Positions 1 through 64,000 of a stretch of DNA of 64,000 bases are shown one piece after another. A model generated the notes under the pieces. The model saw only the letters and a program-made list of their open reading frames with translations, was not told where the DNA came from and ran no database searches. The stretch comes from Acanthornis magna (Eukaryota > Chordata > Aves > Passeriformes > Acanthizidae), in assembly GCA_036785705.1 (NCBI GenBank), contig JAWUZG010000174.1:372001-436000 (forward strand). The letters are read 5' to 3'. The position numbers and the translations under genes are program-made. Position 1 is the stretch's first letter. Every line of letters begins with the position of its first letter.

Positions 1-399
1 CAATTCACTTTCTGTGATGTGTCTATGGGTATTTGCCTGGATCACAGAGATGTGCTTTGTTTTGGTCCATGGAACAATGAGTTTGCTCTGGGGGAGTCAG
101 GGCGGCTGTGCCAGGTCCCCATCCAGGCTGGGACGCTCACCTCAAACCCTCACTATTTGGGCTCTCGGGAACCATAAGGCCCCACCTCAGGGGAGTCTCC
201 AAGCTCTAAACTTCACCATAATCCAGCAAATACTTATGTGCCTTATTCCCGGCACTTTTCCTGTATTTCCACCCACTTCACTGCACGTGGTTTCCAGGCC
301 AGGCCAGGATGGTCTAAAGGGGATCTTGGAAGTCAAGCTCCCCGAGTGTGGGTGGCTTGTGCCTCCCCGCTCGGGGCTCTGCCCCTGCCCCGCTCTTAC
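1..399. other. Intron of the left-edge PLA2 gene
   Basis: This lies downstream, on the minus strand, of the third coding exon of the partial sPLA2 gene. I searched it for the expected final exon, a Cys-rich segment with a C-x-C-D motif and a terminal Cys, and did not find one. The exon must lie beyond the left edge of the window. No other feature is seen here. Confidence 0.6.
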
Positions 400-1059
400 C
401 GCAGGTGACTCGGTTTCCTCGGAAGGTGTATTTGTAGATGTCTGATTTGGGTCTGCAGCCCGCGGCAACCAATCTCTTGTAGCAGCAGTCGTGGGCGTGG
501 CAGCACCTGGGGGCACAGAGCCATGGTCAGGACAGGGGACAGTTGGGACAATGCCGCAGGACATCAACAATGTGCGTCTTTGCTGTCGGCTGCTGCTGCT
601 GAACCACTTCCAAAGAGACTTTAAGGACAAGCAACAATTTTCTCATTGCTATTTCTGCCCCCAGGAGCAGGAACGAAGATTCCCCTCGCTGTACCCTGGG
701 AGGTGAGGAGGGCTGGGGGCAGCTGCTCTGCCTTCAGCAGGTCCCAGCTTACCTGTCGGTGGCATCCAGGGGCTGTTTGGTTCCCCCCCAGCCGCAGTAG
801 CAGCCGTATCCATTGTAGGCCCCCGGCAATTTCCCGGTCACTTGTGTAATCATCGCTCCAAACTGGAGCAAGTTGCAGCTGGCAAGGGCCAGTCCTAGGA
901 CTGGAGAAGAGGGGTTAGGAGCACTGGGAAAAGCAACCTCCCATCCCACCTTTCCACAGCAAAAATGAGCATTTCATCCTCCCCTTCTGTCCATGGCCAG
1001 GACCTGGGAGGTTTCCCAGGGGGGTACTCACGGAAGAGGAGCAGCGAGAAGAGCTTCAT
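400..1059 (-). CDS. PLA2G2E: Secreted group II phospholipase A2, PLA2G2E-like, 3' part missing
   Basis: Secreted Ca2+-dependent enzyme that hydrolyses the sn-2 ester of phospholipids. Three coding exons are in the window: 1032-1059, 753-900 and 400-506, with consensus splice sites. The last exon is off the left edge. Exon 1 and the start of exon 2 give a signal peptide beginning [17 protein letters not shown], and the mature chain starts near [15 protein letters not shown]. The Ca2+ loop YGCYCGWGG is intact. The catalytic exon reads [12 protein letters not shown], with the His48-Asp49 pair and the group II Cys50. The third exon is 107 nt, as in the other PLA2 genes here. NLxQFGxMI and CCHAHDCCY resemble mammalian group IIE more than IIA, and the gene is at the PLA2G2E end of the cluster. 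The subgroup remains tentative without the last exon. A TATA box precedes the start codon. Confidence 0.85.
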
Positions 1060-1110
1060 GCTGGCGGTGGCAGCTCTGGGCTTTGGTGCTGAGGTGCTGC
1101 TGGTCTCACC

Positions 1111-1118
1111 TTTTATGG
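1111..1118 (-). promoter_or_regulatory. TATA box of the PLA2G2E-like gene
   Basis: On the minus strand this reads CCATAAAA. It lies about 52 bases upstream of the ATG of the left-edge PLA2 gene. Transcription would then start roughly 25 bases before the start codon, so the first exon is coding. The two TATA-bearing PLA2 genes further right (PLA2G5 and the group II gene at 9.1-10.9 kb) instead begin with a noncoding exon. Confidence 0.55.
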
Positions 1119-1378
1119 CTCTGGGCCGGCAGCAGGGCCCCTCCTCCGGAGAGATCAAAGTGGCAAATATTGACACTCCTCCCCATACCGCTCCCGCTGC
1201 TGCGCAGGTCTCCTGACATTGCCTTATGCTGCTGGAGCTCTTGGCAGGGAGGGTTTGGTGGACTGGGATGTGTGGACAGCCTGTGGTGGAGTCTGTGCAT
1301 AGCTCTGGGGGTCTCAGCATTCCCAGTGCTCCCTTGAGCAAAATGGGAGAACTTGAGGGAGAACAGGAACCACAGAGT

Positions 1379-1456
1379 GCAGGGTGTCCCTGCCCATGGC
1401 AGCAGGTGTAATGAGATTAAAGTTCTTCCAACCCAACCGAGTCTGTGATTCCAAGA
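1379..1456 (+). repeat. CR1 LINE 3' fragment, sense
   Basis: The sequence contains the CR1 tail wording: 'ccctgcccatggcagcagg' followed by 'ttccaacccaa' and 'tctgtgattcca'. It is 5'-truncated, which is typical for avian CR1. Confidence 0.8.
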
Positions 1457-3192
1457 TTCACTTTCTTCCTGGATGACAGTTTTTGATGTCTTGGCTAGAA
1501 AACACCATTTTGTGTCTCACTGTTTCCATCCTGACTTACCTGGGCAGGGAGAAAATGCAGCCAGAGCAGAGTACCCTCCACTTCCAACTTACCAGTGTGG
1601 GTGAGAGGCAAGCTGGGGAGTGGAGGAAGATCCCATGGTCTCCAGAATGGCTGTGGCTGGAGATTGCCCCGCTATCAAGAAAACCAACATACGTGGCCTC
1701 TGCTCAGCTCTTTCTCAGTGCCCAGATGGCCCCGGCACGTGGGGATGCTCCATCCCTCTCCCCATGTGTGTTGGTCACCGAGTTTTGCTCTCAAAAACGT
1801 CATGGTATGAGGTGTGTGGCTCACCTTTATTTAGAAACAAAATAAGGCAAGTGGCAGGGAGAAAAATGCAAGTGGTGTATGATGGAAGGAGTGGAAAAAA
1901 AGAGGCTGCTTGTGTCGTTTGCTTGGGGAGAATCTCTAATGAAATTGGTGGTGCTAAACAATCATTTAGCAGATTTCTTCTGGCAGAGGTTGCAGGCTCT
2001 GTGCTGCCTTTTGGGGAACTGCAGCATGGGCAGGCACTGAGGCAGGGGAGGAAATCCCCCCAGGGCTCATAGGGAAACTGAGGCAGGGAACAAAGCATGC
2101 GACTTGTGTGGGAATCAGAGAGATGGTGAGAAAAGAGAACTCAGCTCAGCAAAACCTCTTCCTCCTCTGGCATGGGCCCTTTGCCTCATCAGCTCTCTGG
2201 GCTAATTTAATTAGTCCCTGGGATGGTTAATTAGCTAAACCAGTATTTGCCATAATTCAGGATTTTCCAAGTCAGCAATCAGTTTTATCACAGGGGAATT
2301 AGGGATATTCTTGTCCATCAAACTGGCTGAGCTCCAGTGAAAGCCTCCCCACCCCAGCCCCTCCACCTGTGGCAGGTTTGCAGGATCCCTTCTCCAAATG
2401 GGAAATAAGTGCCCCTCCCAAGCCAAATGCCTCCTGGGAAGATGTGGATTTTATTTCATAGTATGAAAACCATGACTTTTGCAGCTAAGCTTATTGCAAT
2501 GCTCTGAGGGGGTGCAGTGTCTGAGCCAAAGCATCAGCATTTGGAACTCTGTATGAATGGGTTTGTACAGCTGGATGTCGAAATGGGAAAATTCACGGAT
2601 GGTTAAAATTCACCCAGAATTTCAAAGGGAGAGTGTGACTGAGTTTAACCCGGCTGCAATCTGTCTGGGTTATCCTTTCGGTGAGGATTAGATCCTTGAT
2701 TTATGCTCTGCAAACATCAGCTGCTGGGCAAAAGGCTCCTTCCTCATCTCCCCAGGATTCCACATGACAGGAGGAGGTGGAATGGCCTCATTCCTGGGTG
2801 ACAGCTTGCAGGAAGCATTGCTTTTTTATTTAAGGGTTATTTCCTGGTGCCATTGATTGCAGCTATGGGGCAATCCAGGGTGGGAATTCCAGCTGGGCAT
2901 CAGCCCTGGGGAAATAGTGTTTTGTTGCTGTTTCTGTGGCTTTATTTCATTGCTGAGCCCCCCTAAGGGGGTTTGGAACACTGAGACCTCCCGGGGTCAA
3001 CACCCCAGGGCACAAAACCTGGGGATGCGCAAGTGGGGAAGCAGCCGCTGCCTGAACCGCCTTTTCCTGAGGGATGTGCTCAGGGTTGTTGCAGAATTGG
3101 GCCAAAACATTCTTTTCTGGTGAGAACTCTGTTTTGCTCAGCACTGGGTGTGAGGCAAGCTCCTGGCCACCCTGTCACAGCAGAGATTTAGG
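1457..3192. other. Intergenic, no gene seen
   Basis: Spacer between the left-edge PLA2 gene and the divergent PLA2-like gene. I looked on both strands for the conserved sPLA2 exon signatures (the YGCYCG loop and CC--HDCCY) and found none. The open frames present are short and lack recognisable domains. Confidence 0.5.
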
Positions 3193-3300
3193 GGATCACA
3201 GAATATCCTGAGCTGGAAGGATCCCACAAGGATCATCGAAGTCCAAGCCCGGCCCTCCCACGGCCTTGTGCCTGCCCCCAGACCTTCCACCGGCCTCCAG
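3193..3300 (-). repeat. CR1 LINE 3' fragment, antisense
   Basis: It begins 'ggatcacagaatatcctgag', the reverse complement of a CR1 3' end, and continues with 'aagtccaagcccggccc', typical of one CR1 subfamily. Confidence 0.8.
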
Positions 3301-3504
3301 TCCTCCATCTCTCAGAAAAACTGGATATTTTCAGAGCCTGAAGGTTTAGAGCTAAGTTGGGGCAGTTCAGGGGTGAGTTGTATCACCTCTCAGGTGTCAC
3401 TTTTTTCTGGGTACTTCAACAGGAAACCTGTCTGAGGTGAGGGGTGGTCGCTGGGCTCGGCTGAGTGACAGCACGCTGGGAACCGCTGCTTTGGGCTCTC
3501 TGGT

Positions 3505-3510
3505 TTTATT
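3505..3510 (-). terminator. Candidate AATAAA poly(A) signal of the divergent PLA2-like gene
   Basis: The canonical hexamer on the minus strand, about 320 bases beyond the stop codon of the PLA2-like gene. It is the first such signal I see downstream. It would give a 3' UTR similar in length to that of the other complete group II gene here. Confidence 0.4.
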
Positions 3511-3826
3511 TTGGAGCAACAGGAGGCGATTTGCGATGAAGCAGAAGTGGAGGGAGCGGACAGGCCAAGGGGAGACGCCTCCCATGCCGCCCCTCACCGG
3601 GCCGAGGGGCAGGTGTCCGCCCCTCCCTTGTTTTGCTGTGCTGGAACATCGCGTCCGCGCTGCTCCCCCTCCTCGGGTCCCGTGACGCGACTTCACCGGA
3701 GGGTTGTTGTCCTCGCCTCGAAGCCAAATAGTCCCGCGGAGGAGACTCGCCAGGGCCGGGAAGCGCTGCCGGCGCCGTCCCTTCGCGGATCAGCTCGGAG
3801 GTGGTTTTGCGAAGGCGATTTTCGCT

Positions 3827-5001
3827 TCAGCACCGCCCGGCTCGGCCCCGGCACTTGGCGCGGCGGCGGAGCTGAGCCCGGCACAGCCGCGCCGCCCGCT
3901 CGCACCTGCAGGCGCCTCGCTGGCACCACGTCCCGGACCCTGCGGGGACCAACAGTGCTCCTGAGACCTCCCCCGGGCACCCCGGGGCGGCCCCGGGAAA
4001 GGGCACGCCAAGAGGGGATGCTCTGGCAAGGGGCGCCCCGAGGCGCGGGGAGCACTCACTGCAGGCGGGGATCGCCGCCCGGGCCGCAGAGAGAGGCGGC
4101 ACGGCTCCCACGCGGCACCGCCGCGCTGCCAGCCTGGCATAGCAGCAGGCTCGGAGCCGGCAGCACCTGCGGGAGGAGGAGAGCCTGGGCTCATCGGGAA
4201 TGCGGCACCGGCTGCTTCTGACCCGCGGGCCACAGGCTCTGCGAGCCGGGTGGGCAGAGCCGCCAGCTCTGCATCCCCTGCATCCCCATCCAGCTCTGCA
4301 TCCCCTGCTCGGGATCACCCAGAAGCTGCTCTTCCCAGCCCGTTCCCACGCCACACCTCCGCTTCCCCCGAGCAATCCCTGCCCAGCATCCTGGCCTCAG
4401 GACCGTCCCTCTTCGCTGGTGCCATCCCACGGACCAGGCAGCTGTCACTGGCACCGCCCTACTGACTCCGGGATGGAATTAGGGGCGAGCACGGCCTCAC
4501 TTTCCCTGCTTCCCGAAAACCTGATTCCTTCATGCTGCTGCCAAGCACCTGGTCTGCATTTCGCAAAGCTCCGCGGGGGGCTGCTGGGGTTGTGCACAGC
4601 CCTGGGGTTACCCAGGGGCCAGCGTTAGCCCTGTGGGACCAGCGTTAGCCCTGTGGGGCAGCGTTGCCTGTACCGGTCCATTGAAGCCCTCGAGGTGCCC
4701 CATCCCGAGTAGCATCCATGGGCAGTCAGGTTTCCTACGCTGCTTCCTTCGAGTCCCGGTGTGAACGTGCGCGGGTGCTTCCCGTGAGCTGTGAACACAC
4801 CTACAGTGACCGGAAAATGATTGAGTTTTTTTTTTTTGGGGGGGTAATTTGTATGTAGAAATGAAGCCTGGGGAACTGGGGAGGGAAGGAGGCTTTGCTG
4901 GGAGTGCACAGGAGCTAGGGGATGAGCCTGGCTCCCGTCTGTGGGGCAGGGATGCACTTACTGCAGGCAAACAGCGTCATCAGCACCAGTAGGACCTTCA
5001 T
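3827..5001 (-). CDS. Divergent, arginine-rich sPLA2-like protein with all catalytic residues replaced
   Basis: Four coding exons: 4962-5001, 4674-4800, 4060-4166 and 3827-3939 (387 nt, 128 residues plus stop). All splice dinucleotides are GT/AG, and the phases match the neighbouring PLA2 genes. Exons 1 and 3 (40 and 107 nt) equal PLA2G5's; exon 2 is 18 nt shorter. The signal peptide is MKVLLVLMTLFACSVFTAHG. The Ca2+ loop has become HGCYSGWGT. The catalytic segment is CCRLRACCYARL, with His48 to Arg and Asp49 to Ala, and the Asp99 motif reads CRCERAARLC (Asp to Glu). Group II Cys50 and the C-terminal Cys extension are kept. Of 14 expected cysteines only Cys29 is lost. The mature chain has about 24 Arg/Lys against 3 acidic residues. 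Family knowledge says such a protein cannot bind Ca2+ or hydrolyse lipid. It could be a non-enzymatic cationic protein or a decaying pseudogene. An open frame is weak evidence in such GC-rich DNA; cysteine retention is stronger. Confidence 0.65.
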
Positions 5002-5439
5002 CTTCCTCTCACCTGGGCCTGGGAGGAGAAACACGGGACAGGCTCAGCCGGGCAGTGTGGCCAGTGTGACAGGAGCTGCCGTGAGAAGCTTCCTCTGAAA
5101 TCGGATCAACCCCCAAAATCTGGAGGGAAGAAGGCAACTGTGCCCCCTCGCCTCTGTGTTGCTGCCTCTTGGCCGAGAGCAAGGACTTTCTGCAGCTGCC
5201 CCAGTGCCTGAGCATTCCCCACCTCCTGCCCCACCACTCCAGCATTTCTCACTTCCTGTCCCACCGATTTGGCACCCAGGGCACCTCTCCCCCCGCGTTC
5301 CCACCTCCCTGCTGTGTTTTCATTTGGAAGCGATTAATTACACTTTTCCTGCAGGCTCGGGCCGTTCTCGCCGCCTCCTCCCAACACCCCCCGTACTTTT
5401 TCCCCCACAGCAGCGGGGTGAGGGGGGGAGCTGCTCACC
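5002..5439 (-). other. 5' leader region of the PLA2-like gene
   Basis: The start codon exon has an upstream acceptor (tttctcctcccag at 5019-5031, minus strand), leaving 17 untranslated bases at 5002-5018. A noncoding first exon is therefore expected, as in PLA2G5 and the group II gene to the right. A good donor at 5437-5438 (CCG followed by GTGAGC, minus strand) is a candidate end for it. Unlike the other PLA2 genes here, I see no TATA box upstream. Confidence 0.35.
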
Positions 5440-5734
5440 GGAGGATCCTCCTCGCTGTCAGTCTGTCCTCCCGGGGAGAGCTTGCCCTCCGTGTCCAGCC
5501 CGCGAGCTCCAACTGGAAGCTCCAAAATGACTCGTCTGTCCCAAACCCACGGAATGCTACGCCCCTTCCCCCCCCGGCCAGCCCCCCTCTCCCCGTGGGC
5601 TGCAGCCTCGAGTGACGCAGGGGCCGAGACCGAGTTCTTGGAAAGTTTTGGGAAGATGTTGGTTATTTACGGGGATTTCTCTCCCTGCCCAGCAGAAGCT
5701 CTCAGAGGACCGGGGACATTGACCGAGAACATTG

Positions 5735-5740
5735 TTTATT
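5735..5740 (-). terminator. PLA2G5: Poly(A) signal of PLA2G5
   Basis: AATAAA on the minus strand, about 110 bases past the PLA2G5 stop codon. Confidence 0.6.
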
Positions 5741-5851
5741 TTCGTGTTGTTTTAATTTACAGCAGCTCTGGTGTGGTCAGCGCAGGCAGGGATGAAGGGC
5801 GATCGCGGTGCGGACCCGCGCATGCTCCGGCCCCGCATCCCACTCCCATCA

Positions 5852-6717
5852 TCAGCACAAGAAGTTGGCATAGTACTGATAGCGTTTCCTGTAGCTCCCG
5901 ACGTTTCTCCTCAGGCACAGCGCCAGGCTGCGGTCACACTCACAGGACAAGAAGGAGCACCGGGAGCCGTTTCCTGCGGGACAAGGGGAGCCCAGGGTCA
6001 GCCCCGGTTCGGGGTGGGGGTGAGACCCCCTTTGCAGAGCCCTACTCACTGCAGAAGAGCTTTCCATGGTGCCAGCTGTAGTGATAGGTCTGTGTCTTGG
6101 CGTCACAGCGGTGGTTCAGGAGGCTTTGGTAGCAAGCATCATGCAGCTGGCAGCATCTGCACAGGAGACCGAAGGTTTAGGGGATGGAATGTTCTCCCCC
6201 TCACCCCCTAAATCTGAGAATATTCAAGGACATATGCAGGCAGGGGCGTTTGAAGTGGGTTCTCACCTGTCTGTGGCATCCTTGGGCTGCCCCTTGCCCC
6301 CCAGGCCGCAGTAGCAGCCGTAGAAGCCGTAATGCAGAAGAGCATTTTTCCCTGTTGCCACTGAGATCATCTTTTGGAGTTGGAAGAGGTTCCCGTGGGC
6401 TGGGGACAAGCCTGGAGTGGGAAAATTGGGGATCACACTGATTCCCTGCGCCTCAGCAGCAGCTCCATCCCTCCAGCCCCCAAACTGGCTCCAGGGTAGT
6501 GATGTCTTAGAAATTCTTATGCTGAAGAAAGGAAATTTGTTCCCAGCTCGGTGCAGGAGAGTTGTTACATGTCTGGGAGAGATGGTGATGGGGAAAGGGG
6601 AAGAAATCACCAGTCTGGCCCGGATTTCAATGAATGTAACTGCACAGAGAGCCTCAGGACTGAGAGAGCACACTTACCCCAAGCAAACAGCACAGTGAGG
6701 CCAAGGAGAGAGTTCAT
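5852..6717 (-). CDS. PLA2G5: Group V secreted phospholipase A2
   Basis: Secreted Ca2+-dependent phospholipase A2, which in mammals acts on phosphatidylcholine-rich membranes. Four coding exons, 6678-6717, 6267-6411, 6050-6156 and 5852-5973, sum to 414 nt, or 137 residues; human PLA2G5 has 138. The signal peptide starts [14 protein letters not shown] and ends before NLFQLQKMI. The Ca2+ loop is YGCYCGLGG, the catalytic segment CCQLHDACY (His48, Asp49, Tyr52), and Asp99 lies in [10 protein letters not shown]. Two linked traits mark group V. Residue 50 is Ala rather than Cys, and the chain ends in NFLC with no C-terminal extension, so the group II 50-to-C-terminus disulfide is absent at both ends. 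The context [15 protein letters not shown] also matches group V. A short untranslated exon and a TATA box lie upstream. I am confident of the family and fairly confident of the subgroup. Confidence 0.88.
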
Positions 6718-7117
6718 CCTTCTGACAGCTCTAGGGGAGGAAACCAAACCATTCCCTGTTATACCAACCACTTTCTTCTTTCTTTCCCTCTTCATCCAGG
6801 AGCAGAGCTGCTCCCTCTCTGCAGGGCTAGGGGAGGTGAAGGGGCTGAGGATGTGCCTGTGTTTTCAGCACAAAGGACCAGGGATGGGAAGTGACGGGAA
6901 TCAGATGGTGGAGGAGGGGGCAAAAGCAAAATCAGGGGAAAGAAAGAAAAATTGGAGGGATGATGAGTGCTCGAGGGCTGCACCCACTGCTCTTCTGGGC
7001 TGGTGTCTCAGGTGGTATCTCCTTCAATCCTGCTTTCCCAGCACGGCACTCACTCCCTGCTTGCACCACTGGTTAAAGCAGCAAAAGAAGGAAAAGCAAT
7101 CCTGCATCCCCACTTAC

Positions 7118-7175
7118 CTTGGGAAAGCCCTACTGGCTTGCAGTGCCCAGCAGCCCACTGGCCTTGCTTTATATC
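7118..7175 (-). promoter_or_regulatory. PLA2G5: PLA2G5 promoter and noncoding first exon
   Basis: The TATA box GATATAAAG is at 7167-7175 (minus strand). About 30 bases on, transcription would start near 7140. The untranslated exon ends at 7118 with donor CAAG followed by GTAAGTG. The matching acceptor is cccctag at 6731-6737, leaving 13 untranslated bases before the ATG. Confidence 0.6.
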
Positions 7176-7837
7176 GTGTGCTCCCATCCGCCTGGGGCTC
7201 CTTTGGCCCAGCTCTCGCTGACAGGGCTGTCCTGCGAAGGAGAAGGTGCCGTCCTTCCCCTTTCTGAGGAATGCCAGAAATCCCCAATGGCCCCGCTCTG
7301 TACCCCATGCCCTCTGTGGGATGAGGTGGCAAAGCAGCGTCACTTCCAGCCCGAGGAGGAAGCAAACACCTCTGCCTCAGAGATGCCCAAAGACCTTCTC
7401 CTCTGCTCTTCCCAGCAGCACAGAGTGACATCAGGGAAAGGAACAGCCTTGGTTCAGGCTGGGCATGGACTCAGCAGGTTTGGTGCTTTCAAGGTGGTTC
7501 AGGGAGAGTTATCAGTTCTTTGGGAAAGGTCTCTGGGCAGCACTGAAAGCATCTCTAAAAGTGCAGTTCCCAGAGACAGGAGGTTGGGCAGACACTGGGT
7601 GATTACATCCTCACTCACCATGGAAAAACAGACAAGCAAAATGAGTGTTCTGAGGTGAGAAAGTGCAACTTCCCTGTATTTCTCTCCTTGTGATTTTTCC
7701 ACCCCCTCATTACGCCCTTCTGCAGAAACCATTCATTCATCAACTGCCCTCCTAAATTAGCATTTGCCTAATTAAGTGGTCAAGGCTTTGAAATCTTCCT
7801 TCCTCTCTGGATGATTATTCCTTAACCTTTATTTCCA

Positions 7838-7890
7838 AGAGTCATGGAATCCCACACTGATTTGGGTTGGGAAGGGTGTTAAGGAAGGAG
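7838..7890 (-). repeat. CR1 LINE 3' end remnant, antisense
   Basis: Short match to the inverted CR1 tail ('gtcatggaatcccacac' then 'gatttgggttggga'). Confidence 0.6.
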
Positions 7891-8477
7891 GGTGACTTGT
7901 CTGTGTCTTTCATCTTTTGTGCTGGAAAAACAGTTTTTTGTTGTCCTCCAGTGACAAAGTTTTCAGCCAAGCCCTGATTCTGGCTCCGCTTTGTCTCTGA
8001 TGTCACGAGTGATGCTCCCTGGCTGCCATGTGCCTTGTGCTTATCTGAATTGCCCACAGCCCATTAATGCTTCTCAGGCTAATTATTGTCTCATTAATAA
8101 TTTGCAATTAATTTATGTACTCCTGCTGTTTTCCTGCTTTTAGTGTGTTTGCCTAAGAAAATGTGTTTCTATGAAATGCTTTATATGGAATTGTTGATAG
8201 TAGGAAATAGATAGAAAAGAGCAGTTGTGTTGTTCTAAGTCAAATCCTCACGTGCCAGAGGCCAAACATCCCAGAAGATCCTGGGGCTACTCCTGGGAGC
8301 TTCTCCCTGTGCTGAGCTGTGGTTCAGAGTGTCCTGACTCTGGACAAGAGGAACATCAAAAAAATAATGTACAACTTAAAAACAGTCATGATGTGAAGCC
8401 TCTTACTGTATCCTGGGACTGTTTTGTTGGTGTTCCTCACAAAACTGTTTGGATGTGCCTTGTGAGCTAGGAATTAG

Positions 8478-8700
8478 AAATTCATAGAATCCCAGAGTGG
8501 TTTGGGCTGGAAGGGACCTTAAAGCTCATCCAGGGCCACCCCTGCCATGGGCCAGGACACCTCCCACTGTCCCAGGTTGCTCCAAGCCCCAATGTCCAAC
8601 CTGGCCTTGGACACTGCCAGGGATCCAGGGGCAGCCACAGCTGCTCTGGGCAACCTGTTCCCCAAACCTAGTGCTCCACATTGGGATAGACCCATGAATT
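8478..8700 (-). repeat. CR1 LINE 3' fragment, antisense
   Basis: It starts 'ttcatagaatcccagagtgg' and runs through 'ggctggaagggaccttaaag' and the conserved 'gccatgggccaggacacctc' and 'gggatccaggggcagccac' blocks. Confidence 0.9.
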
Positions 8701-8861
8701 ACAGCTCTGTTGGGACCATGGAAGTGTTGGGGTGTCAGGCAGATGGCGTGGCTGAGGTTTGGGATGCAGAAGTGCTCCCCAAACTCAGCAGCCACCGTTG
8801 CAGTGCCTCAATCTCAGTAGCCCTCACAAAAAAACACCACAGAGAACCAGTTTGCATCCCT

Positions 8862-8884
8862 TTTATTGGTCATATCTCTTTATT
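8862..8884 (-). terminator. Twin poly(A) signals of the group II PLA2 gene
   Basis: Two AATAAA hexamers on the minus strand, at 8879-8884 and 8862-8867, about 235-250 bases beyond the stop codon. This gives a compact 3' UTR ending near 8845. Confidence 0.65.
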
Positions 8885-9115
8885 GTCTTTGCTGGGAAAT
8901 GAAATCAAGAGAGGAGGAAGGGACAAAAAAGAGGAAGTGGAGTGTCTTTCCAGGAACTGGTGGCTCTCCATCCATGTTGTGTGAGCCCTTCTCACCCTGA
9001 GCAGCACCTCCAGGGAGCCTCAGCAGCTTTGCCTTTTCTCAGCCCCCAGCCCAGGCTTTTCTTGCTGGGGGAAAACCAGCCAAAATCTGGACCTCCGTGT
9101 GCCGATTGCCCCTCC

Positions 9116-10872
9116 TCAGCACTGGAGCTTGCTCCCTTGGCATTTGAGCTTGAAGTAAAAGCGGTAGGAATTGTTGTAGGAATGCAGGGTGCTGGCGAAG
9201 CACGAGGCCACCGCCGTGTCACACAGGCAGGTCTCTCTCTCACACCAGCTCTGCTCATTACCTGCGGGGGAAACTGCGGTGGCTTTCCTGCCCGGAGCCC
9301 CCGGGGGGAAGCGCAAGGAGCAGCGTGTCCCGGTGCTTGCCCTCCCCAACCGTGTCAATGCCCATTTAATCATCCACCCGGCCGGGAATCGGGCGGGGTT
9401 CGCCCAGGGGATGCTCTCTGGGGTGTCCTGCTCTGGGGACGGTCCCCGGCCGGGAATCGGGCTGGGTTCGCCCAGGGGATGCTCTCTGGGGTGCCCTGCT
9501 CCGGGGACGGTCCCCGGCCGGGAATCGGGCTGGGTTCGCCCAGGGGATGCTCTCTGGGGTGTCCTGCTCTGGGGACGGTCCCCGGCCGGGAATCGGGCTG
9601 GGTTCGCCCAGGGGATGCTCTCTGGGGTGCCCTGCTCCGGGGACGGTCCCCGCTCGCCGTTCGGTACTCACTGCAGGTGATGTCCCCGCCGCTGGAGGTG
9701 AAGCTGTAGGGGGTGATCAGGGGGCTGCAGCTGCCCTCCCTCAGCCTCCTGTAGCAGCAGTCGTGGGCTTGGCAGCACCTGCGGGGACACCGCGTCACAC
9801 CGCGGCCCCAAACCCTCCCTCACCACTCCTGGAGGGCAGAGGAAGGGCCAGCCTCAAATTTAAGGCGACCAGGAGGAGGAGGAGGTGACAAGACAGCAGC
9901 AGGACATGGCTGGGGAACAGTGCAATTTTTAGGGATTTTTAGGGAGCCCAGGCTGGGAGCGGTGATGCCGTTCTGGTACTCACCGGTCCGTGGGATCCAC
10001 GGGGGTCCCGCTGCCCCCGATGCCGCAGAAACAGCCGTACCAGCTGTAGGACAGCAGGGCACTCCTCCCCGTGGCCGCCCGGATCATCCGCTCCAGCTCC
10101 AGGACGCTGGTGCCCGCCGGGAGCAGCCCTGCGGGGGCACAGGGTGGGCTGGAGCCGGAGCAGGGTGGGGAGCCCGGGGGCGATCCCTGCACCGAGCGCC
10201 AGGCACGGGCATGGCACTGGTCTGGCTTTGCTGGAAATGTGCACTTCCAGGATTTGAACCACGAGAAGCTTTGTCCCCCCCAATCCAGAATTAGGGAATC
10301 ACAGAATCATGGAATGGTTTTGGCTGGAAGAAACCTTAAAGCCTGTCTTGTTCCACCCCCTGCCATGGGCAGGGACACCTTCCACTATTCCAGGCAGCTC
10401 CAAGCCCTGTCCAACCTGGCCTGGGACACTGCCAGGGATCCAGGGGCAGCCACAGCTTCTCCGGGCACCTGTGCCAGGGCCTCCCCACCCTCACAGGGAG
10501 GATGACTTTTACAGTCTGGCTTTTACAGTCACTGGATTTGGTCTGGCACAAGACATTTTGCCCTCTGGACTGGCTCTGCCATGCTGCAAACTGCAATCCA
10601 CTATCGCCAGGGTCAGCCATGGGCTTGGCACAGGCAGGAAGGGTGACAACTCCTGAAATAAATGTGGATCTCAGCATCCCAAAGCCTCCCCATCACAAAG
10701 CCCTCCAGGACTGCAGCAGTTCTACACAAAGCACTAGAGAGAAACTTCCAGATTTAAACATAAGCCTGAATTGTGCACAAAAACTCGGGGTTTGTATGTG
10801 GATCCCAGCCTGGCCGGGGACAGCAGGGCACTTACCACAAGCCAGGAGCATGGCAAGGAGGAGATTCCTCAT
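9116..10872 (-). CDS. Group II secreted phospholipase A2, active-site complete
   Basis: Four coding exons, 10836-10872, 9984-10128, 9672-9778 and 9116-9261, sum to 435 nt (144 residues). The signal peptide starts MRNLLLAMLLACGLLPAG. The Ca2+ loop is YGCFCGIGG, with Phe for the usual second Tyr, which is a mild change. The catalytic segment is CCQAHDCCYRRL (His48, Asp49, Tyr52), and Asp99 lies in CLCDTAVASC. Cys50 and the terminal extension KCQGSKLQC identify group II. The Asn-rich stretch SYNNSY precedes the tail. It sits where human PLA2G2D, 2F and 2C lie, between PLA2G5 and UBXN10, but I cannot assign it to one of them. A 68-bp minisatellite fills most of the intron between exons 3 and 4. 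A TATA-driven noncoding exon lies upstream. Confidence 0.9.
9381..9652. repeat. 68-bp minisatellite, four copies, in a PLA2 intron
   Basis: Copies begin at 9381, 9449, 9517 and 9585, each starting 'gccgggaatcggg' and containing 'ttcgcccaggggatgctctc'. Copies alternate at two sites ('gtcctgctctgg' or 'gccctgctccgg'), suggesting the present array arose by duplicating a two-unit block. Confidence 0.92.
10287..10502 (-). repeat. CR1 LINE 3' fragment, antisense
   Basis: Inverted CR1 tail beginning 'gggaatcacagaatcatgga', followed by the 'gccatgggcagggacacctt' and 'gggatccaggggcagccac' blocks. It lies in intron 1 of the group II PLA2 gene. Confidence 0.9.
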
Positions 10873-11171
10873 CCTGGGGCTGCCCTGGAGAGGGAACAAC
10901 AAGGACAGAAGCTCCTCCAGTGCCCACACCAGGGGCACGGAACCAGCTGGGAGCACCCAGCAATGCCTCAGGTGACGTTGGTGTCACTGTGGATGCAGTG
11001 TTGGAAGGCATCACTGAGTGAATCCTGACAGTTCTTTATCCTGGTTTTGGGATGTGGCACTTGCCATGGATGCAGTGGCCTGTCCTGCAGCTCAGGACCT
11101 GCAGCCCTCCCTCCTGCCCATCCCCAGAGCTGCCTGATGAGCACCAGGGCAGTGAAATCCCCTCTCCTTAC

Positions 11172-11224
11172 CTGCCTGGCCCTGCAGCTCCAACGCCGCC
11201 AGCTCAGCGGGGTGGGTTTATATC
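11172..11224 (-). promoter_or_regulatory. Promoter and noncoding first exon of the group II PLA2 gene
   Basis: GATATAAAC on the minus strand at 11216-11224 is the TATA box. A start near 11190 gives a short untranslated exon ending at 11172 (CAG followed by GTAAGG). The acceptor before the ATG exon is tctccag at 10885-10891. The layout copies that of PLA2G5. Confidence 0.6.
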
Positions 11225-13896
11225 TGTGCCGAGGCCCACCCCTTCTCTATCTGTGCTGACAGTGTGGGTCGTCCCGAGCTGGGCTTGCCTCGAGCAGGGA
11301 GCAGATTCCCATCCTTCCCCAAAAAAAAAGAGTTTTCCCAGAGCAGTGAGCACCACCATCATCTCGCTCATGGCTGGGCACATCTCCATCCCTGTGTGAG
11401 GCCAGTCAAGACGTTGGCCGTGGTTCCAAAATCCATGGGATTTGGTGGCTGGAGAGATGGGATAAAAGTGATTTATACCCAGGATGGCACCTCAAAGGAT
11501 GTAGAATCCTTGTCCCAGGTGTAGAGACAGCACTTTGTTGTCTCAGGTGGGTCCTTGGTTTTGCCAGCTCACACCCTGAAGCCTCAAAGATGGTTTCTCT
11601 TGGTTCCTTCCCTGTAACTGCCCCCCCAAACCCATGGCTGCATCCAAAGCTGGCCTTGCAAAACTGCAAGGGAGAACAGCAAAAATCAGGATTGCAATTC
11701 CTGGGTCTGCAGTTTTTCCTGTCCTGTCTCTGTGGTTTTCCTGTCTGCCCAGAGCGCAGGGGCAAGGGGTCTGTGAAATTAAACCAGCAGTAGCAAAGGC
11801 TGGAAAAGCCACAGAAACCCAACTTGGAATGCTTTGGTAACACAGTTTATTTAATTCCTGTAACCCAAACATGATACAGAGACACGGGGAAGGCAGAAAA
11901 CCAGAGGAGATAAGGATAAGGAACAAAAGCTGCTGTTTTCCCTCGAAACTGTGGGGCCAAGAGCAAACACAGACACAAATGCGGGTATTGGGTGATATGC
12001 AGGGACTAATTACACTCAAGAGGAAGGGAATTCGGGGTTGGGAATTGTAAAGAAATGACTCACAGGTCTGGGAGTAAAGAAGAGAAACCTTTGCTGAAAT
12101 TCCCGAGAGCCACCAAAGGTGACACTGGAAGGGACATCACCTCTTGTCCGCCCTCCACGGTGGCAGAGCTGTCTCTCCTGGGGTTTTCCTTCCCTCTAAC
12201 CTTTTATTTCCTGCTGCAAGTGGAATAAAAGTCCATCCAGGCCTGTTAAGGATGGGGAGCAACATCTCACCTGCTGCCCCACTCACCATCTGCACAAGAA
12301 ATCACTCCAAAATGCTACAATGACAACCCCAACCTCTGCTTTCCTCACCTGACTTTTAAAACCAGGGCATCCCTAATAATTCATAAATCAATCCCTTTCC
12401 TACCTCCTCCACAAAATACTTCCATTGCAGAAGGTTTTCCTTGCTGTGGTAGTCATTGTCTGCACTGCTCCTGCTTTGGCATTGCAGGTCCTTGGTTTTG
12501 GGGGAAAGATCTGGGGTTTTGCTGTAGAGTTTGGATAAATCCGTGTGAAAAGCATTGTCCAGGGATGGAAATGGAGAGCAGAGGGCTGGGATCACATGGT
12601 TTTGGGATCCACACATGGTTTTAACCAAATCCCCTTGTTTTAAGTGCTCCCTCTCTGTGGAGGATCTCAAGGGAGCACCCACACGAAGCTAAACCCTGTC
12701 TTTAACTAACCCACAAACTCGAGGACTTAAAAACCACCCGTGGAAGTGACTATCCCATTGGAAATACGGAACTTTTCAACCTTCCTATGGAACAAGCAGA
12801 GCCAGGAATCACCCCCCATCTGTTTGTTGAGGGCCTTATTGAAATGCAAATACACTGTGTGCTTTGATCTGAAACTCGCCTGTTTTCCCGGCAGCGTTGC
12901 TAAACATCCTGGGCTGGGGTGAACTGATAGGAGACTATTTCCCTCCTTATTTTATTTATTTTTAGTGCATAGGTTGGCCTTGATCTTCCTGCCCTTGCAG
13001 GGTGGGGACCCCAAGTTTATGGTGGCTATTTATTGCTTTTTTCTTGCTGCCTTCGAAGGGTATCTGTCAGTGGGAGCAGCAGCTGCTTAACTGGGAGTGG
13101 GTTTAGAAAGGGATTAATGGGAAGAGATGGAAAGGTCGGTGTTATGTGGGGTGTTCCCAGAAGGAAAATTGACTCAGGGATCATTTGAAGCCAGGGGGGT
13201 CAGGAGGACACACCCTCCCTCCTGGCTGGAGCTTTCCCAGCACAAAGAAACTGCCCCAAAAGAGTTGTTTTAGGTCCCTGCGTGATCTTGTGTGTAAAGA
13301 GTAATTTTTTAAGGTGTTTTCATCACAATTCATGAGTGTGGGGTTTATTTGTCTGGTTTTATTCAGTGGTCACTGAATAATGTCACAGGGAGGTTAAACC
13401 CTGTCTTGTGCTCCCATCCTGCTGCCTTTGCTCAGGAAGGCCTGTAACGCCTCAGTTTTAAACTTTTAGGGTTAAACCCCAAAGATTTGGGTATTTAAGC
13501 AGGGTGACAACATCGTGGTTTTGCTTTGGGTGGGTTGGAGGAATGAGAATTGCTGCGGGAGGGCTGGGACACCCTGGGCACCACAGTCACCTCCGGGTGG
13601 AGTTTGGGAGAGAGGACCCTGAGGCACCCCCTGCTCCCCCCACTCCTTTATGTCCCACAGGAAAAAGCCTCTGGAAGCTTCCCAATGTCACGGGGCTGCT
13701 GCTGTGCCACGCCGAGGCCTGAAGCTGTGTCATGGCCCTGTGCAGAGCCCACAGCAGCTCACGGGTGTCCCTGAGCCTGAGGACCTCCCCCGGGACCACA
13801 CTGGGACATTCCGGCCCTTCCCAGCCCTGGTTCCATCCACCCCCAGACATCCTGGTTGTCCCCATCCCTGGATCCACCCCGGGACATCCCAGCTGT
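11225..13896. other. Intergenic, no gene seen
   Basis: Spacer between the PLA2 cluster and UBXN10. No sPLA2 exon signature, CR1 piece or recognisable protein-coding segment was found. The open frames present are short and lack domain-like composition. Confidence 0.45.
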
Positions 13897-14779
13897 CCCA
13901 TCCCCGTTCCCATCCCACTTCCTATCCCTGGTTCCCATCCCGGTTCTCATTCCCATTCTGATTCCCATTCTGATTCTGATTCTGATTCCCATTCCCATTC
14001 TGATTCCCATTCCCATTCCCGTTCCCATTCCCATCCCTGTTCCCGCCGCCGTTCCCATTCCCGCCCCCGTTCCCGTTCCTGTTCCCATCCCCATCCCCGT
14101 TCCCATTTCCATCCTCATTCCTATTCCTATCCTCGTTCTCATCCCCATCCCCGTTCCCATTCCCATTCCCATCCCCGTTCCTGTTCCCATCCTCGTTTCC
14201 TATCCTCGTTCCCATTCCCATTCCCATTCCCATTCCCGTCCCCGTCCCCGTTCCCGTTCCTGTCCCCGTTCCTATCCCCGTTCCCGTCCCCGTCCCCGTT
14301 CCTGTCCCCGTTCCTATCCCCGTCCCCGTCCCCGTTCCCGTTCCTGTCCCCGTTCCTATCCCCGTCCCCGTTCCCGTTCCTGTCCCCGTTCCTATCCCCG
14401 TTCCCGTTCCCGTTCCTGTCCCCATTCCCGTCCCCGTCCCCGTTCCTGTCCCCGTTCCCGTCCCCGTTCCCGTTCCTATCCCCGTTCCCGTCCCCGTTCC
14501 CGTTCCTGTCCCCGTTCCTATCCCCGTTCCCGTCCCCGTTCCTATCCCCGTTCCTATCCCCGTTCCCGTTCCTATCCCCGTTCCCGTTCCCGTTCCTATC
14601 CCCGTTCCCGTTCCTATCCCCGTTCCCGTTCCTATCCCCGTTCCCGTCCCCGTTCCCGTTCCTATCCCCGTTCCCGTCCCCGTTCCCGTTCCTATCCCCG
14701 TTCCCGTCCCCGTTCCCGTTCCCGTTCCTATCCCCGTCCCCGTCCCCGTTCCCGTTCCCGTTCCCGTTCCCGTTCCCGC
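13897..14779. repeat. Hexanucleotide-type array, CCCATT then CCCGTT units
   Basis: About 880 bases of imperfect 6-base units. Up to about 14230 the units are mostly CCCATT, with some CTGATT. Beyond that they are CCCGTT, CCCGTC and TCCTATCCCCG combinations. The plus strand is almost purely pyrimidine and the minus strand is a long run of GGGAAC/GGGGAC units. Because the length is a multiple of three, every frame is open and encodes low-complexity peptides (Ser-Pro-Phe, Arg-Ser-Pro, Gly-Thr, Asn-Gly types). These are consequences of the repeat and not genes. It ends directly at the UBXN10 CpG island. Confidence 0.95.
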
Positions 14780-15080
14780 GGGACCGGCGGGGGGCGGGGC
14801 AGGGCGGGGCGCGCGCCCGGAAGTGCCGCGGTCGCCACGGCAACGGCGTCGTGCGGCGGGCGCGGGGTCGGTGAGGGACGCCGGGACCCGGAGCGGGTGA
14901 GGGACCGGGACCGACACCGGGCCGGGGAAGGGGCCGGGACCAAGCCGGGGGCGGGCCCGGGCCCGGGCTCTGTGCAGCCGAGCTAGCGGGCCGGGCTCTG
15001 CCGGCGGGGCTGCGCTCTGCCGTGGGCCCGGCCGTGGGCTCAGACCCAGGCCCAGCTGTGGGCCCGGCGAGGCTGTGGCA
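14780..15080 (+). promoter_or_regulatory. UBXN10: CpG-island promoter and first exon of UBXN10
   Basis: A dense CpG block follows the repeat array. It contains an ETS-like site (ccggaagtg, 14817-14825) and an RFX X-box. Two tandem donors, gtgagggac at 14871 and at 14897, could end a noncoding first exon. That exon would splice over about 2.7 kb of intron to an acceptor (ctcccag or cccgcag) just before the single coding exon at 17648. Confidence 0.6.
14831..14844 (+). promoter_or_regulatory. RFX X-box motif (ciliary gene element)
   Basis: gtcgccacggcaac fits the X-box rule GTNRCC, spacer of 0-3 bases, RGYAAC exactly, with a 2-base spacer. RFX factors use X-boxes to drive ciliary genes, and UBXN10 is a ciliary p97 adaptor. 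The position inside the presumed promoter makes function likely. Confidence 0.65.
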
Positions 15081-15124
15081 CTGAGAGCTCTGCTTGGGGC
15101 TGTGCCAGCCCTCACCAGGACAAG

Positions 15125-15365
15125 GGTAGCGGGCAGGGACTGATGCCCAGGAAGCTCCACCTGAACATGAGGAAGAACTTCTTTAAGCACCCTGGAATAC
15201 ATTGCCCAGAGAGGGTGTGGAGTCCCCCTCACTGGAGATGTTCCAGACCCATCCGCACACCATCCTGTGCCCGGTGCTCTGGGCTGACCCTGCTGGAGCA
15301 GGGAGGTGGCACCAGGTGAGCTGCCATTGTCCCTTCCAGCCTGACCCGTTCTGTGACCCCGTGCT
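15125..15365 (+). repeat. CR1 LINE 3' fragment, sense
   Basis: Contains 'ctgaacatgaggaagaactt' and ends 'cttccagcctgacccgttct', the sense CR1 tail. It lies in UBXN10 intron 1. Confidence 0.85.
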
Positions 15366-15926
15366 GTAGGTCAGGGGTGTGCAGTGCCCACCCTCCCAGG
15401 CCCTGGGGTCACCGTTTTGGGGTCACCTGTGGGCACAGCCCTCCCTGGCTGCAGTTCCCTCAGCGGACCCTGTGTTTTCAGCCTCTCCCGTCTGACGTAC
15501 ACCGTGCTAGGGCAGTACAGACACTCGCGGGAGGGTCCCACCAGGGCTTCTGCCAGCTTGGTTGGTTGGTTGGGGATTTATTCTCGGAAATGAGCGTCAC
15601 TGGAGATATCTGTAAGTGCTCCCGTGCGCCTGGAGTTCTGCCTCAATGCGTTGTTGCCTTGGAGTTTGTTTGTTAGGGCATGAAGGGGAAGGCACAGCCC
15701 CTGTCCCTCCCACAGGCTCCAGGGAAACTGGGCTGAGTCGCCTGGGCTCGTGTCCCTGTCCAGCGCCGCTGGAGCCTCGGGAGGGACAGGTCTGTTAGCT
15801 GGGGCTGGGCAGGGTGTGCTGGGGCTCTGCCTTGGCCGTGCTGAGCTGGAGGAGAAATCAAGTGTTAAATAACAAACACATTGCTGGCAAAGCGCCACAG
15901 GGGCTGTTCCCTCTGTTTGTTTGGTT

Positions 15927-16650
15927 TAGAATAGAATCCCAGAAGGGTTTGGGTTGGAAGGGGACTTAAAGACCATCTTGTTCCATCCCCTGCCATTGTA
16001 AGGGACACTTTCTGCCACCCTGGGTTGCTCCAAGCCCTGTCCAGCCTGGCCTTGAGCACTTCCAGGGATGGGGCAGCCACAGCTTCTCTGTGCAACCTGT
16101 GCCAGGGCCTCCCCACCCTCAATTCTTCCCAATATCCCATCTAACCCTGCCCTCTATCGTTGGGAAGCCATTCCCCCTTGTCCTGTCCCTCCAGGCCCTT
16201 GTAAACAGTCTCTCTCCATCTTTCCTGTCAGCTCCCTTCAGATTCTGGAAGGCCATGATTAGGTCACCCTGGAGCCTTCTTTCCCCAGGCTGAACAATCC
16301 CAATTGCCTCAGCCTTTCCTCACAGCAGAGCTGCTCCATCCCTGTGATTATCCTGGTGCCTCCTCTAGGCTCTCCAGCAGCTCCATGTCATTCCCTTGCT
16401 GAGGACCCTAGAGTTGGAGGCAGCTCTGCAGGTTGTTCTTCTTCCAGTGTCACTTTTCATCCCTGCTGCTCTCACTTCTGCCTGGGATTGCCCTGACCCG
16501 AGCGTAAAGTTTTGCCCTTGGCTTTGCTGAACTCCATGAGGTTTGCATTGACCCACACGCTGCTGGGGTGACACACAGCAGCTGAGCATGACTGTGTCAC
16601 TACTGGAGAATGCCAAGCAATCCAAGGTTACCCTTATTCCCCCTTAGTAA
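15927..16650 (-). repeat. CR1 LINE 3' fragment, antisense, long copy
   Basis: It begins 'agaatagaatcccagaaggg' and extends about 700 bases through 'attcccccttgtcctgtccc' and 'tgattaggtcaccctggagc'. This is one of the longest CR1 copies in the window. It lies in UBXN10 intron 1. Confidence 0.85.
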
Positions 16651-16831
16651 ATGCTACCACAAAACCCACAGGAATGGAAGAGGAGGTTCCCTGTGGCACT
16701 TCTCCAAAACGGTGTTGTGAGGTTGTGACACGGTGGTTGGGCTGCCTATCCTGGCACAGCCAAGTGCTCCGAGCACAGCTCCATTTGGAGAACACACAGC
16801 AGAACGTGGCTTCCTCCTTCGTGGAGGTTAT

Positions 16832-17100
16832 ATCACAGAATCATGGAATACCCTGAGCTGGGAGGAACTCACAGGGACTGTGGAGTCCAACTCCTGGCCC
16901 TGCACAGACCCCCCCAACAATCCCACCCTGTTCATCCCTGAGAGCGTTGTCCAAACGCTCCTGGAGCTCTGGCAGCCTCGGGGCTGTGCCCATTCCCTGG
17001 GGAGCCTGGGCAGTGCCCAGCACCGTCTGGGGGAAGAACCTTTTCCTGCTATCCAACCTAAAGCTCCCTGACACAACTCTGGCCATTCCTGCAGGTAAAT
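16832..17100 (-). repeat. CR1 LINE 3' fragment, antisense
   Basis: Begins 'atcacagaatcatggaatac' and contains 'gagtccaactcctggccctg', a subfamily different from the neighbouring copy. It lies in UBXN10 intron 1. Confidence 0.85.
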
Positions 17101-17647
17101 CATTCTCTGTTAAGCAGCTTGTGGTCATAGGAGAGTCAAAGCAAGTTTCTGTGTATTGAATCAGGGTTTTTCAAACTCAGTGGTCTTGAGATATCTTTAA
17201 AATATGAAGTATAGTCAGTCTTATCCCAAAATCCACAACGGGAACTGAATCTGCCACTGCATGAACAGTGAAAAGGCCAGAGCTGTGCTCATCTGAGCTT
17301 CACTTATCTCCCATTTGCACTGAGTTTCCAGCTTCATAAGAAAATAATGGTTCTTTCCATCAAAAACTTACATTCAGTTGCAAAGGGCACAACTTCCCAA
17401 AGCTCTGGGTCAACTTTACACAATTCCTGCCGAAGCCAGTCCCTACAAATAACACATCTTCCACCCTCTGTGACTCAGCCCTTACTGCACCGCAGGGTTG
17501 CTGCCTGCCCACACAGTGATACCCCAGATTTATTGCATTATTAGCTGACACGCAGCACAGTGTGGGAGTCACAGGGAGATTGAACTCTCTGGAGACTTTC
17601 TGGCCAGTTCCCGTAACTTTTCCCTCTGCTCCCAGCCCGCAGGTGCG

Positions 17648-18514
17648 ATGGCCACAGCGGCTTTCCTGGACTCAGCACCAGCTCAGCTCTGCTTCCCTCC
17701 GGACACAGCCGCTCTGCCGTGGACCAGCGCTGTCACCATGCACGTCACCAGGCCCAAATCTGCCAAGGGACGGAGGCCAAGCTTGAGCCACCCTCAGGGC
17801 ATGGAAGCCTGTCCGTGCCATGTGCCATCTTCCCTGCTGGCAGCCTCTCCTCGGGAATCAGTGACCAGCCGGAGAGCACTGCTCACAAAACTGGCATTCC
17901 CACCTGCCCAGGTGTCACCTGGGAAAATCCCAAAGCTCCTGCAGCAAGTGCCTTTGAAGAGCTCATCTTCCCTGAACAAGTACCGGGTGCTGCCCTCCAT
18001 CGTCCGCAAGGGCGCAGGGAGCGATGCCGTGGAAGCGTTGGCTGAACGGACCAACCGGCTGGAAGTGAGCGAGGGGCGGGAAGATGCTCCGAAAGTCATC
18101 AAGACTCTTTCTGGAGAGCAGGAATCTGCCAGCACATTGTCAGGAAATGACATTCCCACTAAAGACAGCTCACACATGCACTGTGCCCCTGAGCAGTGGG
18201 GAAGGCAAGTGAGGGAGGAGAGCCCTTGGATGTCCCCTGTAAGCCTGGAAGAGCCGTATGTGCTGCTCGCTGTCCGATCTCCCTCTGGGCAGAGGTTTGA
18301 GCACCACTTCAAGCCCTCTGACAGTCTCCAGATGGTCCTTGCTGTGGCAGGACAGAAATTGTTGGCCAACTACCAGCACTGCAGCATTGAAACCATGGAG
18401 GTGCCCCGGAGGAGCTTCTCTGACCTTACAAAGTCCCTTCATGAATGTGGGATCCTCCCCAAGTCCGTGCTGTGCATCCGACAGGACGAGCAGCGCAATG
18501 CAGAAGATCTTTAG
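17648..18514 (+). CDS. UBXN10: UBX domain protein 10, ciliary p97/VCP adaptor
   Basis: 288 residues in a single coding exon, like the 280-residue human protein. UBXN10 recruits the AAA ATPase p97 and associates with IFT-B, supporting cilium assembly. Conserved short motifs are RPKSAKGRRPS (about residues 35-45) and SSSLNKYRVLPSI (about 106-118). The UBX domain fills about residues 202-278, from LLAVRSPSGQRF to PKSVLCI. It includes the near-invariant HCSIETMEVPRRSFSDL, whose VPRR stands where most UBX domains have FPR. The middle (about 120-200) is weakly conserved and probably disordered. The start is the first ATG after the splice acceptor, and its MATxA opening matches the mammalian protein. 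It lies next to VWA5B1 in mammals, whereas here DDX19 intervenes. Confidence 0.94.
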   Translation: MATAAFLDSAPAQLCFPPDTAALPWTSAVTMHVTRPKSAKGRRPSLSHPQGMEACPCHVPSSLLAASPRESVTSRRALLTKLAFPPAQVSPGKIPKLLQQVPLKSSSSLNKYRVLPSIVRKGAGSDAVEALAERTNRLEVSEGREDAPKVIKTLSGEQESASTLSGNDIPTKDSSHMHCAPEQWGRQVREESPWMSPVSLEEPYVLLAVRSPSGQRFEHHFKPSDSLQMVLAVAGQKLLANYQHCSIETMEVPRRSFSDLTKSLHECGILPKSVLCIRQDEQRNAEDL

Positions 18515-19924
18515 GCACACAGAGATGCCCTGGGTCCTTCTGCTCAGTGGGATGCATTGCTTCTTCCAAAAAACTGAGAATCTGATGCTTCCTGTGCCTA
18601 CTTCTTTATCTTCCATCTCCAACAACTTCCTCAGGAAGCAGAGTTATGGCTATGTCTTGAAATAGCATTTCAGATGTGTAAACCTGATTCAAACAGTGCA
18701 GCTTGTGTCACCTGTGCCATGACAAATTTCTGCCTGAGTGCCACCAACCTTCACATTTTTTGGTTTGTTGAAGATGCTGATGTCCTTTGAAAACTGAAGT
18801 TTCCAAGACCTCGCCCCTTGTCTTTTTGTATATTTTGGGAAGGTATCACTGAATGCAGAAGCACCAGTTGGGAAGGTAAAAACAGAACTGATTTAGCCAC
18901 AGGACCACCTTCAGTAGCTTGTCATTATCCTAAACATCTCAACAGACTGAAAAGGAGATCAAACCCCTAAACCATCTGGAAATAACAGTAACAACACATA
19001 AATGGGTTATTGTGAAGTATTAATTTACAAAACTGATCATAAAATACCTGCGAGGGCTCAGATCTTTCTGGGTAACCTCAGTCCAGCTCTAAATAATCTT
19101 TTTAAGAACAAATAATTATTATTTTGGCTGTCTTGGGGAGCAGCAGGATTTTCTCCTTAGTTTTAGTTCTCTTATTCAGCTCATGTGATCCATAGGTAAG
19201 AATAGATAGTTAAGAAGGGATGTTACAGGTAATTCCATTTAACACCTCTACACTGAAGTGAGTTAGTCCAAGAAGCAAGTGCTGCTTTGGGAATTTTTAA
19301 ATAAGAAGATGTTAATGGGATTTGACTGGGAATTGGCTTATGGGGTAAACCATCTTTTACTAAACCATCATTAAAAGACTGGTTGGGTGACTTGGCAGGT
19401 TTAGGTAAACTAAAAAAAAAAAAAGAACTATCTTCCAGTTTCTAATGGAAGTTCAAAGGCACTAATTTTTAATCTCCTTAAAAGTGAACCACTTGCTACA
19501 CAGATGAATGAGTTTAAATGTTCTGAGGCAAACCCAATTTATTTTGAATCTCAGTGTAACTGCCAAACCAACTCAGCACAAAAGCACAAACATTAACAGG
19601 AGAAAGCTGATGCTGGCGCTGGCTGTGAGTGTAGTACCTGCTGCTAAATGAAGTGTTCAGGGTCCAGCAGCTTTGTAAAACCGGTACCTGATGGAACCAT
19701 GGGTGATGGGAATTGCTCTGCAGCAGTCCCAGATATCAAAACATATGGATGCCTTCAACAGAACCACAAAGTATTTCACTTGGTTTCAGGAAGAGACCAT
19801 TTTCCATGTTTCCTTCAGTTAGGTAGTTAATTCCCTTTTTCTGACTGTTGCGTGTACTGTGTTACTCCTACATTTCAGAGTGTTTCCATCCTGTTTTAAA
19901 TAAAACCTTTTAGGCTGAAACTTG
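18515..19924 (+). other. UBXN10: UBXN10 3' UTR
   Basis: AT-richer sequence with no coding potential runs from the stop to the first clear AATAAA at 19899. No repeat family was recognised apart from a 14-base A run near 19412. Confidence 0.5.
19899..19904 (+). terminator. UBXN10: UBXN10 poly(A) signal
   Basis: AATAAA, the first canonical hexamer that I noticed after the coding exon, giving a 3' UTR of about 1.4 kb. Confidence 0.55.
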
Positions 19925-20559
19925 AACTTCAAATTATTTACGTGAGCTGGGGTTTATCCATCACAGCTGCTCTTAAGATTTCTTTAAAGAAAAAAAAGAT
20001 CTCTTCAATTTGATGGCAAACACCTCAGGTGCTGCCCAAATCGGCCTTTGGAGGGTCAGCTGCCCTCCACACCACCCTCCTGGAATTTGTGTCCATGCTC
20101 TGCTGGACACAAGATTGCAGCCAAGGAGAAGCACTTTGGATCAGGGAGGAGCTGTCACCAGGCCTGGGGACCACCAGGCAGGTGTGAGAGCACAGGGGCT
20201 GATGTTTGGAGCAAGGACAGAATTAGACAATACAGTAACTTGGCTCACCGTGGACTTCTCATGATGTTGTTCCTCCTGGGTGTCTGAGATAAAGCTGGGT
20301 GAGTTTGGTTCTGATCATCTCACCCAGGCTACAGCATCTCCAAAGATGGGCAAAAACCATCATGTCTTGATCTAGGCAAGCACAGCACAGGGAAATCACC
20401 TCTTTTCTCCCTCAGTTCTCCTTCACTTTGAAACTGTTCTGGGGAGATTTTAGCAGAAACTCTGCCAAGTGCAGCACAAGAAGCACAGGGAGGAAGAACA
20501 ATATTTATCTGACCTCATTTATTGTGTGGCATCATTTAACAAACTTATTTTTGGGAATC

Positions 20560-20650
20560 TTTTAAGAATTTTAAGCATTAAAATTTAAAAATTTTAAGCA
20601 TTTCAGCATTAGAATTTTAAGAATTAAGAATTTTAAGCATTAAAATTCAG
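20560..20650. repeat. AT-rich tandem repeat
   Basis: Repeated 'gaattttaagcattaaaa' type units, imperfect, about four copies. Confidence 0.7.
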
Positions 20651-21624
20651 TCTGTCACAGGATGAAAAGGCCAAAAATAGAAAAGTTATCAGGACTTTTG
20701 GCTGGGAATGTCCCTACCTGAGGCTTTTAAACACCAACAAAGTATTCAGGCAAGAAGTCAGCAAAGGAATAGTTCAGTATGTGTTCTTTAATTCCAATTA
20801 AAAGTACATTAGAAACAGCACACAGGACCAGCAGCAGCTTCCATGGCAATTCAACCCAATACTCTGCTGTCACCAGGTCATTCAGCTGTACTAGGAAAGT
20901 TGTGATTAAATCAAGTCTTCCACTCCACACGCAAGCACTCACTCACCTGCCACTTTAAATAGGATTCCAACAGAATAAAAATAGATACACCCCAGAATAC
21001 AAAAAGTTTAATTTTAAGCTGTTTTTTTTTTTCTTCACTAAAGCCTTTATACAAATTGATAAAAGGGTGCACAATTTCCTAAAATTTTAGGTACATTTTA
21101 AATGAGCCTTTTTTTACTTGGTAAAAGGATCCATATTCCTGTCTTTTAACAGAATATGATGGCCAAAATTGCAAAGAAAACAATTCAGTTTAAATTTACA
21201 ATTTATACATTTGTTTTGACGTGATTCCCACACTGAGTAACAGGCCCATGGCTGCTCACGCAGGTCCCATTTCCCCCCAGCAAAGAGCTGTGCACCCTAA
21301 GTTCTGGTTCAGGAGCCTCCTTCTCCTGGAAACTGGGCTGGGGAAGCAGCCCACAGGCTTCCAGCTGTGTGCACCAAAATGGTCCCAACACACAGGAGGG
21401 GTCAATCCTTCCTTCTCCAGGAGCTGTGAATCCTTCCTTCTCCATGGAACACCCCGGGGCAGGGACCAATGACCTCTTTTGCACTATGGAGCACTTCCCA
21501 CCTGCAATTTGGCTGAGCAATTTAACTCAAAACTCTGGTACTGAAACATACTGTAACAGGTAAATTTGGTGTTCTAAGGGTAAATTTTTTTGGTCAATCC
21601 AGGCTATCATGATTTTTTTGTTCT

Positions 21625-21630
21625 TTTATT
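21625..21630 (-). terminator. Candidate DDX19 poly(A) signal
   Basis: AATAAA on the minus strand, about 920 bases past the stop codon. Other hexamers further left (for example around 20517) are possible, so the true end is uncertain. Confidence 0.35.
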
Positions 21631-22545
21631 CCTGTATCTGATGGGTGAAGCCCAACAGCTCTGTACATTATCCGTGCTGAGCTTCACAGCACGGTGCATT
21701 TAATCATATGGTGAATTGAATTCACAGAGGTGAATTTCATCAGACAATTCGTTAGTACAGTTCCCTTCATACCGCCCCTCCCACCCCACCCACCCACACC
21801 GTAGCCAGGTTAAACACTTGGGACGAACTTCTGTAGTGTCACCACCACCCACGTCATGGAGAGCGTCCATCCCAACAAATCCAGGACAAAGGAAAAGAAA
21901 ATACTGCCCAGCAAAAGCGACACGGCACCTGTGTTTGCGAGTAAGAGCTACTGGAGACATCCTCAGGACAATTTACGTAAGGAAAAGCAGGGCAAATCCA
22001 TCAGGAAGCCAGAAATGAGTCTTAAAGAGCTCAGGGGAGCGCCAAAGAGAATGACATCCTAGTTTGTACAAGTTGAGTATTTAGCCAAAAAACAGCTGCC
22101 TTGTTTGGGGTTTTTGGGTTCTTTTTCTCTTTTTTTTCCCCTTTCCTTATGTCCATTATATATTCAGCTGTTGAATTTAAACTGATCAGGTTAATGCTGC
22201 ACATTATTCCAATTAAAGGCAATAATATTCTTTTTTCTTTTAAAATTTTAGATAATTCCATATTGCCTCTCTTTTGGCAAGCGTTTTTCTCAGAATTCCA
22301 AAGATCATCCCATTTTAAGGCTAAACTAAGAAATGTTAAAAGCTTCTGTAAACATTTCCTCTTCCTCCCCATAGTTGCACAATTTGAAGTCCAACTGCAA
22401 TTTTGAAAATGAGGTAATTTTTGTGTACTCATATCTTGAAAAGTCCTTTTCGGGATGAGCCAAGAGGCTGTGCCAATCCAAACGCTGATCCAATTGTAGT
22501 GGGAGAGCTTCCACAGCAGGGCACACACCAGTTCCAGCAGCTATT

Positions 22546-25500
22546 TCAGTTATTTATCTTCTCAATTTCATCCAAGTCGTCAGTATCCAATTTGTTTATC
22601 TTTTTGTCTGGGAAAGAACAGAAATAAGTCAGATTTTTTAACACTGAGTAGATAACGGAGTGAACCATAGAATGCTGTTCTCCTTAGCTGGACTTGAGTT
22701 CTGGTTTATCAGGGAATGTTCAGTCAGGTTTTAAAAATACAAATTAAAACTCTTTCCTCTTATCAAAGACCCATCTGGATACTCCAGTGTTACCCACCCC
22801 TGGAAACACCCACTCTAAAGACTATCCAGGCAGCCAGCAAACACAGCCTGACTTATTCTGCTCCTGTCACAGGCAGCAGGTCACAATCCCAAGTGACACT
22901 CCACCAAACACACCTGCTGTGCTCCTCTGCCACCTGTTAAGGCTCAACAAACACCCGTTAGCCCTGCTCAGCATCCAACGAGTCAAACTGTCACAATTCA
23001 ATTTCAGAGAAAGGAGAAAGCCTGAGGGTACGTACTGAAATGTTCCTGGATTCTGTTGAGAATGTTCATGCTGTGCTTGCTGTCCACCATGTTAATGGCC
23101 AGCCCTCGCTTGCCAAAGCGGCCAGTGCGGCCGATCCGGTGCAGGTAGGTCTCGTTATCTGGATTTCCATCCTTATCCACAGGAAGGTCAAAATTGATAA
23201 CAACAGAGACCTGCTCTACATCAATCCCTGACAAAAAGAAAGCATCAGGTTACACAGCTTCACTTAAATCCTTGTAGAGCAGAACAGCCTCCTCAGGCTC
23301 TGAAATGGAGCTTGTCCACAATATCCTCACAGGGTACTTGGAAATAAAATATATCGAGCTGTTGGAGCAGAGAATCCCACTGAAACAGCCAAAGACACTT
23401 AAATATTTTGGAAATTCTACCAGCACTTAAATATTTTGTGAAGTCTCTCCTCCTCTGCAAAGCTCTAAAGACTACTTGTTTTTTTCCAAGTACAATTCTG
23501 TCTTAACTGTTCTAGGATGTCAAATTACACCACAAATTCCTACTGGAATAGTGAACTGGATTTCACCATTTTTGAGTTTTCTGTACTTGGGGATATGTTT
23601 ACTGCAAACCCTGAAGGTCAGCAGCACGAGCCAGACTTCTCCATCTCAAGCAGCAGGAAGCTAACAAGGAATGCTGTATTTGCCCACAGGCAGCTGGACT
23701 GTAAGGACACCAATTTCTCTGAACTGGAACACCTGAGGATGCGAATTCCTCCTGCAAGCTGGCCAGGGGTATGTGTTATCTTAGGAAGTGCTGCTTCCAG
23801 CCCTCCCTGGCCCCGTTCTGCCATGTCCTACCTCTGGCACAGACGTTTGTGGTCACCAGCACCTTCTCCTTGCCCTCTCGGAAGCGCTCGATCACGGCAG
23901 CTCTCTGCTCCACCATCATCTCCCCGCTGAGCAAAGCCACCTGATGGCCTTCCCTGGACAGCTCCGCTGCCAGCCACCCTGCTGTCTTCCGAGTCTGCAA
24001 CACACAGCCAGCCCCAGGTTTGGGAGGGGCTTTTAATGCTGGGAAGCAGCAATAAACCTCTCTGGGGGCCCACTGGAAGCTCAGTAGCTGCTCAGATTTT
24101 GTCCCCATTACAAACGCTATCAGAATGAGGAAAATGCAGCTCTCCCACCACAGGGGTCCTTGATTAATAAAAGACACATCTTCATGCTCTGCTCCTTGGC
24201 TCTACTGGAGACTGACATTACGTGTCTACAATGAGAACTGATGAAAATTTTCACAAAACCACAACTACTCAGCTTGGAAAATGGCAGGGTTAGAGCTGAA
24301 TGTCATTGTGAAATCCCACAGAGGCTCCAACAGCCTTGAATTAAACAATCCTCAGTTACGACACAGTTTTTTGAGCTCCAATTATGTCTTGAGACAGCCT
24401 AAAAGCAAACTGCTGCAGCAGACTCCAAACACTTTCATCCTGTCTGAGCTCACTTTGGCTGCCTGTTCTATGCTCTCAGCACTGGTTTTCCCCTAAAAAT
24501 TATTATGGTAGCTTCCAGCAAAAGAAAACAAAGTCTCAGTATGATTCACAGTGAGATCCCAGAGGTTTATCCTCTATTACCTGAGGGAAATTGAGTCCCA
24601 GGAATAGCTCTGTGTCAGCTACAGAAGCAAAACACTTCTTAATCCCTCATTCTGCCCCATTTTAATCCATTTTCCAACCCCCCCCCTTTTTTTTTTTTCC
24701 AGTAGTTCCGAGTTTTGGAAGAATGTGCATTACTCTGGTCTTTGCTTCAGAGGACTTCAGGGATAAGAATGACCATTCAGGAATAAACAAGTCCGATGTT
24801 ATGTCCTGGATGGACAAACCCAAAGAATCAAACCAGGCAGCGCTAACCTGTCTCTCGATTTCACTCAGAGACGGAGCTAGAGAAGCCAAAAAAAGGAATT
24901 TTTGTTCTTAGTTTCTTTCTGGAAACCCTGCCCAGCCTGGTTTTGGCATTAGCAGACACTGAGGGGGTCACTAGGACTAACATTCCCTGGAAGCACTCAC
25001 ATGGCAGAAGATCATGGCCTGGGCAATGGTGATGGCGCCATAGATGTTACAGAGAGCCCGGAACTTCTCATCTCTGTTATTGCACAGAACATAATACTGC
25101 TTGATGGTGTCCAGGGTCTCCTCCTCGCGCTTCAGTTTGATAATGTTTGGGTCAGGAACAACTTTTTGAGCGAACTTCCACACAGAATCCTCGAAAGTGG
25201 CTGAAAACAGGAGCATCTGGCAATCCCTAGGGAGCATTCTGAAACAGAAATACAGAGGGCTCCCATGCAACACTGTCATCTCCTGATATCCTGATGGAAT
25301 TCAGGCGATGGGCAAAGGAGAACCGTAACACTGGAACCAGTTATTTCAGCAGCTGGAAAGACTAATGCCAATCTTACCCACCCATGATCACTCCCTCATG
25401 CACCACAGGCATCCACACTTGCCTTCTTAAAAAGGAATAAACCCTGCTCCAGGCACAGGATTTTTATTCTGTAAGGAAATGAAACTGCTTGTCATCTCCT

Positions 25501-28500
25501 GACATTGTGCCTCTATGAACCACCTGGACTAGAGCTCATCTATTATTTAAATCTTGTTGCTTCATCGGTGAGGTCACTGGTCCCAACTCCAGCCCCACTG
25601 TCCCTGCAGCACCAGTCCATACCTCTGAATGCGGATGCTCTGGTCCTGGTGGCCCTGGGTTGCGATCATCACATCGGCCTCATCCAACACAAACACCTTG
25701 ATCTTCTTGGGATCAATGAATTTCAGTTTGGAACACCAGTCCAGCACGGTGCCGGGTGTGCCGATTACGATCTGCTCCGAGATCTTCTGCCCTCTCTCCA
25801 CTGCCAAGACAGAAGGAAGGGCTGCTCTAGGGTGGCTGTGCATACAGGGGAATGCTCTGGCCCTCTCTGACCAAGCTATTTCACCACCTGACTGCTCTGG
25901 TGCACCTCAGGAGTATCAATTCCCACATTCCTCTTTGTGGTGCTTCCCCTTACTCACGTTTGTTGCCTCGGACAGCATACGCAAGTTTCAGCTCTGGGTA
26001 AAAGTTTCCCATCTGTTCAATCACTTTTCCTGTTTGAAGTGCCAGCTCGTATGTTGGGGAAAGGCACAAACACTGGAGGAACAGAAGGATAATGAGTGAG
26101 ATGATCAACATCCAGGGCAACACTATCACAGTTGCTTTTTAAAATCCTTGTTGAAGTTTTCTTCAAGATGAACATGCAAGTGGCTGAACAGTTTCTCAAC
26201 TATCCCATGAGGAAACTGGACTAAAAAAACCCTTTCCAGGCATTGTCTGTTCTGTTGCCACCGTTATCTTCTCTTCCTCCCCAAACCCACTTATTCAACC
26301 CCTTTCAGGCTGCACTGTTTCTCAGATTTGAGTCCTCCCAGAAAGATTTAACTCCTCACACAGCAATGGCATCCTGTGTGATGCATGGGAAGGACTGACA
26401 GGAACAAGCTTTGAGCAAAACCCACATCTTTTGCACTAAAGGCATTTTGATAAATCCCCAAACCTCCATCCCCTTTAAGCAATTCAAAGACGTAACACCA
26501 TGGCTCCATCGAGCCATGAATTTCCATCTGAAGGCCTCCCAGCAGCCCAGGCTCTTCACTAGATGGCACTGCGTCACCACGAACACCCCGGAACAGCCAC
26601 ATCCCAGAACTTTACCTGTGGGTACTTGTTCCCAGGCTCAACCCTGCTGAGCATGGCCAGGACGAAGGCAGCTGTCTTGCCAGTACCGGACTGTGACTGT
26701 GCGATGAGGTTCTGCGGGCTGGGGGCACAGCAGGCACAGCTCACAGGGTGAAGCACCACAGCGCCATTTGAATCCTGTCACATCTAGCCCTGCTCTGGAC
26801 CCACGGCCACCTTGACCAGCTATGCTCCATGGGGCAGGAATTACTGCCCAACTCTCTCCGTCAGTGTTTGTCAGTTAGGAAGATTTGGAAGGAGAACTGT
26901 GGTTATCTCTCAGTCATTTCCCATTTCACACGTCTCCCCCAGTGTCTCCGTACCTCACACATTCCAGCTCAGGGTTGTGGAGAGGAAAAGCAGCACCTCA
27001 GCTACTGCCACCCACCCAAGATTTCTGAGCTATTTAACATTATTTCTTCCCAAACTGTTAAGGAAAATGGGAATGACCTCCCAAACACCACAACACTGCA
27101 TCCTCAGTACCAGCCCTAGGAAAAGGACAAATTCAGGGCTGCTGTGACACAGTTAATAACCACAAAAACACCATGGCATGGGAACCCTTTCTTCATACCC
27201 TGAGAGCTTCTCCATCACCCTCCTCCCATCCAAAATTCAGGAACAGCACACTAAACCTTTCAAATCCTTCTATTCTGGTAGGAAGTAGGAAGAATGTGTA
27301 CATACGGTTCAGCAAGCATCATGGGCAGGGCATTCTCTTGGATCTTAGATGGTCTGTTGAAGCCCATGGCATAGACTCCTTGCAGGAGCTGTGGTTTCCT
27401 GAAAGGAGAAATTTTTATATCACGACCTATTAAAGTCTGTTTAGTTTTCATTTGTGTACAAAAAGGTGAGACAAAACCTTGAGAAGACAACCTAGAGCTG
27501 TCCCTGCTACAATCCCAGCAGTGAAACAATAGTGGTCAGCATCTGGAAGCCAAAAGTGACAGCAGGAAGTTTGGACAGGAAGCTTTGCAAAAACCCCTGG
27601 ATTTGTTAAGTCAGCCTGCCTGTCCCAGCTGCAGAGCAGAGCCTGTGTCTAAGGCCAGCACTGCTTGTTACAAAGCAGCTTTTCAGACAATCCAGGAATC
27701 CCAGAGCAGAAAGCGTTAATCCTGTCCTTCAAGCCAATCCCATTTCCTCAGCCATGCCTAATCTTGGTGCCAAAATTATCACTCCTCGATGACTCAAACA
27801 CGGGACAAAGTGATCTTGGTACGTGAGGAACAGGAGGAAGGGATCATGAGATCACTGCAAGGACTTCAGGAAGTCGCGTGGATTCTGTAATACAACTGAG
27901 TGATGCTGGCTCAGGTAAATGACTGATAATTAGCTCAGTTTGCTGTGCCTACACCTTGTGATCTGTGGGCACAAGCCAGCCCTCACACCCAGAACTGTGT
28001 GGTGACACTGCTGGCCAGCAAACTCTCATCTGCTGCTTTCTCTCAAGGGAGCTTTCTACTCTCAGCAGGCACTTGTGTAAACAAGGAGACCCCAGAACAA
28101 CTTAAATCCAGGTTATGGTGCTGGAAACTCTCCGCTGATGACCCCCAAGTGCTGCCTGGATGCTGTGAGTGCTCTCAGAAGGGCTCTCCTTTCAAAGCAG
28201 CTTACAGGTCTCCTGCCCACGGTTCCCACTGCAGTAACTTTCTATTCAGCACAACATGCTTTTGCAAAAATCCTGTATTAATTTCCAACGATGGCTGGAA
28301 CAAAAGCTCTTTGAAAATGTAACCTTGTGCTGCTCCAAGCAAGGACAGACAAAGCCCAACTCTGCACCAGTTGCCAAGGATACCCCGAGTCATAACAAAA
28401 TGAAGACTCAATTAGTCTGGCTGTCCCTGTCATTAACTCCCTAGGATTGTTTGCCTTTTGAAACACAAGAATTAGTCTAACAGGCACTGCAGGACCTCAG

Positions 28501-31500
28501 CTTCTTTTTGTAGACATTCAACCACTAACGTTAACGAAGCAAAACATCCTGACATTTCATGGGGAGAAGGCTCCTTAGCTCCCATTTCCCTGTGGAGCTT
28601 GTAGAGCAACAAACCTGAGATCAGTGCAAGCACAACAATCCCAACATGACACACTCTTCAGCACATTAACATATATATAAATATATCCATCTATCATGCC
28701 TTAAATACAATTATCACTTGAGAGCTGCACTGGTAAAGGTTTTCAATGGGAAGAAATCAGAAAATACTGGTCCCTCCAGTCCATAAATCCAGTATTGCTG
28801 GAAAAGATAACCTTTTCCCTTTGTGCTGTTCACTGCTATTGTTTCAGATGTAAACCCCCACCAGGCACCCAGACAAACCAACTCTCCTTGCAATTAACTA
28901 ACACAAATGATACACTCATTTATTAATGACAGAGTGGCAGTAACCTGAAACACAAACCCACGTGCCTTTAAGTGGTATCTCCTATGCAACCATGGAATTT
29001 TTCAGGACAGGAGCAGAGGTTCCAACTACCTGATGGGCTCCAAACTCACATCTGCTCTGGCAGTTTTAGCAAAACTGCTCTCCCTGAATTTAAGAATAAG
29101 GCTCCCCACAACAAACACAAAAATACGGGAGCCTATTTAATGTATCTGGTCCCAGGATTTAACAGCTCCATGCAGAGAAGGCTCTGGCTCATCCCAACAG
29201 GCACTTACAGGCGCAGCTCCTCGAAAGACTTGACAGAGTAGAGGGGTGATGTGGGGTCCCTCTGCAGCACCTCCACCTGGTTTGTGGTGTCAACCAGGTT
29301 ACTGCGGATCAGCTTGTTCAGTAAGGACTGGGCAGCTCTGTCCTCTGGGAAACGAGGTGGAAAACAGAAATCCATCAGTCACAGCCTGTTCCAGGTCTTG
29401 CTCCCACTGAACTCCTGAGCCAGTTAAAAGGGACAAAATCCCTCCAAATACTGAAATTCTTCATTAGAGTGTAATAGCTTAAAGAGCCCAAACTTCCTGG
29501 ATGAGACACCGAGAGATCCCTGAGATTCCCCCATTTAATATCCAGGAAGACAAACCAAATGAGCACTATTTTAAGGGGGATTTTAACAGATCCAGATCTC
29601 TGCTTATTTAAGCTATTTTAGCTTAGCATCGACCTGGGACAGGGTAAGGCCTCCTCAACCCCCACTCTGACATGTGGGCACACACCTCTTAGGGTTTTAT
29701 TTTTAAGGAAAGTTTAAGGATAAACGGTACTTTAAAAGATTCAGAGCTGAAACATAAGGACTGAGAATAAGAGAGATCCAAATGAGGTTAAACTGCTGCA
29801 CTCTGGGGTTCTGCTACTAAATCTGTTTCCTAAAACCACCTTCTGAAAGATTTTGAGCCGTTACCCACCTCTCAACAGCCACTGCATAAATGCAACTTGT
29901 TGGTTGCTACAGCAGTCCCAGCTCCAGGTTATCCAACTGCTCCTGTATCCAGTCCTGCCTTGAGCATACTGCTATCCCCTTATTTCTCTCCACTCTAATC
30001 CAGGAGTCTCCCAAGTTATTACAGGACACAATGCCTTTAAAAGTATTATGGAGGAAGGACATGTTTTACAATTAAGTCCTTGGGGCAGGATACAAGATTA
30101 GTGGTCCTGAGACATAAGGCAGACTTATTTTAAGTATATATTAAATCGGTATCATTATAATTAATAATTGTTAAACTAATTTCCCTGCCAAAGCTTTTTT
30201 CAGGAAGGCACTTACCCTTTTCCTCATCCTCCGTCTTCTCCACATTGTCGTCTGCCTTGACAACGGCACCTGAATTGGAAGAGTTTTGGGGGGCACATGT
30301 GAGGTCAGGCCTCAGGGACAGCCCACACCCACAGAGCTTTAGAATATTGTGGGAAAAGCTACAAAACAGCTCATTTTCCTGAGGAGAACTGCCCTCCTCC
30401 ATTGCTGTGCAGAGGAAACCCAAGCTCCAGCTCCAAGTGGAGTTGATAAAACCACACCAATGGATTTTGCTCACACAGCTCCCTGAAGACACCAAAACAT
30501 TTGGTCTGTGCTGCTGCTTAATCTCAGCTCTTCTGGAATTTCATGATTTAGCAGGAATTTACTTTGGCAGCAGCACTCTGAACCCCACAGGGAAACATTC
30601 CACCTTTTCCAAGCCCATCTGAGCAGCTGGAACTCACCATTGGCATCTGGTTTGGTTTTTTCGTCCTTCAGGTGTAAAGTGCTCAGCTAGAAATGAGGAA
30701 AAACACAAAATCAGAGAAATTCAAAGGCTCTATTCTAATTCCAGCCAGGAAAACACGAACTTTGGATTTAACAAGTATTGTACAAACCCTGCTCAACGGG
30801 AAGGGATGAAGATACAAGAGCAAATTGATTTCAAGAGTTTTAATACAACTATTTCTAAGCAAGAGTTTGAATAGAAACACAAGTTTTTCTAAGCTGTAAT
30901 GACAATACAGAGAACGGGTTGTTTTCTGTCCTGTCACCTCCCCTCCCTAATAGCTCTGCTGATGGGAAATGGGAGAAAATCAGCATTCCAGGATGGAAAC
31001 AGGATCCATTCACGGTCGTGGCCAGCACAAGATGCCCCAGTATGAGTTTGTTTCACCCCCTGAGATGTGCAGGAAGAGCAGCCCCGAGGGTCTTCCCCAC
31101 ATCCAGGGGCTCCGTGAGTGCTCCGTGCCCAAGCACAGTGGTTGAGCAGCTCAGAAAAAATAGAAAACAAATTTCTGAGGCACAAAGTTACATCTTTCCA
31201 TTTAAAAAAAAGAGAGAAAGAAGGATGTTTTTGGATGCTGAAAGACAGAGCTGAGGCTGGGTGAGCACCTGAAGCGCTGCAGTGTCTGGATGGAAGGTGA
31301 GGGGGACAGTAGGGACGTCTTTGCCCTTTGGCTACGCGAAAAATGGATGAAGAAAACGGAATTTTAAAAATAATGATAGCTAATTTTTTTTTCTTTAATT
31401 GCGATTTTTGTTTATAAAGGAAGAACAGGGACAGGGTTGCCCAGGGACAACCCGAAAGCCTAAGCTCTCCTTGCCCCCACGGCAGAAAATGGGGCGAAAA

Positions 31501-31689
31501 AGGGTTCCCGCGATCGCTGTTCTCTGTGAGGAGGCGGCGGGGGCCGCGAGGCCCAGGGGACCCCGCGCCGCTGGACCGGGCCGGGCCGGGCCGAGCCATC
31601 CCGAGCCCCCGCGGGCCCCGGCGCGCACTCACCGACTCGGCCGCCGCCTCCTGCTCGTCCACGGCCAGGGCCCACGAGTCGGTGGCCAT
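22546..31689 (-). CDS. DDX19B: DEAD-box RNA helicase DDX19 (Dbp5), mRNA export
   Basis: ATP-dependent RNA helicase that remodels mRNPs on the cytoplasmic face of the nuclear pore, working with GLE1 and NUP214. Twelve coding exons: 31633-31689, 30638-30686, 30216-30269, 29209-29344, 27306-27398, 26616-26718, 25958-26072, 25623-25800, 25001-25238, 23832-23994, 23036-23227 and 22546-22607. They sum to 1440 nt, or 479 residues, exactly the human DDX19B length. Motifs: Q motif GFNRPSKIQ (110-118), motif I SQSGTGKT (138-145), [12 protein letters not shown] (242-245), SAT (274-276), NVCARGIDVEQ, and [10 protein letters not shown] (425-434) with both arginine fingers. The N terminus [19 protein letters not shown] matches DDX19 and not the testis paralogue DDX25. 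A multi-exon structure excludes a retrocopy. In human the gene is on chromosome 16, so its place between UBXN10 and VWA5B1 is a synteny difference. DDX19A and DDX19B cannot be separated here. Confidence 0.97.
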
Positions 31690-31865
31690 GGCCGGCCCGG
31701 GGTGGCCGCAGCAGCCGCGATGGCGCCGGGCGGGAGCGGCGCCTGCGCGCCCGCGGCACCGCCCCGGCACCGCCCGGCCCCCGCGAACCGCGGCCGCGCA
31801 GCGCCGTTCCGGGGGCAGCGCGTTCCGGGGCGGCGGGGAGAGGGCGGGGGGGCTGAGGGGTGAGG
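31480..31865 (-). promoter_or_regulatory. DDX19B: CpG-island promoter of DDX19
   Basis: Very CpG-rich DNA surrounds the first coding exon and extends about 170 bases upstream. There is no TATA box, as expected for a housekeeping gene. Confidence 0.7.
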
Positions 31866-32130
31866 CGGGGGGCGTGTGGCGTGTGGGGTCTGTGGGGCTG
31901 TGACCCCTGTGCGGTGTGGGGCTGTGACTGACCCCTGTGCGGTGTGTGAGTCTGTGACCCCTGTGTTCTATGGGGCTGTGACCCCTGTGTGGTGTGGGGC
32001 TGTGACTTAGCCCTGTGGGGCTGTGACCCCATGTGGTGTGGGGCTGTGACCCCATGTGGTGTGGGGCTGTGACTGAGCCCTGTGTGGTCTGTGGGGCTGT
32101 GACTCCTGTGCGATGTGGGGCAGGCCCCAC
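31866..32130. repeat. Degenerate GT-rich minisatellite upstream of DDX19
   Basis: Repeated units of 'gtggtgtggggctgtgaccc' type, about 23-40 bases each, with variable insertions. Weaker related units continue to about 32400. Confidence 0.8.
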
Positions 32131-33944
32131 TGTATGTTGAGGGGTTCTGTGGTCGGGGGCCTGGTACCCTGGAATGCTGTGGGACTGAGATCATGACCAC
32201 TGTATGATGTGGGGATGTGGGGCTCAGCCTGTGCCTCACATGGTGTGGGGCTCAGTCCCCTGTATGATGGGAGCCTTGGGGGTCAGGCGCCCCATATGGT
32301 GTGGGGCTGGGGCTGTGCCCTTAGCTGGTTTGGGGCTGGGGGTCAGGCCCTGCCATGCCCTCTGGGGTGGGGTTTGCTCCCCTGTTTGGTGTGAGGCTGG
32401 AGCTTCTGTTTCCCATGGAGAAATGGAGCCCCTTTGGGAGCCAGGGCTGGGGGAAAAATCACACAGACGCTGTGACATTTGCGAGAGAACCACAGCTCCA
32501 TCTCTGGAACAGGCATGGAGGTGAAAACAAGGTTATAGGATGAGTCACGGAGGTGTAGAAGTGGCAGGAGCTGAAGAGTCATTTCCGTCCTGTCTCCTGT
32601 TGTAGGGCAGGAGCTGGCTTAGACCTGGTATCCAACCTGTTCTTTAAAGGTCCTGGAATAAAGAGGAATAAAAGGGAAAGTAGAAAGGAAAGAAGTGTGG
32701 GAAGAACCTGTGGGATTTCCTCGCTGGACTGTTATTCCATTCCTTGAGCCTTGTTTGAAGGAGCAGTTCTCGAGGAGGGTCTGAATTTGTGTTTTTATTC
32801 CATGCAGCAGGACCAGTAAAATGGCCAAGCTCGCAGGCATCAGCCACAAGTTCCCAAACCAAGGATTATTTCCCTGCCTCAATAATCCCTCTCCGCTTTA
32901 ATGGAAACACTTCATTTGTTCCCACAGCCTGAAACTTCCATCTGAGCTGTTACTTCTCTTGTGCTGAGAAATCTTATCCCAGGCAGGGCTGGACCCTTCA
33001 CTATTGCTCTTCACACCAATTGTGGTTGGGTTTTTTCTTAAAACTAAACCTCGTCATTATCAAATATTGTCATCTGATGCTTTTCCATCTAATTCAGTGT
33101 CCTACCTGGAGGTGGTAGCCCCGTGTCCCTCAGTCTGTCAGGACCCCTCCCCAGCCCCACACGTGAACTTTGGGGTCTGGCAGCTTTATTTGCAGAGGTG
33201 ACATCATGGCTTTTTTTCCCATGGCAACAGGAGGATGCTGAACATAGGAGCTGAACACGAGGAGATTTTCAATGGGAACAGAGCAGGCAGCCAAAGGCAA
33301 GTCTGAGACATTAATTAGTTAATTAGGGTAAAAATAAAGATGAATGTGGGAAGTCCGAGAGGCTGACAGGCTTGTGCTTCCCAATTTAATGTTTTCTTGC
33401 AGACACACCTCCCATAAACATATTTAATTGGGATTAGTCCCATTTTAGAGAGAGGAAAAGAAAGGCACTGAGAAGAGGACAACTGTGGTTAGGCAACATT
33501 GGCTGGGGGCAGATCCTTCCAATTCCTCCTTTCTGCTCCTTGACCTTGGCTGCAATAATTCCTTGGGATTTTCAGGGCTGTGAAGCCTGTCAGTGAGGAG
33601 CGACTGTGGTGGATGTTTCTCTGTTCTGTCCATGAGGAAGGACTTCAGTCTCTGGAGCAGGGATGGGCTCCTGGAGGTGTGGGTTTCCTGTGGGTTCCAT
33701 GCAGGGTCCTTGATTTTGCTGGAGACTCTTCTGTCATATGATTACATATTTATTCATTTAAACATGAGATAAATATTCAGATGAATTTGAATAATGGTTA
33801 ATTCTGCTCACCAGCAGAGTTTGGCTGTGCTGGAATAAGAGATCTCACGACGGTGGAGGTTGCACAGTGGAATTTCATTGGAATTATCTGTGATCCTTAC
33901 ACACCAAACAGGTCAGAGTCTTCCTTGCCCGCACACAAACCTGC

Positions 33945-34035
33945 TGTGAGGAGGAAAAAGAGGAAGAAGAAGAAATGGAGGAGAAGAAGAAGGAGGAAGA
34001 GGAGGAGGAGGACAAAGAGGAGGAGGAGGAGGCAG
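33945..34035 (+). repeat. Polypurine (AGG/AAG) tract
   Basis: About 90 bases of nearly pure G and A. It produces a false Lys/Arg/Glu-rich open frame. Confidence 0.85.
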
Positions 34036-35579
34036 TCCCTGCCCAGTCCCATGTCATCATTTTTTATCATCACCATCTCCCAACAGGGTGATTATTTCTT
34101 CAGAGCATTCCAGGCTGAGGAAAATGCCATTTACATACAGAGCACATGTGGATATAGGAAGTGCTCTTTGCTGTCCATCCAGCAGGAGATTTGGTTTAGT
34201 ATTGGTTTTTTTCTTTTCTTTCTTTCAGTTTTGACCCTGTCTGAATATCCCAGCACAAGAGCACTGCACTTGCACACTTGAGTGAGCTGGATAATGAGCC
34301 TGGAAAGCCTGTCCTGTGCTTGGCCAGTCTCAGAATCCACCCAGACTGGTCCAGGCATGAACCAGGACTGGAAATACTCTTCTGTGGTGGTTAGAGATAA
34401 TGCTATTGCCTGGCCCCAGGTGGATAAAGCCACAAGCTTAGAGATGGCACTTAGGTGACCTCAAATGCTATTTTTAGTTGGTCCCCTCCCCAGTTTTGCC
34501 TCGTTTATACCCATCCAGTTCCCCACTGCTGCTCCCTGGGAGAGGCTGGCCCTCATTGATGGTGGGGTGTCCTGGGCAAAGCCAACCTGGAGAAGATGAG
34601 GAGGAGCAAACGCAACTGGAGGCCCCTGTGAGCTGTTTTGGACAGCACTTTTGAACACTTTATTGATGCCCGTGGTGATGCAGCTTCACCACCAGCACTA
34701 AATATTAATTCCCCCAAAACAACTCCTTGTGTGTCCTCCTGAGGTCTCACACCTGCCTCATCCATCATGTCAGATGCTGCTTTATTTTTTAAACAAATAC
34801 CCTGCTGCTACCACATTTGTTGGTTTGAATCCCAGGATTTATCCTGACATATGTTATTTTCTTCCTGGAAGCCGCAAGCCGTGGTAAACATTTACAGGTG
34901 CTGGGGATGCGGGACATAGGTTTCTCCATGGCTGACTTACTTGTCTGGCAAGAACCATAAATTCTGGAGGTTCAGGGCTGAAGTCAGCCCTGGGAGCTGG
35001 GCTTAGGGAATAAATTCTTGAATAGGCAATTGTTTGTGGAGTTTCTTGCCATTTCCCCTAAAGCACATAGTTCTTGGGGAAGAAGATGGGTCATTAGGGA
35101 CACCACATGTCATCCCAGTCCTACAGCGTGGATGTGTCCCTGGAGACCAGGGGGAGAAGGAGGAGCTTTACCCTCCGTGTGCTCTGACCCAGGCTTGGTG
35201 TCCAGCTCTGCTTTCCGAATATCCCAGTCTGTGTCCCTCCAGCTGCCTCAGTTTCCCCTTTCTACAAGTGTTTTTTCCTGGGTTTAAGTTGCTCAGGGCA
35301 GGGACTGTATCCCACCAAGGACATCCCTCTGTGACAGCACTGCTCCCGTGGGGAGGGTCCTTCTAGACCCCCATGGGGCTGTGGTTGAGGGACTTTGGGT
35401 GTTCCTGGGGAGGAGAGGGTGGATGAGCTGAGGTGGGAATGGGGACAACAGCAAGGGGCGGGGGGGGAAGAGTAATCCAGCCTAGGACTGCAGAGGAGGC
35501 CAGAGAGGGGTGATGCATCCTGATTTTGGGGGGCTTTAGGGTGCTTTCCTTCCTTTAAGAGAGGAAGGGGAGGACAGAA

Positions 35580-36070
35580 ATGAATGCGGTGGGTTCTTCC
35601 CCTCCCAGCAGCTGCTGCGGAGAATCCCGGGGAGGCAAATCGTGGGGATGGGTAAGGGGAGTTCGCAGCCTCCTTTTTCCACCAGCCTGCCCAGCTCGGG
35701 GGCATCTCCTTCGCCCCTCGCCCTTTTCCTCCCCTGCAGCCCCCGGGCGCAGGAGGGGAGCGAGGGGAGGGGGAACCGCCGGGGCGTTCGGGGGGATTGT
35801 CATGGTTACCTCCCCGGCAAAACAAATGGCTCCACTGGGTGATGATGGTGATGGCCACCCAGACAGCTCCGGACACTTCGGGTCAGCGGTGGGGGGCGAG
35901 AGACACACCCTGGGGATGCAGAAGCCCCCCTCCCCGGGGAGCCAGACTCCCTCCCGGCTCCGGGCAGAGCCTCCCCGCCGGGGCACATGTTGCTGCAGCC
36001 GGTTCGGTAAGACCCCTCCTCGCCCCCCCGGGTCCCCCTGCCCCGCTGCCCGCTGGGGAGGGTTCGGGGG
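35580..36070 (+). promoter_or_regulatory. Candidate CpG-rich promoter of VWA5B1
   Basis: Moderately CpG-rich block with a splice donor (ggttcg followed by gtaagacc, near 36008). It is the best promoter candidate between DDX19 and the first VWA5B1 coding exon. It is assigned by position only. Confidence 0.25.
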
Positions 36071-39000
36071 GTGATGCCACCGGTTGCTGAGGTGGCTGGT
36101 GGTGCAGCGCTCCCCCACCCCAAGCCCCGGCGCTTGCTCCTCTCCCTCTCTCCCTCCCTTTCCCTCTCCTCATCTCCCTCTCTCCCTGTCTTCCAGAGAC
36201 AAAAGCGCTCCGCAGCCGTGCCTGTCGCCTTCGGGATTCCTCCTGCCCCTCCTGCCCCCCCAGCCCAGCCGCAGAGGGGCTGGAAGAGTGGGTGAAGTTG
36301 CTCCAACCCCCCCATCCCCTTCTTCCTTCTCCTCCTCTCTCCCAGGAAAGGTAAGAAAAGCAGTGGCTACTCTCCAGTTGCTCCTGCACCTTTTTAGCTC
36401 CGCAGGGGTGGGTGTGAGGGGTGTGTGTGTGTCACTTCCCAAGGCTGTGCACGATCCCAGCACAAAGCCGCTCACTGAAGAGATCCCTGTCATAATATTT
36501 CTGCAGGCACAAGCCCACACTTTGCAAGCTGCTGCTTCCCAGCCTTGCCTTTTCCCAGCTGGATGGTGAGTCCCGGAACATCCCATCCCTCCCCAAAAAT
36601 TGTACAGACATTAGCAGTGACTGGCTCTGCTTCTGTGCAGGCAGAGGACAGGGATGGATGGGGGGATGGTGCTGGGGGTGACTGGCTTTTGCTGTTCTGG
36701 GCAGCCAAGTGGGATAACCCGTCTGTGGACACACTGTTTGGGAAAGGAGGAGTGACCTTGGCAGGGTGAGGGGGCTGATCACCCCGTTAAGGGTCAAAAC
36801 ACTGAGACCGGGCTGGAATCCACCACATTGGCTGGGGCAGGGCAGGACAGGGGTGGATGGAGAAGGGCTGTGCTGCTCTGGGGGCCCCTTGTGTCTCCTC
36901 GGATCCGGATGCATCCCAAGCAGGAAGCTGCCTGAAAGGTTTAGCCCAGCTGAGGGGTCTGTGGGCCAACACCCCCTCTCTGGCTCAGCCCAGGGATTTC
37001 CCCCTCCACCTGCGAGCTTGGCAAGGTGGGGGTTAACTAACTCCTGTGTCAGAAATGTGTGATTAACAGCTCCAGGATGGGGCTTGGGACATGAATCCAG
37101 GTCCTTGAGACCCAACTCTGGGGCCAGGCTGGCGGTCCAAGACACCTGTCAGGGGTATGGCTGACAGTTCCCAAAATCTGTCTCTGCCAGGGCTGTCAGT
37201 CACGCCCCAGCCACTGGCACTGTGTCACTTTGGGAAGGGGGTCCCGGTTGCTTCCACTGGGCTCTGGCAGGAGCAGCTGCTTCCCAGCCTTTCCCCAGTC
37301 TCCATATCTGAGGCCTTGGGGTGCCCTTGGGGCCAGCAATCCTTGTCACTGCTGTGTCAGTGGGGAGCCGTGTTGTCACCCTTTGGGGGGCCTGCAGTGG
37401 CTGTTTTCCTTGTTTTCCACCAAGCGGGATACTCTGCAGTTTGAGGCAAGGGGAGGCTGGAGATGAGAGAACAGTTCCTGTAGCTTTTGCTGACAGTATC
37501 CCACAGGTCTGCCATGGTGGATCTATGGCACAGGACAGTGCTGTGTGAGCTCTTTCAAACACCATTTCCTCCTGTTGCTCCCTAGAGATGTTCTGGGGGT
37601 TGATCCCAGTTCCCATGACAGGTTTGAGCCTCGTGCTTTGGGAGAAAGCAGCTGGGGGTGTCCTGCATGTCTTAGTCATGACCTGCAGTGATGTGGGTCA
37701 GGTAGGTGAAGTCAGGGGTCCCTCAGCAGCGTGTCCACATCTGCTCCCTGAGCCCTGCTGCCCCTGGAAACCAGGGACAATTCCCAAGTGTGACTACTTG
37801 AGAGCCCTGAAAGTTTGGGAAGCGCAGGGCTTCTCCCATCTTGGATTTGCAAATGGGGGAGTTTGCTTCCCCGTGGTGATTATCCAGGAATGCTGATGGA
37901 AGACTGTGGTGCAACAGGCGTCCTTGGCCAGGTCTGTCCACCTGTGAATCTCCACAGGGCGCTGTGGCTGTCGTCATCCCGGCGAGCCACTGGATGTCAG
38001 TGTTGATTGAGACAGACGACGTGGAAGGAATATTTTACCCAGCTGCAGAAAATCAGGCGTCCTCCTAGCAGTGGGGATGTGCCCCAGGTCTAGCTCGGAC
38101 CTGGAGGCAAGATCTCCAAGGGAACCCGTTTGGAGCCGGTCAGGGGTTACAGCAGGGCGGGGCAGCCATTCAGGAGCCCAAAAATGCACCTGGCACAAGG
38201 TGTGGCATCAGGGCTGGGCTTCACACGGCTGCCTTGCTGTCCCGGGGGCTGAAGCAGATGAAGCTGCCCCTGGTATGTGCCCTTCAGGCAGCAGGGCTGG
38301 GTGAGGCCGTGCTGGGCTTTATCCCAGCTCCGGGTTTGGCTCTCCCTGTCCTGTTGTCAGCTGCGGATGCCACAGACCCTGTGGTGTGGTACAGCTGGGA
38401 CCCCAACCTGCTCCTGGCAGTCGGGTCCTGGCAGAAGCCAGGCTGTGTGCTCACCGTTTTGCTCTACTTTCCTATTCAGTGCGTGAAAATACACCTCAGA
38501 GGAGCATTACTCTGCCCCTCTTTACTCCACGTGCTCAGATTTTTTGAGAGCACATCAGTGCTTGCAGACACAGACGGACAACCAGGAAGCTCCGAGCAGC
38601 GCTCCAGGCACCACCCCCCTTTTTCAGGCACATAATCACCTTTTCCCATCCCCTAAATCCAGCCCTAGCCCCTCCGGAGCGCTGGGACAGGCGCCTGCAG
38701 CCCCGTGCAGGGGCTGGAGGCTGTGCTGTGGCTCGCAGCGCTGCGCTCTCTGCGCGTCACGGGGACTGTCCGCAGACGTCGCAGCAGCATCAGCGCCTTC
38801 CCCGTCAGTCGGGCACGGGAATTGGCCGAGGGTATAGCCTGGAGTGGGGTGATCACGTTTCCGTGTCTCTGCCCGCTCCGTGGCCAGGAAGAGCAGTGGA
38901 TTGTCATAAAAGAGCGTTTACAAAGGAAGGGAGGGAAGAAAGCTCGATGCAGTGGCAGCCTGGTGTGCCTGGTCCAGAGCGTGGCTGGCCAAGGAACAAT

Positions 39001-41423
39001 GTCGGCCCCCAGCCCTGAGTTGTTCCCTAGCTGGTGGGATTACAGGTGCATTTTGAGGGCCGAGGGTGTTCACCAGTGGTTTCCCATTTCCCTGGGATGC
39101 CAGATGCAGTGTGAGGTCGGGAGGCACCTGGCCAGGTCTGTGGGATGGCCCTACGCCTGCTGTGTGTAGGAGGCAGGACACGCTTGGTGGCAGTGAGGGG
39201 ACATGCTGAGGACTGGGTGGGTGTAGGGATACCCTGTGCAGCCTCAATCTGTTGGACGTTTTTTGGGGAGATGCAGGGTCCTGCCTGGTCCTGTCCCGAG
39301 AGTCCAGCCCTGTGACCTGAATAGAGACTGAGTGCATGTCCTGGAGCAGCAAAGGCAGGATGGGGAGCAGGCAGGGGGCCGGTGCTGAGCTCCTGGGGGG
39401 CACAGGGGAGAGATTTCTGCCTTCCCACTGCTCTCCCTCACTCCAGCCCCTCCGCTGCTCTCCCTTTCCATGCTGCAGTCACTTGATGGCGTTGGTGACA
39501 CGAGCTGTGTGGAGCAGCCCCATGGCTCTGCTGGCAGCATCCCCTTTCAAAGGGTTTTTGCCGGGAAGAGCCCTCTGAGCCTTCCCTGTCCTTGTGGGGC
39601 CGATTTTTTTGACTGGCACAGCAGTAAGGGGTGGTGCCAGGCACCTCTGAGTTACCTTGGAGCTGCAGGAGAGGTGCAGCTTTCCTGGCTGGTTTAAACA
39701 GGACACAGCCCAGGGCTCTGCGTTCCACCAAGGGTCCCTTAGTGCTTGTCCTGGCCCAGGTTATGCAGAAATCCCTGCTGGCAGTGGTTTCCATGGGAGC
39801 TATGTCCCCAGTGTCCCATGGGTGCAGGGAATGTGAGGGGCTTGGATTTCATCCATGGCTCTGCCCTAAGTCCCCTCTTCCAAGGTGAAGTCATGTGCCT
39901 GGAGCCCAAATTCACCTCCCTGGCAGCCCCATAGTGAATTTCTGTTGTGCCACACTGGTAGAGAGCATCTTCCCTTTATTATTGCTTCCCTAAGGTGAAA
40001 TAATTCCCCCTCCTTCCTCCCCCACCTGCCATTTAATCACTTCCCGATACCTCGGTGGCCTCTGCCACATATCACAGTGAGGGGACCTTCATTATCTCTC
40101 GCTGTGGCAGGTGAGCTCTTGCCAGCTCCAGACTTCCCCAGCCCTGTTGGCACGGCTTGGAGCATCCCGGTGTGGGATGGCCTCCCCTGGCTCAGGCGGG
40201 AGTCCCCTGACTGTGCGGGGCTGCATCGCCATGGATGGACCTCCCTGGGTAGCTCCCGGTGTGAGCAGCATTTGTGGTGGAAGGAGAGGTGGATTAAATC
40301 GGGAATGGCTGAGGTTTCTGGCTGAGATTCAGGGGCGTGCCTTGAGATTACTGCCCTCCATCATCGTCTTCGCTGCTGTTTCCTTTACTCCGTTTCCCTG
40401 GCTGCTCTTCCCCACCCCAGACAGCCCTTCTTGCTCTCCCTGGCTCTCCCTTTTCCCTTTCTTAATGCCGTTTTCCTGCCCGAGCACTCCTCGAGCTCAT
40501 GGCCTTGATGTCTTCTGTGGCATTTGCATATAAAGGTGGGTTTTAATAACGCAGGACTGGTAGGGAATGAGAAACTGATGTATTTCAGTGCTGCTGGCTC
40601 CTCCTGGGCCTCGTAAATCACTGCATAAAGCATTGCAGAGCCAGCCAGGGAGAACTGCTGCCTAGCAACTTCTCCCAGTTCCCCGGGGAGCGGGATGTGG
40701 CCCTAAAATCCACCTGAAAAGTCTCCTTTGAAACCCTGAGGCTTGGGGGAGAGGAGCTGGAACGGAGGAAAACCTGCTCAGGGAAAAGAGTTGGAATGTA
40801 ATTGGCAGAAGGAGCCACTTTGCATGTGAATGTGTCGGCTGAGCACAGGGAGGGATGAGTCAGCCCGCGCAGGAAGGATCTGGAGATGCAGGACAGCAGA
40901 GCAGTGGCACCTCCCCGAAATCAGCCGGGATGAGCATGGGCAAGGGCATGGGAGGGCAGGAGGATGCCTGGCTCTGCCTGCCTGCTCTTCCTTCCCCAGG
41001 ATAAAGCAAAACTCTCATGATCTTAGTCTTATCTTGGAGAAAGTTGACAGTTTGGAGGATAACGAGGAGAAAGAGGGACAGAAAACGATGTTAACCTGTT
41101 CTGCCCATACTGCAGCAGTGTGGGAACTGAGGAGTGTAGAGCTCTGGGGCTGTCTGTCCCCAGCCAGGGAGGTTTGATCTGAACCTCCTCCTTTGTGCCA
41201 GTGGGGATTGGGGCAGGGGTTTTCCTTGTGTCTTCCCACTAGGGATCTCGCTCCATCCCCACCACTGCACTCATCGTCCTGTCTGTGTCACTCACCATTG
41301 TGTCCTCAGGGCTTCAGAGTGAGGTGGCAGAGCCATGCAAACATTTTGGGCACTCGGGGCTCCACATCCACTGTCACCTTTCTCTCTCCAGCTCCCCACC
41401 ATCACCCAGAGACCCCTGGGAAG

Positions 41424-44400
41424 ATGCCAGGGCTGATTAACCGGGTGACCCTCTCCCGGCTGCCCCTCATCGCCTCTGAGGTGACATCCTGCGTCAGCGG
41501 CTACGCCTTTGGGATGACAGCCCTGCTCACCTACCACAACCCAGACCCCCAGGCTTTGGAAGGCAAGTTTCAAGGCGTGAAGCTTGGAATGGAACTTTAG
41601 AGCCAGGATATGGCAGTGCTGAGTTTTTGTGCATGCCTTAAACCTTTAGATGCTGGTGGGAAGCACAACCAAGTGTATTGTATCCAAGTCTGCAACTTTT
41701 TAGGTGTGAAAGATCCCACAAGTGGGATTTTTCCCACTTGGGAAGTGCCAAGAGGGACCTGGCTGGTGGGTCCAGGGCAGTGGTGGGTGTTGCTAACACC
41801 CCTCCTGGCTGGCAGGTCTCTTTGTGTACCCCTTGGACGAGGGCACAACTGTCGTGGGCTTCGAGGCGGCCGTGTCCCGGCGCACCGTGACAGTGCAGAT
41901 CAAAGACAAAGCCAAGATGGATGACACCTACTTCGACAGCTGCAGCCTCCCCCATGGAAGAGCTGGTGATGGAAGTGGTGAGGGGGTGTTTTAGGGAATG
42001 TGGGGAGAAAAGGAAGGGAAGGTGAATGGGGAGGTGGTGGGGGGTGGTTGGCTGGTGTGTGCTGTGGCACCTTTTGGGAGGCTGAGGGGTCACGTTGCTA
42101 ATATCCCTGCCAAAAGTGTCAGTTTTATCCATCTTGGAAAGCACTGCTTCTTCTGGGCAGCCAAAGGAGTGATGCAGAAGCTGGGGCTCTTTAGAGAAAG
42201 CTGATGTGTGCAGAGGGGGCTGCTTTGGGTGTTTGATCCAGTGCTGGGGGTTGTGGGAGGCCTGGAAAGGAGCATTTTCCATGATTGCAACACCTGGCGT
42301 GGTCCTCTCTGTGCAGGAAAGATTGTGATGGATGAGGACCTGGAGAAGATTGTTTTTGTGGCCAACCTGGGCATGATTCCTCCCCTGGAAAGTGTCTCCA
42401 TCTTCATCAGCACCTCCTCTGAGCTGCAGACACTGCCCAGCGGGGCAGTGAGGGTGCTTCTGCCAGCTGTGTGTGTCCCCAGGGTCCCCCAGCCCAGCCT
42501 GGAGAATGCCAGCAGCCTTTCCAGCCACCAGCTCCAAACGTACGGAAAACCACGGGGTGGGCTCTGCATGGGATTGATCCTGGGGAATGCAGGCTGACCA
42601 AGCAGGAGCTGCAGGAGACTAGACAGTGGCTGCAGGCTTTACCTCTGGCAGACCTGCAGTTCCTGGGGAGATAGAACATGTACCCAGGGTTTATTGGGAT
42701 TTACGTCACCAGCAGGAATAAGCACCTTTGTGGCTCGGGGAGCCTGGAGCAGGGGAGCAGGTTCTGCCTGGCTCAGCTGCTGGACAGTGAGGCCACCAAC
42801 CCCTCTGAGTACGAGTTCAGCTTCCACCTGGAGATCCGGGGGCCGTGTTTGCTGGCAGGTAGGACACTGGGGCTGTCCTGCTGCATGAGGCTGCTTTGTC
42901 ACCTCCCCAAGGCAATGTCCACACTCCTCCTCCTTGGTGTAAATCTGTGTTGGCAACTGAAATGTGCTGGGGTGGATTTACCAGTACAGGGCTGGTGCTA
43001 ATGTGGGTTCCTGTCCTCTGCCACCTTGTCTTCTCTTCTCCCTGGTCTCCCCCATCCTCAATGCCTACTGGCACCCCGGTTTCCCTGGGCAGGAGTTGAG
43101 AGCCCCACGCACGAGATCCGAGCAGACGCCGACCCCTCTGCTCACTCTGCCAAGAGCATCGTGATCACCCTGGCCAACAAACACACCTTCGACAGACCCG
43201 TGGAGATCCTGATCCATCCAAGTGGTAGGTGGGCTCAGCTTCCTCACTGCTGGTCTTGCCCCTTCCTGGGATCCTCCTCTGTAGCTCTGGAGACAGCTGG
43301 GTTAGCTCTGGTTTTGCAAATATTGTCAAGATTAGGCTTCCTGGGAGGTAATCGTGGCTCCTCTCAGGGTTTTCTGAACTCCCAAGCTCACAGATACTGC
43401 TGTTTTCCCAGCCGAGGGTGCCTACATCTCTGCCAGACCCAAATTGTAGTCAAGGCTGTTCTTCACACAATTCTCTGTGTTTCAGAGCCCCACATGCCCC
43501 ACGTCTTAATGGAAGAGGGTGATATGACCCCTGCAGAGTACGAACGGCACCTGAAGGGCAAGAACGATTTCATTAAAGGCACTAAGAAAGACCCCAGTGC
43601 CAAGAAAAAGGTGAGAAACACAAGCTGCAGGTGTTAGCTGAGGCTTTGCATGGACTGGAGCTGAGCTAACAGATGATTCCTTGTTTCCAGCAGCAGATAT
43701 TACACTGTCCCAATGAGACCTACAGCATCCTCCCTCGGAGAGGTGCTTGTGTGGAGGAAGAGGGGAAAATTCAGCAGTGCTGCTGATAAACTGAGAGTGG
43801 AAGGAGCTCTGAGATGGTTATTGTGTGTATAATTAGTGCTAGTCTAGCATAGCATAATTAGAGAGGTGCATTGTGATAGCATTAAGGGTATTATAATTAT
43901 TGCAATGACATAGAATAAAATATTATTTTAATTGCTTGGTAAATGTTTACTGTTTCTGGGTAGCTGTCAGAGAGAAAGAAGTGATTTTCCCTGGAATAAT
44001 GAGCTGAACTGAAGACAAGGTAGGAGAGACTTCTCTTTGTTCTGCTTGCAGCAAAGAGAAGAATATCTGTGCTGGGATTTGTGCCTCATCTTCAGCAGTT
44101 CTGAAGGAATGAGTGACAGCCCAGCACTTCGGTGTGTCTAGGATTAGCAGAGAGGAGCGGACAGCTCAGAGCCCTCCGGATTTCCAGGGTGGGCGTCTTT
44201 CCCTAAGGGCCAGGTCGTGCTTGTGTGGCCACAGCCGGGGCTGATGGTGTCAGCTCCTGTTTCACACAGCCAGGGCTCTCTTGTGAGCCCAAGGATGCTC
44301 ATTTCCCCCTGAACTCCTTCCCCACATTCTGATCCTGGGTCCCTCTTGGCAACCATCCCGGACCTGCTGCAGGGGTGCCTCTCAGTGCTGCTAAGATTTC

Positions 44401-47400
44401 TCCTTCCACCAGAGGCTTGTCAGCCCTCCTCTCCTTCCTTCCCTTTGCCCTCCGCTCTCTCTCACAGGGCTGGGACTCCGCAGGCGTCTCCTCTAATTGT
44501 GTTCAGCGTGTGGCAGGTGGAACGAGATGAAACTCCCACGCTACGCCTCGGATGGCTCCCTAATTATTTCTGCATCTTTAGTATGTCAAGTTATCTAAGG
44601 GGGGATCATTCTGGAGACATTTCCCTGCAGGGAAGCCACCTGTGCCCCAGGAAGACTGGGAAACAACTGCAGGGAGCAGAGAAAATGCCTGGAATATCTG
44701 GGGTAGATGATGGGCTGGAATTGCTGCTGCTCAGAGCAGGACAGTGGCCACTTCTCGGCTTACATTAAATTAGCCCAGAAATTTCAGGAGTAAATGATAA
44801 TTAATTCTCCTCCCTCAGTTTTTTATGCAAAAGGCTTGGATGCTGTCAGCTGCAGGTTGGTGGGGATGGATGCACACTGGAATCAACTGTCCTCGACAAA
44901 ATCTAATTAATTTACTGTAATTGGATAATGGGCGAAGGGGAACGGAAGGGAGGTGAGGAGATGTTTTCTTTTCTGGCTGACCTGTAGCAGCAACTCTGAA
45001 GCTGTTTACTGAAGGTTTGCCTGTAAAATTCCCTCCAGAGTCAGTGAGAAATCCCAAAATATGGGCTCATTCTGATCACACAGGAAATTTATGTTGTAGA
45101 TGCCCAAGAACATTCCAGGGAGTTCTGTGGATAGGTCCAGGGCCACGATTCAGTCTTTGGACAGAGGCAGTAAGGAACACTAGTCTGGAATGGGATAAAC
45201 TGGAAAAGTTGTTAAACAAAATAGTGTCATATGGCTGGAGGGAAATGGAAATGGAAAAAGCCCTTTGATTTCTCAGCAGCTGATAATTTATACCCCATAG
45301 CAGGGAAGGGAAAGGCAGGAGGATGAGTGGGAGCTTGGCTTGTTCCTGTGAGTGGGACCTGTCTTTTCACTGGGTCAGAGAAGCAGCACTTGGGCAGAGG
45401 AGCTGAAAGCTGAGCTTGTGTGTGTGTTGAGCCACAGAGAGTTAGTGAGTTATAGAAAGCAAAGGTTGGTCATCAGCTCACAGGCTGAGGAATGTGACTC
45501 ATGGCCAGAGAAAACAAGCCTGGTTATCTGGGGTCTGGTTCACTCCTGGTGAAACTGAGAAAAGCAGCCAGAAAGAGGAGAAAAAAGGCAAACAAAGCCC
45601 CTGAGGACTGAACTGCTTTGTGGAGGTGTTTCCACACTCAGACCCTGGGATGAAAGGCCGTGGCTGTGCTGATGTGGGGTCCTGGAGCTCCCTCCAAAGC
45701 AGCTGAGGCCATGGGCTCATACACACGTAACAGTGCATTATAAACCCATCACAGGAGATTTTTACCGGTTTAATTTTATCCCATTTGAAATGAATACTTG
45801 AAATAGAAGGAGGGAAAATGCGGAGAGGCATTAGAGCTGTGTGCAGTGCAGAGCCAGATCATGCAGGTTCCTATCGAACCACGGCCAGAGCGGCCGGTTC
45901 AGCTTTCCAAAGCCTTTCAATCCCTACAAAGAAAAGTGATAAACGAAATGGGCAGAAAAAGCAGCAAACCAGAGGTGGCAGGAATGAATTGGAGTGGTGA
46001 ATGCAGCACATCAAGAGCTGCATCTCACACTTCATTAGTGACTGACCAAGGAGAAAACCTCTGGTGTGCCTCAGTGGGATGCTAAGCTGTGCTAATGAAC
46101 CAGGTTTTCAGGAAGGATCTAATGAAATGTTTGCAGAATCAGTTTTGCAAGGTGCTGTGTAGGGCCAGGTCTTTTGATTTCTTCTCCAGGCTTTTATCTG
46201 AGTGTGCAGTTGCTCCATATAATCCCAGAAGGGTTTGGTGGAAAGGACCTGAAAGCTCATCTCGTCCCACCCCCTGCCACGGGCAGGGACACCTTCCACT
46301 ACCCCAGTTTGCTCCAAGCCCCGTCCAGCCTGGCCTTGGACACTTCCAGGGATGGGGAATGCTATGGGTAGGGACAGAACAGAACACACAGACACTGGGT
46401 GCACCCTGGTGTTGTCACCTCTGAGGCCAGAACAAGGAGATTCTGGCCACAAAAAGTCACACACTCATATTTTCAGCCCTGCTCTGATTCCTGTTGAAGT
46501 GAAACGGGGTGGAAAATCAACCTCTTGAGCTCTCTCCTGCTTTCTTTCAGACGGAAATCATCCGGAAGCGGCTGAACAAGGACATCCCCCACCACCCTGT
46601 CATCATGCTCAACTTCTGCCCTGACTTGAGGACCGTCCAGCCTGGCCTCCAGAAGGCCCAGGGAGAGTTTATCTTCCTGGTAGACCGCAGCAGGAGCATG
46701 AGTGGTGTGAACATCAGCCGTGCCAAGGTACCCGCGGGAGGGGAAGCACCTGCCTGTCAACAGGGATGGATGAGGGAGAGCAGTGGGGGTGCTGAAACCT
46801 AATGAGTGTTCATATCGAGGGGTGGGGGTTAATTATAATGCTGTATTTTAGTCATGTCAACTGTGGGGCTTGTTCCATACCTGCAGTGACTCTCCCCCAT
46901 TCTCTTCCCCTTCTTCTATCAGCACATCAAATGCAAAATTGTTTTCTTTCCCTCTCTTGCTGGCATGTTTTGTGCATCCCTTTTCCAGTTCTCCCTGTCT
47001 CCAGGAGGGCTTTGGGTGATGGCTGCCTAGGGGCAAACCTCCAGGGAGCTCCAAGGGGAGCGTGGTGCTGACCGTGCCTTAGGAGGGGTTTTGCTGATGG
47101 GCACCTCTGTGCACCCATGGAAGTGATTTAAACATGTGACATCCCTTTTCCAAACACAAATGAACACCAGCAGCCTGGTGGATGGTTATGGGAGCTGTGT
47201 TGAGATGTCTGGATAAAAAATGGCATTGTCAGGATATTTTGTGGGTCTGAGGTTCCCCCATCAGATGTGGCTCTTACCCAGCTCCAGCCCCAGTGCAGGA
47301 CCCTGCACTTGGTCTGTTGAACCTCACGAGGTTCCCACCGACCCACAGCCTGGGCTTGTCCATCTTCCAGCACATCTCCTTTCCCATCTGTCTGCAGTTT

Positions 47401-50400
47401 CCATGGGAACTGCCGAAGGACAGACACCTTCAGCAGCAAGGATTGGGATGCAGGGGAGCCTGCGGGCGGCTGCAGCACAGCCCCTGGGATAGGGAGGCTG
47501 TTCCCAATGGGAACATGAGATCTCTGGGGTGGAACCCCTCTCCCCCAGCACCTTTAGAAGTCTGGGAATCTTGTCTCAGGATGGATTTTTGCTTTCCAAC
47601 TCACAGCATGGCTGGGTTTGGGCACCACAGTCTCTGCAGCCTCTGTGGAGGCAGGATTGTACTATGGGGATGGGGAGCTGCAGGATCAGAGCCATTCTCT
47701 GAGAGGTCCTGAAATGGAACCCCATCACAGGAGGGCTGTAGAAACAGGAAAACGGCTGATTGCCTTCAGGAAAAAATGTTTTGAGGGAGATAGAGGAGAT
47801 TTTGGAGGAGATACCTCAAGGGAGAAACCCACTATCCCTCTTTTGAGTGTCCCATCCTTGTTTATCACTCACAGACACCAGGGACCTTGCAGCAGGGCCT
47901 CTTCTGAGAGAGTTTGGGTGAGTTTTGTTTGATGGAACCGTCTGCATCATCCTCAGCATGGCAGGGCTCGGAGCTGTGCAGCCTCAGGATGCGCTCAGGG
48001 CTGGGATGGAAGGGTCCGTGCAGAGCAGGAGGGCGCCCATCCAAAGCAGCTGGAGTGGAAAATTCAGGGATTTAAATTTTCTGCAGCCAATTCCTTTCCC
48101 ACCCTGATGCAGCCAGGGAGAAGAGCCAGGCTGTGATGGTGCTCGCTGGCAAAACGACACTAATAACTGGGAATTGACTTTTCTGGAAGCAAACATCCCT
48201 CCTTATTGAGTTGCCATATAGCTATTGAGTGCAACAGGATCAAGATCAATATTTACCATAAGAAGCAATAAATCTTTCTGCTTGCTGAAATAGCAAGCAG
48301 GCATCAGTTGCCCATTTTGGGAAGTGCTTTAAGAGAAATATTTGGAAATTTGTATTTTTTCCCTTGTAATGAGTTCCAAGATGGGATGTCAGCACAGAGA
48401 TCTGGAAGAGCCAGCATCCCAGGAGCCATCTGGGAGCAGTGGTATAAATATATCCTCGTAGGTTTGAGATAACAGCTTGGATTCAAGTACTCCGGAGCCA
48501 GTTAAAGGGCAGCCCTGTTCTTGTAGATTATTCCACTGATTTTCAGTGCTCCAGCTCTGTGTTGCTGCTGAGTCTTACAGGCTTTGGGAGCTGGATTGAC
48601 CTGGCACCACATCCCTGCTGGTCCCAGGTGGGGCGTTTGCTGCGTCCCTCAGCAGTCACTCAGTCTTTGCCACCGGTAGGACAACTCAAGGAGGCTGTTC
48701 TTGCTCGTTTGACCTTGGCAGCTCCTCCAGGGGCTGGCTTGAGGCTTTCTGCTGCCCTCGGCAGACTGGCAGGAGTCTGCCTTGATCAGCATTTAAATAG
48801 AACTGAGCTGCTCCCGAATGAACACTGTGCTTTACATTTTGCTTTAAATAAACACTTTGCTGTAAATTGGCCTCCTCTCCTGCCACATAAGTGCTCCTAC
48901 AAGCTCAAGAGCTCCTTGGGCAGCTCTTGCCCAGGTGCTGCCATCACAAGTTCTGTCCTGGACTTGTCCACGACATCACTGTGACAATTCAAGTTGCTCT
49001 TGCCTTATGTAAAGCCCAGGAATAGGCACGTTAGATAACCACCTCTGGTAAAGAAAATAGCTTAAAACTGTCGTCTCCCAGTTATTTTAATTGAAGCCAG
49101 ATATGAATACAAGAGAATTGGGGATGGGGGAGGCTTTTCCTTTTGTGTAACTTTAAGCTGTTTGTTTATTTTCTGCAAGTTTAGGCATTGAGATGCATTG
49201 CGTGTCGCACTTCTCAATTTCACACTCTGCTTCTCACCCACCAGCTCTGTGCTGCAGCACTGTGTTGCCAGCACAAATTGAATCCCTTAAAAACAAACAG
49301 AAAAATTTGTTCAGCTCTTTTGTTGTCCTTTTTTCCCAAAGACTCCCCATTTTCCTTACTGCTTTGAGTCCCAAATATCATCAAGGGACTTGGAAAAGAG
49401 CAGGGTCATTTGGAGGCATGGGGAAGAAGCAGTTGGTTTGTTGTCAAATGAAGGTGGGATGGCTCTGGGCAGAGCTTTTCCTGGTGAAGTTGGGGCAGTC
49501 AGGGAGAGTCCAAGTGTGCTGATGTCTGTTTGCTTTCCACCCCTCAGGATGCCCTGTTGGTCATTCTCAAGAGCCTGATGCCAGAGTGTCTCTTCAACGT
49601 CATTGGGTTTGGATCCACCTTCAAGACTCTCTTTCCTGCCAGTCAGGCCTACTGTGAGGTGGGTGAGCCCACAGTCCATAGAATCACAGGCTGGTTTGTG
49701 TTGGGAGGGATCTTCCATGCTATGGACAGGGACACCCTCCACTATCCCAAGCCCTGTCCAACCTGACCGTGGACACTTCCAGGGATCCAGGGGCAGCCAC
49801 AGCTTCTCTGGGCAACCTGAGGCCAGGGCCTCACCGCCCTTACAGTAAACAATTTCCTTCTAATACCTAATCCAAATCTTCCCCTTTTCAGCTTAAAGCC
49901 ATTCCCCCTTGTCCTGTCCCTCCAGGTCCTTGTCCCAGTTCCTCTCCAGCTCTCTTGGAGCCCCTTTAGGCACTGGAAGGGGCTTTAAGGTCTCCCCAGA
50001 GCCTTCCCTTGTCCAGGATGAACAACCTCAACTCCCTCAGCCTCTCCTGTGGTGCTTCTGGGTGCTCAGAGGGTGCTGGTGCTGATTGCACTGCTCCTTT
50101 GGGCAGGAGAGCCTGGCCATCGCCTGCCAGAGCATCAGCAGGATCCGGGCTGATATGGGCACCATCAACCTCCTATCCCCCCTGAAGTGGGTCATCCGCC
50201 AGCCCATCCACAGGGGCCACCCCCGGCTGCTCTTCCTGCTGACAGGAGGGCTCATCAGCAACACTGGGAAGGTTCTGGAGCTGCTGCGGGACCACTCGAG
50301 CTCCACCAGGTACGGAGGGCAGCTGGGCTCACCCCTGCAGGGCCACAAACCTGGCACAGGCTGGCATGTGCCTCTCCTTGAGCACAGCTCCATCCCCCAG

Positions 50401-53400
50401 ACGTCCCCACTGCAGAGACAGAGGCAGGAGAGATTGCTGCTATGAGCCATGGGAGAACCTCAAAGGATTTGGAACGGATCCCAGAAGTTCAGATGCTTTT
50501 TAAACAATCAAAAGCAGGATAATTGAGCTGACAACTTCACAGCTCTCGGCTGATGCTTCCTGTGAGGAGAGATTGACACGCCAACAATCTTCCCTGCTTT
50601 TTTTTTTTTTTTTTTTTTTTTTAAAGCACATCTGGGGCTGGCCCCAGCTGCTTCCAGGATGGGGCTGTGCAGAATTGAATATGCTGAAAGGGAGCAATGT
50701 AAAAAGCAGCTAATTTGTGCACGAGCTCACAGCCTGGCTCCCCAGCCCTGATCACAGGCTGTTCTGGTTTCTCTTCTGCCTCTTTAAGGGGCCCAAAACA
50801 TAAGAAAAATGTAAGAAATCCTGATTCCTCTTCCATCTCTCAGACTTCAGGGCTTATCAGGGAAGCTGCTGTGTGGGTTTGTAACTGCACAGAGGTCTGA
50901 TTGCTTCCCAGTGTAGGGGGCATTCCACCCTCCCACCCCTCACTGCTACAGAGGTGTAGGGGAGGGTTAAATGCAATCAGAGCTGGAGCACGGTCTTGCG
51001 TGACCCTGGAAGGGAGAGCCTTGGGCATGGCCCATCTTTAAAGAAGATCAGAACCTTATTTAAGAGGGGTGTGAGGCTGGCCTAGGATTTGCAGCCAGCT
51101 GAGGATTAAAACCCTCCAAGAGAAAAGCCCCTCGTGCAGATGCAGTTTGCTGCTGAAAGTGCCTTCTTTCTCAGCAGCCCACTGCCCTGGCCAGATGCCA
51201 TATCCCAGCCATTCCCATCCTCCTGGCTTCCTGGCACATCATCCCCACCTAGCATTGCCCTCCCTGCCTGGGCTCCAGCTCGACTTCCACCCTTCAGCCC
51301 AAATCAAATCCTGATTCTCAGAGCTGGGAGTTGGGGGAGCAGCCTCGCCTGGCTTGATCCTCCTTTCTTGAGAAAACATTTATTTTAGTTGCAAGCAGAG
51401 ATAATTACTGGATATTTAGTGCTATTGACCACAGCCAGCAGGGAAAAGAGCTGAACTGAGAGCAAATCAGCTTATTTATGTTTGCAGAGGAGGGGAAGGC
51501 TTGAGGTCCTGCTGGGAATCCCTGAGTGTCACTGCTGAAGGAGGGTCTTCAGGGAAAGGGTTTGGTGCCTGCCAAAAGGAGGGGGCTGGCAGTTCAAGGA
51601 ATCCCAGAATGGTTTGGGTTGGAGGGACCTTAAAGCCCATCTCATGCCACCCTCTGCCATGGGCAGGGACACCTTCCACTGTCCCAGGCTGCTCCAAGCC
51701 CTGTCCAGCCTGGCCTTGGACACTGCCAGGGATCCAGGGGCAGCCACAGCTTCTCCGGGCACCTGTGCCAGGGCCTCCCCACTCTTACAGGGGAGGATTT
51801 CTTCCCAACATCCCATCCTACCCTGCCCGCTGGCAGTGGGAAGCCATTCCCCCTTGCCTTGCCACTCCATGACCATGTCCAAAGTCCTTCTCCAGTTCTC
51901 TTGGAGCCCCTTTAGGCACTGGCAGGTTCCCAACCCTCCTTCCAGCTGCCTAAAAGGGGGTCTGGTTTATTCCTCTGGACACAGCAGTGGGCTAAAGGCA
52001 GAGGGAGTTTCTGCCTGCAGGGAGACCTGCATGGGGCTGGGGGTTGGCTTTTCCTTTGGATCCTCATTCTCCCTGTCCCTTTGCAGATGCTACAGCTTTG
52101 GCATCGGGCCAAACGCCTGCAGGAGGCTGGTCCGGGGTCTGGCTGCCGTGTCCAGGGGCATCTTCGAGTTCCTGGCAGAGGGCGAGAGGCTGCAGCCCAA
52201 GGTACAGCCCCCACTCCCACGGGACTCTAACGATGCTCGGGTTCAGCGAGGGGGAGGGGATGCAAGAGCGTCATTCATTCCCCATCCCGGCCCTGCCTTC
52301 CCAAGCCCCCTGGCAGCAGGTGGGCGAGGGGGAGGGGGTGCAAGCGCATGTCCGTGTCCGGCCGTCGGAGGGAGCGGAGGCTGTGTTTCCCTCCGCCTGG
52401 AGGCGGGGGCCGCGATGCAGCAGCTCTGCCTTCAAAGGCAGCCCTGCCTCAGACACAGCGAGGGCAGAGGGACCGGCATCAAAGCAGCCAATTAGTTTTG
52501 AAGTCAGGCTCAGCCCTGGCGTTGCTCAGGCGAGAAGGACTCGGGGTTGGAGCGGGAGGAATGTGCTGCGATGGCTTTGCTATTAAGCTGACTTTAAAGC
52601 CTCTCCATTCCCTCTCTCCCCATGAAGAGTAAGCCCGTGTGCTTTAAATCCGGCATAGGGATGGCTCTGTCCCCTGGTGAACGCACAGAGCCCAGCCTGT
52701 CACCTGCTGCATGATGAAACCCAGAGAGAACTGGGTCTTTATTTCCTAAATATCTCCAAAAAGCCAGCTCCTACCTTCTTGATCTCCCAAGGAGGAGTTC
52801 GGCAACTCCCCCCTCTGCAGGAACCTGGAGCACACAAAAACGTCTCTAAGACAGAATGGCATCAACATTTCTGATGTAAATTAAAAGCAAAGACAGTGAA
52901 GAGAGAGGTTTTTAATAAGAGCTATTAATAAGAGCTTTGCAGGCTGTGCAGCTCGGTGCCTTCAGCAGTCTGAGGCATCAATTAATGGCCTTATAAAACA
53001 CAGCCTGGTGTGTCTTCCCGAGCATGTGAAAAAGCAGGGAACAATAGGGAATATTTGAGCTGTTCTGTCTCTAAATCCAGTGTTCACTTCCCCTGGCATG
53101 CAGGGGAGCTCATGTAGATGGCTCCCTGGGAGGTTTGTCCGTGAGGTATTCACAGATATTGGTCTTCTCCACATGTGTAACTGGCAGACCCTTACTGATC
53201 TCTGGCAGTGCCTTGTGCCAGCAATGAGCTGCTCCAGAAATAGCAGTGTGTGAGTGTCAGGCTCGGGACAGGGGCTGGGGCTCAGGCCAGTGAAGGCTGG
53301 CAGCATTTCCTGGGCGCTGGAGGGGAGCAGGGGATGCTGCCTCACATCAGAGCAAGATCCCTCTGGCCACAAGCTCCCACCTTGCTCTGGGCTGGCAGCA

Positions 53401-56400
53401 TGTGTGAGATCAGCCCTGTGCTCCATCACCATCTGCTCTTAGTAAAAAATCATGGAATCATTTATATTGGAAAAACCTACAGGATCATCAAGTCCAAGCC
53501 TTAACCCAGCTCTGCTGAGTGTAACTGTGCCAAGGAGATGGGGGTGCTGGGATGGGTGTCAGAGTAGGCTAAGAGAAAGCAGACTGCCGGGGGAGGGTAG
53601 CAATCAGCTGATGGGTTTGTTTGAGGAAATGTTCCCCATCCTGGTGGCACATGGCACATGCACCATGGCTCGTACCATGTCCAGCTGGTGTTGAACCTCT
53701 TCCCCTGCCCTTTGCAGATGATCAGGTCACTGAAGAAGGCGATGGCGCCGGTCCTGAGCGACGTGTCTGTGGAGTGGGTCTTTCCCGAGAGCACCGAGGT
53801 GTTGGTGTCCCCTGTCAACCCCAGCTGCCTGTTCCCTGGTGATCGCCTGGTCAGCTATGGTGTCATCTGCGACACCTCCCCGTACCTCTCCAACCCCAGA
53901 TCCGTGAGTCCCTGGGGCTGTCCCGTGAGTGGGGGTGGTGGGGGGTGTACACGAGAGTCTTGGTGCTGTGTGTGGTCAGGAGGTGTCTCCTGCTTCCCAG
54001 CTCTGTCCTTAGGAGAGATGATGGGCCAGAGTTTGGGGGGAAATAGAGGCTAAGGGTGTGGGCGTAGCCTGTCTCGGCTGGACACGGTGGTGGCACCTGT
54101 TTCCTCTCTGTGCTTCCCCCAGGACAAGAGGCGGCGGTACAGCATGATGCGTTCCCAGGAGTCGGGCAGCTCTGTTTTCTTTCACTCCCAGGAGGAGGGA
54201 GCAGGTTTGGAGAGCTGGGACCACTCCAGAGACTCGGAGGGCTCCTGCCCCACCGAGCGCTCCCCCGACCACCTGGGCGTGGGCAGAGACCCCGGGGGAG
54301 AGTCGGACACGGACACGGGTCAGAGTTTCCTCTGTACACTCGGGTGGTGATGACCCTGTCTCTCTAATCAAGCTCCTGTCACTGCTCCCCCAGTTTTTTT
54401 GCCTGATAAATACATCTTCAGCTGCAAAGAGCTGGAGGAGTTTGCAGGAGAGATGACAGATCTCCTGAGGCTTGAGCAAGTCTGTTTGGCTTGGATGTTT
54501 TATCCAAACCTGTCAGGAAATCAAGGGAAGCCCTGGCGAGCTGGGTTCCCTGGAGGTTTTCAAAGCAGCTTTAGCTTTGGCCACATAATTATTTACAAGC
54601 TTCCCAAGCGGTGTGAGGAGGAGTGGAGTGAGCAAATGGGTAGCTCTGCTAGACCATCCCTGCACCTGCAAAGCAGCTTCCCAGTCAGGAGAGGGGGGGA
54701 AGGGACCCAAAGCCCTGTCCCCAGGGTGTCACTCCTCCCCACCATGGCTTGGCTGGGTGTTGGTGTCAGCAGCATGTGGCATAAAGCAGCTGGTTTCACC
54801 CCGGAGCTGGGGAAACCTCTGTTACTCACGGGATGTTCTTCCCTTTTGTTCCAAGAGGAGCTGTGCCGTGCATCCCCTCAAACTTGTCAAAAGCAATGAG
54901 AAATCGTGTCTTTCCAAGGCAAATTTTAGTCTTGCTCTGACAGGAGCGTGTCTGCACTAATTAAATTTCATTAGTAAACCCTTTGTCTTCTCCAGGGAGG
55001 TTTGGGGAAATGCAGTCAGGCTTTTTTTGGCTGAAAACTCCTCAGACGAAACCTTCCCAACCTGCTCTCTTGACATCCCCAGGAATTTTGAGTGTTCCTA
55101 TTTCCTTTTGTGGCTTCATTGCTTTGCTTAAAACTTTGCAGGGCTGAGCGTGGCCCCCTGAGCTTTGGTAGGACCCTGGGGAGGGCTCCCTGCCTCCCAC
55201 CACGAGCCAAGGGGGGTGGTGCTGGCTGATCCCACTCCAGAGTGGAGCTGATCCTCTCTCCCACTGTTCAGGAATGGATGTCAAGGCTCCATCCAGGAGA
55301 CGGGCGTACAGCACCACCCAAATCTCCGACAACGAGCCTCGCAGGAAGGTGCCCACAGCCAGCGACCCTGGCACAGCCCTGGTGAAAAACCCCCTCCGGA
55401 AAACCCACCTGCAGGACCTGCAGCAGGTCAGCCCCGAGCCCTGGCAGGTGGATTTCCAGGTAGGTGATCCCCCAAGAGGCTTTGCCTGCAGGTGGAAGCC
55501 AGCAAGGAGAAGCAGGAAAATACCAGGAGGATAAGAGCCTGAGGGAAAGGACCTGACTTACACCAGTCCTGAAATACTGGTGTAGATAACAGGTATAGAG
55601 AATAGCTGTAGTTCTGCAGCACATCACAAATCCTAGGGAAACAAGCCAAGCAGGGAGCAGAGTGCCATCCTGATATCCCACAGCAATGCCTCCCCATGGG
55701 AGCCTGCTTTTTCCCTGCTCCCCTTCCCCTGAGCAGCCTGTGCCTCCCCTTGCTGCTCCTCTGGTCCTTCTTATGTCCCTCCCATTTAGGATTCAAAGTC
55801 TCCCCATGGCTGTGTCACTTCTGTACCTGACAGGGAATAGGAGTTCAGTGCCAAAGCAGATTCCCAGCTGGATCCACAGCCTTGTGCAGCATTGGGATGA
55901 GATGTGAACCTGTGTGATGATACATCTGCTGAACAGGGTTATGTCCCATGCCTGCTGCAGCAGGTGGAATTTGGGCAGGTTTTTCAATTGATCTGTGGGA
56001 ATGATAGGGGAGGTTTTCCCCCATCCTTGGCATTGCTGGGATGCTCTGCTCTGCAATCAGCATCTGCAGGGCTGGGAGGACCAGCAGCACTTGTGTTCCC
56101 ATGGAAACTCGGAGCGGGATGTCGGGGACTTTCATTTCCCCTCTGCTGTGGGTTAGAGATCACTGGGTGGGAGGGGAGATGAGGGGGCAAAGGGAAAGCA
56201 GGGCCAGGGCTCCGTAAGGAGAATGAGACCTCTGCCCTCAGGCTACAGCAGTGAGGGTGGTGAACAGCATCACTGACCAAGAGGAAGCAGGTTTTAGGGG
56301 TACTGGCAACATTTCCTGTATTGGGAAGGTCCCCGGAGCATCCTCCTGCCCTCCCTCGGTGTGCAGGCAGGGGTGGAACTGACTCCCTCCTGGGGGGCAG

Positions 56401-59400
56401 TAAATGGTTAACAGCATGCATCCTGCTCTTAATTAAATGCAGCCTAGTTTTGCTATCCCTCCTGCTGCCAGGGCTCCCAGCAGCTCTCCCAGCTCCCAGT
56501 CCTGCTGCCAGGGCTTGACATTTTCGGGAGTGTGAAGCCGAGCCCTCAGCTCATCTCCACGCATGCCGTGCTGGGAAGGAAAGGTCAGCGCTAGCCATGG
56601 GCAGCTTAAACCCCTAGATGCATTCTCAGCTGGCTTCCTCTGGCTAGGAGGAGAGCTCAGGCAGGAGAAGGAGCAGGTTTGGAATAGAAAGGGTTGGCAG
56701 GATATGTCAATATTAGCTTGGTAAATTGCTCCTGGAGCTGCCTAGCTCCCAGTTTTGCTGGTGGTCTCATAGAACACCAAAAATTAGGTGGTGGTGGAGG
56801 TCATATCCTTGTCTGTCACCCAGAGAAAGTATCCTTCCATCCACCACTTTACCACCTCTGCTTCTTGTGGGTGTTGTGCTGGGAATATAGAGTCTGATTT
56901 ACACAGACCTTTCCAGAGCCTTGGGGACAGCGATGAAACCCAGACCTTGCAGAGGGGAACATCTGTGTGGGATGACACCAGAGGTGCTGGAGTGGGGGAT
57001 TCATGTCTCCTGAAAGCGGAGAAACAGTCTCAAAAAAAAAAAGAAAAAAAAAAAAAAGAAAAAAAAGAAAAAGATAAAAATTCCTTTCTCCCATCCCCTG
57101 CGCCTCTCTCCTTTCGTTACTAAGCAACTGGTCCTTGATCTTTCTGTCTCTCTTCTTTTCTTTGGTTCCCAAGTGAAGTCATTAAAATGTCTGGAGGGAT
57201 GAAACTCATATTTCACCTTCTGCATGTCTGGGGAAGGAGCCCCTGGGGCCAGGGTCCCTTGGGGACACCCTGAGGTCTGGTGGAGGGCTTTGTCTGGGCA
57301 CGGATCCCAGCCGGGGATGGGCAGAGAGGGAAGGACCTGTATGATTGCATCCCACGCTGGGGTCGGGCAGGGAGCAGAGGGGATCGGAGGGGACAGAGCA
57401 GGTCTGGGCATGGATGGGATCAGAGGGGACAGAGCAGGTCCGGGCATGGAGCAGACAGATCAGAGGGGACAGAGCAGGTCTGGGCATGGAGCGGATGGGA
57501 TCAGAGGGGACAGAGCAGGTCTGGGCATGGATGGGATCAGAGGGGACAGAGCAGGTCTGGGCATGGAGCGGATGGGATCAGAGGGGACAGAGCAGGTCTG
57601 GGCATGGAGCAGATGGGATCAGAGGGGACAGAGCAGGTCTGGGCATGGAGCAGATGGGATCAGAGGGGACAGAGCAGGTCTGGGCATGGAGCAGATGGGA
57701 TCAGAGGGGACAGGGCAGGTGTGTGCCATTGGCTGCAGCCGGATCCAGCTCTAACATCTGCTCTGCTCACAGCCCCTCCCGGCCATCCCGCACGGCTCTG
57801 GCACCAGGATCCGTGGCACAGGCGCGCGGCGCCCGGCCCTGCTCCAGCGCAGCTGCTTGTCCTTCTGTCATGATGCCAACAGCCCGGCACTGCTGGAGGG
57901 GCTGCAGGAAGCCCCGGCAAGGGGCTTGGAAGCTCTCGATGCCATCGCGAGCCTGCGCTCCTCGTCGGACAGCCGGAGCCCCGGGGATCTGGGTAACTGG
58001 GAGAGGGGAGGCAAGGCCACCAAACCCCAGCCAGTCTCATCTGTCTGTGCTGGGCTTTGGTGGCATTGTGTCGTGCTCCGTGCCACCATGTGAAAATTGG
58101 GAAGGATTAATTATGCTTTCGTGGTGGCAGCGGGGAATTCAGCTCCCAGGGAGGTGATTAATGATCTGCCTCTCCCTCTCTGCAGAGTCTGTCCAGCATC
58201 CATCCCTCACCTTCGAGACCGAGACCTCCTCCGACTGGGAGCCCCAGGACTTGGATATTGGCACTGCCTGCGGCTCCCCACGCTCCCCCAGGACTCTCTG
58301 CAAGGCAGTGGTGAAAGGGCTGAGGAACAACGAGCCCGTGCAGTGGGAAGTCACCTTTGATATCCGCCCTCTGTTCCGGGAGCAGGAGGGACAGGAGGAT
58401 GGTGACACAGACCTGTGGAGTGAGACCTTCCACCACCTGGCAGCCAAGTCACTCATCCAGGACTTGGAGCAGCTCGCCGAGAGGGAGTGTGAAATCGAGC
58501 ATGGTAATGCACAGCTGGCTGCAGGCAGATCCTGCCTGGCCTTTGAAGGCTTTCCAGCAGCCTCAGCAGCCTCTGGAGTGAAAACAAGAGCTGCTGGTGG
58601 TGAAACATTAGGGAATGTCTCACATAGCTCCCAAATAACAGCCCCCTTCAGCTGTCTTGTGCTTTTCTGCTTCTGCAGTCTCACTGCACATGAACATTCC
58701 TGAGCTCATGCTCCTTCCCACTCCTCAGGAGCAGGAGTTGGACTTGATAATCCTTGTGGGCCCCTTCTGACTCAGTATGTTCCATGATTCCGCTGCTTCA
58801 TGCGTCAGGTAACATGGTTATTTTTAAGGATTTGGTCACCTGGAGCTGGGAAGTGGCATCAAACTCCAGCAGCAGCAGCCACGTCACTGCCCTGGGCCAC
58901 ACATGTCCCTGGGCCATGCCAACCCTCTCCTCCATGAATGGCATCTGGGCTTTTAAAGTAAGAGCAGAGGTAGAGTAGGCAGAGTTCAGAGGGATGCAGG
59001 ATCCAGCCCCTGCTGGGCATGAATCCCCAAGCACGGAGGTGGGTCTGGGAGCTGGGTGTGAGGGGTGGGGGAGCCCACGGGGCCCATGGACTCTGACCCC
59101 AGTGTCCCTTCCGCGGCAGGGTCCGGGCGGCGTTTCCAGCTCAGTGCTGTCCACACCAGCAAGGCCTGTAACATCATCAGCAAGTACACGGCGTTTGTGC
59201 CTGTGGACCTGAGCACCAACTCCTACCTGCCCACCCTGGTCCAGTACACCCACACAGGTAACGTGGGGCTGGCAGAGGGGTGGAACCTGTCCTGGCAAGA
59301 AGGTGTCACTGGGAAACCTCTGTCAGGGCAAACCCTATGAAGCCACAGTCCAATTCGGCACCAGACCTATACCCAAGGCCATGGCCAAGTTCTTGGTGGC

Positions 59401-62199
59401 TAGAGCCTCTTCCCATGGCCAGGATAAAGGTCTCCTCTGAGGTCTGGATGCCCAGAGATGACCACAGAATCACATAATGGTTTGGCTTGGAAGAGACCTT
59501 AAAGCTCATCCCATTCCACCCCTGCCATGGGCAGGGACACCTTCCTCTATCCCAGGGTGCTCCAAGCCCTGTCCAGCCTGGCCTTGGACACTTCAGAGAT
59601 GGGGCCATCACAGCTTCTGTGGGCACCCTGTGCCACGGCCTCCCCACCTTCCCAGGGAAGAATTTCTTTCCAATATCCCATCTAAATCTACTCTCTTCGA
59701 GTTTGAAGCCATTCCCCCTTATCCTGTCACTCCAGTTCCTGACCAAGCTCATTCTGTGGTTTCATTGCCACTGTGCGTGTGCCAGTCCCTCTCTAACACT
59801 GGCCATTCCCTTCTCTCGTGCCAAGGGGCAACATCCAAGCAAGGCAACCAGAGGAAACAGAAAAGGCATCGTGGCTGTTCCCCTGGACGTCCTCAGTCAG
59901 CGTGTGGCCAGAATGGAGACTATGGATTTTACAGCATGAGTAAGATTCGCTGGGGTTTTATCTCCTTCCTGGTGTTAGAGATCTCAATGGTTTGGGACAT
60001 CTTCTCTGGTATTTCTAAATTCTGCCTTCCCCCTTTGCATATGGTGCTCACCAGACACATGTCAGGCCGTCTTCAATGGTGAAGAAGCTTCAGTTTCCCC
60101 CAAAACCCTGAAACCGTGGGTCGTGCTGCTGACAACGCTGGGAAGTTAATTGGCAGCCGTACCGTGGATAACACGAAGGATGAAACGGGTGTAATTAGAG
60201 GCAGGGGGGATGTGAGACACTCGCTTGTCACCAAATCCTCCACTAATGAAGACGAGTTGGATCGGACCTTGTCTGGCACTGTCAGAGCTGCAGCTGAATT
60301 AACAGAGCCCCAAAGAGGCTCATTAACCCGATCGTGCCATGGGAGGGATGGTGCTGCTTTGGGTGCGTGCTGTTGCTGATGTGGTTCCTCGGTTGCAGAT
60401 GCTGAGGAGAGCAGCCCCTTACCCTCCACCACCCCATCCTCCTCTGCCTGGGAGCGCTGCCGTGTCCCTGAAGGTAGGGAAAGAGCTGCTGCCACTTGGT
60501 GCAGCTGCATCAAGTCCATGGTTTGGGCTTCTGCCGAGTTTTTGGGAATTTTATAAAAATTTATTACCTAAAATTAGGCTTGTGAGCACAGGGCCTGACT
60601 CATTCTGAGGTGCAAAGGACAGGCCCTGATGTGGCTGTTGGTATAAATCTCCCACAGGTTCATTTTTAAGAGGTGTGGGAATTTTATTATCCATGTAGGC
60701 AAATTGAGGCAAGGGGAGAGGAAGGGTTTTGCCAAACGTTCAGCAGCCAAACAAGCCACCCCATGTCCCAGGACCTTGACTCTGCTCCCTTTTGCTCCCC
60801 TGCAGCACTTTGTTTTACCCCCAGCACTGTTTCTCCCCAGGGCCACTCCAGAGCCTGTCTGCTTCCTCTGCACAAGCCCAAAAATCCATCGAGAGGCTCT
60901 TTGCTGCCAGGTATGAGCCAGCCTGACTTTGCTCTGACCTTAGCAGATGTCTTTCACCTGTGTGGGTCTGACATGAACACAAGGCAGGGGGAGAGGAGGG
61001 ACCCCCAGGGACAGCAGCTGGAGGTGGGACCAAGAGTTGTGCCACTGTCTGGGGACCAGGACTGGTTTTGGAGGGGAGGGCAGGTATCAGGAGGAGCACA
61101 GAGGTCACGGACACCTCTCCATCCTCTCCCAGGCTGACCCTCAGTAAAACCAGGCTGCTGATTCGAGCTGCCAAAGGCTTCATGAGTAAACCTCCAAGCA
61201 GAGGGAGTGAAGCAGGCTCCGAGGGCGACAATGAGAGCATGGACTACCTTCCCCTGGTGAGCACCTCCTCCCTGGGTCTTGTTGGGGTTGTGTGGTCACT
61301 GCAGGGGAACAGAAGGAGGAGGATCCCCCCAGATCTTTCTCTTGCTGTCTCTGACATCCATGTCCAGTGATCTGCTCAGAGATGAAGAGCTGTTCATCCA
61401 TCCATGTCTTTTTCCTGACCTACCCCCAAGTGGTTGGTGTGTCAGAGCTTCCCTTTGTGCCCACTGTCCCTTGCAGGTGTCCCTGCAGCTGGCCTGCGGT
61501 GCCTTTCTCCTGAATTCCGCCTTCTGTGATGCCATCAACATCCCCATGGAGAAGCTGAAGTGGACATCGCCCTTCGCCTGCCACCGCCTGTCCCTCAGCC
61601 CCTCCAGCTCCTACAGCTCCAAGAAGAACAGTCCCTCCACGGAGCACAAACACCTGAACTCCAGCCAGCAGCTCCAGGTCCCCAGTGGGCACGGGAAGGG
61701 TCCCACCACCGGAGACAGCGCTCAGGGAGCAGTGCTGGAGGACACTGGCCGCCTTCGGCACCTCTCAGGCAGCGCAGCTGAGAGCATCTCCAGAGCCCTG
61801 AGAGCTGAGAAGGAACTGTCCTCCCCAGCCATCACCATCCGCCGCTTCTCCTCCCCAGCCGAGTGCCGAGCCCACAGCGGCCGGGGCCAGGACACCGATG
61901 GCTCCAAGCTGCAGGCTTTGCTCCTCGATGTGGAGCTGCAGCAGCAGACGGAGCCTGAGGGGATGCTGTGGGCCACGGCCGTGGCGCTGGCCTGGCTGGA
62001 GCACAGCTCGGCTTCCTACTTCATCGAGTGGGAGCTGGTGGCTGCCAAGGCCAGCCTGTGGCTCAGCAGGCAGCACTTCCCAGAGGGATCCAGCCTGGCC
62101 ATGGTGAAAGCAGCAGCCCAGCAGCTCTTTGTGCTGCTCCGGCACTGGGATGAAAACCTGGAGTTCAACCTGCTCTGCTACAACCCAGGCAGTGTGTAG
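41424..62199 (+). CDS. VWA5B1: von Willebrand factor A domain-containing protein 5B1
   Basis: Twenty-one coding exons: 41424-41562, 41816-41977, 42317-42539, 42716-42858, 43093-43224, 43486-43610, 46551-46727, 49548-49658, 50107-50309, 52087-52201, 53718-53903, 54123-54318, 55272-55459, 57773-57992, 58186-58503, 59120-59257, 59826-59939, 60399-60473, 60841-60910, 61133-61256 and 61477-62199. They sum to 3882 nt (1293 residues) with every phase consistent. The N terminus is a VIT-type domain (FVYPLDEGTTVVGFEA); a VWA domain follows, starting FIFLVDRSRSMSG (353-357 is DxSxS). A central basic linker begins DKRRRYSM, and the C terminus has the conserved LLRHWDENLEFNLLCYNP. The function is poorly known. 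Two VWA metal-site positions are altered (see findings). Exon 1 uses a GC donor. The donors of exons 3 and 12 are weak, and exons 17-19 are the least certain. The start follows acceptor ctctccag at 41384-41391 and matches the mammalian MPGL opening. Confidence 0.94.
43611..46550 (+). other. VWA5B1 intron 6
   Basis: Intronic. It contains an AT-rich patch near 43840-43930 and one CR1 copy (listed). No other coding segment was recognised. Confidence 0.5.
46216..46375 (-). repeat. CR1 LINE 3' fragment, antisense
   Basis: Inverted CR1 tail with 'cccagaagggtttggtggaa' and the 'gggcagggacaccttccac' block, in VWA5B1 intron 6. Confidence 0.85.
46728..49547 (+). other. VWA5B1 intron 7
   Basis: 2.8 kb of intron. 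No repeat family or extra exon was recognised, although it separates two exons of the VWA domain. Confidence 0.5.
49678..50056 (-). repeat. CR1 LINE 3' fragment, antisense
   Basis: Begins 'catagaatcacaggctggtt' and extends through 'attcccccttgtcctgtccc' and 'tccccagagccttcccttgt'. It lies in VWA5B1 intron 8 and nearly fills it. Confidence 0.85.
50598..50622. repeat. Homopolymer of 25 T
   Basis: Uninterrupted T run in VWA5B1 intron 9, followed by 'aaagcacat'. No retroelement body was recognised on either side. Confidence 0.9.
51598..51945 (-). repeat. CR1 LINE 3' fragment, antisense
   Basis: Begins 'ggaatcccagaatggtttgg', with the full set of conserved CR1 blocks. It lies in VWA5B1 intron 9. 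Confidence 0.9.
52202..53717 (+). other. VWA5B1 intron 10
   Basis: A GC-rich first 300 bases, then ordinary sequence, with one short CR1 tail. No additional exon was recognised. Confidence 0.45.
53447..53520 (-). repeat. CR1 LINE 3' fragment, antisense
   Basis: 'catggaatcatttatattgg' followed by 'atcatcaagtccaagcc', the inverted CR1 3' end. Confidence 0.75.
57032..57078. repeat. A-rich tract
   Basis: A runs interrupted by single G, in VWA5B1 intron 13. No associated retroelement was recognised. Confidence 0.85.
57386..57715 (+). repeat. 36-41 bp minisatellite in VWA5B1 intron 13
   Basis: Eight or so copies of a unit starting 'cagaggggacagagcaggtc' and ending in a variable 'catggagcagatgggat' or shorter 'catggatgggat'. 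The minus strand is C- and T-rich. The array ends about 60 bases before coding exon 14. It creates long false open frames in all three plus-strand frames. Confidence 0.93.
58725..58795 (+). repeat. CR1 LINE 3' fragment, sense
   Basis: 'ttggacttgataatccttgt' followed by 'gggccccttctgactcag', the sense CR1 3' end. It lies in VWA5B1 intron 15. Confidence 0.8.
59463..59760 (-). repeat. CR1 LINE 3' fragment, antisense
   Basis: Begins 'cacagaatcacataatggtt', with the conserved blocks. It lies in VWA5B1 intron 16 and ends about 65 bases before exon 17. Confidence 0.88.
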
Positions 62200-63660
62200 A
62201 GAGGAGGAGGAGGGAGGATTGGGCAGATTAGTGAGGGCACAGGAGCAGAGATCCATCCTTAAGGAAATGTCTCCAAGGAGCTCAACTCCTTTGCTGCAGG
62301 GCTGTGCGTGTTTATTAGAGCAAACCGTGCAAACAGAGCAGCCTGGGCAAAATCCTGCACTCAGCAGTCGGGGTTTTGCCCTGGGCGGGAACCTACCACT
62401 GCCTGCAGTAGATGCTTTTTATTTTCAACTGGAGCAGCACTTCCAGCTACAGCAGTTCCCTCTGATTCTGCTTTCTTCTGGTTCCCAGCCCAGTTTCCAG
62501 AGCAGATCTTGTGGCCTGCTCCGCTTGCCCTATCCTTGTTCAGATGCCTCTTCCCAGCCCTGAATCACTGCCAGGCCCTGCTGCAGCCCCCCAGCCCCAA
62601 GTCTCTGCTTTTCTGAGGCTCCTGCCTGGCTCCTGCCATCTCAGATGGCTTTCAGAGAGGGCAAAGGTCTGACAACATGCTCATCTCATGGATCAAAGGG
62701 AGTCTGGGCTGGGGGTGACCATGTGAAGAGCAGCCCCACTGGCACAGCCTGGAGGACCGAGCCCAGCCACACATGGACAAGCTGGGCCAGTTGGAGGCTG
62801 GGACCAAACCCCACCACATCCACACGGTGTTGGGCTCCCTCAGCCCCTCTGCAATCCCAGAAGGAGTTTGTGAGATCCCTTGCAGCCAACGTGTGCCTTT
62901 GGAGCTTCACAGGCAGAGCCAGGGCGCCCAGGATTGAAGGATCAAGTGCCTACGGAGGGAATCGCACACCACCATCCCCAGTGTGGCTGTGATGCCTGTG
63001 GAGCCCATCCGGAACCCCCTGCCTTTTGCTCCCTCCCTTGGCATGTAGCAGCCTCACCCTGTCCCAGCAGGCTTGTGTGCCATGTCTGTGTGTCTGGGGT
63101 GAGACAGGGGAAAATCACTGCTGGGAGCCATGAGCACCCCTCTGTCTCTGCTCTGGTGTCACCTCTCTGGAGTCCCCAGGATCATCCCTCTGGTCTCTGC
63201 TCTCAGTGTCACTTCTCTCGGCTCCTCTGGTCTCGTCCCTCTGGATCGTCCCTCTGGTCTCTGCTCTGGTTTCACCTCTCCAAAATCCCCAGGACCATGA
63301 GCACCCCCCTGGTCTCTGCCCTGGTGTCACCTCTCCAAGATCCCCAGGACCACGAGCACCCCTCTGGTCTCTGCTCTCAGTGTCAGCTCTCTGGGCTCCC
63401 TAGAATCTCGAGCATCCCCCCAGTTTCTCCTTTGATGTCACCTCTCTGAGGTCCCCAGAACCGTGGGCATCTCTCTGGTCTTTCATCTGGTGCCACCTCT
63501 CCAGAGTCCCCAGGACCACAAACATTGCTCTGATCTCTGTCCTGGTGTCCCCTCGCCGAGTCCCTGGTGTGGCAGTGCTCGGTGATGCTGCAGGTTTGCT
63601 GCCCAGGTGCCTTGGTGCAGCCGTGTTCTCTGTTGTTGCAGAAGTGTTGTTGTCCCAGTA
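62200..63660 (+). other. VWA5B1: Probable VWA5B1 3' UTR
   Basis: No canonical AATAAA was seen between the stop codon and the window end. The first plausible signal is an AGTAAA near 63657. The intervening sequence carries a minisatellite and no coding segment. Confidence 0.4.
63138..63553 (+). repeat. 55-bp minisatellite in the VWA5B1 3' UTR region
   Basis: About seven or eight imperfect units with 'ctctggtctctgctctggtg' and 'tcacctctccaagatcccca' cores. Four successive units keep an exact 55-base spacing from about 63299. Confidence 0.88.
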
Positions 63661-63662
63661 AA
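63657..63662 (+). terminator. VWA5B1: Candidate AGTAAA poly(A) signal of VWA5B1
   Basis: A known AATAAA variant, followed within 30-50 bases by a GT-rich stretch ('gtgagtcctttgttttgggg'), as expected for a cleavage site. Confidence 0.4.
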
Positions 63663-64000
63663 TCACAGCCTGCTCTACTTCCCAGCGTGAGTCCTTTGTT
63701 TTGGGGTGGGTTCTTGGGTTTCCCCGTGGCCACCCCAGCTGGCTGGAGTGTTGTGTGTTCAGTAAAATATCCCAAAAGCCCCATTGTAATTTAGGATGTG
63801 AGTTTAGGTCTGGGTTTCAGAGGGGTAAGAAGCTTCCTTCAGGTTTTGGGGAGTTGTGTTTTGCAAACCCTGGGTTGCACAGAATTGGTAAGCTGATGGA
63901 TCCAGGATTTTAAAAACATGGGGAAATTGGGTTTATTTCTTCTCTGAGGCAGAGAAGGAGCTGAGAAATCCTCCTGCTGTCTCTCAACAATTTTACCTGT

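Follow-up and report, generated by a model that had tools for sequence, protein, structure and literature searches.

The locus analyzed here raises the question of what becomes of a secreted phospholipase A2 (sPLA2) gene whose catalytic residues are gone: it may encode a non-enzymatic cationic secreted protein, or it may be a pseudogene under GC drive. The original prediction had named both and favoured a retained fold. The window, that is the whole stretch of DNA analyzed, comprises 64,000 nucleotides of the bird Acanthornis magna and carries four sPLA2-type genes on its minus strand, here named C, B, X and A. Gene X, the subject of this study, extends from position 5001 to 3827. Its three neighbours encode the catalytic His-Asp pair and match the Pfam family Phospholip_A2_1 with 118 to 130 bits. 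These are gene C, a group II sPLA2 (9116 to 10872), gene B, a PLA2G5-like sPLA2 (5852 to 6717) that groups in the tree with the Parus protein P0248, and gene A, a group II sPLA2 with many bird orthologues named PA2GE. Exons 1 to 3 of gene A are located at 400 to 1059 and its exon 4 lies beyond the window (L009, 9848 to 9706). The cluster is flanked by a UBX-domain gene on the plus strand (17549 to 18514; Pfam UBX, E 4e-11), which by its position we take to be UBXN10. Several repeats were also present in the window: a 68-bp unit in about four copies (96% matches) in intron 3 of gene C (9377 to 9652), an extended (TTCCCG)n-like array, rich in pyrimidines and strongly skewed in both GC and AT (13896 to 14778), and a 41-bp minisatellite of about nine copies (57361 to 57720).

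Gene X consists of four exons, all on the minus strand, and encodes 128 amino acids. Exon 1 (4962 to 5001, 40 nt), placed by its translation and a GT donor, contains the start codon and most of the signal peptide and has the length of exon 1 of gene B. Exon 2 (4674 to 4800, 127 nt) encodes the end of the signal peptide, the N-terminal motif PGLEGSSVGNLTAHGC with an N-glycosylation sequon and an eroded Ca2+ loop. The core helix CCRLRACCYARLAARRC, which carries the replacements H48R and D49A, and the wing region are encoded by exon 3 (4060 to 4166, 107 nt). Exon 4 (3827 to 3939, 113 nt with the TGA) encodes the second core helix CQRGACRCERAARLC and the arginine-rich C-terminus KCRGRAGRC. All three introns are of the GT-AG type and the 387-nt frame is open, in agreement with the four exons and intact splice sites originally described. 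The sizes of exons 1 and 3 were said to equal those of PLA2G5, and this was found as well, since they measure 40 and 107 nt in the PLA2G5-like gene B (40/145/107/122 nt). Exon 3 is 107 nt long in all four genes, and exon 2 of gene X is 18 nt shorter than in genes B and C. With four coding exons on the group II plan and a position inside the sPLA2 cluster, gene X was regarded as a member of the family by descent; it is recognized by Phospholip_A2_1 with 41.9 bits (E 1.6e-10, cut-off 32.1 bits). When its own genome was searched, the three matches at E<=0.001 were its own exons 2, 3 and 4. A recent tandem copy as the origin of gene X was rejected, since the gene is single-copy at the sensitivity of this search. 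A 20-bp tandem repeat of 2.6 copies (4616 to 4665) is located in intron 2, just past the donor of exon 2.

Intron 3 (3940 to 4059) is 120 nt long and free of in-frame stops, so that its retention would preserve the frame and add 40 residues. Several isoforms of other birds (P0085, P0087, P0100, P0104 and P0124) change in sequence directly past exon 3. Upstream of the start codon a likely 5' untranslated exon was found on the minus strand at 5439 to 5694, with the donor GTGAGC after 5439 and the acceptor AG at 5020 to 5019. The 5' extensions of the Prinia (P0120), Morphnus (P0122) and Passer (P0124) models match the window at 5694 to 5441 in a tblastn search with their N-termini, the best match reaching 97% over 35 amino acids. 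The joined frame running from this exon into the ATG of gene X contains a stop in the window species and the exon is therefore read as untranslated. Assuming that the three models are RNA-based, their extensions would give an indirect hint that gene X is transcribed.

Translated and numbered by alignment to its neighbours, gene X has Arg at position 48, Ala at 49 and Glu at 99, and its Ca2+ loop reads HGCYSGWGT, exactly as claimed before. Both the His48-Asp99 pair and Asp49 are absent, and the loop (CYSGWGT) departs from the canonical X-C-G-X-G-G. The mature chain of 108 amino acids contains 13 of the 14 group II cysteines, including Cys50 and the C-terminal Cys133, with Cys29 as the one lost, and 24 Arg and Lys versus three Asp and Glu. 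Cysteine count and charge are likewise those originally given. When the residues invariant in genes A, B and C were considered, gene X retained 11 of 12 cysteines versus 7 of 25 other residues (Fisher p = 0.0004), so that the preferential retention of cysteines is not due to chance. The GC content at codon positions 1 and 2 is 0.66 versus 0.47 to 0.52 in genes A, B and C, and the CpG count is 43 versus 13 to 24. GC3 (0.79), however, lies within the range of the neighbours (0.73 to 0.87), and GC drive is therefore not needed.

The retained fold that had been proposed was modelled in part. AF2 models of gene X (mean pLDDT 59.7 and 59.4) contain the two helices of the core with fair confidence; outside these they are poor and a beta-wing was not predicted. 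The helix 1 sequence of sPLA2 is replaced, its place being taken by the new and conserved N-terminal motif, and the Ca2+ loop is eroded. With these models Foldseek gave no match at E<=0.001. At the sequence level the profile matches of gene X include the vipoxin inhibitor chain (1vpi, 1aok_A).

A protein search with gene X yielded 119 proteins at E<=10 and a profile search yielded 143 at E<=1e-3, 120 of which were among the matches listed. At least 129 distinct related proteins were obtained from both searches. The source was named for 123 of them and all 123 were birds; no non-bird relative was present among these source-named matches listed (120 of 143 in the profile search), six further ones being listed without a name. 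The source birds include passerines, parrots, falcons, pigeon, cuckoos, hummingbird, goose, magpie goose, screamer, pheasant, chicken, kiwi, emu, rhea and tinamous, with two entries in some species. Turtle and lizard proteins, which were found among the matches of the comparison with gene A, carry His-Asp. Restriction of gene X to one species was rejected, since its orthologues occur across birds, palaeognaths included. The orthologue proteins are machine predictions, which favour open frames, and the survey detects survivors only, losses being uncounted. Most are named phospholipases in the databases and some bear venom-like names (crotoxin, myotoxin or sphenotoxin-like), for example 'phospholipase A2 crotoxin basic chain-like'.

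Gene X was aligned with 116 of the 129 proteins (117 rows). P0109 and P0110 were dropped as broken models, P0109 (Phaethon) being labelled low quality and being without exon 3 sequence, and P0111 to P0119, P0128 and P0129 were not used. Eight of the 117 rows have a different C-terminus, being isoforms or fusions; among them is the sole chicken row listed (P0106), an isoform without exon 4 sequence. Of the remaining 109 rows, 88 reach the last column. Arg48 was present in 116 of the 117 rows, while at position 49 Ala was found in 100 rows and Ser in 11. Every row had a complete sequon at Asn37, with Thr (110 rows) or Ser (7 rows) at position +2. Cys29 was absent throughout and Cys45 was retained in 114 rows, while the loop between Cys27 and Cys44 varied from 5 to 18 residues. 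The 88 complete rows carried 13 mature cysteines in 77 cases, 12 in six, 11 in two and 14 in three; the odd number of cysteines is hence usual and not universal, as 11 rows deviate from 13. Three of the four rows without Cys50 also lack Cys133, but as many partial models end early, a joint loss of the two cysteines was discarded as a reading. Net charge ranged from +18 to +24 in the complete rows and from +16 to +24 in all 109. Arginines numbered 18 to 23 per chain in 37 chains counted, a hand-picked set (35 with 13 cysteines) that omits some complete rows with lost cysteines. The Turnix velox protein (P0107) evolves fast, diverges unusually far and lacks both Cys50 and Cys126; gene A of Turnix looks ordinary.

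Constraint was compared between sites by counting parsimony changes on the tree of the 109 rows, which has a total length of 14.3 amino-acid changes per site. The 13 cysteines changed 1.2 times per site on average and the N-terminal motif at positions 28 to 39 (PGLEGSTVGNLT), which was chosen after the alignment had been inspected, 1.8 times. In the two core helices the remaining residues changed 6.7 and 8.9 times, the C-terminus 11.7 times, the wing 17.1 times and the Ca2+ loop 19.9 times, the mean over all non-cysteine sites being 11.5. The Ca2+ loop serves as an internal yardstick for weak constraint, and cysteine and motif columns evolve more than ten times more slowly. Arg48 changes once on the tree and position 49 nine times. 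Conservation of the cysteines in many birds, which had been put forward as a check of the retained fold, was evident both from the 77 of 88 complete rows and from their place among the slowest sites.

Of 300 species pairs, furthermore, 256 showed a higher conservation of gene X than of its catalytic neighbour A, with a mean identity of 75.9% versus 68.6%; without the fast-evolving Turnix it was above gene A in 255 of 276 pairs. This comparison covers the window species and 24 bird species with both genes, and its pairs are non-independent. Both sets were taken from database matches, the orthology of each gene A row being assigned by its place among the matches, and Leptosomus and Zonotrichia were omitted for partial or altered gene X models. 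At the protein level, then, the expected relaxation of constraint in a pseudogene was absent, and loss of the catalytic dyad is combined with maintained coding constraint. As gene X is more conserved than the enzyme gene A beside it, a task other than catalysis seems to be under selection. Together with the slow cysteines and motif and the freely evolving loop, this leads us to read gene X as a functional bird-wide non-enzymatic protein and not as a GC-driven pseudogene.

The orthologues form one clade with full support (100/100) on a long stem of 1.7 changes per site. Within it the palaeognaths are separate from all other birds, and the window species falls with kagu and manakin (94/99). The goose sequence groups with pheasant and not with magpie goose (85/81), and most inner forks are below strong support. 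The presence of orthologues in palaeognaths, Galloanserae and Neoaves, with the palaeognaths apart, indicates that gene X and its loss of catalysis predate living birds. Among the three neighbours, gene A is the most similar to gene X, with identity in 38 of 107 aligned columns (36%). A tree constrained to unite gene X with the A-type bird rows is worse by 7.7 log-likelihood units (p-AU 0.25, with a long-branch warning from the program), and an origin from gene A is no more than a candidate.

Gene A, a bird IIE/IIA-like gene mostly named PA2GE, has a similar exon plan and a C-terminus (KCKGRAPSC) that resembles the KCRGRAGRC of gene X. Unlike gene X, it has His48, Asp49, the helix 1 sequence, a full Ca2+ loop and 14 cysteines, and it evolves faster. 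Non-catalytic sPLA2 relatives are a kind already known. The Lys49, Ser49 and Arg49-type homologues of viper venoms are basic group II proteins that are non-catalytic through loss of Asp49 and that keep His48, helix 1 and Cys29. Gene X, in contrast, is a bird gene of the ordinary kind in which His48 and Cys29 are gone along with the helix 1 sequence. The Gln48 inhibitor subunit of vipoxin (1vpi, 1aok_A) belongs, like gene X, to the non-catalytic homologues of group II in which residue 48 has been exchanged; it is an acidic partner chain, whereas gene X encodes a strongly basic chain with a sequon. PLA2G12B and otoconin-90/-22 are non-catalytic secreted PLA2-like proteins of vertebrates that belong to other PLA2 groups, and they resemble gene X in this respect by description only.

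No description of gene X was found in the open-access literature searched, including searches with six database gene symbols. The chicken cluster has been described with the IIA, V and IIE genes and OTUD3, and no further gene appears in the accessible part of that description (PMC4280545). Chicken PLA2G2E has been reported and, going by its name, is a different gene (PMC4625885). A bird-specific clade derived from subclade D was named Pla2g2B (Koludarov et al. 2019, as reported in PMC7767849), which like gene X is a bird-only derivative in the same cluster. The accessible text of PMC7767849 gives no sequence and makes no mention of a loss of catalysis in birds, and the published clade may correspond to gene X or to another bird gene such as B.

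Taken together, gene X is very probably a functional gene, single-copy in this genome and older than crown birds, for a small secreted non-enzymatic relative of group II sPLA2 that would act by binding. That its function is non-enzymatic is the part of this reading we hold most firmly, and judged from the sequences it is highly likely. The alternative raised at the outset is largely settled in favour of a non-enzymatic cationic protein by Arg48, charge and cysteines across birds and by conservation above gene A, its secretion being predicted. The signal peptide, whose N-terminus is conserved and signal-like, would be cleaved before KHPR and the chain would be N-glycosylated at Asn37 (precursor numbering). 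It is expected to fold as two disulfide-linked helices, and the odd Cys45, whose usual partner Cys29 is gone, may link two chains or a partner. An arginine-rich face could contact an anionic extracellular partner such as a glycosaminoglycan or a microbial envelope, and the segment PGLEGSTVGN may contact a specific protein. An anionic or receptor partner is the most likely one, and for binding to an anionic extracellular partner through the arginines the chances appear roughly even.

For the task itself, a role in innate defence is the likeliest single one, in which a cationic disulfide-rich effector derived from a bactericidal sPLA2 would bind or disrupt microbial envelopes without hydrolysis. 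Bactericidal members are known in the group II family, and the location of gene X in the group II cluster, the high net charge of the complete rows and the many arginines in the chains counted are consistent with it. Defence peptides, however, usually evolve fast, whereas gene X is more conserved than its neighbour A, and outside the cysteines its slowest segment is not the charged tail but the N-terminal motif. Since gene X evolves slowly, this role is not well supported and we consider it possible at best. Somewhat less probable still is a bird-specific extracellular signalling or matrix protein that presents the glycosylated motif PGLEGSTVGN on a disulfide-linked two-helix core rich in arginine and probably dimerizes covalently via Cys45. 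The former lipid-binding site would then have given way to the newly evolved motif as the active part. If true, the sPLA2 scaffold would have acquired a novel molecular role linked to a trait common to all birds.

Gene X could also encode a non-catalytic partner subunit that stabilizes, targets or inhibits an active sPLA2 (A, B or C), just as the Gln48 subunit of vipoxin is a non-catalytic partner of an active sPLA2. The usually odd number of cysteines with Cys45 retained though Cys29 is gone, the vipoxin inhibitor chain among the profile matches and the adjoining paralogous enzymes would fit. Gene X, however, evolves more slowly than gene A in the same species without a sign of co-evolution with it, in a comparison that covers gene A only, and we regard such a subunit as improbable. 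Similarly doubtful, and slightly more so, is an extracellular-matrix or mineral-matrix protein, for example of eggshell, inner ear or skin. In otoconia, PLA2-like proteins that are glycosylated and non-catalytic have a function, and an otoconin-like use of the scaffold would agree with the occurrence of gene X in palaeognaths, Galloanserae and Neoaves. Otoconins are acidic, however, whereas gene X is strongly basic, and the literature search yielded no expression evidence for it. A decaying pseudogene, its arginines due to GC-biased gene conversion and its cysteines retained by chance, accounts for the lost catalytic residues and for the raised CpG count and GC at positions 1 and 2, but with GC3 ordinary, open frame, charge and motif conserved in palaeognaths, Galloanserae and Neoaves, cysteine and motif columns far slower than the loop and conservation above catalytic gene A, it was rejected as extremely improbable and for birds overall would hold only if the database models were artefacts.

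For the non-enzymatic binding protein that we favour, the finding has consequences for the annotation of the family. More than 100 bird entries (123 named, 129 listed) belong to the group of gene X and most are filed as phospholipases, though the catalytic dyad is gone. The venom-like names of some orthologues are misleading, and the finding corrects the venom activity they imply. Gene X, older than crown birds, would represent a clear example from nature of an enzyme that became a binding protein, and chicken is the obvious model species.
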